DNA from: an uncultured Alphaproteobacteria bacterium
Lineage (GTDB): Bacteria; Pseudomonadota; Alphaproteobacteria; CAAHEQ01; UBA3637
Direction: 5' to 3'
Assembly (NCBI GenBank): GCA_944392795.1
Contig: CALXXX010000008.1
Span: forward strand, 1 to 41,212
DNA length: 41,212 nucleotides
Every line of letters begins with the position of its first letter. Position 1 is the first letter of the stretch. Made by a program: the position numbers and the translations under genes. Positions 1-41,212 of the stretch are shown piece after piece. The notes under the pieces are model-generated. The model was not told the origin of the DNA and did no database searches. It was given only the letters and a program-made list of their open reading frames with translations.

Positions 1-404
1 AGCGGTTGTTCCATCTGGACAACAACCATTTGAATAACTCTGTCCTGTTGTCTCATCTTTCCAATCATGGAGCGCTGCTGATGTTTCAGTTGTGCAACAG
101 AATTCTCTATGATAGTTATCAGGAGTAATACATCTTTTAGCTCCCTCTTCATCACAGCAGTCATAGAAGCCATCATCTTTTTGCCAAACATCACCACCAC
201 AACATCTTTTTTGAGAACCTGTCCAAATAGCGGTTTCATTTTCCTCGCAAACCATATAAACTTTGCGATGAATTGTCTTTGCAAAAATTGAAGAAGAATA
301 AATTATACCGCAGCATAAAAAGAAGAAAAATAATGGATTAATGATCTGTCTACAAGTACGTGTTGGGGGGGGGGGGTAAGCTTGAATAAAAAAATGAAAC
401 GCAT
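1..404 (-). CDS. Secreted Cys-rich protein, 5' part; reading frame broken at poly-C tract (phase-OFF), runs off left edge
   Basis: No known function. The minus-strand ATG at 404 follows a good ribosome site (AAGGAAGG). Reading from it crosses a run of 12 C (365-376) and then meets a TAA at 305-303, after 33 codons. The frame that stays open to base 1 is displaced: one extra C (13), or two fewer (10), would join it to the ATG. The joined product would have a hydrophobic signal segment (PLFFFLCCGIIYSSSIFA), then AKTIHRKVYMVC, then many CC pairs. It matches the paralogue at 11362-11952, which has AKTIQRKAYKVC and WTGS followed by CC at the same places. That match shows the displaced frame is the real one. 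I infer a secreted or surface protein switched by slipped-strand mispairing. A homopolymer sequencing error is the main alternative. The C-terminus lies outside the window. Confidence 0.75.
365..376 (-). repeat. Homopolymer of 12 G (C on the coding strand), candidate phase-variation switch
   Basis: Twelve consecutive G in an AT-rich region, lying at codons 10-14 of the Cys-rich protein gene. Tract length decides whether the start codon is in frame with the body of the gene: 12 is OFF, 13 or 10 would be ON. I noticed no other G/C run of comparable length in the window. Poly-G/C tracts near the 5' end of surface-protein genes are established contingency switches in several host-associated bacteria. 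Confidence 0.8.
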
Positions 405-487
405 ATTTCTTTCCTTCCTTTTTGAAGAGCTTATTATTCCTAAGTATCATTTTTAGAATTAAAAGTCAATCTACAAAAAATGAAATT

Positions 488-516
488 TTGACTTTTTGAC
501 ATTTTTTTGATATAAT
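488..516 (+). promoter_or_regulatory. Sigma70-type promoter for the phosphoribosyltransferase gene
   Basis: TTGACT at 488-493, a 17-base spacer, and a perfect TATAAT at 511-516. The gene start is 21 bases further on, with AGAGGG as ribosome site. This is one of the two best promoter matches in the window. Confidence 0.7.
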
Positions 517-536
517 TTTCTTATTAAGAGGGAAAA

Positions 537-1751
537 ATGTCAAAAAAAGATCAGGTTTATAAAACGCTCAGACCCGGTTTGAGTATCTTCGATAAAAAGC
601 ATAAAGATGAAATCTTAGTTGATCCTTTGTTTTTGCGTGCTAAAAAAGGAGATGCAAAAGCAGCAGAAGCTTTGATTGAAAAGTTTTGGACAGAAGATAA
701 AACTCAAGAGTTGAAGTCTTTATTAGATAAAGATAAAAAAACTGTTTTTTTCTCGGTTCCTGGCACAAGTCGATTAAATCAAATACCGGTTGTTCTAGCC
801 CGTTTTTTGGCAAAGAAGACATCAGAATATGCGAGTTTATATTTAATAGGAGATGAGCATATAGCTTCATTGCATACATCTATGATGAAGAGTGTTAAAA
901 ATGGAGATCGTCTTATGTCTCCACGTCTATACGAAGCATATGATTTAAGTTTTTTTGATCGATTAAAAAAAGCTGTTCCAAATGCTCAGATTATTTTGGT
1001 GGAAGATATTGTAACAACAGGTTCTTCAGTGAATACTTTTAGACGTTTCTTAGAGCATCAAGGATTGGAAGTAGATTGTATTGCGGCCGTTAAAGGCGAT
1101 ACACAACTTAGTCCGACTTTTGCAGAGCTTCAAAAACTGGAGAAAATGGCGAAGAAAGTTGGTTTAGATAATATCAATTTTGATATTAAAGAATTAGGAG
1201 CAGAGTTAACTCATTCAGAAGTTGTATCTTTATCTTATCAATACTTAGGAGAAAAATACCGTCGTTCAGCAGAACCAATAAGACGTTTAATGCGCCATCA
1301 ATTGGGATGTCTTTATCAGGTTAAGGTTAATCATCAATATGAGGCAGCAAAGAAAATGGAACTGCTGTCTCAGTTAATTATAAGAAGGGAACAAAAAAAT
1401 GTCACTATTTCGGAAAATAAAAAAGAAAATCAAACAGGCAAAGTTATTGATTTTCTCAAGGGGTTACAAAACGACCAAGAGAAAACTCAACAAGAATTTT
1501 CAACGGATACAAAACGGCAAAATCTTGCCGGCAGATCCGAAAGCAATGCGTGTTATGTCAAAGATGCTCAAGAACAAAGGATACGGGACGACAATGACGC
1601 CCAACGATCCTCAGAAGATCGATTTAACAGACAGCAATCCAACTCTTCGGCATATTTGCACTCATCCAGGGAAAAGCGGAACACGAGAACAGATGAAGGA
1701 AAAAGAACAATAATTTTATCTCGTTTAGTCGAACAAAAAGGTAAAGATTAA
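537..1751 (+). CDS. Phosphoribosyltransferase-like protein with an anomalous C-terminal tail
   Basis: 404 codons. Residues about 60-230 resemble a type I phosphoribosyltransferase fold; the PRPP-loop signature ILVEDIVTTGSSV is near residues 152-165. Substrate unknown. The start follows AGAGGG at a good distance and a strong promoter. From about residue 287 on, the protein becomes a low-complexity Q/N/R/S/D/E tail that overlaps the ORF at 1399-1713 in another frame. The tail begins at a run of seven A (1393-1399). With eight A the frame would stop after nine more codons, giving a compact protein of about 294 residues. With six it would fuse to the downstream ORF. I therefore suspect that the last 110 residues are a by-product of an indel in the A run. 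The stop abuts the convergent MFS gene with no gap. Confidence 0.7.
   Translation: MSKKDQVYKTLRPGLSIFDKKHKDEILVDPLFLRAKKGDAKAAEALIEKFWTEDKTQELKSLLDKDKKTVFFSVPGTSRLNQIPVVLARFLAKKTSEYASLYLIGDEHIASLHTSMMKSVKNGDRLMSPRLYEAYDLSFFDRLKKAVPNAQIILVEDIVTTGSSVNTFRRFLEHQGLEVDCIAAVKGDTQLSPTFAELQKLEKMAKKVGLDNINFDIKELGAELTHSEVVSLSYQYLGEKYRRSAEPIRRLMRHQLGCLYQVKVNHQYEAAKKMELLSQLIIRREQKNVTISENKKENQTGKVIDFLKGLQNDQEKTQQEFSTDTKRQNLAGRSESNACYVKDAQEQRIRDDNDAQRSSEDRFNRQQSNSSAYLHSSREKRNTRTDEGKRTIILSRLVEQKGKD
1399..1713 (+). CDS. Small basic protein overlapping the end of the phosphoribosyltransferase frame
   Basis: 104 residues, unrecognised. It starts at an ATG preceded by AAGAAGGGA at normal spacing. The first 35 residues are very Lys/Arg-rich. 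The rest (KILPADPKAMRVMSKM, then DLTDSNPTLRHICTHPG) reads like ordinary globular protein, unlike the other frame over the same bases. It lies wholly inside the 3' part of the upstream ORF. More C and G at third positions than in neighbouring genes suggests transferred DNA. I think this is the real coding frame here and that the two genes form one short transcription unit. No Cys cluster, membrane segment or known catalytic motif is visible. Confidence 0.55.
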   Translation: MSLFRKIKKKIKQAKLLIFSRGYKTTKRKLNKNFQRIQNGKILPADPKAMRVMSKMLKNKGYGTTMTPNDPQKIDLTDSNPTLRHICTHPGKSGTREQMKEKEQ

Positions 1752-3233
1752 CTATTTATTTTTTTGTTGGCTTTCTTTATATTTTTTACGAGAGAGAAAA
1801 AGAAAAATTTTATAAGGTAATAAGTAAGAAGCGTTTATTGTTTTAGAAAAATCTGATAAAAAGGATGAAATGACAACTTTTTCTGTTACTTCTCCTTCTT
1901 CTTTAACGCGTTTTAGGAAAGCTAAAGAAGCAATAGCTAAAATACTAGCAAAAAGGAAGAAAAAGTCCCAATGATGGATATAGAAGAGGGTGAAGTCTTT
2001 AAAATCTGTTGCGGTTGACCATATTAAATTTAAAGATAACTCTTTATACGTAAAGAAATCTGCACAAAAGCCTCCCAAAATTGGGGCTGTTCCAGCCATG
2101 GCAGCATTTAAGGTACCGTTAACGGAAAGATAAATAGCTGCACTTCCTTTTGGTGCTAGTTTCAGTGCAATATTGTTGGAGGCAAGAGTGATGCCTGCTT
2201 GAGCAATTCCCATAAGTATGTAAATTAAAATTAATAGTGGAATCGTTAAAATATGTTTATCAGGAGTACCAGTAAAAAGGAAAAGAAAAATACATATAAT
2301 GTAAATAGGAGCAGAAACTTGTAGAATTGATTTATTGCTTAGTGTATCACTGATTTTTCCCCAAGTTCCCATTACAAGAACACTGACAACTTGAGTTAAG
2401 GTTGTTAAAATTAAAACAAAACTAAGGCTTAATTCCAAACCTTGTAGAATAAAGACCGTAAAGAAAGGAACTGCTAGATTAATTGAAAAATTCCAACTTC
2501 CGAGGAATAGCATCAATTTAGTGAAATTTTTATCTTGGAAAACTTTTTTTATGCGGTTAAAGAAATTTTCTTGCAACAAAGGAGGAGCTTCCATTGAAGG
2601 TTCTTGTATACGATAATAAATGTAACCGCTATAAAAGGCAATAATGGCGGCGATACTAATTAAAATACCGTAGAAATCATTTTTGTCATAAGGCCATAAA
2701 TTTAGAAAGAATGCAGAAGAAAGTGTAGCGCACAAAGAAGCTGCCATGACCCATTTTAGTCGTTTAGAAAAGAATTGTCCCAGGATTTGGGATGGTATTA
2801 AATCTTTCATCCAGGAGTTCCATGGTGCTCCGGCAAAAGAGGCGCCAACATAACGTCCTGTATAAAGAAGTGCAAGCAAAATAGACGCTCCTTTTGTTTC
2901 CGGAAAGAACGCAAGACAAGCAATCAAGGGAATACACATACGTCCTGCCATTGAAACGGGAATAGCTAGCCACTTTCTTGTATGATATTTATCAACTAAA
3001 TAAGCGGCAGGAAATTGTGCTAAATTGGCTAAGAAAGGTAAAGCGACTAAATAACCAATAAGTGCATTTGAGGCTCCTACAGAAAGAGCTAAAGCAACTA
3101 AAATTGGTCCGGCGGTCAGGCTTTCCATTAACTGAGCAGCAATACCATCTTGAATAAGCCAAGATAAGCTGGATTTAACCTCTTGCTCTGATAATGAATG
3201 CGGTGACATATTTTTTTTAAAATGATCCCACAT
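1752..3233 (-). CDS. Major facilitator superfamily (MFS) transporter
   Basis: Inner-membrane secondary transporter of about 493 residues with about twelve hydrophobic segments in two halves. The loop after the second or third helix carries YLVDKYHTRKW, matching the MFS motif A position (D-x-x-x-x-R-K). The central loop (about residues 180-220) is basic. Substrate cannot be told. I chose the ATG at 3233 because GGGGAG lies just upstream; the frame is open to a TTG at 3284, which lacks a ribosome site. It is followed closely on the same strand by the hydrolase/HNH/recG group, so it is probably the last gene of that operon. It converges with the phosphoribosyltransferase gene with no gap and no visible terminator. 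Confidence 0.85.
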   Translation of the reverse strand: MWDHFKKNMSPHSLSEQEVKSSLSWLIQDGIAAQLMESLTAGPILVALALSVGASNALIGYLVALPFLANLAQFPAAYLVDKYHTRKWLAIPVSMAGRMCIPLIACLAFFPETKGASILLALLYTGRYVGASFAGAPWNSWMKDLIPSQILGQFFSKRLKWVMAASLCATLSSAFFLNLWPYDKNDFYGILISIAAIIAFYSGYIYYRIQEPSMEAPPLLQENFFNRIKKVFQDKNFTKLMLFLGSWNFSINLAVPFFTVFILQGLELSLSFVLILTTLTQVVSVLVMGTWGKISDTLSNKSILQVSAPIYIICIFLFLFTGTPDKHILTIPLLILIYILMGIAQAGITLASNNIALKLAPKGSAAIYLSVNGTLNAAMAGTAPILGGFCADFFTYKELSLNLIWSTATDFKDFTLFYIHHWDFFFLFASILAIASLAFLKRVKEEGEVTEKVVISSFLSDFSKTINASYLLPYKIFLFLSRKKYKESQQKNK

Positions 3234-3289
3234 TTTTCTCCCCATTTTTAATGCTAGTTTAGCAATATACGATAAGTCTTTCAAGAAGT

Positions 3290-4090
3290 TTATTTAAAAC
3301 GAGCTTTTAACCAGTCTTTGATTTTTTCATATGAACCAAAATCAAAAACATTATGAGAAGCATTTGGAAGTGAGATAAAAGTTTTATCTTTTTCTTTAGC
3401 TAATTGAAAAAGATCTTTACTATGTTCAAAAGGAATGACTTTATCTTTAGTTCCATGAATAATCAACAATGGAGCATTTATATGCATAATACGTTTGTTT
3501 GACATGAAAGGATTTTTTAAAAGAAATTGGGCAAAAGGAATAGATTTTTCATCAGCTAATCGATAAAGAGAAAAAAACGGAGCTTCTAAAATAACGCCAT
3601 TGGCAGATCTTTTTTCAGCAACTCCCAAGACGACACCTGTTCCCAGTGAGAAGCCATGTAAAATAACTTTAGAATGTCCTTGATCTTTTAAAAAGTCGAA
3701 ACCAGCTGTCGCATCTTCAATAAGAGCTTTTTCTGACGGATGTCCGGGTAAGAAACCAAAGCCCTGATATTCTACCATTAAAACAGGATAACCCATTTCT
3801 AAATAAGGTTTGAGTAATGGAGCAAAAAATGCAACTTGAGCTTTGTTTCCGTGACAATATAAAATGGCTGGTTTTTCTTTATCTCCTTTAAAATACCAAC
3901 CAAATCCATTTGATGAATCTTTTTTAGGATAGATAACTTCTTTAAATTCAGGCATTTGGATTTCATCTGGACTTTTATAGGTTTTATCTGGATGAAAAAT
4001 GATTTTATCTTGAATAAGATAAAGACTTCCAAAAATTAAAATAAGAAGAAAAGCAAAAATTAAAATAATGCGTTTGATCCATTTTTTCAT
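3290..4090 (-). CDS. Membrane-anchored alpha/beta hydrolase (Bem46/YfhR-like)
   Basis: About 266 residues. A single N-terminal membrane segment (IILIFAFLLILIFGSLYLI) anchors a periplasm-facing hydrolase domain. The oxyanion region is LYCHGNKAQ, the nucleophile elbow is HGFSLGTG (Ser), the acid is in HGTKDKVIP (Asp), and the histidine in NASHNVFDF. This triad fits the Bem46/YfhR group of serine hydrolases, whose natural substrates are mostly unknown. The ATG at 4090 starts two bases after the stop of the HNH gene, which suggests coupled translation; an upstream in-frame TTG at 4105 would overlap that gene. It sits 56 bases upstream of the MFS gene. Confidence 0.85.
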   Translation of the reverse strand: MKKWIKRIILIFAFLLILIFGSLYLIQDKIIFHPDKTYKSPDEIQMPEFKEVIYPKKDSSNGFGWYFKGDKEKPAILYCHGNKAQVAFFAPLLKPYLEMGYPVLMVEYQGFGFLPGHPSEKALIEDATAGFDFLKDQGHSKVILHGFSLGTGVVLGVAEKRSANGVILEAPFFSLYRLADEKSIPFAQFLLKNPFMSNKRIMHINAPLLIIHGTKDKVIPFEHSKDLFQLAKEKDKTFISLPNASHNVFDFGSYEKIKDWLKARFK

Positions 4091-4092
4091 TT

Positions 4093-4575
4093 TTATTTTT
4101 TCCAACCATTAAATAAAGGAAGTTTTTTTACCGGGTAAAGCAGTAAGCGTTTAAAGCGACTTGTGCGGTCTGCTTTTGCCAGAATTTTTTGAATAAAAGG
4201 AAGAAAATCGCGATAAAACGCGACAGGCGGTAAATCGGGAATATCTATTTCGACAGTTTCTCCTTCTTGAATATATTTTAAGGCAGGATCAAAGCAACGT
4301 CTATTTAGAAATTTATGAAACGATTTTTCAATTAAACACAAATTTGATAAAGCATTCGTTCCTCCGCCAGATAACGGACAGATATGATGAATATCAAATC
4401 CTTTTGGGACTTTTCCTTTTAATAGCTTTTGTAAGTTATAGCGACCTTCTAGACGAGTTAAATAACCATTTTGATAAAGATAGGTTAAAAAAGCCTGAGC
4501 AACTTTGTTATGCTTAAATTCTTTACGAAGTTCTTTTGTTCTTTCAGATGGTTGACGTGTAAAAATAACAGGCAT
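4093..4575 (-). CDS. HNH nuclease domain protein
   Basis: 160 residues with an HNH-type beta-beta-alpha-metal core at about residues 61-91: DIHHICPLSGGG (His pair), then NALSNLCLI (Asn), then SFHKFLN (third His). HNH folds cleave DNA or RNA with a divalent metal. The Cys pairs that brace many HNH domains are absent. Ribosome site AAGGAG precedes the ATG. It sits between recG and the hydrolase on the same strand. The neighbourhood could suggest a role in DNA repair, but that is only inference. It carries no restriction or intron partner next to it, so homing seems unlikely. Confidence 0.75.
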   Translation of the reverse strand: MPVIFTRQPSERTKELRKEFKHNKVAQAFLTYLYQNGYLTRLEGRYNLQKLLKGKVPKGFDIHHICPLSGGGTNALSNLCLIEKSFHKFLNRRCFDPALKYIQEGETVEIDIPDLPPVAFYRDFLPFIQKILAKADRTSRFKRLLLYPVKKLPLFNGWKK

Positions 4576-4584
4576 TTTTTCTCC

Positions 4585-6666
4585 TTATCCAGCTTTAATG
4601 GTTTGAATTTCTTTATCCTTATTAAAAAGATAAAGCAAGGTCTTTAATTTTTCTCCGCGAGGTGATGTTAAGCAGGGATCTGATTGAATGATTTGAACAG
4701 CCTCTCTGCGAACAATAGGTAAGAGTTCATTTTGTAAATCAAAATTTGTTAATAAAAAAGTTTCTAATCCGCTTTGACGTGTTCCTAAAACTTCTCCAGC
4801 CCCTCTGAGCTTTAAATCTTCTTCAGCAATTAAAAATCCGTTTTCTGTCGAACGCATAATATTTAACCGTTTTTTGGCCGTATCTGAAAGAGGATAATCA
4901 TATAACAATAAGCAAGTTGATTTTTCCGCTCCGCGACCAATGCGACCACGAAGTTGGTGAAGTTGAGATAAACCAAAACGTTCGGCTTGTTCAATAATCA
5001 TGATAGATGCATTTGGAACATCTACACCAACTTCAATGACGGTTGTTGCAACAAGGATAGAAGTTTCTTTTTGTAAAAATTTTTGCATGACAGCATCTTT
5101 TTCATCGCCCTGCATTTTACCGTGAATTAATCCGACGCGCTCAGGAAAGACGCTATTTAGTTTTTCAAAACGAGCAGTCGCGTTTGCTAGATCAGATTTT
5201 TCAGTTTCTTCGATTAAAGGACAAACCCAATAAGCTTGTTTTCCTTCCGCTAAAGCATGCTGTAATTTTTCAATAACAGCTTCCATTTTTTTTACGGATA
5301 AAACGCGCGTGTCTATTGGTTTGCGCGTTGGAGGTTTTTCATCTATCTGTGATAAATCCATGTCTCCGTAATATGTAAGAGCCAGTGTTCTTGGAATGGG
5401 TGTCGCTGTCATGACAAGAACATCAACGGCATTTCCTTTTTGTGTAAGAGCAAGTCGTTGTTCAACCCCAAAACGATGCTGTTCGTCGATTACAGCCAAG
5501 CCGAGATTTTTAAAAATAACATTTTCTGTGAATAAAGCATGTGTTCCAATAATAATCTGAGCTTCTCCATCCGCTATTTGAGACAAAATTTCTTGCCGTT
5601 TTTTCTCTTTTTCTCGTCCAGTCAATAAAACGATGGAAACACCTAATTGAGAACATAAGTCAGATATTTTTGAATAATGTTGACGAACTAAAATATCTGT
5701 AGGCGCCATTAAAGCACCTTGATAGCCGGCTTCGACAGCATTTAAAAGCGCCACTAACCCAACAATAGTTTTTCCTGAACCAACATCTCCTTGTAGCAGC
5801 CTTAACATTCTGTAAGGTGTTTGCATGTCTGTTTCAATTTCAGTGATAACTCTTTTTTGGGCATTTGTTAATTCAAACGGAAGATGAGAAAGTAATTTTT
5901 TCCGCAGAGCTTCATTTCCTTTGATTGAAATACCGGTTTGTTTTTTCATTCTTGTTCTTGCAAGCGCTAAAGCTAATTGATTTGCTAACAACTCATCGTA
6001 AGCCAGACGTTGCCGTGCTTTAGAAAGGGGAGAAATATCTATTTCATTTTGGGGATGATGAGCTTGAAAAAGTGCTTCTTTAAAAGAAGGCCAACCTTCT
6101 CGCTTGAGAAGCGTGTCATCTAACCATTCAGGTAGATTAGGAAGGTGTTTCAAAGCTTCTTTGGCAGCTCTGTTCATCAATTTATTCGAAACGCCTTGTG
6201 TGAGGGGATATATTGGTTCGTAAATCGGAATTTTCCAAGCTTCATTTTCTCGAACAATGTAATCGGGATGAGACATTTGCCAGTGTTCTCCGTAACGTTC
6301 AACTTGTCCGCTGATAAGCCTTGTTTCTCCAATGGGCAGTTGTTCAATAATGTAGTCTTTATGATAATTGAAAAAGACAACTTCAAGATAACTTCCAGAA
6401 GCTTCACAAATGATTCGATAAGGATGTCGCTTTGAAAAAGGTTTTTTATGTTGAGAAACAGTTACTTTTGTCGTCAGCAGCATTTTATCCTGAGCAGATT
6501 TTAAATCAGCCAGATAGGGTCTATGTAAAATATGATCCGGTAAGTGAAAAATAACAGATAAAACAGTAGGGCCACATAAGTTTTTAAGCAACTTACTCCA
6601 TTTTGGTCCAATGCCATTCAAAGTTTCAATACAACTAAAAAGGCTGTTTAAAATAGGGGGACGCAT
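4585..6666 (-). CDS. recG: ATP-dependent DNA helicase RecG
   Basis: 693 residues, normal for RecG, which remodels stalled replication forks and branch-migrates Holliday junctions. The N-terminal wedge domain begins with LNGIGPKWSKLL and an OB fold follows. Helicase motifs: Walker A GDVGSGKT near residue 293, DEQH (VIDEQHRFG) near 392, TATPIPRTLAL (motif III), then the C-terminal lobe with EVGVDVPNA and QLRGRIGRG. The C-terminal LKLRGAGEVLGTRQSG is typical of RecG. Its ATG directly follows the TAA of the upstream secreted-protein gene with no spacer and no clear ribosome site, so translation is probably coupled. Confidence 0.97.
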   Translation of the reverse strand: MRPPILNSLFSCIETLNGIGPKWSKLLKNLCGPTVLSVIFHLPDHILHRPYLADLKSAQDKMLLTTKVTVSQHKKPFSKRHPYRIICEASGSYLEVVFFNYHKDYIIEQLPIGETRLISGQVERYGEHWQMSHPDYIVRENEAWKIPIYEPIYPLTQGVSNKLMNRAAKEALKHLPNLPEWLDDTLLKREGWPSFKEALFQAHHPQNEIDISPLSKARQRLAYDELLANQLALALARTRMKKQTGISIKGNEALRKKLLSHLPFELTNAQKRVITEIETDMQTPYRMLRLLQGDVGSGKTIVGLVALLNAVEAGYQGALMAPTDILVRQHYSKISDLCSQLGVSIVLLTGREKEKKRQEILSQIADGEAQIIIGTHALFTENVIFKNLGLAVIDEQHRFGVEQRLALTQKGNAVDVLVMTATPIPRTLALTYYGDMDLSQIDEKPPTRKPIDTRVLSVKKMEAVIEKLQHALAEGKQAYWVCPLIEETEKSDLANATARFEKLNSVFPERVGLIHGKMQGDEKDAVMQKFLQKETSILVATTVIEVGVDVPNASIMIIEQAERFGLSQLHQLRGRIGRGAEKSTCLLLYDYPLSDTAKKRLNIMRSTENGFLIAEEDLKLRGAGEVLGTRQSGLETFLLTNFDLQNELLPIVRREAVQIIQSDPCLTSPRGEKLKTLLYLFNKDKEIQTIKAG

Positions 6667-7140
6667 TTAGAAGTTTCTCGGAGGAGTCATATAGTTGCGC
6701 TTAGGTTCTTTTGCTCGACGTTCAGCTATTCGTTGAGCTTTTGCCTTTTCTTGGGCTGTCTTGGGCTTTAAAATTTTCCCATCAGGAAATTTTACAGTTC
6801 CGTCTGCGTAAACGGTTGAACCAAAAATTGGCAAGCTATAAAAAGTGTCTAAAATTTCTTTACAATCCATTTTTGGCATATTGCGTTGGAGATTATATGT
6901 TCTGAGTTTTTCTTCAGCGTATTGATTAAAGGCTTTTTTTCTTGCTGCATCTGTTGCAGATTCATTCGCGATAATGTAACTAGCGATGAGTTGAAAATCA
7001 TCTAGTCTATTACCGGCATTACATGCAAGAGCTAAGCCGGCCATAGCTCCCAATTGCTGTGCGTCATTCATTCCATTGAGCGTTTGAGCCTGAAGTGTTA
7101 AAGGTAGAAAAAACATTAGAAAAAGATATAATTTTTTCAT
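6667..7140 (-). CDS. Small secreted/periplasmic protein of unknown function
   Basis: 157 residues. A clear signal peptide (MKKLYLFLMFFLPLTLQAQ, cleavage probably after QA). The mature part is mostly helical and has only two Cys (LACNAG and MDCKEI), about 55 residues apart, which could form a disulphide. A short motif YADGTVKFPDGKILKP and a very basic C-terminal tail (RIAERRAKEPKRNY) follow. Not recognised. It is the first gene of the minus-strand run into recG, and its stop codon touches the recG start. Confidence 0.75.
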   Translation of the reverse strand: MKKLYLFLMFFLPLTLQAQTLNGMNDAQQLGAMAGLALACNAGNRLDDFQLIASYIIANESATDAARKKAFNQYAEEKLRTYNLQRNMPKMDCKEILDTFYSLPIFGSTVYADGTVKFPDGKILKPKTAQEKAKAQRIAERRAKEPKRNYMTPPRNF

Positions 7141-7228
7141 ATTTTACTCGCTTTTTTGTTTTGACTTTCCTATATTAAATTTAATTTATCGTGTTTTCAT
7201 CTTTTTGACAAGTTTTTTAGGAGGAAAA

Positions 7229-7903
7229 ATGCTGACGGAGGAAATCAATTATTATCCTAAGGAAGGAAAGCCCATTCAAAGTGCTTTGATTATGTTGCAT
7301 GGATATGGAGCTGATGGATATGATTTAATTTCAATGGCACCAAGTTTAGCTCAATTTTTGCCGAACACAGTTTTTTATGCACCGAATGCGCCACAGAAGG
7401 AAATGAACGGTTATAAGTGGTTTGATATTGATGAGATGGCTTCTGCGTCTGTTTATGAACGTTTTTTGTATATTCAAACATTGATGGAGAAGTCTGAAAA
7501 AAATATAAATATTATCAATGACTTTATAGAAAAAATTAAGGAAAAACATAAATTAAAAGAAGAGCAAATTGCACTCTTGGGATTTTCTCAAGGCGGCTTG
7601 TTGGCTTTAATGACCGGCTTGGAATATCCTCACACATTAGCTGCTTTGGTTGGTTGCTCTGCCGTTCCTTTGGCAATTAACGAAGCAATGCCAATCGAAA
7701 AAGTAATAAGTCGTCCTCCGGTTTTTTTAACACATGGAGAGGATGATGATGTTGTTCCTTTTATAGGAATGGAAGTGACACAAAGCACATTGTCAAATTT
7801 AAATATTCCAGTAAAAGTACACACAGTTCCTGGCATGGGACATAATATTGATAACTCTTCTGTTCAAGCGATAGGAATGTTTTTAAAAGAGTTTTTAAGT
7901 TAA
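7229..7903 (+). CDS. Phospholipase/carboxylesterase family hydrolase
   Basis: About 224 residues, the usual size for the carboxylesterase/acyl-protein thioesterase-like family of cytosolic alpha/beta hydrolases. Motifs: MLHGYGADGYD (oxyanion loop), LLGFSQGGLLAL (nucleophile Ser in GFSQG), HGEDDDVVP (acid Asp) and PGMGHNID (catalytic His). The start at 7229 is fixed by AGGAGG five bases upstream; the frame reaches a TTG at 7205 but without a ribosome site. Its 3' end overlaps the convergent thpR gene by nine bases. Substrate unknown. Confidence 0.9.
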   Translation: MLTEEINYYPKEGKPIQSALIMLHGYGADGYDLISMAPSLAQFLPNTVFYAPNAPQKEMNGYKWFDIDEMASASVYERFLYIQTLMEKSEKNINIINDFIEKIKEKHKLKEEQIALLGFSQGGLLALMTGLEYPHTLAALVGCSAVPLAINEAMPIEKVISRPPVFLTHGEDDDVVPFIGMEVTQSTLSNLNIPVKVHTVPGMGHNIDNSSVQAIGMFLKEFLS

Positions 7904-8443
7904 CAAAAGCGGATATCGTGCTTCAATGCGATAATATTTGCCTTCACCGTTTTCACGAGCATGAGAAGAAAAAAGCGTAAAATAATAAACTTTAAACTCA
8001 CGGGTTCTGAAAAGATTATTAGCAGAGACAAATTTCATTACCTCGTCTAAAGAGGTTCCATGTAAACTGGCTAAACTGACATGGGCATGAAATTTAAAGC
8101 GGTCATTGTTGATGCCGCAATCTCTGGCAATTTTATCAATTTTGGCAGACAAATCATCCAAAGCTTGATAATAGTTAACGCCAACCCACAAGTGATGAGG
8201 TTCATCTCCCGTCGCAAAATAACCAACTTGAGCCAGAGCTAAATTAAAAGCGTTAAAGCGCAATTGACAAAGTTGATCATGAAAATTTTGAGCTGTATTT
8301 TCTTGAATATTTCCTAAAAAGCGTAAATTTAAATGGAGTTTTTCTTTATCAACCCAGCGAGCCATCGGAACGCCACCTCGTAAACTGTAAACTTGATCCT
8401 TGATATCATCTGGCAATTCTAAGCCGACAAAAAGTCTTATCAT
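7895..8443 (-). CDS. thpR: RNA 2',3'-cyclic phosphodiesterase (LigT/ThpR family)
   Basis: 182 residues, the standard length of the 2H phosphoesterase ThpR, which opens 2',3'-cyclic phosphates on RNA ends. The N-terminal RLFVGLELPDDIKDQ is typical. The two HxTx boxes are HLNLRFLG near residue 37 and HAHVSLASL near residue 120. The first has Asn where Thr is usual, and the second has Ser, so activity may be altered. The ribosome site (AGAGGATT) lies in the last codons of the tesA-like gene, and the two are probably co-transcribed. Confidence 0.85.
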   Translation of the reverse strand: MIRLFVGLELPDDIKDQVYSLRGGVPMARWVDKEKLHLNLRFLGNIQENTAQNFHDQLCQLRFNAFNLALAQVGYFATGDEPHHLWVGVNYYQALDDLSAKIDKIARDCGINNDRFKFHAHVSLASLHGTSLDEVMKFVSANNLFRTREFKVYYFTLFSSHARENGEGKYYRIEARYPLLLT

Positions 8444-8447
8444 ATGA

Positions 8448-9107
8448 TTAATCCTCTAAAGTTATTAAAAAACGTTCGACTGTTGGCATAATTTTTTGTG
8501 TCATAATTTGAACGCCTTGAGCCGTAGGATGAGCTGCATCATCTTGCAGATATTTCATATCCAAGACGCCGAAGTGTTCAACAAAAACGCCATCCATAAA
8601 GAAAGGATAGAAAGTTAAACGATATTTTTTTGCTAAATCCTTATACAGCTGTGTAAATTGATTACGAAGTTCAACTGAAGACATGGGTGGAGCTTGCATT
8701 CCAATTAACATGACAGGAATATTGTTTTTTTGAAAACGCTGAATAATTTGTTCAAGATTATTTTCCGTTTGTTTTAAATCTAAGCCCTGTAAAACATCGT
8801 TGATGCCCAGTTCTAGTAAGACAGCATGTGGCTTTTGTGCAATCGCTTTATCAACTCTGGCCAATCCTTGGGCAGTCGTGTTGCCGCTGATACTGGCATT
8901 AATAACTTCAACATTATTATACCCCTTCTTATGTAGAGACTCTTCTAAAAGAGCATAGAAAGCTTCTTGTGGTTGAAGGCGATATCCGGCACTGAGACTG
9001 TCTCCAAATACCATTAAGCGAAAAGCTTCTTCTTGAGCTTTTAATGCAGTATTACTTGCTAAGCTAAGGCAAAACAAGAAGAAAGAAAAGAATAAAAAAT
9101 TTTTCAT
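8448..9107 (-). CDS. tesA: Periplasmic GDSL/SGNH arylesterase (TesA-like)
   Basis: 219 residues. A signal peptide (FLFFSFFLFCLSLASNTALKA) targets the periplasm. SGNH blocks in order: block I VFGDSLSAGYRL (Ser), block II NASISGNTT (Gly), block III ELGINDVLQG (Asn), block V DAAHPTAQG (Asp and His). This pattern is that of the multifunctional acyl-CoA thioesterase I/arylesterase/lysophospholipase family. AGGAGGGAG precedes the ATG. Divergent from def, with 74 bases between the two starts. Confidence 0.9.
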   Translation of the reverse strand: MKNFLFFSFFLFCLSLASNTALKAQEEAFRLMVFGDSLSAGYRLQPQEAFYALLEESLHKKGYNNVEVINASISGNTTAQGLARVDKAIAQKPHAVLLELGINDVLQGLDLKQTENNLEQIIQRFQKNNIPVMLIGMQAPPMSSVELRNQFTQLYKDLAKKYRLTFYPFFMDGVFVEHFGVLDMKYLQDDAAHPTAQGVQIMTQKIMPTVERFLITLED

Positions 9108-9181
9108 TTTTTTTGAACTCCCTCCTTTTATTTTATTTCATTTTATTTTATAATGCATCAAAAGAAAAGGAAAAAAAACAA

Positions 9182-9700
9182 ATGAAATTAAAAATTATTG
9201 AAATACCAAATCCTCTTTTGCGTCAAAAGAGCGAACCTATTGAAAAAGTGGATGAAGCATTGTCTAGTTTGATGAAAGATATGCTGGAAACAATGTATTC
9301 TGCTAATGGCGTAGGGCTTGCGGCTCCTCAGGTCGGTATATTAAAACGAGTTGTTGTTATTGATGTCGCTCATGATGATGAGAGACCGGCTCCATTTTTG
9401 ATGGCTAATCCGGAAATTATTTGGCGATCTGAGGAAAAAGAAGAATGTTCCGAAGGGTGTCTTTCTGTCCCTAACCAATTTGCTTCGGTAGAACGTTCTT
9501 ATGCGGTAAAAGTTCGTTATTTGAATGAGAAGAACGAAAAAGTGGAGTTATTGGCTGAGGGCTTCTTAGCCAGAGCCGTTCAACATGAATTAGATCATTT
9601 GGATGGAATAGTTTTTATTGATTATGTGTCTCCTTTAAAAAGAAAAATGATGATAAAGAGATTAGAAAAACAGCGTCGTAAAGCTGCAAAGGAGGAGTAG
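9182..9700 (+). CDS. def: Peptide deformylase
   Basis: 172 residues. Removes the formyl group from the N-terminal methionine of new proteins. The three metal-site motifs are complete: GVGLAAPQVG (GxGLAAxQ), EGCLSVP (Cys ligand) and QHELDHLDG (HExxH with two His ligands and catalytic Glu). The ATG at 9182 gives the standard N-terminus MKLKIIEIPNPLLRQ; the frame is open upstream to a TTG at 9113, but that adds an atypical hydrophobic leader. First gene of def-fmt-truA; its TAG is immediately followed by the fmt ATG. Confidence 0.97.
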   Translation: MKLKIIEIPNPLLRQKSEPIEKVDEALSSLMKDMLETMYSANGVGLAAPQVGILKRVVVIDVAHDDERPAPFLMANPEIIWRSEEKEECSEGCLSVPNQFASVERSYAVKVRYLNEKNEKVELLAEGFLARAVQHELDHLDGIVFIDYVSPLKRKMMIKRLEKQRRKAAKEE

Positions 9701-10612
9701 ATGAAAGTTGTTTTTATGGGAACGCCAGAGTTTGCTGTTCCGGTTTTGCAAACATTGATAGATAAATATGATGTTGTATGTGTATACACACAACCGCCTC
9801 GACCAGCAGGCAGAGGTCATAAAATGACGCCATCTCCTGTTCAACAGCTGGCAGAAAAATATGGTATTATGGTTCGTTATCCTGTTTCTCTTAAAAGTGA
9901 ATCAGAACAAGTTTTATTTCAAATGTTAGAAGCAGATGTAGCTGTTGTTTGCGCTTATGGACTTATTTTGCCATCAGGTATTTTGAATGCTTTTCCAATG
10001 GGGTGTATCAATGTTCATGCTTCTTTATTGCCTCGTTGGCGAGGAGCGGCTCCTATTCAACGAGCAATTATGGCTGGAGATAAGGAAACAGGAATTACCA
10101 TTATGCAAATGGAAAAAGGATTAGATACTGGCGATATTTTAATGACACAAAGTGTTCCAATTACAGAGACAACAACTTATGGGGAATTACATGATAGCTT
10201 GTCATCTATCGGAGCAAAACTGATTGTAAAAGTTTTGGATAAACGTCCGACCCCGACACACCAGCCATTTCAAGGTGTCACTTATGCAGAAAAAATACAA
10301 AAAGAAGAAAGTATTATTGATTGGACTATGCCGGCAGAGATGTTGAATGCCAAAATTCGAGCTTTAACTCCATATCCGAAGGCTTACTTTATGTTAAATG
10401 GAGAAAGAATTGCTGTTTTAGCAACGACAGTAAAAGGACATAGACCAGATGAAGGATTAAAGCCTGGGACAGTTTTGGATAATCAACTAACAATTTTATG
10501 TGGTCTCGGCTCTACTTTGCAGTTAGATGTTTTGCAGAGACCTGGTAAAAATCCTGTAAAAAGAGAAGATTTTTTGCGCGGTTTTTTAATTAAAGAAGGG
10601 ACTGTGCTTTAA
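9701..10612 (+). CDS. fmt: Methionyl-tRNA formyltransferase
   Basis: 303 residues. Formylates Met-tRNA(fMet) with 10-formyl-tetrahydrofolate so translation can start, which explains the pairing with def. It opens with VVFMGTPEFAVPVL. The folate-site signature is NVHASLLPRWRGAAPI, and the catalytic region continues into GITIMQMEKGLDTGDIL. The C-terminal tRNA-binding domain is complete, ending GFLIKEGTVL. The ribosome site GGAGGAG lies in the end of def. Its stop overlaps the truA start as TAATG. Confidence 0.97.
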   Translation: MKVVFMGTPEFAVPVLQTLIDKYDVVCVYTQPPRPAGRGHKMTPSPVQQLAEKYGIMVRYPVSLKSESEQVLFQMLEADVAVVCAYGLILPSGILNAFPMGCINVHASLLPRWRGAAPIQRAIMAGDKETGITIMQMEKGLDTGDILMTQSVPITETTTYGELHDSLSSIGAKLIVKVLDKRPTPTHQPFQGVTYAEKIQKEESIIDWTMPAEMLNAKIRALTPYPKAYFMLNGERIAVLATTVKGHRPDEGLKPGTVLDNQLTILCGLGSTLQLDVLQRPGKNPVKREDFLRGFLIKEGTVL

Positions 10613-11352
10613 TGACTCGTTATAAGATAACGATAGAATATGATGGGACGAATTTTTGCGGTTGGCAAAAACAGAAAAGTGGTCTTTCTGTGCAAGAAGT
10701 ATTAGAAAAAGCACTTTTTGCTTTTACACATGTTCAAAGTGAAATTTATGGAGCAGGACGAACAGATGCAGGCGTTCACGCATATGGACAAGTCGCTCAT
10801 TTTGATTTGCCGGAAGAAAGAGAACCTTTCGAAATGCAAGCTTCTTTTAATGCTCTCGTTCGTCCTCATGCTGTCGGTGTTTTAAAAGTAGAAAAAGTGT
10901 CAGATGATTTTCATGCTCGTTTTAGCGCTAAGGAAAGATCTTATATTTATAAAATATTGAACCGCCGAACGCCCGCAGTTTTAGATAAAAACCGAGTATG
11001 GCAAGTTGGTCTTCCACTGAATGAAAAGAAAATGCAACAAGCGGCTTTATTATTGTTGGGACGACATGATTTTTCCACTTTTCGAGATTCTGAATGCCAA
11101 GCAAAAAGTCCGGTTAAGACTTTAGATGAATTAACAATAACACGACGAGGAGATTATTTATTCTTTGTTGTAAAAGCTCGTTCTTTTTTACATCATCAAG
11201 TGCGTAATATGGTAGGAAGCTTGGTGGAAGTTGGATTGGGGCGTTGGACGGTAGAAGATTTTCATGAAGCTTTGCATGCCTGTGATCGTCGTCGAGGCGG
11301 ACCGACGGCTCCGGCAGCCGGTCTCTATTTTCAATCTGTGAAATATGAGTAA
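10612..11352 (+). CDS. truA: tRNA pseudouridine(38-40) synthase TruA
   Basis: 246 residues. Makes pseudouridine at tRNA positions 38-40 in the anticodon stem-loop. The N-terminal YKITIEYDGTNFCGWQKQ and the catalytic-Asp motif GAGRTDAGVHAYGQVAHF (Asp near residue 52) are both intact, as is FLHHQVRNMVGSLVEVG further on. The one-base stop/start overlap with fmt indicates coupled translation. Downstream it converges with the Cys-rich gene at 11362, with only nine bases between the stops. Confidence 0.97.
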   Translation: MTRYKITIEYDGTNFCGWQKQKSGLSVQEVLEKALFAFTHVQSEIYGAGRTDAGVHAYGQVAHFDLPEEREPFEMQASFNALVRPHAVGVLKVEKVSDDFHARFSAKERSYIYKILNRRTPAVLDKNRVWQVGLPLNEKKMQQAALLLLGRHDFSTFRDSECQAKSPVKTLDELTITRRGDYLFFVVKARSFLHHQVRNMVGSLVEVGLGRWTVEDFHEALHACDRRRGGPTAPAAGLYFQSVKYE

Positions 11353-11361
11353 AGATAGTTG

Positions 11362-11952
11362 TTAGCAATCATATCCATTTTTTGGATCTCCGTTTGTACT
11401 ACACTTACACCCTAGTAAACCACTAGGCTTATTGTACCAACAAACTTTGTTATCGGATTCATATATCATCTCTGAGGAGCTATAATCTGTATCAATATTG
11501 GGACCTGTAGTTGTGTAATCCGACGAGCAATAATAAGTTTGATTATATCGAATGGCATAAGAGTGTGTCGTATGCGCTTCTTCTATCCCTTGTCTGCCTG
11601 AAGAAGTAAGAGTATATCCACCACAACACGATCCGTTAATTGCACCGACGACTGAATAATTACTTCCTGATTGTAAATAAGTATAGTATTCATCAGACCA
11701 AGAATTATCATAACTTTCTTTTATTTGACAACAAGCGTATCCAGATTCACCAACGCCATTAACATAGTTTTTTACAAGCGTGTATTTTCCTTGGCTTGTA
11801 TTGCAGCATTGTGCAGAAGATCCTGTCCAGAAAGCTTCTTCATGAGCCTGACAGACTTTATAAGCTTTGCGTTGAATCGTCTTTGCAATTAATGGAGTGC
11901 TTGAATAAGATAAAATTAACAAAAAAAATATGACATTTTTATAATTGAACAT
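11362..11952 (-). CDS. Secreted Cys-rich protein, intact paralogue of the left-edge gene
   Basis: 196 residues, function unknown. Signal peptide (VIFFLLILSYSSTPLIA) followed by KTIQRKAYKVC. The mature part has about fourteen Cys, including CC pairs (QCCNTS, ACCQIK, SCCGGY), and is rich in Ser, Tyr, Asn and Gly, as in exported disulphide-bonded surface proteins. The first 50 residues align with the broken gene at 1-404. This copy has no homopolymer at its 5' end and reads straight through. AAGG lies about ten bases before the ATG. Probably monocistronic and divergent from hydCBA. Confidence 0.75.
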   Translation of the reverse strand: MFNYKNVIFFLLILSYSSTPLIAKTIQRKAYKVCQAHEEAFWTGSSAQCCNTSQGKYTLVKNYVNGVGESGYACCQIKESYDNSWSDEYYTYLQSGSNYSVVGAINGSCCGGYTLTSSGRQGIEEAHTTHSYAIRYNQTYYCSSDYTTTGPNIDTDYSSSEMIYESDNKVCWYNKPSGLLGCKCSTNGDPKNGYDC

Positions 11953-12045
11953 AAAGAAGACCTTTCTTAGTTTTTATCATTTATCATAATAGCAGTTTAT
12001 TTATAATAAGCAAGTAGGATATAGTATTTTTTTATATATAATCAT

Positions 12046-12071
12046 TTTATTTAAAGATATTTTTTTATCTT
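12046..12071. promoter_or_regulatory. AT-rich dyad upstream of the hydrogenase operon
   Basis: AAGATA (12054-12059), six T, TATCTT (12066-12071): a perfect six-base dyad 89 bases before hydC. It is followed by AAAAAGC. The same architecture (TAGATA, six A, TATCTA, then AAAAGC) occurs 80 bases before nifJ. Bases 12046-12067 are also repeated exactly at 17214-17235. A regulator-binding site is plausible. AT-rich composition makes chance matches more likely than usual, so confidence is moderate. Confidence 0.4.
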
Positions 12072-12160
12072 AAAAAGCTACGTTTTACGCTATTTTTTCC
12101 TTTTCATTTTGATAAAATTATGATACCGCTAAACAGTTAGTTTTAAAAATGGAGAGAAGA

Positions 12161-12664
12161 ATGGCCGAAAACGAATCTCAAGAAAAAATTAAGGAAGATA
12201 CACAAAAGCTCTTAACTAAATGGAAAAATAAAAGAGGCGCTCTTATTATGGCGCTGCATGATATTCAGGGTCTATTTGGTTATGTGCCATGGGAAGCTAT
12301 GGAAGTGACAGCAAAAGAAATGGGTGTTCCAATGGCGCGAATTTATGCAGTTTTAACTTTCTATAACTACTTTAAATTAAAGGCGCCAGGAAAAGTTATC
12401 ATTTCTGTTTGTGATGGAACCGCATGTCATATTAAAGGGGCACAAGGTTTGTTGGATGCTTTTTATAATTGCTTGGGATTAAAGGATGGTCAAACGACGG
12501 AAGATGGTCTGTTCCATTTACAGGTCGTTCGTTGTCTCGGTTGTTGTGGATTGGCTCCTGTTATTGTTGTGAATGGTAAAACATATGGTAAAAATACGCC
12601 AGCCGATGTTCAAAAAATTATTGCAGAATGGCGAGAAAAAATGGCTGAAACACAAGGAGTTTAA
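12161..12664 (+). CDS. hydC: [FeFe]-hydrogenase small subunit, NuoE-like (HydC/HndA)
   Basis: About 167 residues. A thioredoxin-like [2Fe-2S] protein of the NuoE family, which passes electrons between NAD(P)H and the hydrogenase. The cluster ligands are a CX4C (VCDGTACH) near residue 83 and a CX3C (RCLGCCGLAPV) near residue 125. The N-terminal helical domain includes LIMALHDIQGLFGYVP, typical of NuoE. I chose the ATG at 12161 because GGAGAG lies just before it; the in-frame ATG at 12149 overlaps that site. The next gene starts two bases after its stop. Confidence 0.92.
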   Translation: MAENESQEKIKEDTQKLLTKWKNKRGALIMALHDIQGLFGYVPWEAMEVTAKEMGVPMARIYAVLTFYNYFKLKAPGKVIISVCDGTACHIKGAQGLLDAFYNCLGLKDGQTTEDGLFHLQVVRCLGCCGLAPVIVVNGKTYGKNTPADVQKIIAEWREKMAETQGV

Positions 12665-12666
12665 AA

Positions 12667-14505
12667 ATGGTTGAACTAACACAAGAACAAATTCAAAAGT
12701 TAAAAGAACTCGGCCGCTCTCAAAAAGAAAAGCTTTTAAAAATGGGCGAAGATTTTAAAGAAGAAGTTAAAAAGTATAAAGCGGCTATTTATACATGTAA
12801 TGCAACAAGTTGTCACTCTGGTGGAGCTGCTTCTGTTATTGACGCATTTAAAGAAAGCCTTGAAACAATGGGCTTATCGCAAGACGTTAGGATGGTTTGT
12901 ACCGGATGTATGGGATTATGTGCAACTGGTCCTTTAGCTCGGGTAGAAATCAAAGGACGTGAGCCATTCTTATATAAAGAGGTGACACCTGATTTAGCTC
13001 GTATTATTGTGTCTGAACACGTTGCTCCGGCTTTGCGTGAGGGACCAGATCAACCGCTTCGTCTTTCTAATTATTTAAAAAGTAAAGAATTATCACTTCA
13101 ATTACCTTTTTTTACTAAACAGCGTAAAATTGTTTTAGCTCGTTTAGGTCACTCTGATCCTGAGAATTTGGGAGAGTATGTCGCGACTGGAGGTTATCAA
13201 GCATTGATGAAATGCTTGGAGATGAAACCTGAAGAAGTGCTAGATATTATTCGAAAAAGCGGATTGCGCGGACGTGGAGGAGCAGGTTTCCCGACTGCTA
13301 GAAAATGGGAGATGTTAGCACAGGCTCCTTTATGTGACGGTGAGAAATTTATGGTTTGCAATGGTGATGAAGGCGATCCGGGTGCTTATATGGATTCATG
13401 TATCTTGGGGGGTGGCGCTCATGCTGTTTTGGAAGGGATGATGATTGGTGCTTATGCAACCGGAGCTACTTCTGGTTGGTTTTATGTTCGAGCGGAATAT
13501 CCTTTGGCGATTGAGCGAGTTGAGTTAGCAATAAAACAAGCAAAAAAATATGGAATTTTAGGAAAGAACATATTTGGTTCCGATTTTAGTTTTATGGCTG
13601 ATTTACGTTATGGCGCAGGTGCTTTTGTATGTGGAGAGGAAACAGCTTTATTGGAATCATTAGAAGGAAAACGTGGAACACCTCATCCAAGGCCTCCCTA
13701 TCCGACGCAAAAAGGACTTTTCGGAAAACCGACAGCTATTAATAATGTAGAAACTCTGGCTAATGTTCCTCCTATTATTTTAAAAGGACCCGAGTGGTTT
13801 AGTGAAGTTGGTACAGCAACTAGTAAAGGAACAAAGGTTTTTGCTTTAACAGGTAAAGTTAAACATTCTGGTCTGGTGGAAGTGCCTATGGGAACAACGG
13901 TTGAGTGTATGGTTAACGAAATCGGAGGCGGGACAAGTTCTGGTAAGCCTTTTAAAGCTGTTCAAACTGGAGGGCCTTCTGGAGGCGTTATTCCTGCATC
14001 GCATTTAGATATGCCTATTTGTTATGAAGAGTTAAAAAAACTAGGTTCTATGATGGGCTCAGGTGGAATGATTGTGATGGACCAAGATGATAGTATGGTT
14101 GAAATTGCTAAGTTTTATCTGAATTTTACGGTTGATGAATCTTGTGGTAAGTGTGCTCCGTGTCGTATCGGCGGTTATCAGATGTTGCAACTTGTCAAAA
14201 AAATTGCAGATGGGGAAGGCACTCAAAGTGATTTAAAGAAAATTCAAGAAATCGGAACAGCAATGAAACAAGCTGCTTTATGTGGATTGGGGCAAACAGC
14301 ACCTAATCCTGTTTTGTCGACCATTCGCTTTTTCTATGATGAGTATGAAAGTTTAATACAGCAAGCTCAGCAGAAAAAGGCTGAAAAGCAAAAATTACAA
14401 GCAGAAATGTCTTCTCTTGAAAATGAGATGAAAAAATTAGATGAAAGAAAGCCAGATTCAACAGTTCATAGTGCCGCTTGTTCTGGTCAATGCAAAAAAG
14501 TATGA
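12667..14505 (+). CDS. hydB: [FeFe]-hydrogenase NuoF-like flavin subunit (HydB/HndC)
   Basis: 612 residues. Binds FMN and NAD(P)H. Domains: an N-terminal thioredoxin-like [2Fe-2S] domain (CNATSC near residue 43, CTGCMGLC near 78); the NuoF core with RGRGGAGFPTARKWEM near residue 200 (nucleotide site), GDEGDPGAYMD, and GAGAFVCGEETALL (FMN site); and the SLBB region. The N3-type cluster ligands are ESCGKCAPCR near residue 492. In HydB/HndC proteins a two-[4Fe-4S] ferredoxin domain normally follows. Here the C-terminus is instead a Lys/Gln/Glu coiled coil of about 45 residues ending in ACSGQCKKV, with only one CX3C. This is a real departure from the family. Confidence 0.93.
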   Translation: MVELTQEQIQKLKELGRSQKEKLLKMGEDFKEEVKKYKAAIYTCNATSCHSGGAASVIDAFKESLETMGLSQDVRMVCTGCMGLCATGPLARVEIKGREPFLYKEVTPDLARIIVSEHVAPALREGPDQPLRLSNYLKSKELSLQLPFFTKQRKIVLARLGHSDPENLGEYVATGGYQALMKCLEMKPEEVLDIIRKSGLRGRGGAGFPTARKWEMLAQAPLCDGEKFMVCNGDEGDPGAYMDSCILGGGAHAVLEGMMIGAYATGATSGWFYVRAEYPLAIERVELAIKQAKKYGILGKNIFGSDFSFMADLRYGAGAFVCGEETALLESLEGKRGTPHPRPPYPTQKGLFGKPTAINNVETLANVPPIILKGPEWFSEVGTATSKGTKVFALTGKVKHSGLVEVPMGTTVECMVNEIGGGTSSGKPFKAVQTGGPSGGVIPASHLDMPICYEELKKLGSMMGSGGMIVMDQDDSMVEIAKFYLNFTVDESCGKCAPCRIGGYQMLQLVKKIADGEGTQSDLKKIQEIGTAMKQAALCGLGQTAPNPVLSTIRFFYDEYESLIQQAQQKKAEKQKLQAEMSSLENEMKKLDERKPDSTVHSAACSGQCKKV

Positions 14506-14513
14506 GGGTTCAA

Positions 14514-16280
14514 ATGGAAGAAATGATTACATTGACAATTGATTCAAAAGAAGTAAAAGTCCCAAAAGGAACTTCTGTTTTGGATGCAGCTAAAATGATA
14601 CAAGTTGAAATCCCGACTTTGTGCTATCATCCAGATTTACATCCGTCCGCTGCATGTGGAATTTGTATTGTTAAAATCAATGGCAAAATGTTACGTTCAT
14701 GTTGTACGCCTGCAGAAGAGGGAATGGAGGTTATTACCAGAGATCCTGATATTATTGAAGCTCGACGGACAGTATTAAAATTGACTTTAAGCAAACATCC
14801 GAATGAATGCTTAACATGTCAAAAAAATGAAATGTGTGAACTGCAGTCTTTGGCTGGTAAGTTTGGCATTCGAGCCAATGCATTTGATAACATTACGCCG
14901 ACGCCTTTTGAAATGCCGAAAGATGCCAGTACGAAATGTATCGTATTAGATCCTCGTAAATGTATTTTATGTGGTCGTTGTGTCGAAGTATGTCAGCACA
15001 TTCAAAATGTGTGGGCGCTCTCAATTTTGGATCGTTCTGTTAAAACACATATTGCTCCGGCAGGGGACTCACGGCTGGCAGATAGTCCTTGTATTAAATG
15101 TGGACAATGTACAGCACACTGTCCTACGGGTGCTTTAGTTGAGTATGATGACAGCGAACGTGTTTGGAGTATGTTACAAGAAAAGGATAATTATTGTGTT
15201 GTTCAAATAGCTCCGGCAGTTCGAGTATCAATGGGAGAGGCTTTTGGATATGAGCCTGGTACAGTAACGACTGGTAAAATTTATGCGGCTTTACGTAAAA
15301 TGGGATTTAAGGCAATCTTTGATACGAACTTTGGAGCCGATGTGACTATTATGGAAGAAGGTTCGGAATTCGTAGAGCGTTTTGTTAATGGAAACGGTGT
15401 TCTTCCTATGATTACAAGTTGTTGTCCAGCTTGGGTTGATTTTATGGAAAAATTTTATCCGGATATGATACCTCACTTTTCGACATGTAAATCTCCTCAT
15501 GCAATTGTTGGAGCTTTGACAAAAACTTATTACGCAGAAAAAATAGGCGTTGATCCTTCGAAAATTAAAGTGATTTCAATCATGCCTTGTACGGCTAAAA
15601 AATTTGAAATTTTACGTTCCAAAGAAATGTTCGCTAGTGGTTTCCAAGATGTCGATGTTTCTTTAACAACACGTGAAATTTGTCGAATGATTAAGCAGGC
15701 AGGTATAGATTTCGTCAATCTTCAAGAAGAAAAAGCTGATAGTCCTTTGGGAGAGTATACTGGAGCAGGAACAGTTTTTGGCTTTAGTGGAGGTGTGATG
15801 GAGGCAGCTCTTCGAACAGTTCACTATCTAGTAACCGGTGAAGAGATGGAAAAGGATGCTTTGGAAATTCATCCGATTTTGGGTGTTGAAAAAGGCATCA
15901 AAGAAATGACAATGAATTTGGCGGGTAAAGAAGTTCGCATTTGTGTAGCACATGGGACAGGAAATGTTGAAAAGGTTATGCAAAAGCTTCAAGCTGCGAA
16001 AGAAAAAGGAGAGGAGCCGCCTTATCACTTTATTGAAGTAATGGCCTGTGACGGCGGATGTATCGGAGGAGGAGGTCAACCCTTAGGGGTTACAGATGCT
16101 ATTCGAAAAGCGCGTATGGCTGGGTTAATGAGTGATGATGAATTTTCTGAATTCAGATGTTCTCATCAAAATCCCTCCATTAAAAAGCTTTATGAGGAAT
16201 TTTTGGGTAAACCATTGAGTGAGAAATCTCATCATCTGCTGCATACAAGTTATCAGCCAATTCCTCTTTATAAACGCTAA
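14514..16280 (+). CDS. hydA: [FeFe]-hydrogenase catalytic subunit (HydA/HndD)
   Basis: About 588 residues, cytosolic; reduces protons to H2 with electrons from ferredoxin and NAD(P)H through the partner subunits. Order: plant-type [2Fe-2S] domain (Cys near 35-60), His-ligated [4Fe-4S] (HPNECLTCQKNEMC near 96), two [4Fe-4S] motifs (CILCGRCVEVC near 149; CIKCGQCTAHCP near 193), then the H-cluster domain with all three signatures: ITSCCPAWV near 300, MPCTAKKFE near 357, and MACDGGCIGGGGQP near 509. It ends LLHTSYQPIPLYKR, like HndD-type enzymes, without a C-terminal [2Fe-2S] extension. Starts after GAGGG. Maturases HydE/F/G are not in the window. Confidence 0.96.
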   Translation: MEEMITLTIDSKEVKVPKGTSVLDAAKMIQVEIPTLCYHPDLHPSAACGICIVKINGKMLRSCCTPAEEGMEVITRDPDIIEARRTVLKLTLSKHPNECLTCQKNEMCELQSLAGKFGIRANAFDNITPTPFEMPKDASTKCIVLDPRKCILCGRCVEVCQHIQNVWALSILDRSVKTHIAPAGDSRLADSPCIKCGQCTAHCPTGALVEYDDSERVWSMLQEKDNYCVVQIAPAVRVSMGEAFGYEPGTVTTGKIYAALRKMGFKAIFDTNFGADVTIMEEGSEFVERFVNGNGVLPMITSCCPAWVDFMEKFYPDMIPHFSTCKSPHAIVGALTKTYYAEKIGVDPSKIKVISIMPCTAKKFEILRSKEMFASGFQDVDVSLTTREICRMIKQAGIDFVNLQEEKADSPLGEYTGAGTVFGFSGGVMEAALRTVHYLVTGEEMEKDALEIHPILGVEKGIKEMTMNLAGKEVRICVAHGTGNVEKVMQKLQAAKEKGEEPPYHFIEVMACDGGCIGGGGQPLGVTDAIRKARMAGLMSDDEFSEFRCSHQNPSIKKLYEEFLGKPLSEKSHHLLHTSYQPIPLYKR

Positions 16281-16307
16281 AGAAAAGCCCTTTTTTAGGG
16301 CTTTTCT
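16281..16307. terminator. Bidirectional rho-independent terminator after hydA
   Basis: Perfect ten-base stem AGAAAAGCCC/GGGCTTTTCT (16281-16290 and 16298-16307) with a seven-base loop. The A-rich and T-rich arms let it act in both directions, ending hydCBA and the convergent pilin-like gene, whose stop overlaps the right arm. Confidence 0.85.
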
Positions 16308-17161
16308 TATAAGCATTCCTCTCCATCTGTGATATCTCCTGTGCAGGGATAGCAATATCCATTATGCCAATATCGTTTGTTTTCCGTTAAATTACAGCGT
16401 AGACAAGCTTCTTGGGAAGTATTTTCATGGCCTTTATAGTCGCATCGGAAACAATAGTTATTTCCGCTTGATGAGGAAAAATAACGATTTGGACAAACTT
16501 GACATGTTTCTTGTTCTGCAAAGGGAGCTAAAGAAGAAATATAACAACTAACACAGGTGCCATCATTACTAAACATTCCCTCAGAACAGGGTTGACACAT
16601 ACCTTGAATGCAATACGGTTTTTCTTCTGGACAAAGAGTATCTTTGTAAACACAGATATTATTTCTACAAATACCACAAATGCCGCAGTCTTCATCATTC
16701 TGACAGCTTTTAAAGCGATTAGGGTTTTGAATTGTCGCTGTAAAGTTATTGTTAATGTAAAAAGAAACTTTATTCTCTTTTTCTAAACAACCTTCTCCTT
16801 CATTTGCGATAATTTCTTCGAACCATTCGCCGTGCATATTGATTAATCTTTTGCAAATTTTTTCTTGTAATGGAAAAACTAAGATTTCAAATGTTTTTTC
16901 CGTTTCTTTAAATAAATCCGGTTGTTCAAATGATGTTGTAAGAATATCAGCCGTAGAACGGACTTCATTAAGCTGCATCTGTTGAAGTAAGCCATCTGTT
17001 ATTGCAGTAAAAGCAATCAGTTTTACTTCTTCATAAACTTGATGAGCTTTTGTTTGAGTAAGAGCAAAAGATAGACTGATGAGTCCAGTAATCGTTATAA
17101 CGGAAATAATAGCTAAGACAGCTAATATTTCTAGAAAAGATCGTCCTTTTTGATATTCCAT
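16307..17161 (-). CDS. Type IV pilin-like protein with Cys-rich C-terminal domain
   Basis: 284 residues. The N-terminus is a prepilin signal: MEYQKG then RSFLEILAVLAIISVIT, with cleavage expected after Gly6 and Glu at +5, followed by a long hydrophobic helix. Residues about 25-145 are a mixed globular part. Residues about 150-284 hold about 26 Cys in CxxC-spaced repeats (CGICGICRNNIC, CIQGMCQPC, CVSC, CQVCPNRYF, CFRCDYKG, CLRCNL), reminiscent of EGF or TNF-receptor-like modules. That combination suggests a surface-displayed minor pilin or pseudopilin with an adhesive or variable tip. No other pilus gene lies nearby. AAGG precedes the ATG. Confidence 0.75.
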   Translation of the reverse strand: MEYQKGRSFLEILAVLAIISVITITGLISLSFALTQTKAHQVYEEVKLIAFTAITDGLLQQMQLNEVRSTADILTTSFEQPDLFKETEKTFEILVFPLQEKICKRLINMHGEWFEEIIANEGEGCLEKENKVSFYINNNFTATIQNPNRFKSCQNDEDCGICGICRNNICVYKDTLCPEEKPYCIQGMCQPCSEGMFSNDGTCVSCYISSLAPFAEQETCQVCPNRYFSSSSGNNYCFRCDYKGHENTSQEACLRCNLTENKRYWHNGYCYPCTGDITDGEECL

Positions 17162-17213
17162 TTTTATTAACCTTTTTTTTAAAATAACTTATTTTTTTTT
17201 AAACAATAGAAAA

Positions 17214-17241
17214 TTTATTTAAAGATATTTTTTTAAATAAA
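17214..17241. promoter_or_regulatory. Inverted repeat between the divergent pilin-like and acetyltransferase genes
   Basis: TTTATTTAAA (17214-17223) and TTTAAATAAA (17232-17241) form a perfect ten-base dyad with an eight-base spacer. The first 22 bases are identical to 12046-12067 upstream of hydC. In both places the repeat lies between a minus-strand Cys-rich surface gene and a plus-strand gene, about 90 bases before the latter. Possible operator or UP-type element. Confidence 0.35.
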
Positions 17242-17272
17242 GTAATGAGAATAAAATTACTATTTATATCGT

Positions 17273-17301
17273 TTGACTTTTGGTTGAAATAATGTTAAAA
17301 A
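17273..17301 (+). promoter_or_regulatory. Possible promoter for the acetyltransferase-carboxypeptidase pair
   Basis: TTGACT at 17273-17278, a 17-base spacer, then TAAAAA at 17296-17301. The -35 is good, the -10 is poor. The ribosome site GAGGAAAA lies before the ATG at 17324. Confidence 0.3.
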
Positions 17302-17323
17302 GCATATTTCACAAGAGGAAAAA

Positions 17324-18040
17324 ATGACTTATAGAATTGAACCATTAACAGTTAATTTTGAGAAGTTGACTGAGTTAGCAAAAGCTTATCAAGCATCTTA
17401 TTGTCAGCTTTCAGCTGCTTATAAGACACAAGCAGAAATGGCCCTTTATACCTTGTCTTATTTTTATAGTAAATTAGATTCTTTTACAAGAGATCGACAT
17501 TCAAATGTTTTTATGTTATCAGAGAATGAGAAACCAATAGGTTTTGTCCGATTTTCTCCAATTCCTACAGCTTATAAAGGCGGAACTGTTCGAACGGCTG
17601 TACAAAAAGAGCAGGGCTATTTAGATGGAGCGGCTTATCAATGGACACGTAAAATTTATTTTTCACATCCAGTTTCTTTATCTGATAGGACAATGATTTT
17701 AAATCAACTTTATTTATCTCCAGCTATACAAAATAAAGGATTTGGAACGGAAATTTTGCGTCATACATTGCCTATTATGCTGGATAAGTACGACAATTTT
17801 ATCGTAGAATATAATTTAAAAAATTCGCGAGCTATTACATTTTATAAGACAATAGGTGTAGAACAAATTGCTAAAACGCAGGACTTGGATCATATTATTA
17901 AGAATAAGAAATATATTAGTGAAGTTGGAATTGGTTATGCCGATATTCGTTTAGCTTGTCGAAAGATAGAAAAGAAACACTTACAATATTTATCGCAAGC
18001 GCCAGTTATTTTGAACCCTTATCAAAGGCAATATGTCTAA
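17324..18040 (+). CDS. GNAT-family N-acetyltransferase
   Basis: 238 residues. The acetyl-CoA binding motif A is LYLSPAIQNKGFGTEIL (Q/R-x-x-G-x-G/A form) near residues 129-145, followed by VEYNLKNSRAITFYKTIGV, the usual motif B region with the FY pair. Acceptor substrate unknown. The last about 45 residues, basic and Tyr-rich, extend beyond the core fold. The stop overlaps the next start (TAATG), so it is translated together with the M14 peptidase. A joint role, for example in modifying and trimming peptides, is inference only. Confidence 0.8.
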   Translation: MTYRIEPLTVNFEKLTELAKAYQASYCQLSAAYKTQAEMALYTLSYFYSKLDSFTRDRHSNVFMLSENEKPIGFVRFSPIPTAYKGGTVRTAVQKEQGYLDGAAYQWTRKIYFSHPVSLSDRTMILNQLYLSPAIQNKGFGTEILRHTLPIMLDKYDNFIVEYNLKNSRAITFYKTIGVEQIAKTQDLDHIIKNKKYISEVGIGYADIRLACRKIEKKHLQYLSQAPVILNPYQRQYV

Positions 18041-18699
18041 TGATTAAATTAAAAACACTTAAAACGGCTTTAGGAAATGAAATTGTTTTTTGGGGTGAAA
18101 AGAAAATTGCTCCTCAACATGTTCTTTTCTTAATCGGTGGTTTCCATGGAGATGAGGTTGAAGGTCCTTACTTATTGGAACGTTTTATTGATTTGTGTAA
18201 AAGTCGAGAATGCTTTAGTAATTATGATATTTATGTTATTCCTTGCTTAAATCCTGATGGCATGATGCTTCATCAGAGAGAAAACGCAAATAATATTGAT
18301 TTAAATCGTAATTATCCAACATCCGATTTTCAAAAGGAAAGTTTTAATCCTCATACTGGTAAATCCAGTAGCGGTTCTCCTTGTTCGGAAATAGAGACAC
18401 AATGGTTGATGGGTCTTATAGAAGCATATAGACCTAAACAGGTATTAAGTATTCATTCGGATTTACAAGTTGTCGATTTTGATGGCCCGGCAGAAGAGTG
18501 GGCTAAACAAATAGCTATTTTAACAGGTTATCCTTTAGTTCATAATGTCGGATACTCAACGCCAGGTTCTTTTGGAACATGGGCAGGTAAAGAACATCAT
18601 ATACCTGTTGTAACATTAGAAGTTGAAAAAGCATCTACTAATGATGAGCTTAATAAACTTTGGGATAAAATGATTCCTTTATTTGAAAGTTTTTTATAG
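18040..18699 (+). CDS. M14-family zinc carboxypeptidase (MpaA-like)
   Basis: About 219 residues, without a signal peptide, so cytosolic. Zinc ligands and catalytic residues of the M14 fold are present: GGFHGDEVEG (HxxE) near residue 35, the substrate Arg in NNIDLNRNYP, the third ligand His in SIHSD, and the catalytic Glu in VVTLEVEK near the end. The compact size and sequence resemble the murein-peptide amidase MpaA, which removes diaminopimelate from recycled peptidoglycan peptides; that assignment is inference. Start ATG overlaps the acetyltransferase stop by one base. Confidence 0.82.
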   Translation: MIKLKTLKTALGNEIVFWGEKKIAPQHVLFLIGGFHGDEVEGPYLLERFIDLCKSRECFSNYDIYVIPCLNPDGMMLHQRENANNIDLNRNYPTSDFQKESFNPHTGKSSSGSPCSEIETQWLMGLIEAYRPKQVLSIHSDLQVVDFDGPAEEWAKQIAILTGYPLVHNVGYSTPGSFGTWAGKEHHIPVVTLEVEKASTNDELNKLWDKMIPLFESFL

Positions 18700-18742
18700 A
18701 ATCTTATTCATTAGAATATACTGACGAGGCCAGTAGAAACAA

Positions 18743-18760
18743 TAGATAAAAAAATATCTA
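18743..18760. promoter_or_regulatory. AT-rich dyad upstream of nifJ
   Basis: TAGATA (18743-18748), six A, TATCTA (18755-18760). It ends eight bases before the -35 box of the proposed nifJ promoter, a position typical for an activator. The same arm and spacer pattern lies upstream of hydC. Confidence 0.45.
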
Positions 18761-18768
18761 AAAAGCGC

Positions 18769-18797
18769 TGGACATTTCGTTTCGAAGAGTATATATA
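18769..18797 (+). promoter_or_regulatory. Sigma70-type promoter for nifJ
   Basis: TGGACA at 18769-18774, a 17-base spacer, TATATA at 18792-18797. Forty-three bases then separate the -10 from the start, with AAAGGA as ribosome site. The rest of the 141-base gap after the carboxypeptidase shows no gene. Confidence 0.55.
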
Positions 18798-18840
18798 AAG
18801 AACATTATTTTTGTATGTGAGGTATTAGAAAGGAAAAAAT

Positions 18841-21800
18841 ATGGCTGATACAAACAAAAAAATGAAAATGATGGACGGTAATGAAGCCGCTGCTTCTGTC
18901 GCTCATCGTTTGAATGAAGTTTCTATTATTTATCCAATTACGCCTTCTTCTCCAATGGGGGAATGGGCTGACGCTTGGGCTGCAGCAGGACAAAAAAATA
19001 TTTGGGGAAAAGTTCCAACTGTTGTTGAAATGCAGTCTGAGGCGGGAGCAATCGGTGCTGTTCATGGTTCTTTGCAAGCCGGTTCTTTAACGACAACTTA
19101 TACCGCTTCTCAAGGTTTACTCTTGATGATTCCGAATATGTATAAAATTGCCGGAGAATTGACGCCTTTTGTTATGCATGTTGCCGCTCGAACTTTAGCT
19201 GCTCATGCTTTGTCCATTTTCGGAGATCATTCTGATGTTATGGCGTGTCGCCAGACAGGGTTTGCTATGTTGGCTTCTAACTCAGTTCAGGAAGCTCAAG
19301 ATTTGGCTGCTGTTGCTCAAGTAGCAACTTTAACATCTCGCGTGCCTTTCTTACATTTCTTTGATGGTTTCCGGACTTCTCATGAAATTAATAAAATTCA
19401 GACTATTTCAGATGATGAATTGAAGACTTTAATGGAGGGTGTGGATACAAACTTTGTAGCTAAGAACGCTTTAACACCAGATAAGCCAGTTATTCGTGGA
19501 ACTGCTCAAAATCCTGATGTTTTCTTCCAAACTCGTGAGGCTTCTAATGTTTATTATAATGCCGTTCCGGAAGCTGTTGAGGCGGCTATGCGTAAATTTG
19601 AAAAAATTACGGGTCGTTCTTATCACTTGGTTGATTATGTCGGAGCGCCTGATGCTGAAAAAGTTATTGTCGTTATGGGATCCGGTGCTGAAACAGCAGA
19701 AGAAACGGCTAAATTCTTGAACGCTAAAGGTGAAAAATTGGGCGTTTTAAAAGTTCATTTATTCCGTCCATTCCCAACTAAAGCCTTTGTTGAAGCCTTA
19801 CCAAAAACAGCAAAAATTATCAATGTCTTGGATAGAACAAAAGAATCTGGTTCTGTCGGAGAGCCTTTGTATTTGGATGTGGTGACAACATTAGCTGAAG
19901 CTGGTTTAACGGGTATTAAAGTTTTAGGCGGTCGTTATGGGTTATCTTCTAAAGAATTTACACCTGCTATGGCTAAAGCCGTATTCGATAATGAAACAAA
20001 AAATCACTTTACCGTTGGTATTGAAGATGATGTAACACACACATCTTTAAGTTATGATAAGCATTTTGATATTGCCGGAAGTGATGTAACTCGTTGTATT
20101 TTCTTCGGGTTAGGTGCTGATGGAACCGTAGGGGCAAATAAGAACTCCATTAAAATTATTGCTGATGGAGATGAATTCTATGGTCAAGCTTATTTCGTTT
20201 ATGACTCTAAGAAGTCAGGAGCAATGACAACATCTCACTTACGCTTTGCAAAACATCCGATTAAAGCGCCGTATCAAATTGAAAAAGCAAGCTTTGTTGC
20301 TATTCACCATATGCCATTTATGGAAAAGATTGATATGACTTCTTGCTTGGCTGATAATGGTGTTTTGTTGTTAAATACAATAGTTCCTCCTGAAAAAGTT
20401 TGGGATAGTTTGCCTGTCGAGGTTCAAAAAGATATTATTGCAAAACATGCAAAATTATATGCTATTGATGCTGTTGATGTGGCTAAAAAGACTGGTATGG
20501 GACGCCGTATTAACACTATTATGCAAACATGTTTCTTTGCTATTTCAGGTGTTTTACCAAAAGAAGAAGCTATTGCTAAAGTTAAAAAATATGCTGAAAA
20601 AACATATGCAAAAAAAGGACCGGAAATTGTTGCAGCTAACATTGCAGCTATTGATGGAAGTTTGGAACACTTGCATGAAATTCCAGTTCCTGCTTCTGCA
20701 ACGGCGACACATACACGTCAACCAGGCGTTCCTGCAGATGCTCCAGAATTCTTAAAACGTGTTACATCTCCGATTATTGAAGGTAAGGGTGATCAAATGC
20801 CTGTTTCTGCTTTTAAGGATGTCGTGGATGGAACATGGCCAACAGGAACAACTCAATATGAAAAACGGAGAATTGCGACAGATACACCTGAGTGGGATCC
20901 AAGTGTTTGTATCCAATGTGGTAAATGCGCAATGGTATGCCCGCATGCTGCTATTCGCTTGAAAGTAGCTGAAGCTGGTTTATTAAAAGATGCTCCGGAA
21001 GGCTTTAAGTCTGCTGATTATAAAGGTAAAGAATTCGCAGGAGATAAGTTTATTGTTCAATGCGCTCCTGAAGATTGTACAGGATGCTCTTTGTGCTCTC
21101 AAGTTTGTCCAGGACGTTCTCGTGAAAATCCTGAACATAAGGCTTTAACAATGCAACCGATTGAAAAGAATTTAGATCAAGATATTAAAAATTTTGATTT
21201 CTTTAAAAAGTTGCCAGAAGTTGATCGCACAAAAATTGAACCAAAATTGGTTAAAAATGTTCAATTATTGCAACCTTTATTTGAATTCTCGGGTGCTTGT
21301 GCGGGCTGTGGTGAGACCCCATATGTTAAGTTGATGACACAATTGTTCGGCGATCGTTTAATGATTGCTAATGCAACAGGATGTTCTTCTATTTATGGTG
21401 GTAACTTGCCGACAACTCCATATGCTAAAAATGCAGAAGGACGTGGACCTGCTTGGGCAAACAGCTTATTTGAAGATAATGCTGAGTTCGGTTTGGGTAT
21501 GCGTTATTCCGTTGATAGCAAAATGGAATTTGCTACTCAGTTATTGAAAGATTTAGAAAGCACAATTGGTGGTGATTTAGTTAATGCTTTATTGACTGCA
21601 GATCAGTCAACAGAGCAGGGTATTAAAGAACAACGTGAACGTGTTGAAGTCTTAAAACAAAAACTGTCATCCTTAACAGACGATAAAGCTAAGATGTTAA
21701 AAGAATTAGCTGATTATTTGGTTAAAAAATCCGTTTGGATTTTAGGTGGTGATGGTTGGGCTTATGATATTGGCTACGGTGGTTTAGATCATGTCTTGCA

Positions 21801-22371
21801 TTCTGGTAGAAATGTCAATATTTTAGTAATGGATACAGGCGTTTATTCAAATACAGGTGGTCAACGTTCTAAAGCGACACCTATCGGAGCTTCTGCTAAA
21901 TTTGCAGTCGCTGGTAATGATTTGCCACCGAAGGATTTAGGTATGATTGCCATGAGTTCTGAAAATGTCTATGTCGCAAAGATTGCTATCGGAGCTAAGG
22001 ACAGTCAAGCTATTCAAGCTATGGTTGAAGCTGAGTCATTCAATGGACCTTCTTTGATTATTGCGTATGCTCACTGTATTGCTCATGGGTATGATATTGG
22101 TACTCAAGGCTTAGAGCATCAGAAAATGGCTGTTGATACTGGATTATGGCCTTTGTATCGTTTCGATCCTAGATTGTTAGCTGAAGGAAAAGTTCCTTTA
22201 CAGTTGGATTCTAAAACGACAAAAGATGTTTCTGAATTTATGAATAGTGAAACTCGTTTTAAAATTGTTCAACGTGCGGATATAGAACGTTATGAACGTT
22301 TAGTAAAACTTGCAGAGCAACGAATTCAGAATCGTTTGAAGTTATATGACCATTTAGCGAAAGCTGAATAA
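18841..22371 (+). CDS. nifJ: Pyruvate:ferredoxin (flavodoxin) oxidoreductase
   Basis: 1176 residues, the usual size of the single-chain homodimeric enzyme. Converts pyruvate and CoA to acetyl-CoA, CO2 and reduced ferredoxin. N-terminal pyruvate domain with YPITPSSPMGEWADAW near residue 30; a second ferredoxin-like part with CIQCGKCAMVCP near 690 and CTGCSLCSQVCP near 745 (two [4Fe-4S]); a further cluster ligand set starting CAGCGETPY near 819; and the thiamine-diphosphate site GGDGWAYDIGYGGLDH with NTGGQRSKATP near 968-1010. Its reduced ferredoxin would feed the HydABC hydrogenase 2.5 kb upstream. Own promoter and terminator. Confidence 0.97.
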   Translation: MADTNKKMKMMDGNEAAASVAHRLNEVSIIYPITPSSPMGEWADAWAAAGQKNIWGKVPTVVEMQSEAGAIGAVHGSLQAGSLTTTYTASQGLLLMIPNMYKIAGELTPFVMHVAARTLAAHALSIFGDHSDVMACRQTGFAMLASNSVQEAQDLAAVAQVATLTSRVPFLHFFDGFRTSHEINKIQTISDDELKTLMEGVDTNFVAKNALTPDKPVIRGTAQNPDVFFQTREASNVYYNAVPEAVEAAMRKFEKITGRSYHLVDYVGAPDAEKVIVVMGSGAETAEETAKFLNAKGEKLGVLKVHLFRPFPTKAFVEALPKTAKIINVLDRTKESGSVGEPLYLDVVTTLAEAGLTGIKVLGGRYGLSSKEFTPAMAKAVFDNETKNHFTVGIEDDVTHTSLSYDKHFDIAGSDVTRCIFFGLGADGTVGANKNSIKIIADGDEFYGQAYFVYDSKKSGAMTTSHLRFAKHPIKAPYQIEKASFVAIHHMPFMEKIDMTSCLADNGVLLLNTIVPPEKVWDSLPVEVQKDIIAKHAKLYAIDAVDVAKKTGMGRRINTIMQTCFFAISGVLPKEEAIAKVKKYAEKTYAKKGPEIVAANIAAIDGSLEHLHEIPVPASATATHTRQPGVPADAPEFLKRVTSPIIEGKGDQMPVSAFKDVVDGTWPTGTTQYEKRRIATDTPEWDPSVCIQCGKCAMVCPHAAIRLKVAEAGLLKDAPEGFKSADYKGKEFAGDKFIVQCAPEDCTGCSLCSQVCPGRSRENPEHKALTMQPIEKNLDQDIKNFDFFKKLPEVDRTKIEPKLVKNVQLLQPLFEFSGACAGCGETPYVKLMTQLFGDRLMIANATGCSSIYGGNLPTTPYAKNAEGRGPAWANSLFEDNAEFGLGMRYSVDSKMEFATQLLKDLESTIGGDLVNALLTADQSTEQGIKEQRERVEVLKQKLSSLTDDKAKMLKELADYLVKKSVWILGGDGWAYDIGYGGLDHVLHSGRNVNILVMDTGVYSNTGGQRSKATPIGASAKFAVAGNDLPPKDLGMIAMSSENVYVAKIAIGAKDSQAIQAMVEAESFNGPSLIIAYAHCIAHGYDIGTQGLEHQKMAVDTGLWPLYRFDPRLLAEGKVPLQLDSKTTKDVSEFMNSETRFKIVQRADIERYERLVKLAEQRIQNRLKLYDHLAKAE

Positions 22372-22387
22372 GTTTCTCTATAAAAAG

Positions 22388-22417
22388 AAACGGCTGCTTT
22401 ATTGCAGCCGTTTTTTT
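22388..22417 (+). terminator. Rho-independent terminator after nifJ
   Basis: Ten-base stem AAACGGCTGC/GCAGCCGTTT (22388-22397 and 22404-22413), six-base loop, then further T. Sixteen bases past the nifJ stop. Confidence 0.92.
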
Positions 22418-22664
22418 ATATTATGTGGATAGATTACGTTCACTAATAATGCAATAACTATAGCTTTATTGAAGTATAATTTTGTTGTTTTTTAATTTAC
22501 TGGATGTCGCTTTTCTTTAGTTTATTATTTTTTTAGAAGTAGAAATTTTTTCAACCCTAAGAGTATAAAAAATACTCTATTTTTTGAGGTAAGAGTATGA
22601 AATAATTCCTTTTTCATATAATAAAATAGTTTAATTGATTAAATTATCACAGATAAAACAATGA
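22418..22664. other. Gap with a terminator-like AGAGTAT hairpin; possible small RNA
   Basis: No protein gene seen between the ends of nifJ and the autotransporter. A TATAAT lies at 22475-22480 without a good -35. AGAGTAT (22560-22566), five A, ATACTCT (22572-22578) form a hairpin followed by a run of T, like a weak terminator, and AGAGTAT recurs at 22592-22598. A transcript of about 90-100 bases between the two signals is possible but unproven. Confidence 0.25.
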
Positions 22665-22705
22665 AAATAAACGAGAAAAACTTTATAAGCTTTTCTCGTT
22701 TATTT
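22665..22705 (-). terminator. Terminator of the autotransporter gene
   Basis: A perfect 15-base stem AAATAAACGAGAAAA/TTTTCTCGTTTATTT (22665-22679 and 22691-22705) with an eleven-base loop. It begins six bases after the stop of the minus-strand autotransporter gene. The arms are T-rich in both directions. Confidence 0.75.
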
Positions 22706-22710
22706 ATTAG

Positions 22711-25700
22711 CTAGAATGCATGTGTATATTGTAAGTTAATATTATGAGCATCAAATGTTGAACCAAAATCATAATCATACCGTAGTGAGAAATGATCTTG
22801 ACCTCCCAAAGTAAGTGTAGCTGCAGCCCCTAGTGTAAAGATATCTCTATCTATTTCAATTCCCTCTGCTTTCATCCAAGGAGTATAACCTAAGAATTGA
22901 GATTTATTTGAAGCTTCTGTATCTCCAAACTCATGAGCCCAACGAGCTTTTAATTCAGGGGTAAAGAGTACATCTTGTGTTCCTAAATTAAATAAAGCCG
23001 TTATTTCCAAAGGTGTCTGGATAGATTGATAAGCTTCGTTTTTAAGTTTCAGAGCGGCAGATGATCCCTTTTCTGTGAACTCATCAGAATTAATATAAGC
23101 GTAGTCAATACCGACTTTAGGAATTAAAACAACATGTTTTCCGATTTCAATATTATAACCGTAAGCAGCTCCACCAGAATAAGTTGTCATGTCGAAACTA
23201 GATGTCGCAGTTTCATTTAAAGCCATAATTTTGCGTTGAGTATCATTTGTATTGACAAGATATGAAGCATAAAAATCAATAAAATGATGTCCTCCAGGTA
23301 AAATTTCTCCGTAAATGCCAAGACCATAAGTATCAATATCAGATTTAAAGTTATTATCATTTTGCTCTAAATCACCTTGACCGAAAACACCCATCAGCCC
23401 TAATGATAAAGTATCAAAAGAAACATCAAATCCCGCTGTTATTCCGTAAGCATCATAGTCATATCCGGAAATACCCTTATTATCATCTTGGCTCATCATG
23501 AGAGCATAAGGTTTAACCCATACACCACCAGCATCTGTTCGATAGCTTTGAGGAGGAGCATAGTTTTCATTTGTCGAATCAACGGAATAAAGCGTATAGC
23601 GGCCATTTTGTAAAACGTAGTAATCTCCGCCACTTCTTCCCATGTAATAAGGTGTATTGTAAACAGTTTTTTGTTGTGGGGTAAATTTATCAGAAGATTT
23701 ACGAATTTCTGATAAAACATTCATTGTATTACGGTTAACAACAGATAAAGTACGCAAGGCCGCCATATGTGTATTATTGTAGCTTTCGGAAGAAAGCTGT
23801 TTCATCATAGCGGCAGCCGTTTGTGCTGAATCTGCATAAGTGACTTTATCTAAGAAAGTAGGTATTGTTGCATCAGCAGCTAGATCTGAATTGATTGTGT
23901 CTAACGCTTTAGCTACCTCTTTAACATTTACGGAAGGATTGACTGGGCTAATAGCTTCTTGAAAGTTTTTAAGACCGTTTACAGTCGCATAAATAGAGTT
24001 GTTTTCCACCCTAAAAATCGGATTATCCCACAAGAAGGAAGTCAAGAAGTAATCAGGGCTTCCGATAATTGAATCCGCAGAGATAATTTCATATTCTTGT
24101 CCCGGAGTTATATTGCGAATGATTAACTTTGTGTTGTCTCCTAAATTTAAAGTTCCAGCAATAGAAATCCGATCGGAGTCTGTTTCAGTAGCCCGTAAAT
24201 CAATAGTACTTCCTGAAATAGTTGTGACATCTGTCATTAAATTCATAACATTTAAAGCTTCTTCATCAACTTTTTGTGTAGATACAGCTAAAGTACTTCC
24301 ATTGTCTAAAGTTAAATCACCATTAGTTATTTCAAACATTCCATTTCCCGATAAAATAGACCCATTATTAACGGTGACGGAATTGGTTACAGTTACTTTA
24401 TTTGTTAAATCTTTATTGTTCATTTTTAGATGTCCTCCGTTAAAGGCGAGGGTATCTACATCCATATTACGATCAACAGTTAAAGTTCCTTGGTTTAAAT
24501 TAACAGTTGTATTCGTGACAGGTGTTGTTGCATCACTAAGACGAACAAGTTGATTAGTATAAACATCATGATTGATATTTAAAACAGTGTCTGTTCCCAG
24601 CTCAATTCCTTCTTCTTGATTGCCAGGATGTAGTCCTTTTATAGCTCGAATAGTATGATTAACATTAAAAATACCACTATCTAAAGTAACTCGATCCAAA
24701 GTAATTGTTCCAGAAGAATTAAAGATATTACCAGTTCCGACATCAATTGTGAAAGTTGTATTGACTGCTTCTTCATCTAATTCTGTAATATCTCCGGTAA
24801 CATAATCGCCTTTTACCTTCAAAATAGCGTTAGCTCCTAGAGTAATATCTTGAACATTGACAGGACGAGTGATTGATAATCCACCGCTTGAAATTAAAAT
24901 ATGATCAACATCAACTGTATTTGTTGTTTCATAAAAAGGTCGGTCTCCTGGCAAAGTGTCATCTAATGCTATTTCAAGATTTGTATTTGTTGCTCCTTCG
25001 ACGCGTTGAATAGGATCGTGGATATAAACAGATTCACCAACAAACTTTAGATAGGTGTCCGAATTCATATTAATAACACCTTTGATATCTCCGGAAAGTT
25101 GTAAAGAGTTTTTTTCAAGTAAAATACTATCGACATCAATAATGCCAGATAAATAGCCATAATAACTTGATTCTACACTTGAAACGACTTGAACGTCCGT
25201 ACTTCCCTCCGCCTTTCTGAGAGCACCCATAATAGAACCTCCGCGGCATTCTCCAAATTGATCGCATGTTTCGTCATTATTGGAGCTATAAAGGTAAACG
25301 CGAGATGTGCTGCCAACGGTTGTCGGAACTTTTAACTCACCACTCGTCGTGATTGTTGCTTCATTCCCCATAGTTAATTCACTTGCCACGACAGAGGAGC
25401 TGTTTTCGAAAGTTCCTTTATCTTGAAATAGAATTTTATTCGTTTGGATATTCAGACCTTCTGACGCGATAAGACCATTATTCCCCAGAGAAATTGTATT
25501 TTCCACATCTAATAAAGCGTCAATAAAGTTTTCTTCTCCATCTTGATTTGTATAAGAAAATTGTTCTCCTGTTATGGAAGCATTATCTCCCATTGTTAAA
25601 TTGTTACTAATAATCTCTGCTCCAACCAGATCGATGGTTGCATTATCCCCCATAGTCCATTCGTCAACTTCCGTTGTTGCTTTATTTAAATTTAAAGTGG

Positions 25701-26985
25701 ATGTAATATTTCCTGTGGAAAAATCAATTTGTTTATAGGTAGAAGTAATTGATTGAGAATTAAAGCTACCATTATTTAAGAAGGTAATAGATGAAACGGG
25801 GTTTGGATTTTCTTCAGTCGCTGCCGGTGCTGTTAAGGTAATATTTCCGCCTTGGTTAATAAAAGAAGAATCATTTTGAAAGCTAATATTTTCTCCGGTC
25901 ATCTCAGCGGCATTCAGATTTTGAAGATTGTTAGCTTCTCCTAAAATTAAATTACCCACATTCATAGAGCTGACTTTATTATTTGCCGGATATTCGACTT
26001 CTACAACAGTAGGTTCTCCGTTTTCTTCCTTACTTGGTATAGAAATTTCAATTTTGGGAGCTTTCAATTCTAATTCGTACTCAGAACCATTGATAATTGT
26101 TGTGTTAGCTCCAGTTGTAAAAGTGTTGTTTACATTAAAAATACCACCCATATTATTGAGAATAGATGAATTGTTTCCAACAGTTAAAACATCTGTTTCA
26201 ATTTGACGAACCATCGTATCATCTGTCTCTCCTTCATATGGGCTCATATAATTATGGATAAATGCATTTTCTCCCATTTCAATAGATTTATTTTGAATCG
26301 TTCCTCCATTATGAATAACGCCATTTTGAGTAAAAATTAAATTATCCGTTGATAATGTATTATTTGTAGAAGGTAAAATATCATACTTATCTTCACCAAC
26401 ACCTGTAGCAAAATGGATATCTCCGTTATTTAAAACGCCATTTTTGCCAAAAGAGATAATATTATCGTCATCATCTCCTGTTGTTTTATTCACCATATTT
26501 CCTGAGTTACTGATATAAGCATTATCTCCGATTAAAACTGTTCCACCGATTGTTCCATAGTTGTTTAGGATGCTGCCATCAGTCTCTTTTAGTTGAATCC
26601 GCTCAATTGTTCCATAGTTCTCAATATCCGCAGATACAGGCCGCCCACGATAAACCGTAGAGAAGATGCCGTATCCAGCATTTAAACCTGTTCCTGAAAC
26701 CAGCATATTTCCTGTATTAACAATGCTTGTAGCGGGAAGAGGATCTGTTCCATTTAAATGAAGAACATAACCATTTTGGCTTGTCAAAGTATAATTGTTT
26801 GTGAAAGAAAAAGGTGTTCCATTGCTTTGATAGATGTTTGTATCACCCGTCGCAGTTTCATCATTTTGTGTTTCTGTTGTACCTGTAATAATGTGAAGAG
26901 CATCAGCCCACACATTTTGCGGACAAGAAAGTAAAGTTCCAATCAATAACGAAAAAGTCCATTTTGCTCGCATGACAAGCCCCAT
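22711..26985 (-). CDS. Autotransporter (type V secretion) with beta-helix passenger
   Basis: 1424 residues. Signal peptide RAKWTFSLLIGTLLSCPQNVWA. Residues about 30-1050 are an Asn/Thr/Ser/Gly-rich passenger made of imperfect repeats with themes like LNNGDI, TMGDNATI, NNTGTI and LGNNG, as in pectate-lyase-type beta-helices. Two Cys (ETCDQFGECRGG) interrupt it near residue 570. From about residue 1150 (GGVWVKPYALMM) comes the outer-membrane beta-barrel, ending in LQYTHAF, with the terminal Phe recognised by the BAM machinery. Function of the passenger (adhesin, protease or other) cannot be read; no catalytic triad is obvious. ATG codons at 26985 and 26973 are both possible starts. Divergent from the porin gene. 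Confidence 0.92.
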   Translation of the reverse strand: MGLVMRAKWTFSLLIGTLLSCPQNVWADALHIITGTTETQNDETATGDTNIYQSNGTPFSFTNNYTLTSQNGYVLHLNGTDPLPATSIVNTGNMLVSGTGLNAGYGIFSTVYRGRPVSADIENYGTIERIQLKETDGSILNNYGTIGGTVLIGDNAYISNSGNMVNKTTGDDDDNIISFGKNGVLNNGDIHFATGVGEDKYDILPSTNNTLSTDNLIFTQNGVIHNGGTIQNKSIEMGENAFIHNYMSPYEGETDDTMVRQIETDVLTVGNNSSILNNMGGIFNVNNTFTTGANTTIINGSEYELELKAPKIEISIPSKEENGEPTVVEVEYPANNKVSSMNVGNLILGEANNLQNLNAAEMTGENISFQNDSSFINQGGNITLTAPAATEENPNPVSSITFLNNGSFNSQSITSTYKQIDFSTGNITSTLNLNKATTEVDEWTMGDNATIDLVGAEIISNNLTMGDNASITGEQFSYTNQDGEENFIDALLDVENTISLGNNGLIASEGLNIQTNKILFQDKGTFENSSSVVASELTMGNEATITTSGELKVPTTVGSTSRVYLYSSNNDETCDQFGECRGGSIMGALRKAEGSTDVQVVSSVESSYYGYLSGIIDVDSILLEKNSLQLSGDIKGVINMNSDTYLKFVGESVYIHDPIQRVEGATNTNLEIALDDTLPGDRPFYETTNTVDVDHILISSGGLSITRPVNVQDITLGANAILKVKGDYVTGDITELDEEAVNTTFTIDVGTGNIFNSSGTITLDRVTLDSGIFNVNHTIRAIKGLHPGNQEEGIELGTDTVLNINHDVYTNQLVRLSDATTPVTNTTVNLNQGTLTVDRNMDVDTLAFNGGHLKMNNKDLTNKVTVTNSVTVNNGSILSGNGMFEITNGDLTLDNGSTLAVSTQKVDEEALNVMNLMTDVTTISGSTIDLRATETDSDRISIAGTLNLGDNTKLIIRNITPGQEYEIISADSIIGSPDYFLTSFLWDNPIFRVENNSIYATVNGLKNFQEAISPVNPSVNVKEVAKALDTINSDLAADATIPTFLDKVTYADSAQTAAAMMKQLSSESYNNTHMAALRTLSVVNRNTMNVLSEIRKSSDKFTPQQKTVYNTPYYMGRSGGDYYVLQNGRYTLYSVDSTNENYAPPQSYRTDAGGVWVKPYALMMSQDDNKGISGYDYDAYGITAGFDVSFDTLSLGLMGVFGQGDLEQNDNNFKSDIDTYGLGIYGEILPGGHHFIDFYASYLVNTNDTQRKIMALNETATSSFDMTTYSGGAAYGYNIEIGKHVVLIPKVGIDYAYINSDEFTEKGSSAALKLKNEAYQSIQTPLEITALFNLGTQDVLFTPELKARWAHEFGDTEASNKSQFLGYTPWMKAEGIEIDRDIFTLGAAATLTLGGQDHFSLRYDYDFGSTFDAHNINLQYTHAF

Positions 26986-27084
26986 TTCTTAAAGAAAAGT
27001 TAATAAAACATCACTATTTATGGCATACTTTAGGAGAGGGTTCAAGTATAAAATAACTTTTTTATAAATTTCAACTTATAGTTG

Positions 27085-27112
27085 TTTACTTTTGAGATTG
27101 AAAAACTATAAT
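27085..27112 (+). promoter_or_regulatory. Candidate porin promoter
   Basis: TATAAT at 27107-27112 with TTTACT at 27085-27090, spacer 16. The -10 is perfect and the -35 weak. It lies in the 174-base gap shared with the divergent autotransporter; an untranslated leader of about 40 bases would precede the porin start. Confidence 0.45.
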
Positions 27113-27159
27113 AATAGAAATATTTTAATAAATAATGGGTAATAAATAAGGGGGAGATC

Positions 27160-28500
27160 ATGAAAAAAACAAATTATCTAACATATTCAGTTGCTCTAAT
27201 AGCGATTATGATAAATTTTCCAGGAATGGCAGAAGAAAAAGAGCCTATGGAAAGTTTGAATTCAGTATCACTTCAGGAAGAAACAATTCTTTTGGATGAA
27301 AGTAGCATAAACGCACAAGAAGTTGCTTTTGTAGATGTTGAAGAAGTAGTCCTTCAAACAAATATGCCTAAAAGTGTTCAACAGCGTCAAGAATATACTC
27401 GTAGACGTCAAAGGTTAGCAAAACAAGATAGTCTTTCTAAAAAATATGCTGATTTTAAACAAGAGTTAAGTGATAAAATGGGACTTTCATACTCTTTGGA
27501 TATTTCTATTCTAGGCCAACGAGGCGCACCGAATGGTAAAGGAACAGCATGGCAGACACAATATTATGGTAGTGTAGATTGGAATATGTATAAAAGCAAA
27601 ATTGGAGATGGATCTTTACAATTTGCTTATACAGATGTTCATTATTGGGGAAAAAGCGGAAGTTGGTTAAATAATCGTTTGGCTTTAGCAAACGAATTGA
27701 ACGATTATACTTCTAACGAGCATTATTTTGATCAATTAACTTATACTCATACATTACCTGGAGATTTAAATTGGTTATCTGTATCTTTTGGTCAATTTCC
27801 TATGTATAACTGGGATGGGACGGAATATGATTCGAATCAACAGACAAATTTTATTAACATGGCTTTATCTCAAAATGCCAGTTCGACTTATTCTTCAGCT
27901 AGTTTAGGCGGGTTTATAACAGTCACACCGAATAGTGATTGGCAATTTGTTGCAGGTTTCCAAGATGCGAATAACATAACAGGAAGTAAAATAAATACAC
28001 ATACTTTTCATGAAAAGAAATTTACAAGCTTCGTTTCTGCTTCCTTTACACCAACAATTAAAGAATTAGGAGCAGGGCAATATTCTATTTTACTTTATAA
28101 TCAACCCGGTGTAGAAGAACAGCCAGGAACGACAAATGGTTGGTCAATCAATGTTTCTCAAAGTTTCGGAGAAAAATGGGCAGTTTTCGGCCGTGTTAAT
28201 GGGAACACAGGTGTCGAACCCATTAAACAATCTTATGTTTTAGGTGCTGTATATAATAATCCTTTAAATAGAAATGCTTTAGATCAAATAGGATTTGCTA
28301 CAGCTATTAATAAGTTAAACAAGGATGTAAACGGAGCTGGAACACGTTCAGCTGAAACAGTCCTTGAGGCTTATTGGGCCTGGGGGCTTTCTAACTTTGT
28401 GACAATAACACCGGATATTCAATTTTATATCAATCCAGGATTAGATACTGACGAAAATACAGCAACAGTTGCAAGTATTCGTGCAACTTTTATGTTCTAA
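27160..28500 (+). CDS. Outer-membrane porin, OprB-like carbohydrate porin family
   Basis: 446 residues. Signal peptide up to about GMA. Residues about 25-110 are acidic then basic with a predicted helical stretch (KSVQQRQEYTRRRQRLAKQ), perhaps an N-terminal plug or a periplasmic coiled coil. The rest is a beta-barrel with alternating aromatic strands. The segment SYVLGAVYNNPLNRNALDQIGFA and the ending VTITPDIQFYINPG then IRATFMF match the OprB pattern, whose members admit sugars. GGGGGAG precedes the ATG. The terminal Phe is the usual barrel signal. Confidence 0.82.
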   Translation: MKKTNYLTYSVALIAIMINFPGMAEEKEPMESLNSVSLQEETILLDESSINAQEVAFVDVEEVVLQTNMPKSVQQRQEYTRRRQRLAKQDSLSKKYADFKQELSDKMGLSYSLDISILGQRGAPNGKGTAWQTQYYGSVDWNMYKSKIGDGSLQFAYTDVHYWGKSGSWLNNRLALANELNDYTSNEHYFDQLTYTHTLPGDLNWLSVSFGQFPMYNWDGTEYDSNQQTNFINMALSQNASSTYSSASLGGFITVTPNSDWQFVAGFQDANNITGSKINTHTFHEKKFTSFVSASFTPTIKELGAGQYSILLYNQPGVEEQPGTTNGWSINVSQSFGEKWAVFGRVNGNTGVEPIKQSYVLGAVYNNPLNRNALDQIGFATAINKLNKDVNGAGTRSAETVLEAYWAWGLSNFVTITPDIQFYINPGLDTDENTATVASIRATFMF

Positions 28501-28533
28501 AAGCAGGCTAAAAGCAATTATTTTTTAGTATAA

Positions 28534-28571
28534 AAAGGAGTAAGCATTTGTTAAAAAGCGCTTGCTCCTTT
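28534..28571 (+). terminator. Hairpin after the porin gene
   Basis: Twelve-base stem with one G-T pair, AAAGGAGTAAGC (28534-28545) against GCTTGCTCCTTT (28560-28571), loop of 14. It is followed by a short T-rich stretch rather than a long T run. Likely terminator between the porin and murJ. Confidence 0.55.
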
Positions 28572-28596
28572 ATTTAAAATCGATTATAACACTACT

Positions 28597-30180
28597 ATGT
28601 CTTTGATAAAGTCCATAGCCACTTTAAGTGGGTTTACTTTGCTAAGCCGATTAATCGGTTTTTTGCGAGATATTTTGATTGCTCGTTTTTTGGGAGCGAC
28701 AATGTTAGCTGACGCTTTTTTTGTTGCATTGCGTTTTCCTAACTTATTTAGAAGTTTATTTGCAGAAGGCACATTAAATGTTTCTTTTGTTCCATTATTT
28801 TCTCAAGTTATGAAAGAAAAGGGGAAAGAGGGAGCAAAACAGTTTGCAAAAGATGCTTTTAGCTTATTGTTTTACATTTTGTTATTTTTTACGCTTGTTA
28901 TAGAGCTGATTATGCCATGGGCAACTCTCGTTTTAGCTCCCGGATTTGAAGAAATTCCAGGTAAAATAGAAGTAACAACATATTTAAGCCGCATTACTTT
29001 TCCTTTTTTGATGGCAGTTTCTTTAGTTTCTTTATTATCAGGTATATTAAATTCAGTTGGAAAATTTGCAGCAGCTGCATTTGCTCCCTCTATTTTAAAT
29101 TTGATGATGATTCTTTTTCTTCTAATTGGAACACCCTTTATGGAAAACTCTGCGCAAGCCTTAGCTTGGGGTGTTTTTTGGGCCGGTGTTTGCGAATTTC
29201 TATGGCTTTTATGGAATGTATATAAAGCTGGCTTTTTCTTTGGTTTAAAAGGTCCTTTTAAGACTTTGTGTCATATTTCAAGGGAACTAAAAACTTTATT
29301 TAAACGGATGTTGCCAGGTGTTTTTGGCTCCGGCGTTTATCAGATCAATCTGTTTTTAGATACTTTTTTTGTTTCTTTTGTGGGTGCAGGAGCTGTTTCC
29401 TGGTTAAATTATGCACACCACTTATTTCAATTGCCTATAGGAATTATCGGCGTCGCAGTAGGGACAGCTTTATTACCTTTTTTGTCTCGTTATTTGCATG
29501 AAGGAAAGTATCAAAAAGCACTTCATGATCTTAATAGAGGTTTAGAAGTTTCGCTTGTTATGTCAATAGCATCTATGCTTGGACTAGTTATTCTAGCTGT
29601 TCCAATTGTTTCTGTTCTGTTCGAGCGAGGCGCTTTTACATTTCAAGAAACAATTCCAACTGCACGTGCATTGCAAGCTTTTGCGATCGGTCTTCCCGCA
29701 TATATGCTAACGAAGGCTTTAGCTCCTTTCTTTTATGCCAGAGGAGATACAAAAACACCTGTTAAAATAGCATCTCTCGGTGTTTCTATTAATGCAATAT
29801 TATGCATAATCTTTATGCAGTTTTGGGGGCATGTTGGAATTGCTTTAGCAACGGGAATCACAGTATGGATTAACGCGTTTCAATATGTCTTTCTATTAAG
29901 GAAAAAAGGGGATTTTAAATTAGATATTTTGTTTAAATATCGCTCTGTACGTATTTTAATTTCAGGAGGAGTGATGGCTGTCTTTTTATTGGTTTCTGTT
30001 TTCTTTTTAAATAATATTTATCAAAATTGGCTTCATCTTCCCCACTTTATTCCGTTTATTCTCTTGTCTGTTTTAATCTTCGGTGCTATGATAACTTACT
30101 TTGGAGCACTTTTGCTGATGAAGGGAATTCGAGTAAAAGAAATGAAGCGTTTTTTGACACGTAAAAAAGAGCCGGTTTAG
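28597..30180 (+). CDS. murJ: Lipid II flippase MurJ
   Basis: 527 residues with about 14 membrane segments. Flips the peptidoglycan precursor lipid II across the inner membrane. N-terminal GFTLLSRLIGFLRDILIARFLGA is characteristic, as are FRSLFAEGTLNVSFVPLF and the PxxxAPFFYARGDTKTP region (LTKALAPFFYARGDTKTPV) near residue 370. Full-length. The ribosome site is weak. A 30-base gap follows before the DUF2333 gene. Confidence 0.95.
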   Translation: MSLIKSIATLSGFTLLSRLIGFLRDILIARFLGATMLADAFFVALRFPNLFRSLFAEGTLNVSFVPLFSQVMKEKGKEGAKQFAKDAFSLLFYILLFFTLVIELIMPWATLVLAPGFEEIPGKIEVTTYLSRITFPFLMAVSLVSLLSGILNSVGKFAAAAFAPSILNLMMILFLLIGTPFMENSAQALAWGVFWAGVCEFLWLLWNVYKAGFFFGLKGPFKTLCHISRELKTLFKRMLPGVFGSGVYQINLFLDTFFVSFVGAGAVSWLNYAHHLFQLPIGIIGVAVGTALLPFLSRYLHEGKYQKALHDLNRGLEVSLVMSIASMLGLVILAVPIVSVLFERGAFTFQETIPTARALQAFAIGLPAYMLTKALAPFFYARGDTKTPVKIASLGVSINAILCIIFMQFWGHVGIALATGITVWINAFQYVFLLRKKGDFKLDILFKYRSVRILISGGVMAVFLLVSVFFLNNIYQNWLHLPHFIPFILLSVLIFGAMITYFGALLLMKGIRVKEMKRFLTRKKEPV

Positions 30181-30210
30181 CTGATGAAATAAAAATATAA
30201 GAGGATAGAG

Positions 30211-31263
30211 ATGAAAAAAAATAAAAATAAAAAAATTTTTTTATTTCAAAATCTTAAAAGATTTTTTTCATCTTTTTCATTAACTAAATTTAAGCCTCTT
30301 TTTCAAAAATGGCTGATAAATTTTATTCGATATTTATCATTAGCATATAAAAAACCATCCGCTTTTTTAAAACTGACATTGTCTTTTATTTTTATGTGGT
30401 GGAAACGGCTGTTGATTGTTTTTATCATTTTAGTGTTTGTTTTATATCCTTTTATAGCATTACGTTCGGAAAAAATAGATGTAAATCCTTATTTTTCCGG
30501 AGAAAAAGTTATGGCACCTGCTTCACAAGCTGTAGAAACGGCAAAAGCTTTAATTACACGAGAGGTTTCTGAATATGGGTGGAAAGCAAATTTGCCTTAT
30601 CTGTTTCCTTCAGCTATGTTAGATAATATGCCATCATTTCAACAGGGAATTATTCATGCCTTGTCAGTATTTTCGTCGAGCTTAAATACACCTCAAACAC
30701 AAAAAGCAGCTTATTTATTATCGTTACCTGGAAATGTTTGGTATGTGAATTTTTCTTCTTATTTGAAGCCCTCCGTCCCATCAACTCGCTCTTACCGTAA
30801 AGCTAGAAGTTACTTAAAGGCATATAATTTAGATTTAAGTCGTGGAAAAGAACAATGGAATGATACGCAAGAAAGGTTACTTTTGATTTTGTCTCATGTG
30901 GCAACGGATATGATCAAAAGTATTGATATGGCAGAAACACAAATTGAAAATGATTCTTTTTTAGACTTTAAAGCGGATAATTTATTTTATTTTATTAAAG
31001 GGCAGGGCTACGCTTACGCATTGTTGCTGAGAGATTTGCAAACAGACTTTGAAAATCAGGTAATTACTCCAGATATTAAAGGAAAATTTGAAGATACTAT
31101 TTATACTTTTATGCAACTTTACAACTATCAACCTTTATGGATTATTAATGGAGCGCCAGATGGTTTCTTCCCATCTCATTTGATGGTTCAGGCTTTTTAT
31201 ACAACAACTACTGTATTAGCTTTACGAGATCTTATGCAGGAAATAAAGGAAACAAATAAATGA
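30211..31263 (+). CDS. DUF2333 family membrane protein
   Basis: 350 residues, function unknown. A strongly basic N-terminus of about 60 residues, one membrane segment (LLIVFIILVFVLYPFIAL, near residue 70), and a mostly helical periplasmic domain. The segment LFPSAMLDNMPSFQQGIIHAL fits DUF2333, known from proteobacteria. GAGGATAGAG precedes the ATG. Its stop overlaps the next start as ATGA, so it is co-translated with the NifU-like gene. The murJ and Bax-like neighbours suggest a cell-envelope role. Confidence 0.75.
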   Translation: MKKNKNKKIFLFQNLKRFFSSFSLTKFKPLFQKWLINFIRYLSLAYKKPSAFLKLTLSFIFMWWKRLLIVFIILVFVLYPFIALRSEKIDVNPYFSGEKVMAPASQAVETAKALITREVSEYGWKANLPYLFPSAMLDNMPSFQQGIIHALSVFSSSLNTPQTQKAAYLLSLPGNVWYVNFSSYLKPSVPSTRSYRKARSYLKAYNLDLSRGKEQWNDTQERLLLILSHVATDMIKSIDMAETQIENDSFLDFKADNLFYFIKGQGYAYALLLRDLQTDFENQVITPDIKGKFEDTIYTFMQLYNYQPLWIINGAPDGFFPSHLMVQAFYTTTTVLALRDLMQEIKETNK

Positions 31264-31529
31264 CGGAAATGACACAAGAAGAGTTGGAAAATATTATTCA
31301 AAATATTATTCAAATTCGTATACGACCTGTTCTTCAAGCACATGGCGGCGATATCGTTTACAAAGAGTTTAAAGAAGGTATTGTTTATGTTGAACTCCAG
31401 GGAGCTTGTCAAGGTTGCCCTGGAGCAATAGAAACTTTAAAAGGAAATGTTGAACATTTCTTAAAAATTTTGTTACCTGAAATTAAGGCTGTTCAAGATA
31501 TCAATATGCGGTCAGAAAAGGAAAACTGA
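31260..31529 (+). CDS. NifU-like Fe-S scaffold domain protein
   Basis: 89 residues, a stand-alone C-terminal NifU domain. The start IIQIRIRPVLQAHGGDIVYKEF and the CxxC motif LQGACQGCPGAIETLK are diagnostic. Such proteins carry a [4Fe-4S] cluster between subunits and deliver it to target proteins, of which there are many here (hydrogenase, PFOR). Coupled to DUF2333 by an ATGA overlap. Confidence 0.92.
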   Translation: MTEMTQEELENIIQNIIQIRIRPVLQAHGGDIVYKEFKEGIVYVELQGACQGCPGAIETLKGNVEHFLKILLPEIKAVQDINMRSEKEN

Positions 31530-31531
31530 AA

Positions 31532-32398
31532 ATGACAAAAGTTTATCTTCCTGTTATTTTAGGTGTTCTTTTACTTTGGGGCATATTAGAAGGTGTCGTT
31601 TATTTTTATCAAGAAAGAGAACATTCTGTTCCTGTTGCTACGATGGAATTAAGTGAAAACATGATATCAGATAAACGTGTTTTTACTCAGGTTAAGTCAA
31701 CGAAAGAGTTGGCAGAGAAATTTAAAAATTTTAACCGCTTATCAGTTCCTCGAATTTATATTGAAAATTTTCCGGATGATTTCTCATGGAATGCAGATCC
31801 TGCTTTATTTGTAAAAACTCTTTTACCTTATATTCTTTATGAAAATGAACAATTGGAAGCAGAACGCAAGAAATTATTTAATATTTCTACAAAAATATTC
31901 AATAATCAAGAACTTACGGAACAAGAGAAATTATTTTTTAATGCACTTGTGACAAAGTATGAAGTTTTTGAAGTTGGACCTGTTAGCCAAGCTCATGAGT
32001 TGTTACAACGTGTTGATAAAGTATCGCCTTCATTAGCAATGGCACAGGCTTTAGATACAACTCAAGGTGGAAAAATTAATTTAGATGGACCTTTTGGTAT
32101 TTATAAATGGAATAAAGAGGGACTTTATGATCGAGAACGCTATGCAACCTTGGATGAGGCAGTTAAAGAATATGTTTCTCAATTAAATAAGGCAGAGTCT
32201 TATTATCGATGGCGTCTTTTAAGAACAATTCATCGTCCGACAAAATATTCTTTACCAGGTCGAGTTTTTTTGAAAGGCTTAGCACCATATGAGCCGGACA
32301 ATCCTAATTATATTGAACGTATTCGAGATGTTTATAATAAATACTTGTTAGATAATTTAGATTTTTCGAAATTTGAAGAGGAGAAAAATAATGTATGA
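31532..32398 (+). CDS. Bax/glucosaminidase-like membrane-anchored protein, probable pseudoenzyme
   Basis: 288 residues. N-terminal membrane anchor (VILGVLLLWGILEGVVYFY), linker, then a domain resembling Bax/FlgJ-type N-acetylglucosaminidases: ALFVKTLLPYILYENEQLEAER, ELTEQEKLFFNALVTKY, LLQRVDKVSPSLAMAQAL and FGIYKW. In active relatives PSLALAQAANES is followed by WG, with the catalytic Glu in NES. Here the matching stretch is AQALDTTQGG, so the Glu is absent. It may bind peptidoglycan without cutting. Starts two bases after the NifU-like stop and overlaps the DUF192 gene by eight bases. Confidence 0.65.
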   Translation: MTKVYLPVILGVLLLWGILEGVVYFYQEREHSVPVATMELSENMISDKRVFTQVKSTKELAEKFKNFNRLSVPRIYIENFPDDFSWNADPALFVKTLLPYILYENEQLEAERKKLFNISTKIFNNQELTEQEKLFFNALVTKYEVFEVGPVSQAHELLQRVDKVSPSLAMAQALDTTQGGKINLDGPFGIYKWNKEGLYDRERYATLDEAVKEYVSQLNKAESYYRWRLLRTIHRPTKYSLPGRVFLKGLAPYEPDNPNYIERIRDVYNKYLLDNLDFSKFEEEKNNV

Positions 32399-32873
32399 AA
32401 GTGGAATGTCTAAAACAGCTAAAGTTTTATTTTTTATAATTGTTGGTTTTTTAGCCTATTTTTTAATTACCTTAGGAGGCTGCAGTCAGAATCCCTATCA
32501 AACTCCTATAGAAATAGTCGATAACGCTGGACAGTCTAAAGTCGTTTTTTATATTGAAGAAGCTGATACTTCGGAAAAAGCCAAAAAAGGGTTGATGTTT
32601 CGTGAGAGTATGCCAGAAAATGCCGGAATGACATTCACATTAACAGAACCGCGTGTTTTAAAAATGTGGATGAAAAATACACTTATTCCATTAGATATGC
32701 TTTTTTATGACGAAGATGGGGTTATTGTTGAAATTATAGAGGGAGCAAAACCTATGGATTTAACTCCAATAGGTCCAGATTATCCAGTGATGGGCGTAAT
32801 TGAGATAAATGCGGGTTCTGTTCAGAAGTTTAATCTTGTCAAAGGTGATAAAATAAAGAATTTAAAAAAATAA
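32391..32873 (+). CDS. DUF192 family lipoprotein
   Basis: About 160 residues. A hydrophobic N-terminus ends in ITLGGC, a fair lipobox, so the protein is probably lipid-anchored in the envelope. The DUF192 domain covers most of the rest: KAKKGLMFRESMP, GMTFTLTEPRVLKMWMKNT, PLDMLFYDEDG and VIEINAGSV. Function of the family is unknown. The ATG at 32391 follows GAGGAG; the frame is also open to 32373, which lacks such a site. Last gene of the murJ-DUF2333-NifU-Bax-DUF192 run. Confidence 0.88.
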   Translation: MYESGMSKTAKVLFFIIVGFLAYFLITLGGCSQNPYQTPIEIVDNAGQSKVVFYIEEADTSEKAKKGLMFRESMPENAGMTFTLTEPRVLKMWMKNTLIPLDMLFYDEDGVIVEIIEGAKPMDLTPIGPDYPVMGVIEINAGSVQKFNLVKGDKIKNLKK

Positions 32874-32874
32874 T

Positions 32875-32903
32875 TTGACATGAAGTAAAGAAAAGGATAT
32901 AAG
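32875..32903 (+). promoter_or_regulatory. Sigma70 promoter of the tRNA-Pro gene
   Basis: A perfect TTGACA at 32875-32880, a 17-base spacer, TATAAG at 32898-32903, starting one base after the DUF192 stop. The tRNA begins 39 bases after the -10. Confidence 0.8.
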
Positions 32904-32942
32904 AGGTATACTTTCAATTTTAATAATGGAAGTTTTGAGTGT

Positions 32943-33019
32943 CGGGGCGTAGCTCAGCCTGGTAGAGTACTTGCTTTGGGAGCAAGGTGCCGTAGGTTCA
33001 AATCCTATCGCCCCGACCA
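32943..33019 (+). tRNA. tRNA-Pro (anticodon TGG)
   Basis: Cloverleaf by eye: acceptor CGGGGCG/CGCCCCG, D-arm with AGCTCAGCCTGGTAGAGT, anticodon stem CTTGC/GCAAG with loop TTTGGGA (anticodon TGG at 32977-32979), T-arm with GGTTCAAATCC, and an encoded ACCA end. The start C and the GG-rich acceptor are typical of bacterial proline tRNAs. It lies just upstream of a restriction-modification operon. Confidence 0.95.
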
Positions 33020-33026
33020 ATATAAG

Positions 33027-33056
33027 AAAGCGGAAGTTTATACTTTCGCTTTTTTT
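33027..33056 (+). terminator. Terminator after tRNA-Pro
   Basis: Stem AAAGCGGAAG (33027-33036) against CTTTCGCTTT (33043-33052), one G-T pair, six-base loop, then T to 33056. Confidence 0.85.
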
Positions 33057-33510
33057 GTTGTCCAATTCCCCTGCAAAGCCCTAGGACAGCCAACTGCTGA
33101 AAAGTGATTTTATACCAAAATCGATGTGGTTGCCGAGATTTTTCCAAATTGATATATACTTTTGCCCGAATATATATACCTTGTGCAATGTGATTTTTTC
33201 GCCAGAGCCACTTGACCGTAAGTTATTGTTTTTGAATAATTGATTATAATGGTATAATATCAACTTTCCTCATCCTACCGAGTAGCGGTTAGTTTGTAAT
33301 TCCCAAAACTGATACCGCCACTTATATGCACCCCTCAAAGCCTTACTTTATAAGGGATTTCCATTTTTTATAACTTGCACACATGGTGTTTGGGGCATAT
33401 AAAGAGATTTTCATTTTTTTTTGAAAAAATGACTATTTTCTTGTAATTTTAGGTAGAAGTCATTAAAATGTGACGGATTATAATTTTATGCTGATAAATG
33501 AGGTGTTTTC
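33057..33510. other. Non-coding stretch between tRNA-Pro and the restriction operon
   Basis: No convincing gene in these 454 bases. A broken inverted repeat (GCGGT..GTTT at 33285-33294 against AAAC..ACCGC at 33306-33318) is visible. TATAAT at 33479-33484 could be the -10 of the mod promoter, without a good -35. GAGGT at 33500-33504 is the mod ribosome site. No second copy of the tRNA 3' end was seen here; an integration scar remains possible, since the other island end lies outside the window. Confidence 0.4.
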
Positions 33511-35358
33511 ATGGCAGATGATATTCAAATTCAAAAAATGGACGGCAAAAGCCTTGATGTGACGGGCGTAAACAAGGAAAAGTTGAAAACGGTTTTTCCT
33601 GAGTGTTTTACCGAGGGGAATTTGGATATTGATAAACTGTTGTCTTTATGTGGCGAATATATAGACAACGATTTTGAAAAATATAAATTTGAATGGAAAG
33701 GAAAGTCCGAATGTTATCGGATAGCCGGCAAACGGTCAACGGGGACACTCCGTCCTTGTCCGGAAGAAAGCGTTGATTTTGAAAACACCAACAATCTTTA
33801 TATTGAAGGCGATAATTTAGAAGTTTTGAAACTTTTGCAAACAGCCTATTATCGCAAAGTTAAGATGATTTACATTGATCCGCCGTATAACACAGGCAAT
33901 GACTTTGTGTATGAGGACGATTTCAAAGACCCGATGGCAAAATATAAAGAAATTACAAGTCAAACAACAAAATCAAATCCCGAAACAATGGGCAGATATC
34001 ATACCAACTGGCTCAATATGATGTATCCTCGCTTGCGTTTGGCGGCGAACCTTTTGCGTGATGATGGCGTGATTTTTATCAGCATTGATGATAATGAAAT
34101 AGATAACCTTAAGAAAATATGTAATGAAGTGTTTGGGGAAGAAAATTTTATTGCTCAGGTTGTTTGGGAGCGTTCATTTTCTCCTGTCAATCTTATGAAG
34201 CATTTTTCCCCTTCACATGATTATATTTTAGTTTATTCAAAAAATATTGAAGCAGCTATATGTAATGGCATTCCAAGAAGTGATGAGGCAAATGATCGTT
34301 ATGAAAATCCAGATAATGATCCACGCGGTGTTTGGTCATCTAGTGATATTTCTGTTGGACCGGCAGTAGAAGCAAATATTTATCCTATTACCACGCCCTC
34401 TGGGCGTGTGGTAGAGCCTCCAGCTGGGCGCAGCTGGAGGCTCTCCAAAAATGCATTTTTGGAGAGACTCCAAGATAACAGAATTTGGTTCGGTCCAGAT
34501 GGAAATGGCGTACCTCGGATAAAACGATTTTTATCTGAATTAAGAAAAACTGGTATTACTCCTATGACAATCTGGAATTTCAAAGATGTCGGTCATTCTC
34601 AAGGGGCTACTCAAGCATTACAAAAGTTATTTGATGGAAAAAAGTATTTTGACTACCCAAAACCAGTTGATTTAATAAAACGTTGTTTGACTTTATATTC
34701 CAATCAGAATGATATTATCCTCGACTTTTTCTCTGGGTCAGCAACTACAGCCCATGCAGTTATGCAATTAAACGCCGAAGATGGTGGAAAACGTCAATTC
34801 ATTATGGTACAACTGCCCGAAGTGACAGATGAAAAGTCCGAAGCATTCAAAGCCGGCTACAAAAACATTTGTGAAATCGGTAAAGAACGCATCCGCCGTG
34901 CCGGTGCTAAAATTAAAGAACAAAATGCTGATGTTGATACAGGCTTTAAGGTATTCAAACTGGACACGTCCAACCTCGTCAAATGGGACGACACACCGAC
35001 AGATGATACAAATGTCTTAAAAGAACGCTTTGATACTGTGGTTAAAACACTCAAATTTGACCGTTCTGAGTTGGATGTTGTCTATGAAGTGATGTTAAAG
35101 TTGGGCATTCCTTTGACGTACAAAGTTTCCGAGACAACTATTAACAATCGCAAAGTCTACTCCATTGGCGAAGATGGTTTGATTTTGGTGTGCTTAGATG
35201 GCTCAAACGGCGGCATTACACCAGAAGATATTACCGAAATGTGCGATCTGGCTCCGGCCAAAATCGTAGCAGCAGAAGAAGCCTTCAAAGACGATGTCGC
35301 TCTATCCAACGCTTATTATATCAGTAAAGACAAAAGTATTGAAATTGAGTTGTTGTAG
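33511..35358 (+). CDS. mod: Type III restriction-modification system DNA methyltransferase (Mod)
   Basis: 615 residues. Adenine-N6 methyltransferase and target-recognising subunit of a Type III system. Catalytic motif IV MIYIDPPYNTGNDF is near residue 120. The AdoMet motif I region LDFFSGSATTAHAVM is near residue 405, so the order (IV before I) is that of beta-class Mod enzymes. The segment between, about residues 190-390, should include the target-recognition domain. Within it, a conserved block (GRSWRLSKNAF, then RIWFGPDGNGVPRIKRFL) is encoded by DNA forming perfect hairpins (34392-34466). First gene of the operon; the gp25-like gene follows after six bases. Confidence 0.95.
   Translation: MADDIQIQKMDGKSLDVTGVNKEKLKTVFPECFTEGNLDIDKLLSLCGEYIDNDFEKYKFEWKGKSECYRIAGKRSTGTLRPCPEESVDFENTNNLYIEGDNLEVLKLLQTAYYRKVKMIYIDPPYNTGNDFVYEDDFKDPMAKYKEITSQTTKSNPETMGRYHTNWLNMMYPRLRLAANLLRDDGVIFISIDDNEIDNLKKICNEVFGEENFIAQVVWERSFSPVNLMKHFSPSHDYILVYSKNIEAAICNGIPRSDEANDRYENPDNDPRGVWSSSDISVGPAVEANIYPITTPSGRVVEPPAGRSWRLSKNAFLERLQDNRIWFGPDGNGVPRIKRFLSELRKTGITPMTIWNFKDVGHSQGATQALQKLFDGKKYFDYPKPVDLIKRCLTLYSNQNDIILDFFSGSATTAHAVMQLNAEDGGKRQFIMVQLPEVTDEKSEAFKAGYKNICEIGKERIRRAGAKIKEQNADVDTGFKVFKLDTSNLVKWDDTPTDDTNVLKERFDTVVKTLKFDRSELDVVYEVMLKLGIPLTYKVSETTINNRKVYSIGEDGLILVCLDGSNGGITPEDITEMCDLAPAKIVAAEEAFKDDVALSNAYYISKDKSIEIELL
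34392..34466. repeat. Cluster of three adjoining DNA hairpins inside mod
   Basis: Hairpin 1: CACGCCC/GGGCGTG, loop of three (34392-34408). Hairpin 2: a perfect 14-base stem AGAGCCTCCAGCTG/CAGCTGGAGGCTCT, loop GGCG (34413-34444). Hairpin 3: a perfect 26-base palindrome 34441-34466 centred on ATGCAT, sharing four bases with hairpin 2. Richer in G and C than the surrounding gene. They code residues 294-319 of Mod. Confidence 0.9.
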
Positions 35359-35364
35359 AGGTAG

Positions 35365-35931
35365 ATGATGGATTTTAAAGTTGTTCTGCCTTTAGCTTTA
35401 TTGGTTGGTTTTATTGAATGGATAAAGGGTTTGTTTGGCTTTTATACATGGGAACCTAAAAATCGTATGACCAATACGGCTACCAAAAGTATTAAAACAT
35501 ATCCAAAGGACTTAAAACTAAAAGATGGTGACATTTGTTTGGAAAATGGTGATTTGGCTTTGGTGTCAGGCGAGGAAGCATTTAAGCAACATTTGCAAAG
35601 TTTCATATCAATAACTATCGGGGAACTTTGTTATGCCCCGGATTACGGTTGTGAGTTTGTAGATAGTATTTTTTATGCAAGAAATAAAGAATTCAAACGA
35701 CAATGTGAACATTTGGCAAGAGTTATTGTAGAAAATAACACTTTCCGAGAATACATTGAAGAAGTTTACGCTATTAGCCGGAAAAAAGAGCATTGGTTAT
35801 ATGGTAAACCCATATTGTGTGTCGAATTTAAAGTTAAAGGATTACCGAATACACTTGCTGTTAAACTTTTAAATGTTAATGATTTACTTAAAAAACGGCA
35901 AAAAAGGAAAAAGCATGAAGCTAAAGTTTAA
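35365..35931 (+). CDS. Membrane-anchored GPW/gp25-like protein between mod and res
   Basis: 188 residues. Residues about 5-27 are a hydrophobic segment (VVLPLALLVGFIEWIKGLF), so the protein is probably membrane-bound. Residues about 50-170 resemble the phage baseplate GPW/gp25 fold: GDICLENGDLALVSGEEAFKQH, then ITIGELCYAPDYGCEF, where the GE..y.P.yG pattern is the family hallmark. A Lys-rich tail follows. Phage gp25 belongs to the baseplate wedge, and relatives (TssE) to type VI secretion; no other tail or T6SS gene is here. It starts six bases after mod and overlaps res by 17 bases, so it is built into the operon. Family assignment is by eye and is not certain. Confidence 0.6.
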   Translation: MMDFKVVLPLALLVGFIEWIKGLFGFYTWEPKNRMTNTATKSIKTYPKDLKLKDGDICLENGDLALVSGEEAFKQHLQSFISITIGELCYAPDYGCEFVDSIFYARNKEFKRQCEHLARVIVENNTFREYIEEVYAISRKKEHWLYGKPILCVEFKVKGLPNTLAVKLLNVNDLLKKRQKRKKHEAKV

Positions 35932-38900
35932 GAATCAAGAATTTCAAACGGATGCCGTGAATGCGGTAGCGGACTTGTTTAAAGGGCAAGAAAAAGCCAG
36001 TATGACTTTTTCTATTGCCGATAATTCTGCTCAAATGAACTTGCTTCAGAACGAGTTCGGGTTTGGGAATAAACTGCTGATTGATGAAGATGCTCTTAAA
36101 TCCAATCTTCATGCTGTTCAAAAAACTCATTCTTTATCGCTATCTGAATTTGAAACGGGAAAAGCATTACCTATCTCCATTGAAATGGAAACCGGTACCG
36201 GTAAGACATTTGTTTACACAAAGACAATTTTGGAATTAAATGCCCGCTATGGCTTTACCAAGTTTATCATCGTTGTGCCGTCTGTTGCCATTCGTGAGGG
36301 TGTGTATAAATCTTTCCAAATGACGGAGGACTACTTCAAAAATGAATATGACAGTGTGCCTTACAGATATTTTATCTATAATTCGGCAAAATTAAGCGAT
36401 GTTCGGTCGTTTGCAACTTCCAGCAATATTGAAATTATGATTATCAACATTGATGCTTTCAAAAAGGCCGAAAACATCATTAACCAAGAGCAAGACAAAC
36501 TAAATGGCGAAACGGCTATGCGTTATATTCAAGACACGCATCCGGTAGTGATTATTGATGAACCGCAAAGTGTTGATAATACACCTAAGGCCAAGGAAGC
36601 AATCGCGATGCTTAATCCGCTGTGCGTTTTGCGTTATTCCGCTACTCACCGCGAAAAGCAGAATCTTGTATATCGTTTAACACCGGTTGATGCCTATCAA
36701 ATGGGCTTGGTTAAGCAGATTTGTGTTATTTCAAACTCGGTTATCAATGATTCAAACAAACCCTATATTGCGTTAAAATCCGTTTCAAACAGCGGTGGAT
36801 TTAGTGCCAAAATTGAAATTGATGTGGAAGGTAAAGACGGAAAAGTATCAAGAAAAACAATAGCCGTTAAGCCGGGAGATGATCTATATTTAAAATCAGG
36901 ACATCGTCAATTATACGAAGGCTATGTCGTAGCCGGTATTGATTGCACAAGCGGTTATGAGTGTATTGAATTTTCTAATGCTGAATGCTTGAATTTAGGT
37001 AAAACCATTGGTAGTGTTGATGAAAATATCATTAAACGGGCTCAGATTTATCACACCATCAAAACACATCTTGATAAAGAACTGCGTTATTTTGACAAAG
37101 GAATTAAGGTATTGTCCTTGTTCTTTATTGATGAAGTTAAAAAATATCGTTTAGAGGATGGCGGACAAGGTATTTATGCCAAAATGTTTGAAGAATGCTA
37201 TAACGAATTGATAAATAATCCTCGTTATGCTGTTTTAAAAGAAAAGTTTAATACGGATGTTACCAAGGCTCATGACGGATATTTCTCTCAGGATAAAAAA
37301 GGTAAATATAAGGATACTAAAGGCGATACGCAGGCCGATGATGATACCTATAACACCATTATGAAAGATAAAGAAAAATTGCTGTCTTTTGAATGTCCGT
37401 TAAGGTTTATCTTCTCGCACTCTGCCTTAAAAGAAGGTTGGGATAACCCAAACGTTTTCCAAGTTTGCACTTTAATTGAGCAAAAATCGGTCTTTACCTG
37501 TCGTCAAAAGGTCGGTCGAGGACTTCGTTTGTGTGTTAATCAGGATGGCGAACGCATTGAGGATAAAGACGTCAATGTTTTGCATGTCATTGCTAATGAA
37601 AGCTTTGCCGAGTTTGCAGATAAACTGCAAAAAGAAATTGAAGAAGAAACCGGCGTTAAGTTTGGTGTTTTGGAAATCGGTATGCTGACAGGCTTGACTT
37701 ACGAAGAGGAAGTTAAGGTTGAAAAACAAATCTCTCAGGAAACGGCCGAAACAGTTGTTCAAGAACTGCAAAAGACCGGCGTTATTGATGATTGTGGGGC
37801 GGTTAATAAAGAAGTGTCCGTTGAAACAATTGAGCTTTCAAGTGTGCCGGAACCTGTAAAAAAAGAAATTATTGAAACGATAAGACAGGAAAAACCCGTA
37901 ACAGTTGCTGCTCTTTCGCAAACAACCTATACCGAAACAAAGGTTGAAAAAGTTTCTGTCAGCTATGAAGAAGCTGTTCAAATCATGGAAGATTTAAAAG
38001 GCACTCAGGTCATTGACAGTAAGGGAAAAATCAAAGATACCATGAAGGCAGAACTCGCCGCCGGTACATTAAATTTAAGTGACAGATGGTCAAAGGCAAA
38101 ACAACGTGCTGTTTTACAGGCCTTAAATAAAGCCGATAATAAACCGGTTATTCGTGATGCAAGCAAAGAAGTGACTGTTAAATTAAAGAAAAAAGCAATC
38201 CTTAGTCCCGAATTTATGGAATTGTGGAATAAAATCAAGCAAAAAACCACTTATCGTGTCCAGTTTGATTTGGATACTTTGGTTGCAAACAGCATTAAAG
38301 AAATTAAGGAAATGCCTGAAATCGGAACGGCTCGCTTACTCAGTCAAACAGCCAGTGTTAATATTGAAAAATCGGGTGTTTCGCACCAAGCAGGAAGAAC
38401 ATATATTCAAGATTTAACCCGTAACTATGAAACATTACCGGATATTTTACGCCTGATTTCCACAAAGACTCTTTTGAAACGGTCAACGGTTAATCGTATT
38501 TTACAAGAAAGTGGTCGTATGGCAGATTTTTTGAAGAATCCGCAAGAGTTTTATGAAAAAACATTGGAAATTATTGAACGCAATCGTCATAAATTGGCTA
38601 TTGACGGTATTAAGTATATTAAACTCGCCGATGAAGAATACTATGTTCAAGAAATTTTTGACAGCACTGAGTTGATTGCCAACCTTGATAAAAATGCTGT
38701 ACCCGTTGAAAACAGTGTTTATGACCATGTCATTTATGATAGCGGTATTGAAAGCAAATTTGCTCTTGCCTTGGATAAAGATCCGGATGTTAAAATGTTC
38801 TTTAAAATCCCAAGCCGATTTAAAATTGAAACACCTATTGGGACCTATAATCCGGACTGGGCCGTTTATTTAGAGAAAAATGGCGAGCAAAAACTTTACT

Positions 38901-39058
38901 TTGTGTTGGAAACCAAAGGAACGGATAATTTATTCTTGCTCAGGGAAGAAGAAAAATTGAAAATCATGTGCGGAGCCGAACACTTTAAGGCTTTGGATGG
39001 TGTTGGTTTTTCAAAAAATCCTGTCAGAGAATGGCAAGAATTCAAACAAACGGTGTAA
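35915..39058 (+). CDS. res: Type III restriction endonuclease subunit (Res)
   Basis: About 1047 residues. ATP-dependent translocase and nuclease that cuts when Mod finds unmodified sites. Superfamily 2 motifs: Walker A ETGTGKTF near residue 92, DEPQ (VIIDEPQSVD) near 215, SATHR near 242, and motif VI RQKVGRGLRL near 529. A Glu/Val-rich linker (about 590-720) follows. The C-terminal PD-(D/E)xK nuclease has NPDWAVYL near 976 and VLETKGTD near 997. All key residues are present, so it looks active. The ATG at 35915 follows AAGGA and lies inside the end of the gp25-like gene. Confidence 0.95.
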   Translation: MKLKFKNQEFQTDAVNAVADLFKGQEKASMTFSIADNSAQMNLLQNEFGFGNKLLIDEDALKSNLHAVQKTHSLSLSEFETGKALPISIEMETGTGKTFVYTKTILELNARYGFTKFIIVVPSVAIREGVYKSFQMTEDYFKNEYDSVPYRYFIYNSAKLSDVRSFATSSNIEIMIINIDAFKKAENIINQEQDKLNGETAMRYIQDTHPVVIIDEPQSVDNTPKAKEAIAMLNPLCVLRYSATHREKQNLVYRLTPVDAYQMGLVKQICVISNSVINDSNKPYIALKSVSNSGGFSAKIEIDVEGKDGKVSRKTIAVKPGDDLYLKSGHRQLYEGYVVAGIDCTSGYECIEFSNAECLNLGKTIGSVDENIIKRAQIYHTIKTHLDKELRYFDKGIKVLSLFFIDEVKKYRLEDGGQGIYAKMFEECYNELINNPRYAVLKEKFNTDVTKAHDGYFSQDKKGKYKDTKGDTQADDDTYNTIMKDKEKLLSFECPLRFIFSHSALKEGWDNPNVFQVCTLIEQKSVFTCRQKVGRGLRLCVNQDGERIEDKDVNVLHVIANESFAEFADKLQKEIEEETGVKFGVLEIGMLTGLTYEEEVKVEKQISQETAETVVQELQKTGVIDDCGAVNKEVSVETIELSSVPEPVKKEIIETIRQEKPVTVAALSQTTYTETKVEKVSVSYEEAVQIMEDLKGTQVIDSKGKIKDTMKAELAAGTLNLSDRWSKAKQRAVLQALNKADNKPVIRDASKEVTVKLKKKAILSPEFMELWNKIKQKTTYRVQFDLDTLVANSIKEIKEMPEIGTARLLSQTASVNIEKSGVSHQAGRTYIQDLTRNYETLPDILRLISTKTLLKRSTVNRILQESGRMADFLKNPQEFYEKTLEIIERNRHKLAIDGIKYIKLADEEYYVQEIFDSTELIANLDKNAVPVENSVYDHVIYDSGIESKFALALDKDPDVKMFFKIPSRFKIETPIGTYNPDWAVYLEKNGEQKLYFVLETKGTDNLFLLREEEKLKIMCGAEHFKALDGVGFSKNPVREWQEFKQTV

Positions 39059-39061
39059 ACA

Positions 39062-41212
39062 ATGAGTGGGGCTTCACGTTTTCAATCTTCGTTTGAAGCG
39101 GTTTGGATGGCAAGATGTTTAGCCGGTTTTGTTGATGATGAAAATTTAGTCCCTGCGTTTGCCTCTGCTAACATTAAGATTTTACCTTATCAGATAGCGG
39201 CGGCCCGTTTTGCTTTGCAATCTGCAAACTTAAAAGGATGTATTTTATGTGATGAAGGCAGTCTTGGTAAAACTTATGAGGCTTTGTTGGTTGTATCGCA
39301 ACGTTGGTATGAAGGTAAAGAACGGATTTTAATCGTTTTGCCCCAAAACCTTAAAAGTCAATGGCAAGAAAAATTAACCAAAGAGTTTACTTTGCCGCTA
39401 ACCGATTGGAGCGAATATACGCAAGAGACCAAAGGCCTGTGCCTGATGACGTATGATGAAGTCATTAAAAATGAAGAAAAAGTCGGCCAAATCGTTTGGG
39501 ATTTAGCGGTTTTTGATGAGGCAGACTTTCTGTTCAAACCGGATAATAAGTCAGTTGCCACGATTAAAAAAGCGGTTGGAAATGCATTTAAATTACTTTT
39601 AACTCCGACCCCCATTACATTAAGCATTATGGATATTTACGGACTTATCCATTTTATTGATGAAACTTTATTGCCCGATGCAGACAGTTTTTATAAGAGG
39701 TATTTTAGAAAACCCGAAAACTATCCCGAACTTTCATCGTGGGTATCCAAATTTGCGTTTAGAACTTTAAAAAGACAGGTTGAACCTTATGTTAATTTTA
39801 CCAAACGTTTGCCGGTTGTTCTCAATTATAGTCCGATAAATGATGAAAAAAAACTCTATAATTTAACCGAAAAATACTTGGCTCTTGATAATAAAACTGC
39901 CTATCCGCAAATGGATAATTATCAGTTAGCATTACAGTTTTATAGAACTCTTTCTTCCTCTCCTCAGGCTTTTGCGAATATGCTGTCGGCTCCGATTGAA
40001 CGAGCTTCATCAGATGAACGCATTATTTTGCAGACAATGCAAAAAATGGCTTTAAATGTTTCCGTTTCGGCTAAAATGGAAGAATTATTAAAGGCACTAA
40101 AAACAACATTTACGCATTTAAAATCACGCAAAGAAGTGCAAAAAGCCATCATTTTTGTTGATAATCTGACCACTTTATCCGTTTTATCAGAGTTATTAAA
40201 GGAACATTATTCGGTTATAAAACACACAGATGATAATGCTTTGAGGATTTTTAGAGAAGATAAAAACATTCAAATTCTCATCACAAACGATGCAACTGCC
40301 AAAGGCTTAGACATAGAATATTGCCCCATTGTCGTGAACTATGATTTACTTTATAATGCCGTTGAGATGGAACAACGAATTTGTCGTTGCCACCGCCAAG
40401 GGCAACAATCCGATGTATTAGTTATCAATTTCCTCAGTCAGGAAAATATGTCCGATGTGCGTATTTTGGAATTGATTAACAAGCGAACTTTACAATTTCA
40501 GGGTATTTTCGGGATGTCGGATGATATGGTGGGCAACTTTGATGAAACATTGGAAGCAGTTTTGCAAAAACGCCGAACACTAAAAGATATACAAACCTCT
40601 TTTTCGGATAATTTAAAGTCAAACGAAACAGTCAATACACAAACAGTTTCTGAGGCTGAACAGATTTTATTTACCACATTTACAAAAGATGTAGCCGAAA
40701 AAGTACAAGTTTCACCGCAGTATATTCAAGAACAGGCCGAATTCATCAATCGGGACTTGTGGGAAGTTGTAAAGTTTTATTTTGAAAAGCATCATCCTCA
40801 ATATATTATTGATGACATCAATCAAACATTAACTTTACCGGATGATTGTGAACAACCGCATATGTTCTATTATTGGACTGGGACAAGAAACACACCTTAT
40901 ACGGGAAAACGTCAGTATGGTATGGCCAAAGATTTTAAACCGGCAAGCGGAAGAATTACCTTAACATCTATTTTAGCCAAGGGAATTTTTAGTGAAATTG
41001 AATGTGCTACAGAGGGCGAAATAAACCTTGAAACAAATATTGAACCTTGCCATATTAGTATGTATAATGTTGAATTACGCCGAAAGGGAAAGTTTCTTAA
41101 AAATTATGATGTTTTAACCGGCAAAACAGAAGATGACAAGATTTTAACCCAAGAAGAATGTGTCAAAATTTTATCACAGCCAATTAAATCTGTTGAAAAT
41201 AAGGATAGAGAA
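39062..41212 (+). CDS. SNF2-like helicase/ATPase, 3' end beyond the window
   Basis: 717 codons open to the right edge, no stop seen. SNF2-family motifs: motif I CDEGSLGKTYEAL near residue 63 (Gly-Lys-Thr kept, otherwise off consensus); DEAD-like VFDEADFLF near 150; LLLTPTPIT near 179 (Thr-Pro in place of Thr-Ala); C-terminal lobe TNDATAKGLDIEYC; and motif VI EQRICRCHRQGQ near 438. A region of unknown fold follows from about 530. It starts three bases after the res stop, so it belongs to the operon. SNF2-type helicases occur in DISARM class 1 and beside some Type III systems. It may move nucleoprotein or add a defence activity. Confidence 0.85.
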   Translation, partial: MSGASRFQSSFEAVWMARCLAGFVDDENLVPAFASANIKILPYQIAAARFALQSANLKGCILCDEGSLGKTYEALLVVSQRWYEGKERILIVLPQNLKSQWQEKLTKEFTLPLTDWSEYTQETKGLCLMTYDEVIKNEEKVGQIVWDLAVFDEADFLFKPDNKSVATIKKAVGNAFKLLLTPTPITLSIMDIYGLIHFIDETLLPDADSFYKRYFRKPENYPELSSWVSKFAFRTLKRQVEPYVNFTKRLPVVLNYSPINDEKKLYNLTEKYLALDNKTAYPQMDNYQLALQFYRTLSSSPQAFANMLSAPIERASSDERIILQTMQKMALNVSVSAKMEELLKALKTTFTHLKSRKEVQKAIIFVDNLTTLSVLSELLKEHYSVIKHTDDNALRIFREDKNIQILITNDATAKGLDIEYCPIVVNYDLLYNAVEMEQRICRCHRQGQQSDVLVINFLSQENMSDVRILELINKRTLQFQGIFGMSDDMVGNFDETLEAVLQKRRTLKDIQTSFSDNLKSNETVNTQTVSEAEQILFTTFTKDVAEKVQVSPQYIQEQAEFINRDLWEVVKFYFEKHHPQYIIDDINQTLTLPDDCEQPHMFYYWTGTRNTPYTGKRQYGMAKDFKPASGRITLTSILAKGIFSEIECATEGEINLETNIEPCHISMYNVELRRKGKFLKNYDVLTGKTEDDKILTQEECVKILSQPIKSVENKDRE

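Follow-up and report, generated by a model that had tools for sequence, protein, structure and literature searches.

What kind of protein begins as a prepilin and ends in a dense array of cysteines, and what might it do for a gut bacterium? The question is raised by one gene of the window, the 41,212-nucleotide stretch of DNA analysed here, which is the whole of contig C8 in the genome of a gut alphaproteobacterium (G000; 1.29 Mb, 41 contigs, 99.4% complete). We propose that this gene encodes a modular type IV pilin, P0001 (Table 1), whose pilin domain is type IVb-like, that its cysteine-rich arm is a binding module at the filament tip and that its paralogues form a changing repertoire. We give this reading a probability of about 0.6. 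The sequence-only reading had pointed to a prepilin cleavage site with Glu5, and this stands: MEYQKG/RSFLE is a class III signal peptide with Gly at -1, Glu at +5 and a hydrophobic stretch behind it, and the leader is presumably cut after Gly6. The same reading had put the cysteines at about 26; the count is 22, two of them in the pilin domain and 20 from residue 153 onward. This content is far above chance (P = 1.9e-10 for at least 22 in 284 residues, on a background of 179 cysteines in 12,744 residues from the 30 other window ORFs of at least 100 aa). The suggested CxxC modules are present, the last five CxxC pairs being spaced by 13, 13, 12 and 13 residues. No family exceeded its cut-off when P0001 was compared with Pfam, NCBIfam and PHROGs, and Pfam gave nothing up to E 1. 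The gene is flanked by a divergent GNAT acetyltransferase gene and a convergent gene that we take to encode an iron-only hydrogenase. An Rfam scan of window positions 16000-17500 returned no match, and around the gene promoter-like sites were no more frequent than in shuffled sequence and no terminator-like site was found.

Table 1. Features of the P0001 gene in the window
Feature	Position	Strand	Basis
Coding sequence of the Cys-armed pilin P0001, 284 aa, 22 Cys	16307..17161	-	ATG start; ortholog in sister genome G012
Leader peptide MEYQKG	17144..17161	-	motif read directly; PF01478 prepilin peptidase in genome
Mature N-terminal helix, residues 7-55, Glu+5	16997..17143	-	helix 8-55 in model
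Globular pilin domain, residues 56-145, Cys103 and Cys125	16727..16996	-	VIA-align matches, Cys conservation
Cysteine-rich arm, residues 146-284, 20 Cys	16310..16726	-	part of a ~100-aa tandem unit
16-nt direct repeat, site of 597 nt absent relative to the G012 ortholog	16480..16495	-	

Is the N-terminal half a pilin? A model of the domain, built from 23 aligned sequences (mean pLDDT 76.2, pTM 0.55), was aligned with 996 chains by VIA-align. The six top entries are all type IVb pilins, with Z scores of 7.5-9.2, and the next entry has a Z of 4.4. The matches are 3fhu (Z 9.2, rmsd 2.9, 99 residues aligned), 9iuf (Z 9.1, rmsd 3.4, 130 aligned), 8uhf (Z 8.8, rmsd 3.7, 126 aligned), 1oqv and 3hrv (Z 8.1 each) and 3s0t (Z 7.5), and they fall within residues 7-138. 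By this comparison the predicted fold is that of a type IVb pilin, common to TcpA, CofA and the PilS protein of S. typhi. Foldseek with the same model found no PDB match at E of 0.001 or better (best 0.034), and a PDB sequence search with alignment A2 gave weak hits to geopilin (E 0.026), TCP pilin (0.072) and ephrin receptor A2 (0.2). Cys103 and Cys125 are invariant in all 18 rows of alignment A4, a conservation that would fit a pilin disulphide. Classical type IVb pilins have a long leader and a non-charged first residue. Because P0001 has a leader of six residues and Arg at +1, we do not file it as a strict type IVb pilin; it differs from TcpA, CofA and PilS in this very short leader and in the added arm. 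It does have the layout of a modular type IV pilin, in which a pilin module is followed by an extra C-terminal module. A published study counts more than 1,200 such proteins in 264 architectures and proposes that the extra module is displayed at the tip (PMC8179133). PilB of Streptococcus sanguinis, as described there, shares with P0001 the class III signal peptide, the pilin module and the extra C-terminal module (PMC8179133). P0001 departs from these proteins in two ways: its extra module is a tandem array rich in Cys that has no Pfam signature, and a single genome carries tens of prepilins.

Both a prepilin peptidase and a pilus machine were found. The genome encodes one prepilin peptidase (PF01478, E 6.6e-17, on contig C15), and contig C40 carries a type IVb-type machine operon in the order TcpQ, PilN-family secretin, PilO, PilP-like protein (named by position), ATPase and PilR-type protein, after which a pilin stands at the end of the contig. 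The Pfam E values are 3e-17 for TcpQ, 1.2e-10 for the secretin, 7.7e-27 for PilO, 1.8e-67 for T2SSE and 2.5e-26 for T2SSF, and the PilN-family type IVB secretin is matched at E 1.5e-81 with 274.5 bits, just under the cut-off of 287.65. Peptidase, operon and predicted fold together bear out the claim of pilin identity. PilN/PilO gene sets are carried by plasmids such as TP114; a tblastn search of plasmid records with P0001 gave no match at 1e-3. Divergent from the pilus operon lie VirB4-, VirB3- and VirB2-like genes (L058:1-2986), the first recognized by Pfam and the others by eye. TcpQ is present in 36 of 40 family genomes, and the operon layout is the same in all eight relatives opened, as judged by eye from ORF order, length and Walker motif over 11.5-13 kb from TcpQ onwards. 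Within that span no prepilin adjoins the operon in any of the eight, so the link between pilin and machine is one of co-occurrence, and a single operon seems to serve dispersed pilin genes.

This dispersal bears on a different explanation, namely that these proteins are pseudopilins or pilin-anchored envelope proteins, held in the inner membrane with the arm in the periplasm or linked to the outer membrane and forming no surface filament. Besides the separation of pilin genes from the operon in the eight relatives, two points speak for it: 6-105 matches per genome are many for the tips of one filament, and arms with up to 120 cysteines are bulky. Against it, an operon with secretin, ATPase and PilR-type protein, accompanied by small armless pilins, fits a working filament, as does the predicted type IVb fold. 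We regard this explanation as unlikely.

What is the arm? In fuller relatives it is built of tandem units of about 100 residues, with CxxCxNR-type motifs at 235, 335, 435 and 535 in L036 and at 220, 318 and 419 in L029. It had been described as animal-like and EGF/TNFR-like, which fits loosely at best. The paired CxxC spacing does resemble that of Ephrin_rec_like/TNFR-type repeats, and a single BLAST comparison of the arm with an Ephrin_rec_like protein of the same genome gave a weak likeness (E 3e-5); however, P0001 has neither a Pfam match over cut-off, to Ephrin_rec_like (PF07699) or otherwise, nor a confident fold match. The arm model of the G012 ortholog (pLDDT 75.6, pTM 0.42) reached a best Z of 2.7 in structural comparison, where meckelin and knottins appeared in weak rows; Foldseek gave nothing at 0.001, its weak rows including 4-1BB and HER3. 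None of these rows was taken as fold evidence. A PDB sequence search with the arm alignment A5 found no match. The arm also resembles a secreted-looking protein of contig C23 with CPNR-type modules (E 1e-4, again a single comparison), and these two likenesses are the nearest found by sequence. That protein is the second of two secreted-looking Cys-rich proteins at L201:1562-2080 and 2757-3482, whose genes adjoin ABC-transporter-looking genes by eye. The Ephrin_rec_like protein of the BLAST comparison is encoded at L067:4930-11784 on contig C12; it has 2284 residues, with an ankyrin-like start, DPGV repeats and 13 Ephrin_rec_like stretches.

The cysteines of the arm could be paired in disulphides or could hold metal. 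Zinc-ribbon-like sites, engaged in metal capture or redox work rather than in disulphide-stabilized binding, are suggested by the CxxC-x13-CxxC spacing, which is like that of zinc knuckles, and by a weak match of Zn_ribbon_RRN7 to the G012 ortholog (E 0.015, below cut-off). Parity argues the other way. Of 104 long relatives, 88 have an even cysteine total and 16 an odd one, and the excess persists after clustering at 90% (84/100) and at 40% (38/45) identity; eight other residues, taken as a control, give 47 to 61 even totals out of 104. Four-cysteine sites would favour totals of the form 4n, whereas totals of 4n and 4n+2 are nearly equal, 44 to 40 at 90% clustering (22 to 16 at 40%), so pairs explain the totals better than four-cysteine metal sites. 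An exported location is also what one expects of a pilin. The proposed check for a Dsb system gave a mixed answer: two DsbA-like proteins are encoded, which counts against metal, but neither DsbB (PF02600) nor VKOR (PF07884) was matched in the genome, which counts for it. We therefore favour disulphides over zinc sites from the counts, the parity disfavours an arm of zinc sites only, and we consider metal binding very improbable. The absence of DsbB and VKOR matches is notable in a genome with so many exported-looking proteins rich in Cys.

How large is the set to which P0001 belongs? A profile of 25 prepilin N-termini matches 26 places in the genome at E 0.01. The match at C40:1485-1598 (270 aa) is SHOCT/TM2-like by eye and was left out, and those on C22 and C33, probably two halves of one gene, were counted as one, which leaves about 24 prepilins. 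The sequence-only reading had inferred an expanded repertoire, and P0001 is indeed one member of such a set. Small armless pilins are also present. In each of 40 family genomes (drafts of 0.7-1.8 Mb) the profile gives 6-105 raw matches at 1e-4, false positives and split genes included, with a median of 26.5, and P0001 itself matches 31 of 43 family genomes at 1e-6. The loci analysed contain 138 distinct prepilin-like ORFs, 116 of them closed and 105 of these long (at least 200 residues); 104 of the 105 carry at least 10 cysteines, with a maximum of 120 in 846 residues, a share that is biased because most loci were chosen for likeness to P0001. The ORF set also contained an FtsX-like false positive in L201 (1 Cys), which the 10-Cys limit excludes, and an apparent 29-Cys ORF after PilR in L250 proved to be a wrong-frame reading of a GPxYL-type repeat.

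Among the best 80 of 372 relatives, 78 of 79 P0001-like loci from named species genomes come from records titled Alphaproteobacteria and one from a record titled Akkermansia sp., and several titles mention a ruminant gut (roe deer, yak, sheep, goat, water buffalo). When a profile of the pilin plus the first Cys module was run against 385 genomes of the class, 24 matched at 1e-10, five inside the family and 19 outside; the search scored at most eight candidates per genome, so that some went unseen in pilin-rich genomes such as G384, which had 60. Out-of-family matches, in open frames of 60-323 aa, end within the pilin part, none reaching past position 160 of the 204 in the profile, so in this sample the Cys arm appears special to the family. 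Twelve pilin ORFs in five out-of-family loci have 1-4 cysteines and no arm.

Not all arms are of the P0001 kind. A pilin at L041:2100-3164 in G031 has a PT-HINT domain at its end (29.6 bits, cut-off 27.7), and one at L063:5772-7838 in the window genome has a similar HINT-like end by eye, with a weak match (E 0.046); such pilins are possibly self-processing or self-attaching. Ends of the WSAxxFC type, C-type-lectin-like by eye, occur on Cys-rich pilins at L064:3706-5607, L041:994-2094, L045:2433-3539 and L052-L054; Pfam found no C-type-lectin-like domain in L064, L041, L045 or L052.

The window had also been said to hold two Cys-rich secreted paralogues. The two minus-strand ORFs exist, at 1-450 (secreted-looking, 13 Cys, cut by the contig start, its 5' region containing a G run of 12 nt at 365) and at 11362-11952 (also secreted-looking, 12 Cys, similar to the first by eye), but neither matches the pilin at E 10, a threshold at which P0001 has 27 matches in its own genome. 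Further members of this secreted-looking Cys-rich family lie at L065:10865-11512 and L192:1-744; two members, on C8 and C5, are truncated where the contig begins.

Does the repertoire change? The sequence-only reading had suggested that it might, and the pilin set does differ between relatives, in module number, in shared blocks and in poly(C) tracts. The ortholog of P0001 in G012 has the same neighbours, and with 483 residues and 46 cysteines it has two more modules of about 100 residues; in the window copy an in-frame stretch of 597 nt is missing, bounded exactly by the two copies of a 16-nt repeat. The change looks recent, since both flanks are near-identical: 1,710 bp that include the acetyltransferase side agree at 99.8%, and 412 bp on the opposite side at 96.6%. 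Not every locus shows change, as further orthologous pilin loci remain collinear for 1.5-3 kb at 86-98% identity.

Paralogues also share DNA. For 12 of the 26 profile matches, namely C33 and 11 five-prime parts, a contig end is no more than 300 bp away (P = 7e-13 for at least 11 by chance), and exact 127-nt blocks within pilin genes are common to the contig ends of C13/C14, C24/C40, C9/C28 and C22/C33. We infer that these ends are the trace of a de Bruijn assembler meeting paralogues identical over its k. In C9/C28 identity is 15/50 in the 50 nt directly before the motif and then 44/50, 50/50 and 50/50; as it jumps at the motif, the shared block starts inside the gene. In C13/C14 the likeness starts about 100 nt earlier. 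G012 seems to have an extra C13/C14-like pilin beside its ortholog of L005, as judged from two separate contigs. In L230, a further gene of G012, three parts have different nearest sequences in the window genome: C24s for the first 150-200 nt, C33 for what remains of the pilin domain (86-91%, full windows) and C32 for the arm (77-91%). This mosaic would fit recombination; it could also be an assembly cross-join or reflect paralogues collapsed in the window genome. Mosaics and breaks were read from draft assemblies, and one may ask whether the diversity is mostly an artefact in which near-identical paralogues were collapsed or cross-joined. The exact 127-mers at contig ends, a typical assembler k, and the possible cross-join in L230 lend this some weight. 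The shared blocks are themselves real near-identity, however, the deletion junction in the P0001 gene, at 16 nt, is much shorter than 127, there are armed genes that are intact and have flanks of their own, and high counts recur over 40 genomes. We judge such an artefact improbable.

A further source of variation may lie upstream of some pilin genes. Sufficient sequence upstream was available for 173 distinct prepilin motifs, and 11 of them have a G or C run of at least 9 nt in the 250 nt before the motif. In background loci, seven of 16 such runs fall in the motif-upstream 2.6% of bases (0.331 against 0.0113 per kb, P = 7e-8). Eight of the 11 were read closely, L033, L100 and L132 being left out as their G run precedes the start codon. 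In these eight (L017, L019, L094, L096, L097, L130, L139 and L232) a poly(C) run of 9-14 nt stands 40-135 nt before the prepilin motif; in every one an ATG, preceded in several by an AAGGAG-like sequence, is open up to the run, and the frame of the motif is open through it. The ATG is in frame with the motif in L096 and L130 and off by one or two in L017, L019, L094, L097, L139 and L232. L017 and L019 belong to the window genome, L232 to G012 and the others to named relatives. An ATG, a homopolymer and a coding region in this layout are typical of translational phase variation by slipped-strand mispairing, and the eight pilins are probably phase-variable, as far as their reading frames tell. 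The P0001 gene has no G or C run of at least 9 nt within 250 nt upstream. On contig C34 a 13-nt run lies about 320 nt before a small pilin and has 14 nt in G012.

What are the implications for the cell? In the mechanism that we propose, the C15 peptidase would cleave the leader of P0001, and the type IVb-type machine would polymerize the dispersed pilins or load them at the tip. The arm would fold with disulphides outside the inner membrane and project from the filament as a binding module, the tip being its most likely place, and P0001 would be a minor subunit. The paralogues would form a repertoire that is altered by loss and gain of modules, that recombines within shared pilin-domain DNA and in which some members are switched by poly(C) tracts. 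A broader version, which we hold tentatively and at somewhat less than even odds, is that the whole constitutes a surface-variation system, a single type IVb-type machine with tens of dispersed pilins. Arms (disulphide-rich, lectin-like or HINT) would be exchanged through near-identical pilin-domain DNA, modules would change, and tracts between ATG and prepilin motif would turn individual pilins on and off. Such a system would correspond to antigenic variation but be built on pilins, with neither a shufflon nor a silent-cassette locus, and it would widen the concept of modular pilins, from adhesins that act singly to a gene family that varies. A switchable binding repertoire might explain how a commensal with a small genome locates different surfaces and keeps hold of them, or how it evades immunity or phages.

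Modular pilins and variable C-termini on type IVb pilins are already known (PMC8179133 and PMC9045228, respectively). In the PilV shufflon of TP114, a type IVb pilus carries pilins with a constant N-terminus and a variable C-terminus that act as adhesins (PMC9045228). The present family shares with PilV the type IVb-type pilus, the constant pilin N-terminus and the variable C-terminus; in contrast, its variation draws on scattered paralogues, on the number of modules and on poly(C) tracts. No shufflon cassettes were found beside the P0001 gene: three window ORFs of at least 40 aa exceed 5% cysteine, in a scan that dropped ORFs largely covered by longer ones, and none adjoins it. A literature search by title and abstract opening, which covered few subscription papers or preprints, gave no account of such a pilin repertoire, and the scale and mode of pilin variation in this gut alphaproteobacterial family seem to be new. 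Elsewhere in the window, positions 35365-35931 encode a sheath-initiator-like protein (PF10934, E 8e-8, just under cut-off), whose gene has a DNA methylase gene on one side and a type III restriction-type gene on the other.
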